Source: Polyangiaceae bacterium
GTDB taxonomy: Bacteria; Myxococcota_A; Polyangia; Polyangiales; Polyangiaceae
Reading direction: 5' to 3'
Assembly: GCA_020848455.1 (NCBI GenBank)
Contig: JADLAB010000201.1
Span: 1-32,433, forward strand
Length of the DNA: 32,433 nt
The first letter of the stretch is position 1. The number at the start of each line of letters is the position of its first letter. Both the position numbers and the translations under genes were made by a program. Under the pieces are notes generated by a model that made no database searches, was not told where the DNA came from, and saw only the letters and a program-made list of their open reading frames with translations. Of the stretch, positions 1 to 32,433 are shown piece after piece.

Positions 1-125
1 GCGAGGCCCTTCTTCGACTGCACCTGCAGGATCGCAGCCGTGAGCGTGGTCTTGCCATGGTCGATGTGACCGATGGTGCCGACGTTCACGTGGGGCTTCT
101 TGCGGACGAACTTCTCCTTGGCCAT
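1..125 (-). CDS. tuf: Elongation factor Tu, N-terminal part (cut by window edge)
   Basis: Reverse-strand translation begins [20 protein letters not shown] and continues through the G1 phosphate-binding loop GHIDHGKT into the first helix (TLTAAILQ). This is the hallmark N-terminus of EF-Tu, the GTPase that carries aminoacyl-tRNA to the ribosomal A site. Only about 41 residues are inside the window and the rest lies beyond position 1. The ATG at 125 is preceded by a good ribosome binding site (GGAGAAAG on the minus strand). The gene starts 26 nt after the fusA stop, the standard fusA-tuf junction of the str operon, so it is probably cotranscribed with it. The sequence seen is ordinary for the family. 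Whether a second tuf copy exists elsewhere cannot be told from here. Confidence 0.96.
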
Positions 126-151
126 GGCTTTCTCCGGTTGGAACGAGCGAG

Positions 152-2296
152 CTAGTCGCCCTTGGCGAGCGCTTGCGGCTCTCCGCCGCGCTTCTCGATG
201 ATCTCGTGGGCAATCGCGTGTGGCACCGCCGCGTAGTGCGACAGCTGCATGGTGTGGTCGGCGCGGCCCTGGCTCTTCGAGCGCAGGTCGGTCGCGTAGC
301 CGACGAGGGCCGCGAGCGGGATCTCGCTCCGCAGGACGCGCAGCTTGCCGCGCTGGCCCATCTCGACGATCTTGCCGCGCCGCGCGTTGACGTCGGCGAT
401 GACGTCGCCGAGGTACTCCTCGGGGGTCACGATCTCGACCTTCATGATGGGCTCGAGCAGGTGCATGCCGGCCTTCATCGCCGCCTCCTGGAAGGCGAGC
501 GAGCCGGCCACCTCGAACGCGGGCGCCGAGGAGTCGACCTCGTGGTAGCTGCCGTCGAGCAAGTGCACGACGACGTCCACGACCGGGTAGCCGCAGAGGA
601 TGCCGCGCTCCATCGCGTTCTTGATGCCCTTGTGCACCGGCGCGACGAACTCCTTCGGGATGACGCCGCCCACGAGCTCGTTCTCGAAGGTGAGCCCGGT
701 GCCGCGGGCGCCCGGCTCGAGGTCGATGACGACGTGGCCGTAGGCGCCGTGACCGCCGGTCTGGCGCACGAAGCGGCCCTCGACGCGCGTCACCTTGCTC
801 GCCACGGTCTCGCGGTAGGCGACCTGCGGCTTGCCGACGTTGAGCCCGACGTTGAACTCGCGCTTCAGCCGGTCGACGATGATCTCGAGGTGCAGCTCGC
901 CCATGCCGGCGATGAGGGTCTGGGCCGTCTCCTCGTTGAGGAAGTAGCGGAAGCTCGGATCCTCGAAGGAGAGCTTCTGCAAGGAGCCGCCGAGCCGGTC
1001 GAGATCGGCCTTGGTGCGCGGCTCGATGGCGATCGAGATGACCGGGTCGGGGAACTCCATCCGCTCGAGCAGGACGGGGTGCTTCGGGTCGCACAGGGTG
1101 TCGCCGGTGCGCGCCTCGCGCAGGCCCACGGCGGCGTAGATGTTGCCGGCGTAGCAGTGCTTGACCTCTTCGCGCTTGTTGGCGTGCATGCGCAGGATGC
1201 GCCCGATGCGGTCCTTCTTGCCGCGCGCCACGTTGAGGACGGTGGCGCCGCTCTCGATCGTGCCCGAGTACACGCGGAAGTACGTGAGCTGCCCGACGAA
1301 GGGGTCGCTCATGATCTTGAAGGCGAGCGCGGCGAAGGGCTCCTTGTCGTCGGCCTTGCGCTTCAGGATCTTCTCGGGCTTGTCGACGTCGTGACCCTCG
1401 ACCGGCGGGATGTCGAGCGGCGACGGGAGGTAGTCGACGACGGCGTCGATGAGCTGCTGCACGCCCTTGTTGCGGAACGCGGCGCCGCACAGGACGGGCA
1501 CGAACTTGAAGTCGAGCGTGGCGCGGCGCACCGCCGCGTAGATCTCGCTCTCGGTGACGTCGGCGACCGCGCCGGCGACGTACTTCTCCATGACCGTCGG
1601 GGACACGTCGGCGCAGGCCTCGATGAGGGCCAGGCGCCTTTCCTCGCAGAGCGCGCGCAGCTCGTCCGGGATGGGGCGCCACTCGAACTTCGCGCCCTGG
1701 CTGTCGTCGTCGAAGATGGCCGCCTGCATGCGGACGAGGTCGCACACGCCGCGGAAGCTCTCCTCCGCGCCCACCGGCCACTGCAGCGCCACGGGCGTCG
1801 CGGACAGCCGATCGTGGATCGACTGCAGGCACATCGGAAAGTCGGCGCCGATCTTGTCCATCTTGTTGATGAACGCGATGCGCGGCACGTGGTAGCGGTC
1901 GGCCTGGCGCCAGACCGTCTCGCTCTGGGGCTCGACGCCGTTGCCGCCGTCGAACACCGCCACGGCGCCGTCGAGCACGCGCAGCGAGCGCTCGACCTCG
2001 ATGGTGAAGTCGACGTGCCCCGGCGTGTCGATGATGTTCACGCGGTGGCGCTCGCCCTTGTTCGGGCCGTGCTCCGGCTCCCAGAACACGTTGGTCGCCG
2101 CCGAGGTGATGGTGATGCCGCGCTCCTGCTCCTGGACCATCCAGTCCATGGTGGCGGAGCCCTCGTGCACCTCGCCCATCTTGTAGTTGACGCCGCTGTA
2201 GAACAGGATGCGCTCGGTGACCGTCGTCTTGCCGGCATCGATGTGCGCCATGATCCCGATGTTCCGGGTGCGCTCGAGGCTGATTTCGCGGCTCAT
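152..2296 (-). CDS. fusA: Elongation factor G
   Basis: A 714-residue translational GTPase that drives ribosomal translocation and, with ribosome recycling factor, ribosome splitting. The start is the ATG at 2296 ([14 protein letters not shown]), which matches the family. The frame stays open upstream for 30 more codons, but that stretch is low-complexity Pro/His-rich and unlike any EF-G N-terminus. Visible motifs are G1 AHIDAGKT at residues 17-24, switch [11 protein letters not shown]3 DTPGH near residue 90, and G4 NKMD near 143. Domains II to V follow, with the conserved GMGELHLEI and GGHGAYGHV segments. The length agrees with bacterial EF-G (about 690-710). It is third in the str operon: rpsG ends 282 nt upstream, a wide gap for this operon, and tuf begins 26 nt downstream. 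No strong Shine-Dalgarno is seen before the ATG. Confidence 0.97.
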
Positions 2297-2465
2297 GACG
2301 ACGGGGTTCGGGGGCGGGAGTGGGCGGTGTCCGTGGCGGTGCGGCAGATGCACGAAACCCCCCCCGGCCCCGTGCGCCACCGCCATTTGGTGGGCCTTGA
2401 AAGAGGTGCCGGAGAGGGTGCCGGGGTGCAGTATCGGGGCCGGCGCGGTGCGGCGGCCACTGCGG

Positions 2466-2483
2466 GCGTGACCTCGGTCACGC
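2466..2483. promoter_or_regulatory. Palindrome in the rpsG-fusA spacer
   Basis: A perfect inverted repeat, GCGTGACC-TC-GGTCACGC, lies in the 282-nt spacer between rpsG (ends 2579) and fusA (starts 2296). As RNA it would fold into a 7-bp stem with a 4-nt loop. As DNA it looks like a dimer operator. No U-tract follows on either strand, so a simple intrinsic terminator is unlikely. The rest of the spacer shows no gene and no convincing promoter. Function is unknown. An attenuator or an operator for a fusA-specific promoter are both possible. Confidence 0.4.
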
Positions 2484-2578
2484 CTTCGACCTGAAACCCG
2501 GTCCTTATGTGCGGATCTTCATGATTGGCTAGGGGCGGCTCCTCGCGTGTCTCGTGCTCGGTCTCGCGCTCGCGCGCG

Positions 2579-3049
2579 CTACCAGCGGTAGTGGGCGAAC
2601 GCGCGGTTCGCGTCGGCCATCTTGTGCGTGTCCTCGCGCTTCTTGACGGCGTTGCCGCGGCTGTTCGAGGCGTCGACCAGCTCGTTCGCGAGCCGCTCGC
2701 ACATCGTCTTCTCGCCGCGTGAGCGGGAGTAGCCGACGAGCCAGCGCATGCCGAGCGCCACGCGGCGCTCAGGACGAACCTCGACCGGGACCTGGTAGGT
2801 CGCGCCGCCGACCCGGCGGCTCTTGACCTCGAGCTTCGGCTTGACGTTGTCGAGCGCCTTCCTGAAGACCTCGATGGCGTCGAGCTTGAAGCGGTCCTTG
2901 ATGATTTCGAAGGCCCCGTAGAGGGACTGCTCGGCGGTCGACTTCTTGCCGCCCAGCATGATCGCGTTGATGAACTTCGCGACCAGCTTGTCCTTGTACT
3001 TGGGGTCCGGGATGATCTTGCGCTTGGGAACTTCGCGTCGGCGAGGCAT
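2579..3049 (-). CDS. rpsG: 30S ribosomal protein S7
   Basis: A 156-residue protein, the exact usual length of S7. It nucleates assembly of the 30S head by binding the 3' major domain of 16S rRNA. The start is ATG 3049 ([20 protein letters not shown]). Conserved segments include [16 protein letters not shown], the [20 protein letters not shown] beta-arm region, and the C-terminal [10 protein letters not shown]. The frame continues open far upstream through rpsL, but that translation is low-complexity shadow. It lies 26 nt after the rpsL stop, so the two genes are cotranscribed. In Escherichia coli S7 represses its own operon by binding the rpsL-rpsG junction. Whether the 26-nt junction here can do that is not evident from sequence. 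Confidence 0.97.
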
Positions 3050-3075
3050 GGGTCCTGTTCTCCTCGATCTTGCGA

Positions 3076-3474
3076 CTACGCCTTCGGCCGCTTGACGCCG
3101 TACTTCGAGCGCTTGCGGTTGCGGTTCTTCTTGTTGGTGGAGCTCGGGCCGAGCGCGCCGGCCGCGTCGAGCGTGCCGCGCACGACGTGGTAGCGCACGC
3201 CGGGGAGATCCTTCACGCGGCCGCCGCGGATGAGGACGACCGAGTGCTCCTGCAGGTTGTGCCCCTCGCCGGGGATGTAGCTCGTCACTTCCATGCCGTT
3301 CGTGAGGCGCACGCGGCAGACCTTGCGCAGAGCCGAGTTCGGCTTCTTCGGCGTCGTCGTGTACACGCGCACACAGACGCCGCGGCGCTGGGGACAGCCC
3401 TTGAGCGCGGGCGAGGCCGTCTTGTACATCTTGTCGTGACGGCCCTGATGGATGAGCTGGCTGATCGTCGGCAT
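3076..3474 (-). CDS. rpsL: 30S ribosomal protein S12
   Basis: A 132-residue S12, the decoding-centre protein. It is nearly canonical across [15 protein letters not shown] and [15 protein letters not shown], followed by [13 protein letters not shown]. Lys43 and Lys88, the two positions where substitutions usually give streptomycin resistance, are both the sensitive type, and Asp89 (the beta-methylthiolation site of RimO) is present. Three cysteines occur in the first half (GCPQRRGVC and KVCRV), more than in most S12 proteins. It is the first gene of the str operon. Transcription should start near 3587, about 110 nt upstream of the ATG, from the promoter at 3594-3621. Confidence 0.98.
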
Positions 3475-3593
3475 GTTTCGAGCCCGGCGGGCCGCCCCTC
3501 GTGTGCGAGGCTACGGCGCCTACCGTTGCGAATTGATTGGTGTTTCTTCCCCCGTTGCCCGCGCGGACTGCTGCCTGGGCTTGGGGACGGCGA

Positions 3594-3621
3594 AGGATAC
3601 TCGCACTTTGCGTACTGTCAA
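3594..3621 (-). promoter_or_regulatory. sigma70-type promoter of the str operon
   Basis: On the minus strand a perfect -35 TTGACA (3621-3616) is followed by a 16-nt spacer and a -10 TATCCT (3599-3594, 4 of 6 to consensus). The predicted transcription start is near 3587, giving a leader of roughly 110 nt before rpsL. A perfect -35 in such GC-rich DNA is unlikely by chance, and it sits exactly where the promoter of this highly expressed operon is expected. The remaining intergenic bases up to 3708 hold no other clear signal. Confidence 0.75.
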
Positions 3622-3708
3622 GCACTTCCACGTTCGGGCGGGAACCCTGCGCGGCGCCCCGCTCCGCGCGCGGGCGTGCTACGGGGTAGCGCGAGAGAGG
3701 GCCGATAG

Positions 3709-4596
3709 ATGCGTTCGACGGTTTCGGGCAGCGGGGCAAGGGGTGGGCGCGCGTGCGGTCGCGGACTCGGGGCCGGTGTCGTCCTCGGCGGGCTCGCCTT
3801 GGCGGTGCTCGGCGCCTGCTCGAAGGGGGCGACCCCGGCGCCGACGGCGGACGCGGTCACCGCGTCGCCGGAGCCGAAGAGCGCCGCACCCGAGAAGTCG
3901 GCCGCGGGCGTCGCGAGGGGCCAGGACGCCTTCCTCGGCGATCTCCTGGGCCGCAAGGCCGTGCGGCTCGAGGGACCGAGCGCGACGCCGACCGCGCTGC
4001 CGGTGAGCCCGCCCGCCGAGCCGAAGGCGACCGCCGTCGCCGAGACCGGCGCCCGGGGGGCGGGAGATCCGCTGGCGCAGGTGCCCGCGCAGAAGGCGCT
4101 GCCCCTCGCGGCCGACCCGGCGGCTCCGCCCCGCGCCGACGCACAGGCCGCGCCGGTCGGCTTTCGCAGCATCCGGGGCGCGGGCTTCTCCTTCGCGATC
4201 CCGACGCCGTGGCTGGCGCTGCCGGACGACGTGATGAAGCAGGCGCCCATCCTCGGCGGCGGCTACGCGCCCACGCCCTCGGGCGACTTCTCGACCAACG
4301 TGAACCTCCTGTCCGAGCCCTTCCCGGGCGCGGTGTCCGAGTACGTGGCGCTCAACCTCGACATGCTGCGGCAGCAGGCCAAGGTGCTCGGCCAGCAGGG
4401 CGTCGTCGCCGGCAACCGCCCCGCGATCGACGTCGTGGCGGAGTGGGGGGGCGCGGTGCCCTACCGGACGCTGCAGCGCTACGCGACCGATGGCGCCCGC
4501 GGCTTCGTGCTGACCTGCTCGGCCGGGGTCGCGGCCTGGGACGCCGAGCGCCCGCTCTGCGACAAGATCGTGGCGACGCTCCGCCTCGGCGAGTGA
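3709..4596 (+). CDS. Lipoprotein with PsbP/DcrB-like C-terminal domain
   Basis: A 295-residue predicted lipoprotein. The N-terminal signal ends in a lipobox LGAC with acylated Cys37 ([12 protein letters not shown]). It is followed by a long Ala/Pro/Glu-rich, probably unfolded linker (about residues 40-140) and a compact C-terminal domain (about 145-295) starting [19 protein letters not shown]. That domain looks like the DcrB/PsbP-like fold (DUF1795 type) by pattern: an F-x-F-x-x-P-x-x-W opening, a mid-domain N-V-N strand and a final IVATLRL helix. It carries two cysteines late in the domain (LTCSAGV and PLCDKI) that could form a disulphide. The start is ATG 3709 after a purine-rich stretch (GAGAGAGG). 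It is convergent with the next gene, with only 16 nt between stops. Function unknown; the family assignment is by eye. Confidence 0.8.
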
Positions 4597-4612
4597 CGCA
4601 GCGCCCGGCGCG

Positions 4613-5470
4613 CTACTTGCGGCCGCGCTCGGGACACTCGAGGTCGAGACCGAGCGCGCGGACCGGTACGTCGAGGTCGAAGTAGATGCCCTCGGTCGCC
4701 GCGTGGAGCGCGAGCGACGCGAGCACGTGGTCGCTCCGTCCCTGGGGCGCGTCGGCCTCGACGTCGAAGACCTCGACCGCGGCCTCGGCGTGGCCGTGCG
4801 GCGCGAGGTCGCCGAGCCCGACGGTGCGGCTCGTCGTGCCGGGCTTGCCGTAGCAGCCCTCGTAATGGGCCACGAGCGCGAGGCTCGCGAGCGGCACGGC
4901 GAGCGGGGTGTCGACCGCGACGCGCACCCCGGTGCCGGCGAGCTTGGCTGCGAGCCCGGCGAAGGGGCGCGCCGCGCGCACCTCGAAGCCCGCGAGCGCG
5001 GGCCCTGCATCGCGGCGCACCAGGATGCCGTCGGGCGACGGCACCCAGTCCGAGCGCGCCTGGATGGGCATGCAGTCGACGTGCGGCTCCGGGATGCGGA
5101 TCTCGGGCGCGGGGGGGCGGGTGCTCGGCCTGCCGAAGAGCACGGCCGGCCTGCCGTGGAGCGCGCGGACGGCGTCGAGCGCTCCGAGCAGCGGCACGAA
5201 GCCCGCGCTGAAGAAGCGCGCGGTAAAGTGGGGGTCGTTCCGGGCGCGGTCGGTGCAGTACGCGGTGCCCTGCTCGTGGACGACACCGAGCAGCACGGAC
5301 TCGCCCGCCCACGGCGCCTCGCTCGCCGCCTCGGACCCGAGCGGGCTCGGCGGCTCCGCTCGCACGCTCACCGAGGGCGGGGGGTCCTTCGGCCCGGGCT
5401 CGGAGCGCCCGCACGCGCCGAGGGCGAGGCAGGCGCAGAGGACGCGGGGCACGGCGCGGGGCAGCGGCAC
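4613..5470 (-). CDS. Hypothetical lipoprotein
   Basis: A 285-residue protein of no recognised family. A short signal peptide ends in a lipobox LGAC with Cys20 (CLALGACGRSEPG), so membrane anchoring as a lipoprotein is likely. A Pro/Ser-rich linker (about 21-55) precedes a globular region containing GVVHEQGTAYCTD, HFTARFF, PHVDCMPIQARSDW and YEGCYGKPG. Cysteines in the mature part (YCTD, VDCMP, EGCYG, LECPE) suggest disulphides. The C-terminus is YFDLDVPVRALGLDLECPERGRK. The start is a GTG at 5470, and a TATGCT -10-like hexamer only about 7 nt upstream would make the mRNA nearly leaderless, though no -35 is visible. It is divergent from the radical SAM gene (75 nt apart). No function can be assigned. 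Confidence 0.78.
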   Translation of the reverse strand: MPLPRAVPRVLCACLALGACGRSEPGPKDPPPSVSVRAEPPSPLGSEAASEAPWAGESVLLGVVHEQGTAYCTDRARNDPHFTARFFSAGFVPLLGALDAVRALHGRPAVLFGRPSTRPPAPEIRIPEPHVDCMPIQARSDWVPSPDGILVRRDAGPALAGFEVRAARPFAGLAAKLAGTGVRVAVDTPLAVPLASLALVAHYEGCYGKPGTTSRTVGLGDLAPHGHAEAAVEVFDVEADAPQGRSDHVLASLALHAATEGIYFDLDVPVRALGLDLECPERGRK

Positions 5471-5544
5471 GGTGTCAGCATAGCGGACCGGGGCGCTGTT
5501 CGCTGTGCGTCGTGCTGCCGCGGTGCTACCAGCCAGCGAGCGGC

Positions 5545-7080
5545 ATGTCGGTCTCCGTGCTCCTCATCCGGCCCGATCCGGGCAACGAGCGCTTCGGCCT
5601 CGGGCCCTTCTTCCGGGTCGAGCCGCTCGGCCTCGGGTACATCGCAGCGGCGCTGCGACAGGCCGGACACGAGCCGCACGTGGTCGACGCGCGCTTCGAG
5701 TCCGGCCTCGCCCGCGTCCTCCGCCGGACGCGGCCGCGCGTCGTCGGCGTGAGCGCCCTGCACGCCCTCGAGTACGAGCGCGTGCTCGAGGTGGCGCGCG
5801 AGGTGCGGCGCCTGTCGCCCGGTTGCTTCGTGCTCGTCGGCGGTCACGCCGCGGCCGCGTTCCCCGAGCCGCTCGAGACGGACGCCGTCGACGCCATCTG
5901 CCTCGACGACGGCGAGGAGGTCGTGCCCGCGCTCGTCGACGCGCTCGAGCGCGGCACGCCACTCGCGGCGGTCCCCGCCCTCCGCCTGCGCACGCCCGAC
6001 GGCTGGGTGACGACCGCGCCGCTCGCCGAGCGCACCGGGCTCGACCGCGTGCCCTTGCCCGAGCGGCTCGGGGCGGACCGCTACCGCTCCCGCTACCACT
6101 GCCTGCTCTTCCGGCCCGTGTGGCTCGTCGAGACGGCGCGCGGCTGCCCGTTCCGCTGCAGCTTCTGCTCGGTGTGGCAGCTCTACGGTCGCTCCTTCCG
6201 CGAGCGCTCGGTGGGCGCCGTGGTCGACGACTTCGCGGCCGTCGGCGAGCACGTGTTCGTGGCCGACGATCTGTTCTGGAACCACCCGGCTCGCTCGCTC
6301 GAGCTCGCGCACGCGCTCCGCCGGCGCGGCGTGCGCAAGCGCTGGATCCTCGTCCAGAGCCGCTGCGACCTCGTGGCGCGCCATCCGGAGCTGCTCGCGG
6401 CCTGGCGCCCGCTCGCCGAGCACTTCGACGTGTTCTTCGGGCTCGAGGCGCCGACCGACGCCGGGCTCGCCGGGCTCGCCAAGGACGCGAGCCTCGACGA
6501 GACGCTCGAGGGGGTGCGGGCGGCCCGCGCCGAGCGCTTCGGCGTCACCGGGAACTTCCTCGTGGACCCGGCCTGGGGCGAGAGCGAGTTCCGGGAGCTC
6601 TGGGCCTTCGTGAAGCAGCACGGCCTCGGGCGCGCCGGCTACACGATCCTCACGCCGCTGCCCGGGACCGAGCTCTTCGAGCGCCTGCGCCCCGCGCTCG
6701 AGGGTCAGCCGTGGGCCAACTACGACATGCACCACCTGCTGTGGCGGCCGAAGCTCGGACCGGCGCGCTTCTTCGAGCTCTACGCCGAGACCTGGCGCCG
6801 CTCGGTGCTCAACCTGTCCGGCGACAAGCGCTGGCTCGACTGGGTGCGGCAGGTGCGGCCGCGCGAGATCCCGTACATCACGCGCGTGATGCTGCGCACG
6901 CAGCGGCTCATGAAGCCGCGGGCCTACCTCGCCGAGCACGAGCACGGCGCACACGCGACGCCGCTCCGCTCGGTCGACCCGGCCTGGCTGCCCGCGCCCG
7001 CGCGCGGCTCGAGCGAGCCCGACGGGGCCTCGCAGGCGCCGAGGCGTGCGCTCCCGCTCGCCGATGCGTCGCGCGACTAG
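5545..7080 (+). CDS. HpnR-like B12-binding radical SAM protein
   Basis: About 511 residues. The N-terminal third (about 1-150) has the Rossmann-like B12-binding pattern of class B radical SAM methylases (SVLLIRPDPG, EPLGLGYIAAALRQAGHEP, VVGVSALHALEYERV, FVLVGGHAAAAFPEP) without a clear DxHxxG His. The radical SAM core follows, with the [4Fe-4S] ligands Cys201, Cys205 and Cys208 in GCPFRCSFCSVWQLYGRSFR. From memory, the closest family is the hopanoid C-3 methylase HpnR, which shares the CSFCSxWxxYGRSxR block, a TPLPGTE-like segment and a late YDMHHLLWRPKLGPARFFE-like segment. The substrate may therefore be a hopanoid or another polycyclic lipid, but no hopanoid gene lies nearby, so this is inference. 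ATG 5545 is preferred over GTG 5512 because family similarity starts there. Confidence 0.85.
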   Translation: MSVSVLLIRPDPGNERFGLGPFFRVEPLGLGYIAAALRQAGHEPHVVDARFESGLARVLRRTRPRVVGVSALHALEYERVLEVAREVRRLSPGCFVLVGGHAAAAFPEPLETDAVDAICLDDGEEVVPALVDALERGTPLAAVPALRLRTPDGWVTTAPLAERTGLDRVPLPERLGADRYRSRYHCLLFRPVWLVETARGCPFRCSFCSVWQLYGRSFRERSVGAVVDDFAAVGEHVFVADDLFWNHPARSLELAHALRRRGVRKRWILVQSRCDLVARHPELLAAWRPLAEHFDVFFGLEAPTDAGLAGLAKDASLDETLEGVRAARAERFGVTGNFLVDPAWGESEFRELWAFVKQHGLGRAGYTILTPLPGTELFERLRPALEGQPWANYDMHHLLWRPKLGPARFFELYAETWRRSVLNLSGDKRWLDWVRQVRPREIPYITRVMLRTQRLMKPRAYLAEHEHGAHATPLRSVDPAWLPAPARGSSEPDGASQAPRRALPLADASRD

Positions 7081-7196
7081 GCGCTCGCGGCGGTCGCCCC
7101 GGCGCTCGGGGCCGCGCTCGAACGTGCCGGAGGCGGTGCCCCGCGCGGGCTGCCGCGGGCGAGACCCGCGCGCCGGAATGGGCTAAGCACACGCCC

Positions 7197-8648
7197 ATGC
7201 CTTGCAGTCGCCAGCCGCAGCGTTGGCTCGTCCTCGTCCTCGTCGCCGCCGCGTGCCTCGTCACGGTCGGGACCGCGCACGCGCAACCGCAGCCGCAACA
7301 CGCCGAAAAGCCCCCGGGCGTGTTCCAGAAGGCGCCGGGGCACTCGCTCACCGTGCGGGTGCTCACCTTCGGGCCGGGCGACCACCCGTTCTTCAAGTTC
7401 GGGCACAACTCGATCTGGATCCACGACGCCGCGGCGCCGAGCCAGAAGATGCGCGACCGCGTCTACAACTACGGCACCTTCGGCTTCGAGTCGTGGAAGG
7501 TCATCCCGCAGTTCTTCTTCGGCCGCTTCCGGTACTGGCTCAGCGTGCAGGGCTGGGAGTCCACGCTGCGCTACTACCGCACCAACAACCGCACCGTCGC
7601 CTGGCAGGAGCTCGATCTCGAGCCCGAGCGGCGCGCGCTCCTGCGCGATCTGCTCGAGGAGAACCTGAAGGGCGACAACATCTATTACAAGTACGACTAC
7701 TACCGCGACAACTGCTCGACCCGCGTCCGCGACATCATCGACAAGGTCACCGACGACGAGATCCTCGCGCGCTACCGCGCCGATCCGGCGAGCGTGCCCG
7801 AGCTGCTCGGCAGTCCCGCGCACGGCCGGCTGCGCGAGGCGGTGACGGGCGAAGGGAGCATGACCTACCGCGCCCACACGCTGCGGCTCACGCACAGCCT
7901 CGCCGTCGAGTACGTCGTGCTCGACGTCGTGCTCGGGCCGCTCGTCGACCGGCCCATCACGCTCTGGGAGGAGACCTTCCTGCCGGAGAAGCTCGCGGAT
8001 CTCCTGAGCCTCGCCAAGGTCGTCGGGCCGGACGGCACGGAGCGCCCGCTCGTCAAGGGGGAGCGCACCGAGTTCACGGCGAGGCGGCCGGCCGCGCTCG
8101 CGGAGCCGCCGAACTGGCTGCCGTGGTACGGGCTCTTCGGCCTCTACCAGGGAGCGCTCTTCGTCGCGCTCTGCAACGTGGGGCGCGGCCGCCTGCGCAA
8201 GGACGGCACGCCCCGCGCCCTCACCACGGGGCAGCGGATCGGGCGCATCCTGGCCTCGATCTACCTCGGCCTGCAGGGCTTCGTGGCCGGCTTCCTCGGC
8301 GTCTTTTACATCCTGGTCTGGATCTTCACCGACCACGAGGTCGGCTACGCCAACTGGAACATGCTGCTGCTCGCCCCGTGGCTCATCGCGCTGCCGTTCT
8401 TCAGCGTCGGGCTGGCCCGGGGCCGCGTGCGAACCACGCGCCGGATCTACAAGCTCCTGCTCGCGGCGCTCGTCGCGTGCGGCCTCGGTCTCGTCCTCAA
8501 GGTCATCCCGTGGTTTCGGCAGGACAACTTCCGCTTGATGGCCTACGCCCTGCCGGTGTGGGGCCTCGCGGCGTTCGGGGTGCGGCGGCTGCTCACCGCC
8601 GCCGAGGCGCGCGAGGCCGCGGCGGCGAAGGCGCCCGTCGAGCGCTGA
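7197..8648 (+). CDS. DUF4105/Lnb-like periplasmic domain with C-terminal membrane helices
   Basis: A 483-residue envelope protein. Residues 1-30 are a cleavable-type signal peptide ending AHAQ. Residues about 45-200 form a DUF4105-type domain. Its hallmarks are HPFFKFGHNSIWIHD with His70 and YYRDNCSTRVRDIID with Cys173, plus YNYGTFGFE between them. Cys and His are arranged as in NlpC/P60-like papain folds. To my recollection this family is now called Lnb N-terminal periplasmic domain, after a lipoprotein N-acyltransferase of Bacteroides. The C-terminal third holds four or five predicted membrane helices (about 311-328, 348-378, 387-407, 419-440, 447-465). It lies 116 nt after the radical SAM gene on the same strand, with no promoter or terminator evident between. 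ATG 7197 is chosen for the signal peptide. An acyltransferase role is inference. Confidence 0.85.
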   Translation: MPCSRQPQRWLVLVLVAAACLVTVGTAHAQPQPQHAEKPPGVFQKAPGHSLTVRVLTFGPGDHPFFKFGHNSIWIHDAAAPSQKMRDRVYNYGTFGFESWKVIPQFFFGRFRYWLSVQGWESTLRYYRTNNRTVAWQELDLEPERRALLRDLLEENLKGDNIYYKYDYYRDNCSTRVRDIIDKVTDDEILARYRADPASVPELLGSPAHGRLREAVTGEGSMTYRAHTLRLTHSLAVEYVVLDVVLGPLVDRPITLWEETFLPEKLADLLSLAKVVGPDGTERPLVKGERTEFTARRPAALAEPPNWLPWYGLFGLYQGALFVALCNVGRGRLRKDGTPRALTTGQRIGRILASIYLGLQGFVAGFLGVFYILVWIFTDHEVGYANWNMLLLAPWLIALPFFSVGLARGRVRTTRRIYKLLLAALVACGLGLVLKVIPWFRQDNFRLMAYALPVWGLAAFGVRRLLTAAEAREAAAAKAPVER

Positions 8649-8773
8649 CGGGCGCGCACCCGGCCGCGGGGCGCGCCACGAGCGGCGCGCGTCACGGCGA
8701 GCCCGCGGTCCGCGGCGAGGTGGCCGCGCGGCCGCGCCGATCTCGGCGATGTGCGCGAATCTGCGCACGATCC

Positions 8774-8791
8774 TCGGTCGCACGCGACCGA
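8774..8791. promoter_or_regulatory. Inverted repeat upstream of the amidotransferase gene
   Basis: The 259-nt region 8649-8907 has no gene. It contains a perfect inverted repeat TCGGTCG-CACG-CGACCGA (7-bp arms, 4-nt loop). About 30 nt downstream is a -10-like TATGCT at 8819-8824 with no matching -35. The repeat could be an operator for the gene starting at 8908 or a hairpin ending transcription from 7197-8648. There is no U-tract. Confidence 0.3.
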
Positions 8792-8907
8792 AGGTAGCCG
8801 TCGAGGGGCGGGTCGCGCTATGCTAGCCGACCTCGAACGACCCCGAGGGCGCGCCTGCGCCCCGACGGTTCTTCCATGCTTCGAGACCTGGCGGGGGAGC
8901 GAGATCG

Positions 8908-9825
8908 ATGAAACGACCCCCCTTGCGCCTGTGCCTGGTCGACATGAACGACGGGCACCCGAACCAGGCGATGCGCTGCTTGCACGGCATCGTCGACCGC
9001 TACTTCGAGCGCGTGCACCACAGCAACCCCGCGGTCGAGTGTCAGCTCGTGCACGTGTCGCCGCGCGACAAGGAGGAGGTGCCGCCGACCGACTGCGACG
9101 TCTACATCTCCTCCGGCGGCCCCGGCTCGCCCTTCGATGGCGACGGCCAGGCGTGGGTGACGAACTACGGCCGCTTCGTCGACGGCATCCTCGACTCCTG
9201 GCACACGGGCTCGCGGCGGCGGGCGCTCTTCGCCATCTGTTACTCGTTCGAGATGGTGGTGCGGCACCTCGGGGTCGCCCAGGTGGTCAAGCGCGACCAG
9301 CGCAAGTTCGGCGTCATGCCGGTCTACCCGACCGCGGACGGCCAGCGCCACCCGCTGCTCGCCCCTTTCGGCGATCGGCTGTTCGCCTTCGAGCACCGCT
9401 GGTGGGAGGCGGTCGACGTCGACGAGAAGCGCATGGCGGAGCTCCACGGGACGCTGCTCGCGCGCGAGAGCCGCGACGGCGTGTCGAAGGGGCGCGCCAT
9501 CATGGGCTTCGACACGGGGCCGAGCATCGAGGCGGTGCAGTTCCACCCCGAGGCCGACCGGCTCGGCGTGGTGTCGTGGGTCACGCGGCCCGAGCAGGCG
9601 GCCGCGTTCAAGGACACCTACGGCGAGTCGACCTACCAGGCGATGATGCGCACGCTCGACGACCCGCGCCGGCTCGCGCGCACGTTCGCCTTCCTCATCC
9701 CGAGCTTTCTCGCGCGGCGCTTCAACGCCCTCGCCCCCGAGCGGGACTACGTGCCCATCGCGCTGCCCGACGACACCGACATCCAGGGCTTCGACGACGC
9801 GATGCCTGCGGCCGAGACGGGCTGA
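8908..9825 (+). CDS. Class I glutamine amidotransferase-like protein
   Basis: A 305-residue stand-alone protein with the GATase1 fold. YISSGGPGSPF matches the oxyanion-strand loop, Cys111 in FAICYSFEMVV sits at the nucleophile elbow, and His213/Glu215 in EAVQFHPEAD complete the triad. The elbow is unusual: GxCxG is replaced by AICYS. A WWEAV motif (EHRWWEAVDVDEKRM) and a C-terminal extension (about 250-305, FLIPSFLARRFNALAPERDY) are not typical of GMP synthase or carbamoyl-phosphate synthase domains. The closest broad description is GMP-synthase-like amidotransferase; the ammonia acceptor is unknown. The start at ATG 8908 is supported by GGGGGAGCGAG about 8 nt upstream. It is followed after 193 nt by transketolase; that gap shows no clear signal. 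Confidence 0.82.
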   Translation: MKRPPLRLCLVDMNDGHPNQAMRCLHGIVDRYFERVHHSNPAVECQLVHVSPRDKEEVPPTDCDVYISSGGPGSPFDGDGQAWVTNYGRFVDGILDSWHTGSRRRALFAICYSFEMVVRHLGVAQVVKRDQRKFGVMPVYPTADGQRHPLLAPFGDRLFAFEHRWWEAVDVDEKRMAELHGTLLARESRDGVSKGRAIMGFDTGPSIEAVQFHPEADRLGVVSWVTRPEQAAAFKDTYGESTYQAMMRTLDDPRRLARTFAFLIPSFLARRFNALAPERDYVPIALPDDTDIQGFDDAMPAAETG

Positions 9826-10018
9826 CCGCGGCGCCCTCGGGCTCCCAACCCCACCGGCAGCGGTGTGGCGGGCCACTTCCGACGCGGAGCGGGCTCCGGG
9901 CCACGGCCGGGATCTGCGCCCGGCTCTCGCCCGGTCGACGTCCGGCGCCGCGAGCCTGGCTCGCCGCCCCTTTCTAGCCGGTTGTCTCCCTCGGGGCTGA
10001 CCGCTAGAAGAGGCGACC

Positions 10019-12061
<2,043 letters not shown>

Positions 12062-12062
12062 C

Positions 12063-12163
12063 AGTTATCAGTTATCAGTTATCAGTTATCAGTTATCAGC
12101 TCGGCCCGCCGGGCCGCGTCTGGGGCTTGGAGCTGACAACTGATGACTGAAAACTGAAGACTG
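12063..12163. repeat. Inverted CAGTnnT heptad array between convergent genes
   Basis: Five exact tandem copies of the heptamer AGTTATC run from 12063 to 12097. After a 33-nt GC-rich middle, four degenerate heptads of the opposite orientation (CTGACAA, CTGATGA, CTGAAAA, CTGAAGA, then CTG) run to 12163. Read on their own strands, both arms are CAGTnnT repeats, exact in one arm and drifting at positions 5-6 in the other. The AT-rich array contrasts sharply with its surroundings (about 70% GC). It fills almost the whole 104-nt space between the tkt stop and the stop of the 1278-residue gene. Base pairing of the arms would make a long imperfect stem. It could serve as a bidirectional terminator, a mobile or dispersed repeat, or a slippage-prone tract. 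Confidence 0.9.
12102..12116. terminator. GC hairpin at the centre of the heptad array
   Basis: CGGCCCG-C-CGGGCCG is a perfect palindrome at the tip of the larger inverted array. Together with the heptad arms it would form a long cruciform or RNA hairpin between two convergent stop codons, where a two-way terminator is expected. No run of U follows, so terminator function is a guess from position and structure. Confidence 0.4.
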
Positions 12164-12165
12164 CT

Positions 12166-15100
12166 TCAGCGGCGCACGGTGGGGGCGGCGCTCGACGCAT
12201 CCTCGGCGTCGGTGCGGCGCGGGCGATCCGCGCCGGGCAGGGTGGGCGCCGCGTCGCTGCCTCGAGGCCTCGCCTCGGTCGGCGCCGAGGCGGACGAGGT
12301 CACCGCCTCGGTCGGCGCCGAGCCGGACGAGGTCACCGCCTCGGTCACCGCGGCCGGCAGGGTGGGTGCGACGTCGGACGGCGTGCGCGGCGCGACCATG
12401 GGCTCGGTCGGCACAGGCGCGGGGCCGGCGGCGACGGTCGGGGCGGGCGCGGGCGGCCGCGCTCCGGGTGCGGGCGGGGACGGCGTCGGCGCCGCGTGCA
12501 GATCGACGACGCCGTCCGTGAGCCGGTGCGGCGCCTGCATCGACTCGCCCGGCGGCGGCGGCAGGAGCGAAGGACCCGGCACGAGCCGCTCCGGAGCGCG
12601 GGTCGCCTCGAGCTCGGCGCTCCAGGCGTCGACCCAGTCGACCCAGCGCACGTGCTGGAGCTTGAACACGAGCTTGCGCCGATCGAGCGGTGCCGGCGCG
12701 ACCGCGATGGGCTCGCCGCGCACCTTGGGCTTGACCATCGGGTTGCGGCTGAGGCCCCGGAAGCGGTAGACGACCTCCGTGCGGTAGCCGGTGCCCGGCC
12801 ACACGAGCAGCCCCTCCTCGATGACGTCGTAGGGCGTGTCCCGCCCGATCGCCCAGGCGATCTGCTCGCGCACCAGATCGACGCCCGCGAGGTGGTACAG
12901 GCCGCCGAGCGTGTTCTCGAACACGATGCGGCCGGTCGCGTCGAGCGCGTCGAGGAAGCCGGGGTGCGCCACGCTCGCGAGGATGAGGCCGCTCTGCTCC
13001 TCGAACGCCACCTCGCAGAGCTCGGGCCCGACGCCGGGACAGGCGAGGCGCAGCCGCATGCGGTTGCTGCCGAGGTCGATGCCCGCGAGCGCGAGGGGCC
13101 CGTGGTGCCAGTCGCGCGAGGCCGCCAGCAGCGCCACGAGCTCGCGCTCGACGAAGCGCCGCACGGCGGTCTCGATCTCGTGCAGGCCCTCGCGGAACTG
13201 CCCGCGCGAGCCCTCGGAGCGGTGCGGCGCCTGGCCCAGCGTCTTCGGGCCGCGACTGGCGCGCGCCGCGTCCTCGTCCTCGCGCTGGGCCGCGCGCCGG
13301 AGGCGCACGTAGAGCTTCGGCAGGGTGCCGCTGTGGAAGCCGGGCACGAGCAGGGCGCCGACGGTCTCGCCGTGGTTGCCGACCAGGACGGGCGCGAGCT
13401 TGTCGCTGCGGCTGGCGCGGTAGAGCTTCCAGTTCTCTTTCAGCTCCCACACGATGAAGCCGAAGACACTCGGCAGGAAGAAGCCCGTGACGCCGGCGAT
13501 CGTGCCGCCGATGACCGGCCCGAGAAAGGACAGCGCCTGGTTGAAGGCTGCCAGGATGCCCGGCGTGAAGGGCACGAAGAGCTTGTGGGCGACCGTGGTG
13601 ATCGGCAGCTTGATCGGGTTGATGTAGGGCTCGATGAGCAGCGTGATGTAGAGGCGCACGACGTACGCGAAGCCGCCCCACACGAGGCCCGTCCCGCCCT
13701 TCACCCAGACCATCGCCTTGCTTTGGCCCTGCCGGAAGCGGAGCAGCTCGTCAACCTTGTACATGCCGCGGTCGAGCAGCTCCATCAGCGCCGCGAAGAA
13801 GCGCGCCACCAGGCGGAACAGGCCGGGCAAGAGGTGGTGGCTGAGCGCGCGCCAGCTCGGCGCGACCTTGTCGAAGAAGAAGTCCTCCGCGAGCTCCGCC
13901 AGGCGCGAGCTCATGACCCACGACAGGGCGACGAAGACCGCGACCGAGATCGCGATGGCGACCCATAGCGACTCGTCGCGCAGCGGCGTGAGCAGGTACA
14001 CGGGCAGGGCGATGGCGGCCGGCAGGAGCACGCGCCGGAACACGACGCGCACGACCGTGGTGCGCAGGAACCAGCGCACCGCGCGCCGGGTGATGATCCA
14101 GTGCGGCAGCTGCACGAGCCAGAAGCGCAAGAGCTTGCCGACGAGGCTCAGGCCCGCGACGACGGCCCAGCGGAACAGGCTCGAGTGGATGAGCCCGAGC
14201 GTGAAGAGCGTGAGCAGGAGGAACGAGCGCCAGTCGAGCAGGTGGAGCTCCGCCCCGCCGAACAGGTGCCAGAGCGGTCCCACGATGTGGGTCGCGCCCT
14301 CGAGCACCACGAAGGCGATCGCCGCCGGCAACAGCGCCCAGAGGACGACGTGCCGCCCGATGCGCGTGCCGAAGGAGGGCGCCGACAGGCGCTGCAGACC
14401 GCGCAGGTAGACCTCGCCCTTGCGGTAGACGCCGTCGAGCGAGACGTCGAGGATCTTGTCGAGCTTCGTGAGCGCGTCGCCGTGCCACAGCTCGCGCGCC
14501 GAGCGCATGTCCTCGAGCTTCAGCTGGTTGCGCGAGATGGCGTCGCGCAGATCGCCCAGCATGAGAAAGCCGTTCTCGACCGCGCGGTCGAGCAGCTCCT
14601 CGACGAGCTTGTCCCGGGCGTTCTCCTCCGGGCCGGAGCGCGGCTCGAGCCCGACCTCGGCGAGGGCCGCGGTGAGCTTGGGACGCAGGGACAGCCGGAC
14701 GTTGAGCTCGGCGCGCTCGGTCGCAGCGCGCAGCGCCTTGCCGAGCAGCTTGCGGTCGGGCGAGTCGATGCGCGCGTGGCGCACCTTCTTCTGCGCGGCG
14801 TGGATGTAGCGCGCCACGCGGATCTCGCGCGTCGCGGGCAGCGCGCGCACCATCGGCTGCTTGCCGAGGGAGAACAGGAAGCGCGCCATGTCGACCGCCC
14901 GCTCGGGCTTCTCGTGGGACATGGCGGCGAGCTGCAGGTCGTAGAGCAGGCGTGCCTCGACCGGGTAGCGCAGGCCGCGGTGGACCGCCGCCTCGGTCGC
15001 GAGCATGGTGAGCAGGGCGCTCCAGTCGACGTCGCCGCGAGCGAGCTTCTTCCGGTCGCCCGCCGAGAGCGGTGCGTCCCCGAGCGGCGCGAGCGCGGCG

Positions 15101-16002
15101 TTCACGCGCTGGCCGAGGTCGCGCAGATCCTGTCGCGCCGCCTTGCGCTCCTCCTCGCAGTCGGGCTCGAGACCGACGACGGCGCGGAGCAGCGCCGCGC
15201 GCACGTCGTTGCCGGCGGCCTTCGCCTTCGCGGCTGCCTTGCGCAGCCTCGCCCGGCTCCGTGCGCTCGGCGGGCGCGGGGCGAACATGCGCCCGAGCCC
15301 GAGCGACGGGGGTGGCAGAAAGCTCGTCGCCGAGCGGCCGCGCGTGGGCAGGGGCAGGGGGTCGGCACCCTCGGGCTTGCAGCGCTCGAGGATGGGCTCG
15401 GCCGCGACGTCCGCCGCCAGGATGGCCTCGATGCGGGCGGCGTCGTGGAGGCCGGGGAAGTGGACCGACAGGAGGTGAGGCGCGAAGAAGCGCAGCTCGA
15501 GGTAGAGCGCGACGAACTCGCTGTAGGTCTGTCGATCGTCGCCGGGCGGCAGCACCAGATCGTCATGGCGCAAGGTGGCGCGCACCTCGTCGAACTCGAT
15601 CTGGCCGATGCGGTCGATGCGCTCGCGCACCAGGGCCTCGGACAGGTTGCCGCCCTCGAAGCGCCGATCGAGCTCGAGGTGGATGCCGGCGTGGAAGGCT
15701 GCGCGCCACAGCTTCTGCAGGACCTCGCCCGGGGTGCGCCCCGCGAGCTCGCGCGGCGCGGGCCGCGCCACCAGGATGATCTCCTTGTCCGGCTTGGCGG
15801 CCGCGGCCCCGAGCTCCGCGGGGTCGATGATGGCCTTGAGCGCGTCGCGCGCGAGCGCGTAGCAGCGCGCATGCGGCACGTCGAGCTTGAGCCCCGACAC
15901 GTCCCGGTGCGCGCGGATGACCCGCCGCATGACCCGTGGATCGCACAGGGCCACCGGCGCCGCCGCCGTCGAGAAGTCGCGCTCCAGCTTCGCGAGATCC
16001 AT
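12166..16002 (-). CDS. Large membrane protein of unknown function
   Basis: A 1278-residue protein I do not recognise. Residues 1 to about 545 are soluble, charged and helical, rich in basic stretches (RKAAAKAKAAG, HAAQKKVRHARI). Residues about 550-855 hold roughly six to nine hydrophobic helices (for example RHVVLWALLPAAIAFVVLEG, SLWVAIAISVAVFVALSWV and VIGGTIAGVTGFFLPSVFGF). Residues about 860-1140 are a second soluble domain with IDLGSNRMRLRLACPG and GRIVFENTLGGLYHLAG. The last 130 residues are Pro/Ala/Thr-rich and contain direct repeats of an EAVTSSxSAPT unit. The start at ATG 16002 has a good ribosome binding site (GAGGAA, 5 nt). It is transcribed alone, convergent with tkt. No catalytic motif is visible. 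The topology places both large soluble domains probably in the cytoplasm, which is inference. Confidence 0.85.
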   Translation of the reverse strand: MDLAKLERDFSTAAAPVALCDPRVMRRVIRAHRDVSGLKLDVPHARCYALARDALKAIIDPAELGAAAAKPDKEIILVARPAPRELAGRTPGEVLQKLWRAAFHAGIHLELDRRFEGGNLSEALVRERIDRIGQIEFDEVRATLRHDDLVLPPGDDRQTYSEFVALYLELRFFAPHLLSVHFPGLHDAARIEAILAADVAAEPILERCKPEGADPLPLPTRGRSATSFLPPPSLGLGRMFAPRPPSARSRARLRKAAAKAKAAGNDVRAALLRAVVGLEPDCEEERKAARQDLRDLGQRVNAALAPLGDAPLSAGDRKKLARGDVDWSALLTMLATEAAVHRGLRYPVEARLLYDLQLAAMSHEKPERAVDMARFLFSLGKQPMVRALPATREIRVARYIHAAQKKVRHARIDSPDRKLLGKALRAATERAELNVRLSLRPKLTAALAEVGLEPRSGPEENARDKLVEELLDRAVENGFLMLGDLRDAISRNQLKLEDMRSARELWHGDALTKLDKILDVSLDGVYRKGEVYLRGLQRLSAPSFGTRIGRHVVLWALLPAAIAFVVLEGATHIVGPLWHLFGGAELHLLDWRSFLLLTLFTLGLIHSSLFRWAVVAGLSLVGKLLRFWLVQLPHWIITRRAVRWFLRTTVVRVVFRRVLLPAAIALPVYLLTPLRDESLWVAIAISVAVFVALSWVMSSRLAELAEDFFFDKVAPSWRALSHHLLPGLFRLVARFFAALMELLDRGMYKVDELLRFRQGQSKAMVWVKGGTGLVWGGFAYVVRLYITLLIEPYINPIKLPITTVAHKLFVPFTPGILAAFNQALSFLGPVIGGTIAGVTGFFLPSVFGFIVWELKENWKLYRASRSDKLAPVLVGNHGETVGALLVPGFHSGTLPKLYVRLRRAAQREDEDAARASRGPKTLGQAPHRSEGSRGQFREGLHEIETAVRRFVERELVALLAASRDWHHGPLALAGIDLGSNRMRLRLACPGVGPELCEVAFEEQSGLILASVAHPGFLDALDATGRIVFENTLGGLYHLAGVDLVREQIAWAIGRDTPYDVIEEGLLVWPGTGYRTEVVYRFRGLSRNPMVKPKVRGEPIAVAPAPLDRRKLVFKLQHVRWVDWVDAWSAELEATRAPERLVPGPSLLPPPPGESMQAPHRLTDGVVDLHAAPTPSPPAPGARPPAPAPTVAAGPAPVPTEPMVAPRTPSDVAPTLPAAVTEAVTSSGSAPTEAVTSSASAPTEARPRGSDAAPTLPGADRPRRTDAEDASSAAPTVRR
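12273..12346. repeat. 33-bp direct repeat inside the 1278-residue gene
   Basis: Two copies of a 33-bp unit (12273-12305 and 12306-12338) with a single difference, followed by a partial third. On the minus strand they encode the tandem 11-residue motif EAVTSSGSAPT / EAVTSSASAPT in the disordered C-terminal tail. Because the unit is a multiple of three, copy-number change would keep the reading frame. Confidence 0.85.
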
Positions 16003-16052
16003 CCGTTCCTCGGCTAGCCTTAGCCGGTTTCGACGCGGCCGTCAGATTCGCC

Positions 16053-16082
16053 TTCAACCCTTCGGGGTGAAAGTCTCGAGGC
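16053..16082 (+). repeat. REP-like palindromic element, copy A
   Basis: A 30-nt imperfect palindrome (TTCAACCCTTCGGGGTGAAA, then GTCTCGAGGC) in the 250-nt gap 16003-16252. It resembles two elements at 26043-26071 and 26147-26175, sharing TTCGGG, AAGTCTCG and the final GGC. The rest of the gap is GC-rich, with no gene and no clear promoter apart from the ribosome binding site of the gene starting at 16002. Confidence 0.5.
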
Positions 16083-16252
16083 CTTGGGCTGCGGGCTCCC
16101 GGCCCGGGGCCCGAGACGGTCCGGTCGGCCGGGGATCGGGGCGCACCGCGCGCCCTCGACGGCACCCGAAGCCTGTCGCCGGCGGCCTCCGGCGTGGCGG
16201 CGCGGCCGCCGCGGCACGACCCCGGCGCCCGGAGCGCCACGCACGGCTTCTC

Positions 16253-18028
16253 TCAGAACGTGACGACCGGCGACACCATCGGCGCGATGACCGTGCCGAA
16301 GGTCGGGACCATGAACATGAAGCGCAGCTCGGGCTGGATCGCGAAGTAGGTGTGCGCGTGGATCATCGCGCCCAGGCTGAAGCCGACGAAGTTCAGGCCC
16401 GTGATCTGGTAGGCCGTGAGATCGCGCTTGACGGCCGTCTGGTTGTCGCAGCGCTTCTCGGCGACGGTCACCTGCTGGCCCGAGTCGTTGAGCACGTCGC
16501 ACGCCGCGACGTCGACGCCGGCATTCACCTGGGCGAAGCCGCCATTGAGCGACACGAACGGGCTCGCGATCTTGTCGAGCAGGAAGTACCAGCTCGTGCG
16601 GACCTCGCCGTGGAACATGAAGAAGTCCCGGGCGACGGGCTCGAGCTGCCGACCCACAGGTAGCTGGTCGACGGGCACGCCGGGCGAGCCGCCGAGCCCG
16701 ACCCCGACGCGCGCGCCGAGCACGAAGCCGCCGTACATCGGGTTGGGCGCGTGCCAGAGGAGCCGGTCGTAGCCGACGACGAGCCGTCCGCCGGCGAGCG
16801 CGCCGCCGCCCTGGATCTCGTTGAAGGGCGTCTCGAGCGCGGCACCGAGGAACTCGTTGCCGTCCGCGTCGAAGCAGAAGTAGTTGTCGGGGCGTCCGTC
16901 CGAGGCCGCGGCCTTCGACGCGCCGCACACGCCGATCGCGCTGTCGATGAGCAGAATGTCGAGCTGCCCGCCGAGCGAGATCCAGTTCTTCTTGATGTCG
17001 CTGTCGGTGCCGCCGTCGCTGCCGCCCGAGCCGTCGTCCTCGCCCTGCTCGCAGCTGCCATCCTTGCAGATGAAGCCCTCTTTGCACTCCTGCGTGGCCT
17101 CGCAGCTCGCGCCCCAGCCCTTGTCGCCCCGCTGGTCGCCCTTCGGCTTCGAGCAGCCGGGGAAGTCCGGCGGACACTCGGTGGCGGCGGTGCACTTCTT
17201 CGGCGGGTCCTCGCCCGGCAGCGACGGGGGGTCGTCGTCGAGGGCGTTCTTGATCATCGTCTCCTGGGGCGCCTTGCGCGTCCCGGCCGTGCCGAGCACG
17301 TTGTTCTCGGCGTCGACGGCGGTGATGTAGAAGCGCACCTTGCCCGTGGTCGAGAGCTCCGAGCACGGGATCATCGCGCCGTAGCCGCCGCTCATCGGCT
17401 TCATGGCGACGGTGGTCCACTGCGAGCCGCCGTAGGACTTGAACGACAGCGACACCTTGGTCGCGCCGAGGTCGTCCGGAACCTTGATGAAGATCGGCAG
17501 CGGCGTGTTGATCGCGCCCTCGGGCGGGGCCTCGTACTCGAGGTCGCCACCGGCCGCCGGTCCCGGCCCCGGCTCGGGCTGCGGCTTCGGGCCGGGGCCC
17601 GGCTCGGGCACGGGGCCGGGGCCGCCGCTCTTGGCCTCCTTCTGCGCCTCCTTGAAGACCTTGAGCGCCTCGGAGGTGTCGCTCATGAAGTCCTCGAGCG
17701 GCTTCGCGTCCGGGTCGGCCTTGAGCGCCTTCAGGAAGGCGTCCTTCGCGGCGTCGGGCTGCTTCTTGCCCATCGAGTAGAGCACGCCGGCGCCCAGGTG
17801 GAGCTTGGAGAGGACCTTCTTGGCGCAGTTGTCCTTGCCGCAGCCCTTGATCGCCTCCTGCAGCTTGGCGAGCGCGCCGTCGAACTCCGTGTTGAGGTAG
17901 TCCTCGTACATCGCCGACTCGAAGGCTGCGTTGGCCGCCTTGTCGCCCGGGGCAGCGAGCGCGATGGCAGCAGCGGAGCCGATCAGGCCCGCGCACGCGA
18001 CGGAGATCAGGCGGGAGCGAAGGTGCAC
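16253..18028 (-). CDS. Secreted TPR / Cys-rich / outer-membrane beta-barrel protein
   Basis: A 591-residue multidomain envelope protein. Residues 1-26 are a signal peptide (cleavage near IALA-APG). About 30-135 is a TPR-like helical region (YEDYLNTEFDGALAKLQEAIKG, LHLGAGVLYSMGKK). About 135-165 is a Gly/Pro linker. About 165-255 is a beta-sandwich-like domain (INTPLPIFIKVPDDLGATKVS). About 270-335 is a Cys-rich module of the CxxxxECxxGFxCxDGxC kind. From about 345 to the end are alternating amphipathic strands finishing in a terminal Phe (VSPVVTF), typical of an outer-membrane barrel signal. The start is GTG 18028 with AGAGG 9 nt upstream. It lies 218 nt downstream of the OmpA lipoprotein on the same strand and may be part of the same envelope complex. 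No specific function is recognised. Confidence 0.82.
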   Translation of the reverse strand: MHLRSRLISVACAGLIGSAAAIALAAPGDKAANAAFESAMYEDYLNTEFDGALAKLQEAIKGCGKDNCAKKVLSKLHLGAGVLYSMGKKQPDAAKDAFLKALKADPDAKPLEDFMSDTSEALKVFKEAQKEAKSGGPGPVPEPGPGPKPQPEPGPGPAAGGDLEYEAPPEGAINTPLPIFIKVPDDLGATKVSLSFKSYGGSQWTTVAMKPMSGGYGAMIPCSELSTTGKVRFYITAVDAENNVLGTAGTRKAPQETMIKNALDDDPPSLPGEDPPKKCTAATECPPDFPGCSKPKGDQRGDKGWGASCEATQECKEGFICKDGSCEQGEDDGSGGSDGGTDSDIKKNWISLGGQLDILLIDSAIGVCGASKAAASDGRPDNYFCFDADGNEFLGAALETPFNEIQGGGALAGGRLVVGYDRLLWHAPNPMYGGFVLGARVGVGLGGSPGVPVDQLPVGRQLEPVARDFFMFHGEVRTSWYFLLDKIASPFVSLNGGFAQVNAGVDVAACDVLNDSGQQVTVAEKRCDNQTAVKRDLTAYQITGLNFVGFSLGAMIHAHTYFAIQPELRFMFMVPTFGTVIAPMVSPVVTF

Positions 18029-18104
18029 GTTCGGTTACCTCTGGTGCCTCGGCCCGCCCGGCGCGAGCGCGGGGAGGGCAGAGCCGTGGCGGATGGCGAG
18101 CGGA

Positions 18105-18154
18105 AATGCGGGGCGAGAATGCGAGGCGGAGAATGCCGCGAATGCGGCGAATGC
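18105..18154. repeat. GCATT-rich irregular short repeat
   Basis: Five AATGC copies (minus strand GCATT) at 18105, 18118, 18132, 18141 and 18150, the last three at exact 9-nt spacing (GCATTCGCC, GCATTCGCG, GCATTCTCC on the minus strand). It is located in the 218-nt spacer 18029-18246, which otherwise holds only a short palindrome GTCGCG-TG-CGCGAC at 18202-18215. It may be remnant simple-sequence DNA or clustered binding sites. Confidence 0.5.
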
Positions 18155-18246
18155 GTGGCGCGAAGGTCGGTCGCGGGGCGACGAGGTGATGGGGTGGGCC
18201 GGTCGCGTGCGCGACACCGGTGCCGACGCCGCGTGGCGGAGCGCGC

Positions 18247-19395
18247 CTACTTGGGCCCCCCCTCGGTGCGGATGAACTGCACGCGGCGGTTGATGGCGCG
18301 GTTGCGCTCGTTGTCGTTGGGCACGAGGGGAAGCTCGAGGCCGTAACCCTTGGCCACGAGCCGGCCGGCGTCGATGCCCTTGCTCGTCAGGTACTTCACG
18401 ACCGCGCCCGCGCGGTCCTGACTGAGGCGCTTGTTGTAGACGGCCGAGCCCTGGTTGTCCGTGTGGCCCTGCACCTCGAGCTTCACCGACGGGTTCTTCT
18501 TCAGGATGTCGGTCACCGCGTCGAGCACGGGGTAGCTCTCGGGCCGGATCGTCGACTTGTCGAACGCGAAGTGGATCTGCTGGGTGATCTTGATCTCGGT
18601 CGCGGTGATGACGGCGAGCGTCGGCTTCTGCGGACAGCCGGGCTTGGGCCCGTCCTTGACGCCCGGGATGTTCGGACACTCGTCCTTGAGGTCCGGCACG
18701 GTGTCGCCGTCGTTGTCGTCCTCGGGACAGCCGTCGGCGTCGTTGAAGCCGTCCGGATCCTCCGGGTTGTCCTTGCAGGCACCCGCCTGGCCGTCGACGT
18801 CGTCGATGACGTCGTCGAGATCGTTGTCGACGTCCGGGCAGCCGTCCTCGTCGAGGTACTGGTCGACGTCCTCGGCGAGCAGCGGGCAGGCGTCCTTCGA
18901 GTCGGCGAGGCCGTCGGCGTCGGTGTCGGGGTCGTCCGGGCAGCCGTCCTCGTCCTTGAAGCCGTTGTAGTTCTCCGGGTCGTTCGGACAGCCGTCGGAG
19001 TTGTCGAGGTAGCCGTCGCCGTCCTTGTCGCCGATCTTCGGCACGGGCGGCGGCAGCGGCTTCGGCTCCTCGGCGGCGAAGCGGCGCTCCGCGCAGTAGC
19101 CCGGCGGCGACAGGTCGTAGGCGGCCTGCGCGTTGGCCCGGGCGATCTGCATGTGGTCTTCGGCCCGGAAGAGGTCGGCCTGGTCGATCTCGACGCCGGC
19201 GAACTCCGCGTGGGCGCGCCCGAGCGCGAGCTCGCGTGGCGCGCAGCGCTTGGCGCCGTTTTGCTCGGCCTGATTGAGGAGCTTGTCGAGGCCCTCGATC
19301 TCGCCGCGGAGCATGGGGACCTTCGAGCACCCCGCCGCGGGCGCGACCGCGGCAGCCGCCACGACGAGCCACAGCCACGAGCTCGCGCGGCTCAT
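18247..19395 (-). CDS. OmpA-family lipoprotein with thrombospondin type 3 repeats
   Basis: A 382-residue lipoprotein (lipobox AAGC, Cys23). Residues 30-100 are helical with a DUF4398-like pattern (AEQNGAKRCAPRELALGRAHAEF). Residues about 121-245 contain at least five Ca-binding thrombospondin-3 repeats (DKDGDGYLDNSDGCPNDPEN and relatives). Residues about 262-382 are the OmpA C-terminal peptidoglycan-binding domain, with FAFDKSTIRPES and with GHTDNQGS followed by NKRLSQDRAGAVVKYL. Asp313 and Arg328 are the expected diaminopimelate contacts. It should tether the outer membrane to the peptidoglycan through a rigid Ca-dependent stalk. The start at ATG 19395 overlaps the upstream stop (ATGA), so translation is coupled to the small lipoprotein gene. 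Compared with Pal it has an extra stalk. Confidence 0.92.
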   Translation of the reverse strand: MSRASSWLWLVVAAAAVAPAAGCSKVPMLRGEIEGLDKLLNQAEQNGAKRCAPRELALGRAHAEFAGVEIDQADLFRAEDHMQIARANAQAAYDLSPPGYCAERRFAAEEPKPLPPPVPKIGDKDGDGYLDNSDGCPNDPENYNGFKDEDGCPDDPDTDADGLADSKDACPLLAEDVDQYLDEDGCPDVDNDLDDVIDDVDGQAGACKDNPEDPDGFNDADGCPEDDNDGDTVPDLKDECPNIPGVKDGPKPGCPQKPTLAVITATEIKITQQIHFAFDKSTIRPESYPVLDAVTDILKKNPSVKLEVQGHTDNQGSAVYNKRLSQDRAGAVVKYLTSKGIDAGRLVAKGYGLELPLVPNDNERNRAINRRVQFIRTEGGPK

Positions 19396-19730
19396 CGGCC
19401 CGAGCCCTCGTGCGCGGCGCGCGACAGCTCGATGGCCTTCTCGGCGAAGTCGCCCGCCCGGCCGGCGAAGTCGACCGCGTCGCCGTACTCGGCCGTCGCA
19501 GCCTCTTCCATCGCCTTCTCGAGGTAGGCCTTGCCGGAGTAGTACTCGTAGGGGGCGAGCTCGTCTGCCTTGAGCGTCTTGGCCTGCTCGAGATCCCCCG
19601 CGGCGACGTTCGCCTTGGCGGCGTAGAGGACGCCGCAACCGGCGGTGCCGCCCCCGGCGAGCGCGATGGCGACGAGCGCGAGCGACGCGGATGCTCGCGA
19701 AAGCGGGCCGTGGGACGCCAGTGTCTTCAC
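19392..19730 (-). CDS. Small DUF4398-like lipoprotein
   Basis: A 112-residue lipoprotein with the lipobox TAGC (Cys32 in GGGTAGCGVL) and one helical domain. The domain carries the DUF4398-type pattern ELAPYEYYSGKAYLEKAMEEA, then AEYGDAVDFAGRAGDFAEKAIELS. The start is GTG 19730, with GAGGAA 9 nt upstream; open codons further upstream lack a signal sequence. It is first of a two-gene unit, its TGA overlapping the ATG of the OmpA lipoprotein, whose own N-terminal region has the same fold pattern. The two may bind each other in the periplasm, which is inference. A promoter at 19822-19851 should drive it. Confidence 0.85.
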   Translation of the reverse strand: MKTLASHGPLSRASASLALVAIALAGGGTAGCGVLYAAKANVAAGDLEQAKTLKADELAPYEYYSGKAYLEKAMEEAATAEYGDAVDFAGRAGDFAEKAIELSRAAHEGSGR

Positions 19731-19821
19731 GTGTAGTTCCTCATGAGCTGCGTCGCGGCGGTCGTGACGAGCGCACACGCGGGTGCGTCGAGGCGCCCGC
19801 AACGGGCGGAGCTTGTTTCGG

Positions 19822-19851
19822 ACGCTACCAAGCGCCGCCGGAGGGCGTCAA
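19822..19851 (-). promoter_or_regulatory. Promoter of the DUF4398-OmpA unit
   Basis: On the minus strand TTGACG (19851-19846, 5 of 6) is followed by an 18-nt spacer and TAGCGT (19827-19822), with TG just upstream as in extended -10 elements. The predicted start near 19815 leaves a leader of about 85 nt. The same -10 hexamer occurs in front of lexA (20603-20608). Confidence 0.55.
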
Positions 19852-19953
19852 TCGGCACTTCGTCCCCCCGCCGATCCGGTGTGAGGGGCCACCCCCGGCT
19901 CGGCACGCCCGGCAGGGTGCCGCGGGCGCCGCGACGCGCTCGGCACAGGCGCG

Positions 19954-20595
19954 TCACACGCGCCGGAACACGCCCACCACGACCCCGAGCAGCATCGTGG
20001 GCTTGAAGTCGACGGCTCGCACCAGGATGGGTGCCATGGCGCGGTTCTCGGGCTGGAAACGCACATAGTCGCGCTCCGGGAAGTAGCGTTTCACGGTCGC
20101 CTCGTCGCCGATGAGCGCGACGACGATCTCCCCGCGCTGTGCCGTCTGCTGCTTGCGCACGAACACGTAGTCGCCGTTCACGATGCCGGCATCGACCATG
20201 GAGTCGCCGGTCACGCGCAGGCCGAAGATCTCACCCGAGCGCGGCAGCAGCGCGTCGTCGAGCCGCACCGTGTCGATGAGGTGCTCCTCGGCGAAGAGGG
20301 GCAGGCCGGCGGCGACGCGCCCCAGGATGGGCACCTCGCGCCAGCCGGCGGCCGCGTCGTCGTGCTTCGGCGCGACGACCTCGAGATCGCGCGGCCGGAG
20401 CGCGCGGCTCTTCATGTCCTCGCGCGTCAGGTAGCCCTTGCGCTCGAGGGCGCGGAGGTGGTCGTTGACCCCGTTGGTCGACCGGATGCCCATGTGAGCG
20501 CCGATCTCGCGCAACGTCGGCGGGTAGCCCCGGTCCGTGATGGAGCTCCGGATGAAGCTCAGCACCTGTTCCTGGCGTGACGTCAACCCCTGCAT
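19954..20595 (-). CDS. lexA: LexA repressor
   Basis: A 213-residue SOS repressor-protease. The N-terminal winged helix includes the recognition region [20 protein letters not shown] (about 27-46). The self-cleavage bond is Ala96-Gly97 in GRVAAGLP, and the dyad is Ser132 ([10 protein letters not shown]) and Lys169 (EATVKRYF). On RecA activation it cleaves itself and releases DNA-repair genes. The start is set at ATG 20595 ([15 protein letters not shown]), matching other LexA proteins. An upstream in-frame ATG would lie on top of the promoter. With the promoter at 20603-20631 the transcript begins within a few bases of this ATG, so it is leaderless or nearly so. It is a single gene; the DUF4398-OmpA unit downstream has its own promoter. 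Confidence 0.97.
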
Positions 20596-20602
20596 GATTC
20601 CC

Positions 20603-20631
20603 ACGCTACTGAACATGTGGGGGGATGTCAA
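20603..20631 (-). promoter_or_regulatory. lexA promoter with a candidate LexA half-site
   Basis: On the minus strand TTGACA (20631-20626, perfect) is followed by a 17-nt spacer and TAGCGT (20608-20603). The spacer contains CATGTTCAG. GTTCAG (20614-20609) matches the conserved half of the Myxococcus xanthus LexA box as I remember it, so autorepression is likely. The opposite half is poorly conserved. The predicted start, about 20597, is adjacent to the lexA ATG. Confidence 0.65.
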
Positions 20632-20807
20632 ACGTATGGCAGAAAAGACTTACCGGGGGGCGCCAGGTGGGGTAGGCGGCCGCGCGGGCGATCGCCACCG
20701 CGCCCTTTCCGCACCCATCCGTTCAGGCTCGGACCAGGCACGGGTGCGCAGTCGGGCGCCGTCCGTTCCCTGCGCATGCGGCTCCGGCCATGCTCGTCGG
20801 CTCTCGG

Positions 20808-20821
20808 CCGTCGGACGACGG
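20808..20821 (-). terminator. Hairpin after the exbB-to-cNMP operon
   Basis: A hairpin of CCGTC-GGAC-GACGG lies 8 nt beyond the stop of the cyclic-nucleotide-binding gene. Its position suits a terminator of the minus-strand operon, but the stem is short and no U-tract follows. The rest of 20632-20828 holds no gene. Confidence 0.3.
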
Positions 20822-20828
20822 ACGACCG

Positions 20829-21299
20829 CTAGAACTTCGAGCTCACCGACAGGAACGTGAGCTTGTCGTTCGTCTCGCGCAGGCGCGCCGTCAGGATGCG
20901 CACCATGCTCCAGAGCACCTCGTAGGCGAGGTCCTTGTGCAGGAACAAGAGGTCCTCGAAGGCCTCGCGGCTGATGACGAGCAGCTCGCACGTCTCGTGC
21001 ACGCGCGCGTCGGCGGAGCGCGGCGACTCGTCGATGAGCGCCATCTCGCCGAAGATCGCCCCGGGGCTGAGGATGGCGAGCGCTTCCTCGCCCATGCCCG
21101 GCACCTCGCGGCTGATGCGCACCCGCCCGCGCACGATGATGTAGAGCTTGTCGCCCACGTCCCCGTGCTCGAAGACCTTGGTGCCGAGGTGGTGAGTCTC
21201 CTCGGTCGCGACGCGCGCCACGAGATCGAGCGCCGCCGGGCTGAGACCGGCGAACAGCGGGACCTTGGCGAGATGCTCGGTTCTTTCGAGGATGTCCAC
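20829..21299 (-). CDS. Cyclic-nucleotide-binding domain protein
   Basis: A 156-residue protein made of a single CRP-type cNMP-binding domain: KVPLFAGLSPAALDLVARVA helix, GDVGDKLYIIVRGRVRI strands, and a phosphate-binding cassette FGEMALIDESPRSADARV with Glu85 and Arg94, the residues that hold the ribose and phosphate of cAMP/cGMP. A C-terminal helix follows (YEVLWSMVRILTARLRETND). There is no helix-turn-helix DNA-binding domain, so it is a stand-alone sensor or regulatory subunit. The start is a GTG at 21299 (VDILERTEHLAKV); no in-frame ATG precedes it in the 65-nt gap after the TonB gene. It is last of the exbB-exbD-tonB run, suggesting that second-messenger binding influences that complex, which is inference. 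Confidence 0.85.
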   Translation of the reverse strand: MDILERTEHLAKVPLFAGLSPAALDLVARVATEETHHLGTKVFEHGDVGDKLYIIVRGRVRISREVPGMGEEALAILSPGAIFGEMALIDESPRSADARVHETCELLVISREAFEDLLFLHKDLAYEVLWSMVRILTARLRETNDKLTFLSVSSKF

Positions 21300-21364
21300 T
21301 GGGCGACCGCCGGAGTCTAGCCGAAGCGCACCGCCCGGGGACAGTTCCCCGCGTCCGGCGCCGG

Positions 21365-22345
21365 TCAGCGCCGGAACGTGACGTTGATCGGCGGGGTCGT
21401 GGAGGTGATCGGCTGACCGTCGGCGTCGAGCGCCGGGCTGTAGCGGCGCGCCATCGCGCACTGCTGCGCGGCGCGGCCGAAGCCGTAGCCGGGGTCGTTC
21501 ACGATGCGCGCGGCCGACGCTCCGCCGCTCGCGGACACGGTGACGACGACCGTCGCCGTGGCGCGGTTGATCTGCTCGGCGTCGGCCTCGGGCGGGAAAG
21601 GGCAGCTCCACGAGCGCGAGCCGACGAGGTCGGCGGCGCGGGAGCGGTTCACCTTGGGCGCGGGCGCAGGGGCGGGGGCAGGTCCCTTGCCCGTCCCGCC
21701 CGGAACGCCGTCCTTGCGCGCGTTCGGGTCGTAGGTCGGCGCCGTGCCCGTGCCGCCCGGTGTCACGTACCCGAAGGTGCCCTCGCCCTCGCCGCTCACC
21801 ATCTCGTCCGTCATGTCCGCGTAGGGCGAGTCGTCGGCGGCGGTGAGGATCTTGGGGGCGTCGGCCGCGGCGGCGGCCGGACGATCCTTGGGCTCGTCGT
21901 AGATGTCCTTCGGCGGCGGGGGCGGCACGTTCGTGGGCGGCGGCGGGGGCTCCGGGGCGGTGGGCTCCGGCGGCGGGGGCGGGGGCAGCTCCTCTTCCTT
22001 CGGCGCGGGCGGCTTCTTCTCCTCGTCGAGGTCGATATCGAACTGCTTGACGAAGTCCTTCATCGCGCCGCGCATCTGCTCGGCGGACGCCAGGATCTCC
22101 AGGTGGCTCACGGCGGCGCGGGCCGAGGCCGAGCCGTGCGTGAGCAGGGCGCCGAGGATGCCGATGACGAGGCCGACCCGCGTGGTCTTGACGCCGAGGC
22201 GGCGCACCGGCGCGAGCACGTCCGGTCCCGGCGCCTCGGCCGGCGCCGTGAGCGCGAACGCGGCCCCGTCCCCCGCGGCGGCCGTGTCGACGCCGAGCGC
22301 GGCCTCCTGGGCCGGGGCGTCGCACATGTCGGAGCGGGGGCTCAT
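21365..22345 (-). CDS. TonB-family energy transducer
   Basis: A 326-residue protein with TonB layout: a cytoplasmic N-terminal segment (1-55), one membrane helix (about 56-75, VGLVIGILGALLTHGSA), a long periplasmic Pro/Glu-rich spacer (ELPPPPPPEPTAPEPPPPPT), a Gly-rich stretch, and a C-terminal TonB domain (about 245-326). The last has the strand ATVVVTVSASGGASAARIV, a GYGFGRAAQQCAMARRYSPA helix-turn, and a final INVTFRR strand. The cytoplasmic extension is longer than in enterobacterial TonB. It should couple ExbBD proton flow to outer-membrane receptors. ATG 22345 begins 7 nt after the exbD stop. The beta-barrel protein at 16253-18028 has no visible TonB plug domain, so the partner receptor is not in this window. 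Confidence 0.88.
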   Translation of the reverse strand: MSPRSDMCDAPAQEAALGVDTAAAGDGAAFALTAPAEAPGPDVLAPVRRLGVKTTRVGLVIGILGALLTHGSASARAAVSHLEILASAEQMRGAMKDFVKQFDIDLDEEKKPPAPKEEELPPPPPPEPTAPEPPPPPTNVPPPPPKDIYDEPKDRPAAAAADAPKILTAADDSPYADMTDEMVSGEGEGTFGYVTPGGTGTAPTYDPNARKDGVPGGTGKGPAPAPAPAPKVNRSRAADLVGSRSWSCPFPPEADAEQINRATATVVVTVSASGGASAARIVNDPGYGFGRAAQQCAMARRYSPALDADGQPITSTTPPINVTFRR

Positions 22346-22352
22346 GGCGCGG

Positions 22353-22817
22353 CTAGTTCTCCTCCTTTTTCGGGGTCTCGGGGCCCGGCTGCACGGCGCC
22401 GGGCTCGGCCGCCACGGGCGTGATGCCGAAGGCGATCTTGGTGACGCCCGCCTGGCGCAGAAGATCCAGCACGCGCATGATCTTGCCGTGGGGGACCGTG
22501 TTCTCGGCGCGGATCACGGCCTTGAGGTCCTTGTTCCGCTCGAGCGCCTCCTTGGCACGGTCGAGCACGTCCGTGTCGGCGGCGATGGCCTTGCCGTCGA
22601 TCGTCACCTCGCCCGAGGTGCGCACCTCGATCCCGAACACGAGCTGCACCTGCTGACCGGTGGCGGCCTTCGGCAGCTCGAGCGGCAGGGCCTGCGAGAC
22701 GATGATCTTCGCCGTCACCATCATGATGATGAGCAGGACGAGCGTGATGTCAACGAGCGGCGTGACGTTGATGCCGGTGACCGTGCCGTCGTCCTCGTCG
22801 CGAGCGCCGCCGGCCAT
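22353..22817 (-). CDS. exbD: ExbD/TolR-type proton-channel subunit
   Basis: A 154-residue protein with one N-terminal membrane helix carrying the functional Asp23 (INVTPLVDITLVLLIIMMVTA) and a periplasmic domain ending LDLLRQAGVTKIAFGITPVA, as in ExbD/TolR. A short Pro/Glu/Lys tail follows. It forms the ion-conducting complex with ExbB. The start at ATG 22817 overlaps the exbB stop by one base (TGATG), giving translational coupling. TolR versus ExbD cannot be told by the subunit alone, but the adjoining TonB gene argues for ExbD. Confidence 0.93.
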   Translation of the reverse strand: MAGGARDEDDGTVTGINVTPLVDITLVLLIIMMVTAKIIVSQALPLELPKAATGQQVQLVFGIEVRTSGEVTIDGKAIAADTDVLDRAKEALERNKDLKAVIRAENTVPHGKIMRVLDLLRQAGVTKIAFGITPVAAEPGAVQPGPETPKKEEN

Positions 22818-23584
22818 CAGCTTGCCTTGCCCTTGCTGCGATCGCGCGTCCCCTTGCGCCCGGCCGGCGGCTCGGGCTCGTCGCCGCCGCCCTCGGCCTC
22901 GCCGTCGAGCTCCCCGGCGGTCGCAGCGAGCGGCTTGCGCTTGAGGTGGGCGAGCAGGACGCGCGTGAGCGCCTCGGTGTTGCCGAGCTTGGAGCGGGTC
23001 GCGCGCTGGAAGTAGTTGTTGGCCGCGACCGCCGGGATGGCGATGAGGATGCCGATCGCGGTGGCGACGAGCGCCTCGGCGATGCTGGCCATGACGCTCG
23101 GCGGCGCGATGGGCTGGCTCGCCGCCTCGGCGATGGTCGTCTTCGCGCTGACGTCGAGCGCCTTGAAGGCTCCGACGACGCCGATGACCGTGCCGAAGAG
23201 GCCGATGAAGGGCGCGTTGTTGCCGAGCGTCGCGAGGAAGATCAGGCGCTTCTCGAGCTTCAGGCGCTGGAGCGCGGCCGCACCCTGCATCGCCTCCTCG
23301 ACCGAGGCGGCGCCGCGGTCGGCGATGCTCAGCCCCGCGAGGACCACGGCGGCCTCGGCGGAGGGCGAGGCCTGCATGCGCACCTTGGCGGCCTCGATCG
23401 ACTGGTCGAGCGCGGCCTTGAGGTCGCGCGACAGGCGGTTCAAGTCGTCGCGCAGCGTGAAGAAGAAGTAGGCGCGCTCGAGGATGATCGCCACCGAGAT
23501 GACGCTGAGCCCGATCATGAGCCACATGACCCACTCGGCGCCGAAGCCGGTCATGATGCGCTCGAGCCACTTTACGAGATCCAT
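22817..23584 (-). CDS. exbB: ExbB/TolQ/MotA-type proton-channel subunit
   Basis: A 255-residue protein with three membrane helices: about 18-42 (WVMWLMIGLSVISVAIILERA) and, in the second half, the paired helices containing LGNNAPFIGLFGTVIGVVGAF and ALVATAIGILIAIPAVAANNYF. These are the ExbB/TolQ signature segments, with small residues lining the pore. A charged cytoplasmic tail (GGGDEPEPPAGRKGTRDRSKGK) is longer than usual. The start at ATG 23584 has an AAGGGACAGG ribosome binding site. It is the first gene of exbB-exbD-tonB-cNMP; truD ends 165 nt upstream on the same strand, and a separate promoter is not obvious. Related subunits power gliding motility in Myxococcus, but the TonB neighbour favours transport. 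Confidence 0.92.
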   Translation of the reverse strand: MDLVKWLERIMTGFGAEWVMWLMIGLSVISVAIILERAYFFFTLRDDLNRLSRDLKAALDQSIEAAKVRMQASPSAEAAVVLAGLSIADRGAASVEEAMQGAAALQRLKLEKRLIFLATLGNNAPFIGLFGTVIGVVGAFKALDVSAKTTIAEAASQPIAPPSVMASIAEALVATAIGILIAIPAVAANNYFQRATRSKLGNTEALTRVLLAHLKRKPLAATAGELDGEAEGGGDEPEPPAGRKGTRDRSKGKAS

Positions 23585-23749
23585 TCCTGTCCCTTCCGAG
23601 CGGCGCGCGCTCCCGGCGCGCACCGTGGTCCGTGGTGATGGCCCGGGCGGCCGGACGAGGTCGTCACGTGCGCCCGAGAGCTCCGTGTCGTCGATAGTGA
23701 AGCGCTCCGGGCGCGTCCAGGCACAGCCGCACACCCGCCCCGCCTCGCG

Positions 23750-24889
23750 TCACGCCGGCTCCGTCGGCTCCCCAGGCTCGGCGGGCTCCGCCGGCTCCGT
23801 GCGCTCGGCGTCGCCGGGGCCCGTCGGCGGGCGGCGATCGGCGGCGTGGGGGTCGAAGGGTTCGCATACTGCACCGAGCACGGTCGTGGCGTAACCGCCC
23901 TTGGGTAGCACAAACGAGAGCACGAGCCCGTCGGACCCGGTGGCGGGCGGCTCCGCGTGGAGCTCCCCGAGCTCGAGCACGAGCGGGCGGCGGGCACCCT
24001 CGCCGAGCTTCCGGTGCGCCTCGAAGATCGAGAGCTCGAGGCCCGAGGCAGCGAGCACCTGCCGCTCGAGGTCGCCCGGGCGACCCTCCGGCCACGGCAT
24101 CCGGGCGCCTACCATGGGCCCGGTCGGCACGAGGTGGCGCGCGCGCAGCGCCTCGAGCTCGGCGGGGTCGTCGAGCGGCACGCGCACCGTGCCCCCCGAC
24201 TCCGCGCGGCGCGCGAGATCGCCCGGCAGGAGCGTCGCGAAGGTGCCGTCCGCGACGCGGGCGTCGAGCACGGCGTTGAAGAGCTCGCTCTGGAGCGCGC
24301 TGAAGTAGAGCCGGCGCTCGCGCGGGTCGCGCGGGCCGCGGCTCCGGCCGGAGAGCCAGGCGCGCGCCCGCTCGGCGTTGTCGCCCCCCCGCCCGAAGCG
24401 CTGGGCCCCGAAGTGGTTGGGGATGCCGCGCGCCACCACGTCCGAGAGGGCCGCGGCGAGCGCGCGTGCGGTCGCGGCGTCGAGGCCGCGCAGGTGGAGC
24501 GTGAAGCGGTTGCCCCGGAGGTGGCCCGTGCGGAGCTTGTGCTCGTGGCGCTCGGCCGCGAGGATCTCGATGCCGTCGAGCGCGACCGCGCGCGCCTCGG
24601 CGAGGTCGCGGCCGGCGGGGAAGGGGAACGACGCCGTCTGGGTCGTGACGGCGTGGCGGTCCTTCATGCCCGCGTAGCCCGCGTCGCGCTCCGAGACGCC
24701 GAGGGCGCGCGCGAGGCGCCGCACCGCCTCGGGCGTCGTGAGATCCGTCTTGCGGAAGGTGACGAAAAGGTGCTCGCCCCGACCGCTCGGCGCGTACGCC
24801 GGTATTTCCTCGACCACGAAGTCGGCGGGCGTGGAGCGGATGATGGCGCGGGGCAGGGTGGTGGCTGACGTGGATGGCGCGGACGACAC
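23750..24889 (-). CDS. truD: tRNA pseudouridine(13) synthase TruD
   Basis: A 379-residue pseudouridine synthase acting on U13 of certain tRNAs. Key marks are TPADFVVEEIPAYAPSGRGEH near the N-terminus, the catalytic Asp77 in GYAGMKDRHAVTTQ, the GNRFTLHLRG strand, and GIPNHFGAQRFGRGGDN, followed by LYFSALQSELFNAVLD. The TRUD insertion domain is shorter than in Escherichia coli. A repetitive acidic tail (TEPAEPAEPGEPTEPA), encoded by GGCTCnGnn-type 9-mer repeats, ends the protein and is not part of the fold. The start is set at GTG 24889, just before the family's first conserved block. The open frame continues upstream but collides with the divergent gene at 25056. Its promoter was not identified. 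Confidence 0.94.
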   Translation of the reverse strand: MSSAPSTSATTLPRAIIRSTPADFVVEEIPAYAPSGRGEHLFVTFRKTDLTTPEAVRRLARALGVSERDAGYAGMKDRHAVTTQTASFPFPAGRDLAEARAVALDGIEILAAERHEHKLRTGHLRGNRFTLHLRGLDAATARALAAALSDVVARGIPNHFGAQRFGRGGDNAERARAWLSGRSRGPRDPRERRLYFSALQSELFNAVLDARVADGTFATLLPGDLARRAESGGTVRVPLDDPAELEALRARHLVPTGPMVGARMPWPEGRPGDLERQVLAASGLELSIFEAHRKLGEGARRPLVLELGELHAEPPATGSDGLVLSFVLPKGGYATTVLGAVCEPFDPHAADRRPPTGPGDAERTEPAEPAEPGEPTEPA

Positions 24890-25055
24890 GGAGCGTGGCC
24901 TCGTGCCGCCCCGCCGCGTCCGGTGGGCGCGCGGCAGAGGGGCGGCGAGCCCGGATACTACACGCCGCGGGCTGGCCGTCGCGCGCCGCACGTGCCATGA
25001 AGGCGCTCGGCCGCCAGGGCGCGGGTGCCGAGGCGGGCCGAGCCGGAGCCCTTCG

Positions 25056-26036
25056 ATGCGTGCGTTCCGTACCGTGGCGAGCCTGCTGCTCGGCGTCGCG
25101 TGCGTCGTGACCGGGGTGCCCGAGGGGCGTGCGCAGCCCGCAGCGCCCCCGGGGGCCGCAGGCCAGAGCGCGAGCCCGACGCCGGGAGCCGGCCCCGCGG
25201 CCAAGGCCAAGCCGGGCGCGAAGAAGGCCGCGGCGCCGAGCAAGAAGGGCAAGAGCAAGAGCAAGAGCAAGAGCAAGAGCAAGACGAAGAAGGGCGCGCC
25301 GGTCGCGAACGGCGGCGCGACCGCCGGCACGGGCGACCGAGCGGCGGCCGGGGCGGGCGCGGTGGCCGGCAAGCGGCCGCGCCGCAAGGGCTGTCCGAAG
25401 GGCATGGTCTCCGTGCTCGGGGCCTTCTGCATCGACCAGTACGAGGCGGCGACCGTCGAGCTCCTGCCCGGGGGCAAGGTGAAGGCCCATTCGCCCTACG
25501 AGCCCGTGGCGGGGCTCGACGTGAAGGCGGTGAGTGCGAAGGGCAAGGTCCCCCAGGGCTACATCAGCCGGGACGAGGCCGAGCGGGCGTGCAGCCGCGC
25601 CGGCAAGCGCCTGTGCCGCGACGACGAGTGGCTGCAGGTGTGCCGCGGCAAGAAGAAGACCGTGTACCCCTACGGCGACGCCTGGACCGCGGGTCGGTGC
25701 AACGACCAGGGGCGCGCCGGGTTCAACGAGCTGCACGGCGGCAACGGTCAGCCGCCGCCCGAGTCGGCCTACGACTGGGAGAACCTCAACGACCCGCGGC
25801 TCAACCGGATGAAGGGGACCGTCGCGCCGGCCGGCCAGTTCGGCAAGTGCAAGAGCTCGTTCGGAGCCTACGACATGGTCGGCAACCTGCACGAGTGGAC
25901 GGCCGCGCCGGCGGGCACGTTCCGCGGCGGCTACTACCTCGACGTGCACCAGAACGGTGACGGCTGCGACTACCGCACGACGGCGCACGACCCGAAGTAC
26001 CACGACTACTCGACCGGGTTCCGGTGCTGTCTCTGA
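25056..26036 (+). CDS. Secreted FGE/SUMF1-fold protein
   Basis: A 326-residue exported protein. Residues 1-27 are a signal peptide (cleavage near GRA-Q). About 28-105 is an Ala/Pro then Lys/Ser-repeat linker (KSKSKSKSKSKTKKG). About 110-326 is a formylglycine-generating-enzyme (SUMF1) fold: KGMVSVLGAFCIDQYEAA, RAGKRLCRDDEWLQVC, YPYGDAW, YDMVGNLHEWTA, FRGGYYLD and a terminal STGFRCCL. Of the two catalytic cysteines of true FGE only one has a plausible counterpart (NGDGCDYRT), and the first is replaced by Asp (YLDVH), so formylglycine formation is doubtful. A structural or ligand-binding role is more likely. ATG 25056 is chosen for the signal peptide. It is divergent from truD and convergent with the 5'-nucleotidase. 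Confidence 0.87.
   Translation: MRAFRTVASLLLGVACVVTGVPEGRAQPAAPPGAAGQSASPTPGAGPAAKAKPGAKKAAAPSKKGKSKSKSKSKSKTKKGAPVANGGATAGTGDRAAAGAGAVAGKRPRRKGCPKGMVSVLGAFCIDQYEAATVELLPGGKVKAHSPYEPVAGLDVKAVSAKGKVPQGYISRDEAERACSRAGKRLCRDDEWLQVCRGKKKTVYPYGDAWTAGRCNDQGRAGFNELHGGNGQPPPESAYDWENLNDPRLNRMKGTVAPAGQFGKCKSSFGAYDMVGNLHEWTAAPAGTFRGGYYLDVHQNGDGCDYRTTAHDPKYHDYSTGFRCCL
25251..25280 (+). repeat. (AAGAGC)5 hexanucleotide repeat
   Basis: Five exact copies of AAGAGC within the FGE-fold gene, coding for Lys-Ser dipeptides in the linker after the signal peptide. Flanking codons (AAGGGC, AAGACG) extend the basic tract. Slippage would change linker length by two residues per unit without shifting frame. Confidence 0.9.
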
Positions 26037-26042
26037 CCCGAC

Positions 26043-26071
26043 TTCGCCCTTTCGGGCGCAAGTCTCGCGGC
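26043..26071 (+). repeat. REP-like palindromic element, copy B
   Basis: A 29-nt element beginning TTCGCCC-TTTC-GGGCG and ending CTCGCGGC, 6 nt after the stop of the FGE-fold gene. It matches the element at 26147-26175 on the other strand at 24 of 29 positions and a looser copy at 16053. The hairpin CGCCC-TTTC-GGGCG (26045-26058) may also help terminate transcription. Confidence 0.65.
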
Positions 26072-26146
26072 TCCAGAGATCAGGCTTCGGACTTCAGGCA
26101 CGGCGGCTACCGCGACCCACTGTCGCCCGAAGCCGGCTAGCCCGAA

Positions 26147-26179
26147 GCCACGAGTGTTTCGCCCGAAGGGGCGAAACAC
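26147..26179 (-). repeat. REP-like element copy C, strong hairpin between convergent genes
   Basis: It contains a perfect 11-bp inverted repeat GTGTTTCGCCC-GAAG-GGGCGAAACAC (26154-26179). The element proper (26147-26175, minus strand) is the inverted mate of copy B, about 75 nt away. It lies between the stop of the FGE-fold gene and the stop of the nucleotidase gene (26203), so it is well placed to act as a two-way terminator, although there is no U-tract. A partial further copy (CGCCCGAAGCC) is at about 26124. Confidence 0.7.
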
Positions 26180-26202
26180 GAGTCTGACTCGACCTGCGGC
26201 GG

Positions 26203-27762
26203 CTACAGCTCGTGGTGCATGACGCCGCGCGGTCCGCGGAAGTACTGGAGCGGCGAGTACGCGCACAGGTTCGAGACCCGTGAGGTGTAGAGGCACGCGT
26301 ACTCGCTCACCTGGTCGCCGAACAGGCTGAGCTCGTTGCCCTGCTTGAGGAGCGAGCCCCAGTAGGGGTGGAAGCAGCGGTCGATGCCGCGCTTGAGCTC
26401 GGCGTGCTGGTGCTCGAGCGCATGCAGCTCGGCCCGCCCGCGCTGCACGAGGCGCTTGAGGCGGACGGACTCGGCGCCGAGCGGGCTCGGGGCGGGCTCG
26501 CCCTCGGGGCTGGCGTGCGGGTGGCCGTTGCCCCCGGCGGGGCCGTGCCCGTTGCCTGCTTCGCCGCTGCGCTGCAGGAGCCGGGCGAGCTCGCGCAAGT
26601 GCTGGCCGTGGTGGCGGATCACGTCCTCGAGCTCGGCGCGCCGGTCGCCGAGCAGGACCGAGCGCGTGAGGTCGGGCCGGGCGGTCACGTGCGCGGCGAT
26701 CTCGGTCTCGAGCTCCTGGATGATCATCGCCGTCCGCCAGGTCGACTCCTTCTTCGAGCGCAGCATGTCGCCGTAGATGTGATCGCCCACGTAGAGGACC
26801 CGGTTCTCGGTGACGCCGAGCGCCTGCTGCAGCTCCTGGAGGCTGCCGCCCTCGTAGACGCGGCCGCGCTCGAGGGGCAGCTTGGCGGGCACGAGCTTGT
26901 CGCCGCGGCGCTCCCAGAGCGGCGCGCCCTCCTGGAAGAAGCTCGGCTTCTTCGCGGCCACGATCACGGCGTCGAAGAGGCCCTGGAAGCCGGGGTAGTC
27001 GGGCAGGGTGCCGTCGAACAGGTAGCTCAAGATCTTGCGCGTGTAGGCCCAGCGCGAGTTGGTGAGCAGGAAGATGCGCTTGCCCGCCGAGCGCAGCTTG
27101 TGGAGCGTCGGGCCGAGCGCGGGATCGCGCTCGATGTAGCGCTCGGGACGGGCGACCACCTGGTCGAGGATGGTGCCGTCGCGGTGTGCCTCGTCGATGC
27201 ACTCGCGGATGTCGGTGAAGAGCCGCTCGTAGGCGCACGGCTCGCCCCGTGCCTCGAGCGCCTCGATGATGCTCACGAACATCGCGACCTCGGAGAGCGC
27301 GTAGAGCGTGTCGATCCAGTGGTAGCGCTCGCTGCGCGGCCGGACGCGGCGCTCGTGGTAGAGCGCCACGAGCTCCTCCTTACCGAGCTCGCGCAGGCCG
27401 TGGTAGCCCTTCCGCACCACCTTGAAGCGGTTCATCTTGAGCACGTTGCCGAGCCGCTTGTCGATGAGCAGACCGCGGATCGGGAAGTCGACCGCGTAGG
27501 GGATGTCGCCGAGCAGCGCAGGGTAGCCCCGGGCCACGAGCTTCGGCACCGTGGCCGCGATGCTGAGCCGGTCCATCTCGCTCTGGCGGTAGAGCGCGAG
27601 CGTGTAGTCCATGTCGAAGCCGACCCAGTCGATCTGCGACATGCGCAGCGAGCGGTTGACGTAGACGCGACTCGCGGCCGGCACGGGTGCCGGCCGGTCC
27701 TCGAGCCCGAGCGCGGCGGCCGTGGCGTCGTCGTACAAGGGAAGGTCGAGCTGCTCGGTCAC
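26203..27762 (-). CDS. HAD-IG family 5'-nucleotidase
   Basis: A 519-residue member of the HAD-IG nucleotidase family (related to cytosolic purine 5'-nucleotidase NT5C2), which dephosphorylates nucleoside monophosphates. Motif I is VGFDMDYTLA with nucleophile Asp50 and acid/base Asp52. Motif II is LLTNSRWAYT, motif III has Lys in VAAKKPSFF, and motif IV is YVGDHIYGDML. Blocks such as FPIRGLLIDKRLGNVLKMNRF are typical. A Gly/His/Pro-rich loop (GNGHGPAGGNGHPHASPEG) interrupts the C-terminal helical part. The start is GTG 27762; the next ATG, at residue 41, would remove the conserved VYVNRSLR segment. It is divergent from the ABC transporter genes (114 nt) and convergent with the FGE-fold gene. 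Confidence 0.92.
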   Translation of the reverse strand: MTEQLDLPLYDDATAAALGLEDRPAPVPAASRVYVNRSLRMSQIDWVGFDMDYTLALYRQSEMDRLSIAATVPKLVARGYPALLGDIPYAVDFPIRGLLIDKRLGNVLKMNRFKVVRKGYHGLRELGKEELVALYHERRVRPRSERYHWIDTLYALSEVAMFVSIIEALEARGEPCAYERLFTDIRECIDEAHRDGTILDQVVARPERYIERDPALGPTLHKLRSAGKRIFLLTNSRWAYTRKILSYLFDGTLPDYPGFQGLFDAVIVAAKKPSFFQEGAPLWERRGDKLVPAKLPLERGRVYEGGSLQELQQALGVTENRVLYVGDHIYGDMLRSKKESTWRTAMIIQELETEIAAHVTARPDLTRSVLLGDRRAELEDVIRHHGQHLRELARLLQRSGEAGNGHGPAGGNGHPHASPEGEPAPSPLGAESVRLKRLVQRGRAELHALEHQHAELKRGIDRCFHPYWGSLLKQGNELSLFGDQVSEYACLYTSRVSNLCAYSPLQYFRGPRGVMHHEL

Positions 27763-27821
27763 GACTTCGGACTGACTGGCGATGCGCTGAGCCTATCAGA
27801 CGCCTCGCCCACGCATGGAGT

Positions 27822-27851
27822 TTGACGCAGCTCGCGCGCCAGTGCGAGCGT
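27822..27851 (+). promoter_or_regulatory. Candidate promoter of the ABC transporter genes
   Basis: TTGACG (27822-27827), an 18-nt spacer and GAGCGT (27846-27851). The layout is the same as the DUF4398-OmpA promoter (TTGACG, 18 nt, TAGCGT), but the first -10 base is wrong. The predicted start is about 20-25 nt before the ATPase gene. Confidence 0.35.
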
Positions 27852-27876
27852 TCGGCCCTGGAACCGAGCGACCGAG

Positions 27877-28629
27877 GTGCGCGTGGGTGAGGTAGAGAGC
27901 GTCATCGCGGTCGACGCGCTCACGAAGCGCTTCGGCAAAGGCAAGGCGGAGCGCACGGTGCTCGACGCCGTGAGCCTGCGGGTCGAGCCCGGCGAGCTCG
28001 TGGCCATCGTGGGACCGAGCGGCTGCGGCAAGAGCACCCTGCTCGGGATCCTGGGCGGGCTCGACCGGGCGTTCGAGGGCGAGGTGCGCCTGTTCGGACG
28101 CGACGTGCGCGCGCTCTCCGACGGGGCGCTGTCGGCCCTGCGCGGGCGGCGCATCGGCTTCGTGTTCCAGGCGTTCCATCTCTTGCCGCACCTCACGGCG
28201 CTCGACAACGTGCTCGCGCCGTCGCTGTTCCGGAAGGTCCCCGACGGCCGCGCGGGTGAGGCGCGCCTGCGCGCGCGGGCCGAGCGGCTGCTCGCCGACG
28301 TGGGGCTGCCGGGGCGCGGCAGCGACGTGCCCGCCGCGTGCTCGGGGGGCGAGCGGCAGCGCATCGCCGTCGCGCGGGCGCTCCTGCTCGAGCCCGAGCT
28401 GCTGCTGTGCGACGAGCCGTCGGGCAACCTCGACGTCGAGACCGGCGGGCAGATCATCGACATCTTCGCGGCCTTGCACCGGGACACGGGGCTCACGGTG
28501 GTGGTCGTGACCCACGACGAAGCGCTCGCGGCGCGGGCCGGGCGCGTGCTCGGACTCCGGCGGGGTCGGCTCGAGCCGCGTCCGGGCGCGAGCGCCGCGA
28601 CGCCCGACGAGCGGCGGGCCGAGGCATGA
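27877..28629 (+). CDS. ABC transporter ATPase (LolD/MacB type)
   Basis: A 250-residue nucleotide-binding subunit. Walker A is G46PSGCGKST, the Q-loop FVFQAFHLLPHLTALDNV, the signature CSGGERQR from Cys155 (Cys replacing the usual Leu), Walker B LLLCDEPSGNLD with Asp179 and Glu180, and the H-loop His213 in VTHDEA. FQxFHLLPHLTALDNV and GNLD place it in the LolD/MacB/FtsE branch, which energises lipoprotein release or mechanotransmission rather than import. The start is GTG 27877, or perhaps GTG 27883; both lack a strong ribosome binding site. It overlaps the permease gene by 4 nt (ATGA), so the two are coupled. Confidence 0.93.
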   Translation: MRVGEVESVIAVDALTKRFGKGKAERTVLDAVSLRVEPGELVAIVGPSGCGKSTLLGILGGLDRAFEGEVRLFGRDVRALSDGALSALRGRRIGFVFQAFHLLPHLTALDNVLAPSLFRKVPDGRAGEARLRARAERLLADVGLPGRGSDVPAACSGGERQRIAVARALLLEPELLLCDEPSGNLDVETGGQIIDIFAALHRDTGLTVVVVTHDEALAARAGRVLGLRRGRLEPRPGASAATPDERRAEA

Positions 28630-30035
28630 GGACGGTGGCCCTGTGGCGGCTCGTGCGGCGCGATCTGCGCCGCGCCCGGGGGGCGCTCGTATCGAGCGGC
28701 TTCGGCATCGCCGCGGGCACGGCCGCGCTCGTGTTCTTCGTGGCGCTGTGGCTCGGCTTGTCCGCGTGGCTGCGCGAGCGGTTTCCGTCCGAGCAGGTCG
28801 AGCTCGAGCCGCCGAAGGGCGAGGACGCCGGGCTCTTCGGTCTCGCCTTCGAGACCGAGCCGCCGGCCGTCACGGCCGAGGCGCTCGAGGCCCTGCAGCA
28901 GGAGCCCTACGTCGTCGCCGTGTACCCGAAGCTCCGCTTCGCCTTCCCGGCGAGCGCGCGCGGGGAGCTGCTCGGGCGGAAATTCGGGGTGGGCGAGATG
29001 CCGGGCGACGCCGTCGACGCGGCCGTCGTGCAGGCTGAGCTCGGACCGGAGCGACACTTCGCCGACCCGCTCGACGATGCCGAGACCGCTTGTACGACGG
29101 ACGAGGAGTGCCCCGCGCCCGCGTACTGCGAGCTCGCGGGCGGCCAGAAGCGCGGCTTGTGCAGCGACCCGGTGCCCGCCGTCGTGAGCCCCTACATCGT
29201 CGAGATCTTCGACAAGACCATCGCCCCGGCGCACCGCATGCCGCCCTTCGCCAAGACCCTGATCGGCCTCGCCGAGGGGGTCGTGTTCGACATGTGGATC
29301 GGCGAGTCGCAGCTCGGACGATCGAAGCACGGCGCGCTGCGGCGCGTGGCGATGCGGATCGTGGGCATCTCGAGCCGCGCCATCGACGTCGGGATCACGC
29401 TGCCGCTCGAGGTCGTGCGGCGCTGGAACCGCGAGTTCACCGGCAGCGCGGCCGACTCGTACTCGAGCGTGGCGGTGCGCGTGCGGTCGGGGGCCGACCT
29501 CGGTCCGCTCACGGCGCGCGCCGCGGCGCTCGAGCTCGTGCCGCGCGACACGCGGGCACGCGACGTCGGCGCGCTCGTGACCGTCGTCGGTGCGCTCCTC
29601 ACGCTCGTCGCGGTGGTCATCCTGGCGATCAGCGCCTCGAACATCGCGTACACCTTCCTCGTGCTCGTGAGCGAGCGACAGCGCGAGATCGCGCTCTACC
29701 GGGCCATCGGCGCCTCCGGGCGCGACATGTTCGGCTGGCTCATGGCGCTCGCGCTCGCCGTCGGGACCAGCGCCGGGGCGGCCGGCCTGCTCCTCGGACG
29801 CGGGGCCGCGGCGCTCGTCGAGAGGCTCGCGACGGCCGGGCTCGACCTCGGCTTCGCCAGGCTCGAGCCGCTCGTCCCCGACTTTCCGTTCAAGCCGGAG
29901 CGCTTCTTCGCGTTCCCGCCGTGGCTCTGGCTCGGCGCCGTCGCGTTCGCGGCGTTCTTCGCGGCCTTGGGGGCGGTCGGGCCGGCGCGGCGCGCGCGGC
30001 GCGTGGAGCCGATGGCGGCGCTCGCGGCCGGCTGA
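28626..30035 (+). CDS. FtsX-like ABC permease with Cys-rich periplasmic insert
   Basis: A 469-residue permease of MacB/LolC-E topology. The first membrane helix (about 20-40, SGFGIAAGTAALVFFVALWLG) is followed by a large periplasmic domain (about 45-310). Three C-terminal helices then span the membrane: VTVVGALLTLVAVVILAISA, MALALAVGTSAGAAGLLLG and WLWLGAVAFAAFFAALGAVG. The FtsX motif SERQREIALYRAIGASGRDM lies between the second and third helices, and the end RRVEPMAALAAG is typical. Within the periplasmic domain is a four-Cys module (Cys156, Cys162, Cys168, Cys179; CTTDEECPAPAYCELAGG), unusual for this family. It is coupled to the ATPase gene and probably works as a homodimer with it. The lipoprotein hydrolase gene follows 91 nt downstream. 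Confidence 0.92.
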   Translation: MRTVALWRLVRRDLRRARGALVSSGFGIAAGTAALVFFVALWLGLSAWLRERFPSEQVELEPPKGEDAGLFGLAFETEPPAVTAEALEALQQEPYVVAVYPKLRFAFPASARGELLGRKFGVGEMPGDAVDAAVVQAELGPERHFADPLDDAETACTTDEECPAPAYCELAGGQKRGLCSDPVPAVVSPYIVEIFDKTIAPAHRMPPFAKTLIGLAEGVVFDMWIGESQLGRSKHGALRRVAMRIVGISSRAIDVGITLPLEVVRRWNREFTGSAADSYSSVAVRVRSGADLGPLTARAAALELVPRDTRARDVGALVTVVGALLTLVAVVILAISASNIAYTFLVLVSERQREIALYRAIGASGRDMFGWLMALALAVGTSAGAAGLLLGRGAAALVERLATAGLDLGFARLEPLVPDFPFKPERFFAFPPWLWLGAVAFAAFFAALGAVGPARRARRVEPMAALAAG

Positions 30036-30126
30036 GCGACCCGTGCGCGGCGACCCGGGCCGAAGGGCCGTGCCGGGAGCGCGCTTTTGGTGGCGTCGCG
30101 GCGGCGATGCGCGCAGCCTTTCGATC

Positions 30127-32205
30127 GTGAAGCGAGCGCTGGCGGGTGGAGCGACCGGGGTGGGGTGGAGCTGCGCGCAGGGAGCGCACCGCGCGGTGGC
30201 CGTGGCCGTGGCGCTCCTCGGGGCCGCCGGCTGCTCGGGGCAGGAGCCCGCGGCGCCGCTGCTCGCCATGGACTTCACGTCGCACGCGGCCTACGCCGCG
30301 CCGCTGCCCAGCGAGCACCTGCGCAAGCCGGACGGGACCATCGACGTCTCGGGCCTGCCCAACCCGGACGGCAACGACCTCGCGGGGCGGGTCCTCGCCC
30401 TGCTCGACGGCGTCGAGGGCTTCGCCGCGACGGCGGGCATCTTCTTCGCGGCCGAGGTGCCGCTCGATCCGGCTAGCCTGCCCGACCTCGCGGGGAGCGT
30501 CGCCGCGGGCGCGCCGCTCTTTCTCGTCGGCGTCGAGCCCGCGGCGCCGGACTTCGGCATGCGCTACCCGGTCGACGTCGCCTTCGAGGCGGACGGGGGG
30601 CCCTTCGGTGCGGCGAACCTGCTCACGGCCCTGCCGCTGCAGGGCATCCCGCTCCGCCCCGGCACGCGCTACGCGCTCGTCGTCACGCAAGGCGTCCGGG
30701 CGGCCGACGGGCGGGCGCTCGGCACACCGCCGGCCCTGACCGCGCTGCTCGAGGGCGGGCGGCCGGAGGGGCTCGCGGACGCGGCCTTCGCGGCCTACCG
30801 CGACGCCTTCGGTGCGCTGGGCACGCTCGGGATCGACACGGCCGCCCTGGCGGGGCTCGCCGTCTTCGAGACCGGCCGGCCCGCGGACGAGCTCCTGCGC
30901 TTCGTCGAGCACGCGCGCGCGCGCCCGGTGCCCGTCCCGCTCGTGCCCTTCGCCAAGACGGACGAGTTTCCGACCTACTGCGTGTACGCGAGCCGCATCG
31001 CGCTGCCCGTCTACCAGACGGGGGTCCCACCCTACGGCTCGGAGGGGGGCGCCTTCGGACACGCCGGCGACGGCACGCCGCTCGTCGACCACGAGGAGGA
31101 GTCGCGCGTCGTCGTCACCGTGCCGCGCGCCGCCATGCCCGCGGCGGGCTGGCCGACGGCGGTCATGATCCGCACGGGCGGCGGCGGCGACCGCCCGCTC
31201 GTCGACCGCGGCGTCGAGGCGGTGCACGGGGGCCCGGCGCTCGTCCCCGGCAGCGGGCCGGCCCAGGACTTCGCCTCGGTCGGGTTCGCGGGCCTCACCT
31301 TCGACGGTCCGCACGGCGGCCTGCGCAACGTCACGCACGACGACGAGCAGTTCCTGATGTTCAACGTCGGCAACCCCGCTGCGCTGCGCGACAACGTGCG
31401 CCAGAGCGCGCTCGAGGCGGCGCTCCTGCCGGACGTCCTCGCGGGCCTCGTGCTCGACGTGAGCGACTGCCCGGGCGCCGGTGCCGAGGCGCGCTTCGAC
31501 ACCGGCAAGCTCGCGCTCATGGGCCACTCGATGGGCGCGACCATCGCGCCGCTCACTCTCGCGCTCGAGCCGCGCTACGGCGCGACGATCCTGAGCGGCG
31601 CCGGCGGCAGCTACATCGAGAACGTGGTGTACAAGCTGAGCCCCCTCGCGGTGAAGCCCCTGCTCGAGGTGCTGGTGGGCTACGCCAAGATCGGCCGCAA
31701 GCTCGCCCGACACGACGCCTTGCTCAGCATCCTGCAGTGGGCGGGCGAGCCCGCCGACCCGCCGCTCTACGCGCGCGCCATCGTCGCCGAGCCCGCGGCC
31801 GGCACGGCGCCGCGCCACGTCCTCATGATCCAGGGGATCGTGGACACCTACATCCTGCCGCCGATCGCCAACGCCACGAGCCTGTCGCTCGGCCTCGATC
31901 TCGCGGGCGAGGAGCTCGACGCGAGCTCGCCCGAGCTCGCCGGCTTCCGGTCGCTCGGCGAGCTCTTGCGCTACTCGGGCGGCGCCGCGATCGCCCTGCC
32001 CGCGAGCGGCAACCGCGTGGTCGGCGGGCATGCGGCGACCGCGGTCGTGCGCCAGCACCTCGAGGACGGCGTCGAGGACGGTCACGAGGTGATGTACCAG
32101 ACCGCGGCGCCCAAGCACGAGTACCGCTGCCTGCTCCGGAGCTTTGCCGCGGGTGACACGCCGGTGGTCGTGGACGGCGCGGGGGAGCTCGACCCCTGTC
32201 CGTGA
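30127..32205 (+). CDS. Lipoprotein alpha/beta hydrolase
   Basis: A 692-residue protein with a signal peptide and lipobox AAGC (ALLGAAGCSGQEP) and a long N-terminal part of unknown fold (about 45-300, with a bacterial-Ig-like VPLDPASLPDL / GTRYALVVTQGVRAADGRAL region). A C-terminal alpha/beta hydrolase domain follows. Candidate triad: Ser468 in ALMGHSMGATIAP, Asp573 in IQGIVDTYI, and His635 in VVGGHAAT. It resembles large extracellular lipases or esterases of myxobacteria that pair an Ig-like domain with a hydrolase. The start is GTG 30127; longer in-frame versions put 28 arginine-rich residues before the signal. It follows the permease by 91 nt on the same strand and is possibly cotranscribed. 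The substrate is unknown. Confidence 0.85.
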   Translation: MKRALAGGATGVGWSCAQGAHRAVAVAVALLGAAGCSGQEPAAPLLAMDFTSHAAYAAPLPSEHLRKPDGTIDVSGLPNPDGNDLAGRVLALLDGVEGFAATAGIFFAAEVPLDPASLPDLAGSVAAGAPLFLVGVEPAAPDFGMRYPVDVAFEADGGPFGAANLLTALPLQGIPLRPGTRYALVVTQGVRAADGRALGTPPALTALLEGGRPEGLADAAFAAYRDAFGALGTLGIDTAALAGLAVFETGRPADELLRFVEHARARPVPVPLVPFAKTDEFPTYCVYASRIALPVYQTGVPPYGSEGGAFGHAGDGTPLVDHEEESRVVVTVPRAAMPAAGWPTAVMIRTGGGGDRPLVDRGVEAVHGGPALVPGSGPAQDFASVGFAGLTFDGPHGGLRNVTHDDEQFLMFNVGNPAALRDNVRQSALEAALLPDVLAGLVLDVSDCPGAGAEARFDTGKLALMGHSMGATIAPLTLALEPRYGATILSGAGGSYIENVVYKLSPLAVKPLLEVLVGYAKIGRKLARHDALLSILQWAGEPADPPLYARAIVAEPAAGTAPRHVLMIQGIVDTYILPPIANATSLSLGLDLAGEELDASSPELAGFRSLGELLRYSGGAAIALPASGNRVVGGHAATAVVRQHLEDGVEDGHEVMYQTAAPKHEYRCLLRSFAAGDTPVVVDGAGELDPCP

Positions 32206-32218
32206 GCAAGGCGCCCGG

Positions 32219-32365
32219 GGGTCGCCCGGGGGCAGGGGCATGCGGCTCGGCGCCGCGTGGGCCCCGCCCCCGACTCGCGCTGCGGCGCGGAGAGGGTCGC
32301 CCGGGAGCAGGGGCATGCGGCTCGGCGCCGCGTGGGCCCCGCCCCCGACTCGCGCTGCGGCGCGG
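32219..32365. repeat. 75-bp tandem repeat with internal hairpins
   Basis: Two copies with a 75-bp period (32219-32290 and 32294-32365) that differ at one base (CCCGGGGG versus CCCGGGAG). Each contains a strong stem: GGGGC..GCGGC-TCGGC-GCCGC..GCCCC. It begins 13 nt after the hydrolase stop, so it may act as a double terminator. A 75-nt period is a multiple of three, so open frames run through it, but none has a ribosome binding site or sensible composition. Confidence 0.88.
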
Positions 32366-32386
32366 GCACGGGGCTAGTGGCGGGGT

Positions 32387-32433
32387 GTGAGCTCGAGCGC
32401 CCGCGTCCTCGCGCTCGACATCGGGGCCCTCCC
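32387..32433 (+). CDS. Possible start of a further gene (cut by window edge)
   Basis: From the GTG at 32387 the frame reads MSSSARVLALDIGAL and runs off the window. The hydrophobic strand followed by DIG resembles the phosphate-1 strand of actin-like ATPase or RuvX-type folds, but 15 residues cannot decide it. A G-rich stretch (GGCGGGG) just upstream could be the ribosome binding site. Confidence 0.35.
   Translation, partial: MSSSARVLALDIGAL

Follow-up and report, generated by a model that had tools for sequence, protein, structure and literature searches.

Inverted arrays of a CAGTNNT heptad beside stop codons in a Polyangiaceae bacterium, other phyla and phages

The heptad element and its setting

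The window, the whole stretch of 32,433 nucleotides analysed here, carries an inverted array of the heptad CAGTNNT. Two genes face each other there with their stop codons 104 nt apart, and the array occupies 102 nt of this gap. The genes on either side and the parts of the element are listed in Table 1. The TGA stop codon of the transketolase gene (12059-12061) adjoins the left arm, and the stop codon of the 1278-aa gene (12166-12168) lies 2 nt past the right arm. An earlier note on this DNA had described five perfect heptads followed by four degenerate ones of the opposite orientation between two stop codons, and this description was borne out; its AGTTATC units, counted from 12063, are the same array in another phase. 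The right arm is CTGACAACTGATGACTGAAAACTGAAGACTG, four CAGTNNT units plus CAG in reverse complement, where NN, read on the minus strand, is CT, TT, CA and TG. The centre had been called a perfect GC palindrome, which is true of its 6-bp arms but not of the GCC between them, which is unpaired. The left arm contains no plus-strand stop codon in any frame.

Table 1. Features of the heptad locus in the window
Feature	Position	Strand	Basis
Transketolase gene	10019..12061	+	Pfam PF00456/PF02779/PF22613; codon-usage gene caller
Left arm, 5x CAGTTAT	12062..12096	+	Sequence reading; TRF; junction count
CAGCT joint	12097..12101	+	Complementary to AGCTG 12131-12135; paired in RNA fold
GC palindrome CGGCCC-GCC-GGGCCG, element centre	12102..12116	.	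Sequence reading
Right arm, 4x CAGTNNT in reverse complement	12133..12163	-	Sequence reading; TRF; junction count
Whole inverted heptad element	12062..12163	.	One long hairpin, either strand (RNA folding)
Convergent gene, 1278 aa	12166..16002	-	Gene caller; no family match in Pfam search

The array in the window is not a chance occurrence, because the left arm scores a 100% match with TRF, all nine CAGTNNTCAG/CTGANNACTG junctions of the 32,433 bases lie within the element, and the element folded as RNA reaches -56.7 kcal/mol against a mean of -27.9 for shuffled sequences (z -9.0). The other strand folds to -53.4 kcal/mol (z -9.7). Terminator-like sites were absent from 11900-12350, where the hairpin is present and a U-tract is absent, and Rfam gave no match above the gathering score in the window. 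In the absence of a U-tract the element is therefore not an intrinsic terminator, and the suggestion of the earlier note that it acts as a bidirectional terminator could not be upheld. Two long tandem repeats were also detected with TRF, one with a 33-nt unit inside the called convergent gene (12271-12346) and one with a 75-nt unit at the right end of the window (32219-32365).

Copies, placement and turnover within the genus

The element is dispersed in the genome from which the window derives (G000; a draft of 9.2 Mb in 742 contigs, 96.5% complete), as the earlier note had proposed. A four-unit pattern gave 67 matches (41+26) against 0+2 for the reversed-pattern control, and a three-unit pattern gave 135 (77+58) against 0+3; all the four-unit matches and 100 of the three-unit matches were fetched for analysis. 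The outcomes that the earlier note held against its own proposal, a single copy or no enrichment between genes, did not appear when looked for genome-wide.

The sites follow a recurrent anatomy: a stop codon is followed by (G)AAGTNNT and further CAGTNNT units, then come the centre, CTGANNA units and ACTTC, and the facing stop codon closes the gap. The outermost unit is AGTNNT, the leading C not being required; at positions -6 to -4 of 64 arm ends the frequencies are 0.64 for A, 0.86 for G and 0.69 for T, and the same outer-end pattern is seen at 211 arm ends from other phyla and at 31 from a single phage. The centre often contains GGCCCTGCGGGCC, to which the centre palindrome of the window element is related; this sequence, on one strand or the other, is shared by unrelated sites, being present in 11 of 37 gaps with arrays and in none of 108 gaps of 60 bp or longer that lack them. 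The 42 clusters with at least three junctions comprise 25 with a plus arm followed by a minus arm, seven with only plus and eight with only minus units, one of the order +-+ and one +-+-; none opens with a minus arm and closes with a plus arm. Two-arm elements of up to 260 nt fold strongly, 18 of 20 having z below -2 (median -6). Read forward, a CAGTNNT unit is free of stop codons in all frames unless NN is AA, AG or GA; read backward, the TGA of its core falls in every frame.

Neighbouring units are identical more often (0.318) than expected (0.208). Identity of NN between left and right arms is no higher than between elements (p 0.155 in G000 and 0.30 in the congener, G001); across phyla it is 0.254 against 0.087, a difference confounded by genome-level NN preferences. 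Mutual homogenisation of the two arms within a genome is thus unsupported, and the two arms behave independently. The claim of the earlier note that one arm is freshly homogenised is made plausible by the neighbour identity, but there is no ancestor from which homogenisation could be timed. One locus is represented by two contig ends of G000 (L060 and L079; 96% identity over 587 bp) in which the heptad arms differ, probably as strain variants in the assembly; L060, the second assembly, was excluded from the unit-identity, outer-end consensus, cluster and fold counts.

Placement relative to genes was assessed with a codon-usage caller trained on the fetched regions, for gaps between two called genes with at least three junctions, omitting arrays at contig edges (L060, L067, L070, L074) and those partly in called genes (L088, L093). 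The 38 array gaps comprise 21 convergent, 15 tandem and two divergent gaps, as against nine, 58 and 41, respectively, among the 108 gaps of these regions that are 60 bp or longer and carry no array (odds ratio for convergent gaps 13.6, Fisher p 9e-9). The preference for convergent 3' ends put forward in the earlier note therefore holds within this genome, but not in other phyla (see below). Among 68 outer arms, 48 face the 3' end of a gene, and 47 of these 48 lie within 30 bp of the stop codon (median 7 bp). The possibility that a stop codon is embedded in the first unit (TAGTNNTCAG) was rejected, TAG accounting for 10 of 47 array-adjacent stops and 37 of 180 others.

The congener (a draft, 86% complete) gave 9+5 matches to the four-unit pattern. 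Its genes corresponding to those flanking the gap in the window align at about 95% identity, and the gap between them, of about 200 bp, holds no CAGTNNT junction; instead, opposed arms built of an 8-nt unit (ACACGGAGGCACGAAGGCACGGAG ... CTCCGTGTCTCCGCGTCTCTGTGG) are present there. Site pairs for a wider comparison were those fetched in both genomes, which are biased to arrays in both, together with 22 of 25 further G000 sites that were located in G001. Both flanks were resolved at 28 G000 sites, which leave out L068, L069, L083, L093 and L094. Heptad junctions are present in both species at 15 of the 28; at three (L086, L078, L061) the congener has degenerate units or none, and at three (the window, L087, L071) it has an octad-type (CACGGAG) array instead. 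At the other seven the element is absent from the congener, where the facing stop codons may be as little as 3-7 bp apart: 324 bp in G000 against 3 bp in G001 (L058/L327), 240 against 7 bp (L079/L336) and 131 against 7 bp (L095/L333). The element is therefore dispensable at least at these seven sites. In the reverse direction, nine of ten G001 sites were located in G000, six of them shared, two empty (L264, L278) and one degenerate (L276). With absences in both directions, turnover goes both ways, and it is fast.

Shared sites also differ, unit number varying between the species. At L064/L281 the arms are kept and the whole centre is exchanged, and where G000 has a single element at L066/L279, G001 has two, separated by a gene of about 1.7 kb; by reading of its sequence this gene resembles a sensor kinase or response regulator. 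Empty sites often retain a fragment of the outer end, such as TAGAGAAG in G000 (L264/L341) and CTGACAACT in G001 (L085/L317). Such remnants would be compatible with deletion, gain and loss being inseparable without an outgroup. Target-site duplications, a criterion for MITEs, were found at none of eight filled/empty pairs by exact matching, which short or mutated duplications could escape.

Octad arrays, too, are scattered through G000, with 17+14 matches at up to two mismatches and 0+0 for the control. Its opposed element, CCACGGAG...CTCCGTGG, is of fairly constant sequence (L296-L314 in G000; L239, about 6130-6240, in the congener), and the 17 gaps that hold it in 20 fetched regions comprise eight convergent, eight tandem and one divergent. 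A third inverted type (ATCAGGCTTC... / ...GCCCGAAGCC) occupies a convergent gap at 26037-26202 of the window.

Occurrence in other phyla and in phages

The distribution of the element is very patchy within the phylum. In the family and order, the four-unit pattern was found in two of 59 genomes, G000 and its congener, and in none of the 57 others. A phylum-wide draw gave 10 of 377 genomes, G000 included, and only two besides G000 have high copy numbers, G218 (12+11) and G274 (31+7). The pattern is absent from five further genomes of the genus of G218.

A scan of genome contigs across phyla for opposed three-unit arms with a centre of 10-40 nt gave at least 118 stretches. Record titles among the matches listed include Chloroflexi, Planctomycetota, Acidobacteria, Verrucomicrobia, Bacteroidetes, Alpha-, Gamma- and Deltaproteobacteria, Lentisphaerae, Omnitrophota and Poribacteria. 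In 86 elements from 80 listed loci NN takes nearly all values, the core being fixed by the search pattern. Two flanking called genes allowed 70 of the 86 to be classified, the 16 at contig edges being omitted; 58 lie in tandem, eight in convergent and four in divergent gaps, and none was scored within a gene. Convergent gaps are not enriched in this set (8/70, p 0.32). The idea that the elements generally prefer convergent gaps was therefore rejected, such a bias being a trait of this genus. Elements between co-directional genes are nearer to the stop codon in 43 cases and to the start codon in 15 (p 3e-4), and divergent gaps are depleted (4/70 against 34/187, p 0.01). The general rule is therefore a position beside a stop codon.

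In viral contigs, the opposed pattern was found in 34 stretches, while four-unit arrays in direct orientation numbered at least 120. The arm order in viral loci is one-sided, with 176 cases of plus then minus and none of the opposite. Two types of phage are densely occupied. Type A is IMGVR_UViG_3300025409_000011 (36.6 kb; L364, L375, L376), whose gene and array layout recurs in 3300038427_000181 (L366, L380, L388, L390); its genes include a Mu-type transposase, an AAA transposition protein, terminase, a Mu portal, a Mu-like protease, and head and tail genes. Arrays occur in nine of the 13 co-directional gaps of at least 35 bp in IMGVR_UViG_3300025409_000011, as compact hairpins with NN letters peculiar to each. 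Type B comprises 3300025506_000008, 3300038416_000315 and relatives (loci L367, L359, L436, L360, L373, L379, L402, L417, L435, L447 and L448) and encodes a portal-MuF fusion, terminase and tape measure; its transposase falls in the same PHROG as that of type A. Its arrays were seen in nearly all gaps, interspersed with AAAGGC hexamer runs. In five phage contigs, heptad junctions are present in 45 of 51 co-directional gaps of at least 35 bp, and one of a total of 65 clusters lies within a called gene; these counts are not fully independent because contigs 3300038416 and 3300044824 overlap as relatives.

The transposases and terminases of the two types have no similarity in BLASTP, so that two lineages or more must have evolved or picked up dense arrays separately. 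A phage protein common to both as the heptad factor was considered and rejected, a comparison of 37 type A with 67 type B proteins giving one weak BLASTP match (E 1e-4). As a control for array density, two named transposable phages were examined, Leptolyngbya phage Lsp-JY19 and Alteromonadaceae phage B23 (L502, L503); in each there is a single junction, and clusters are absent. A Mu-like prophage as the present vector was likewise rejected, Portal_Mu (PF06074) being absent from G000, G001, G218 and G274; it was found in four of 18 genomes searched, one of which is the array carrier G190.

A relative of type B (L421; tape measure 63% identical) was compared with L402 at five orthologous gaps. 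Arrays are kept with different sequence in three, one gap is array-free in both, and one heptad gap of L402, in L421 between the genes for 145-aa and 255-aa proteins, holds a GTAGGGGCGG...CCGCCCCTAC hairpin in L421. Different inverted-array families thus replace one another in a single gap, at three bacterial sites and in one phage gap.

Interpretation and relation to known systems

The reading that we tentatively favour, though with some reserve, is that of a dispersing non-autonomous palindromic element which is kept as a bidirectional RNA hairpin at the 3' ends of genes, the hairpin function and the mechanism being what we infer. The element, two opposed arrays of an AGTNNTC unit (written here CAGTNNT), would be retained because it gives both convergent genes a transcript with a strong hairpin at its end; being palindromic, the hairpin could serve from either side. 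The hairpin may cap mRNA 3' ends against 3'-5' decay and may block read-through into the opposing gene. Slippage would account for the turnover of units, each arm changing on its own; a putative copying activity would seed new sites, and copies would be lost through deletion of the hairpin or overwritten by other inverted-array families.

The strongest argument for hairpin function is the replacement of one family by another in the same gap, as if the hairpin were kept and not the letters. The saturated gaps of the compact phage genomes point the same way, and the placement beside stop codons, the convergent enrichment in G000, the single arm order, the strong folding, the turnover between the two species and the shared centre palindrome also speak for the favoured reading. 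Against it stand the seven empty orthologous sites and the very patchy occurrence, which is odd for a general device of gene expression, as well as the missing U-tract and the lack of convergent enrichment outside the genus and of a mobilising enzyme. The core is constant across phyla, NN is free and the arms are unmatched within a genome, and a sequence-specific step is therefore needed somewhere. No candidate for this step was found, Y1/RAYT and the Mu-type portal both being absent from G000 and G001. The Y1/RAYT transposase (PF01797), present in 16 of 39 genomes searched, has no match in either draft (96.5% and 86% complete), which rules against RAYT mobilisation and leaves the trans-acting enzyme suggested in the earlier note without a candidate.

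A wider version of the favoured reading, possible but rather unlikely, would make the element a cross-phylum punctuation of gene boundaries. Unrelated lineages of transposable phages would carry it after almost every gene, bacterial chromosomes would gain and swap it at 3' ends along with further inverted-array families that can stand in for it (CACGGAG octads, GTAGGGGCGG-type hairpins), and a putative sequence-specific factor would read the AGT..T core and copy or process the element.

Among the alternatives, a selfish or neutral dispersed repeat is a possibility to be taken seriously, if still a doubtful one. CAGTNNT palindromes would be copied sequence-specifically and survive only where harmless, just past stop codons, the hairpin being a by-product of copying. 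The constant core with free NN, the array-free close relatives (57 in the family and order, five in the genus of G218), and the presence and absence between sister species in both directions are all in its favour, and tolerance at gene ends alone suits the seven empty sites. By itself, however, it leaves unexplained both the takeover of one gap by another hairpin family and the near-saturation of compact phage gaps, and it has to contend with eight sites lacking target duplication and with the want of a transposase candidate.

It is improbable that the arrays are recombination joints, whose repeated homology would allow the exchange, insertion or deletion of entire genes and would explain their position at gene boundaries in bacteria and transposable phages. 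The gene between two elements at L066/L279, the wholesale swap of a centre between conserved arms at L064/L281 and the arrays at nearly all phage gene boundaries would fit such a role; however, gene exchange was seen at just one of the 28 compared sites, 7-nt units with drifting NN offer little exact homology, and a strict inverted order is not predicted. More improbable still is an array bound by an RNA- or DNA-binding regulator (S1, Csp or Csr), which the available text of MacGregor (2015, PMC4679880) proposes for direct TAACTGA arrays upstream of start codons. A fixed core with free NN does resemble a recognition motif, but the arrays described here are inverted and lie past stops rather than before starts, no binding protein was identified, and phages of types A and B have one weak protein match in common. 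A local product of replication slippage with no wider meaning, suggested by the period of seven and the identical left-arm units, is hardly credible, being contradicted by the 67 four-unit matches against two in the control, by the opposed arms and by the recurrence across phyla.

Literature searches, in which subscription journals were little covered so that absence is unproven, found no description of CAGTNNT arrays in opposed orientation, whether at 3' ends, between convergent genes or in phages, or of the swapping of array families; nor was anything found on the literal repeat strings and their peptides. The TAACTGA heptad, a 2015 oddity of direct repeats without a known spreading mechanism, is recast by these data as a single arm of a palindrome that sits at gene ends. 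Within one genus, the heptad element and other hairpin families take each other's place in a given gap. The combination of dense elements and few genes in the phages makes a CAGTNNT-reading factor and an effect on transcripts directly searchable, and the question of why distant phyla have the same heptad becomes testable.

Several known systems bear a resemblance to the element. Bidirectional intrinsic terminators and inverted pairs of uptake sequences are inverted short motifs that form a hairpin just past stop codons; the element differs from them in its tandem 7-nt units, its dozens of copies and the absence of a U-tract. Like REP, BIME and REPIN sequences, in the accessible part of their description (PMC3733652), it is short, dispersed, palindromic, extragenic, hairpin-forming and non-autonomous, and as a dispersed extragenic palindrome it agrees with the definition of REP/REPIN; unlike them, it is built of tandem heptads and occurs in two genomes lacking the RAYT/Y1 transposase. 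The heptameric long simple sequence repeats of Mrazek et al. (2007), as far as they are summarised in PMC4679880, are direct arrays with sequences differing by species. They have in common with the element intergenic arrays of period seven and slippage-like change in unit number, and differ from it in that here one core recurs across phyla, inverted.

The same heptad makes up the TAACTGA repeat, which is known from marine Beggiatoaceae, from Cyanobacteria and from some Bacteroidetes (MacGregor 2015, PMC4679880). In the available portion of that report, 169 sets are direct and one indirect, most lie just upstream of start codons, horizontal transfer is suggested with a spreading mechanism not known, and the occurrence of TGA in every frame is noted; an excerpt on the Thiomargarita genome gives 1175 occurrences of the heptad (PMC4853749). 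On the minus strand the left arm of the window element is TAACTGA in tandem, and both kinds of repeat, as far as PMC4679880 could be consulted, are intergenic and patchy across phyla, with no known spreading mechanism. The arrays described here differ from those direct repeats before starts in having opposed arms around a centre, a position after stops and a degenerate CAGTNNT core. Thus, the heptad itself is already known as TAACTGA (MacGregor 2015), and three things appear to be new: a palindromic element built from it at 3' ends, the exchange of this element for other inverted arrays, and its use by two lineages of transposable phages at almost all of their gene boundaries.
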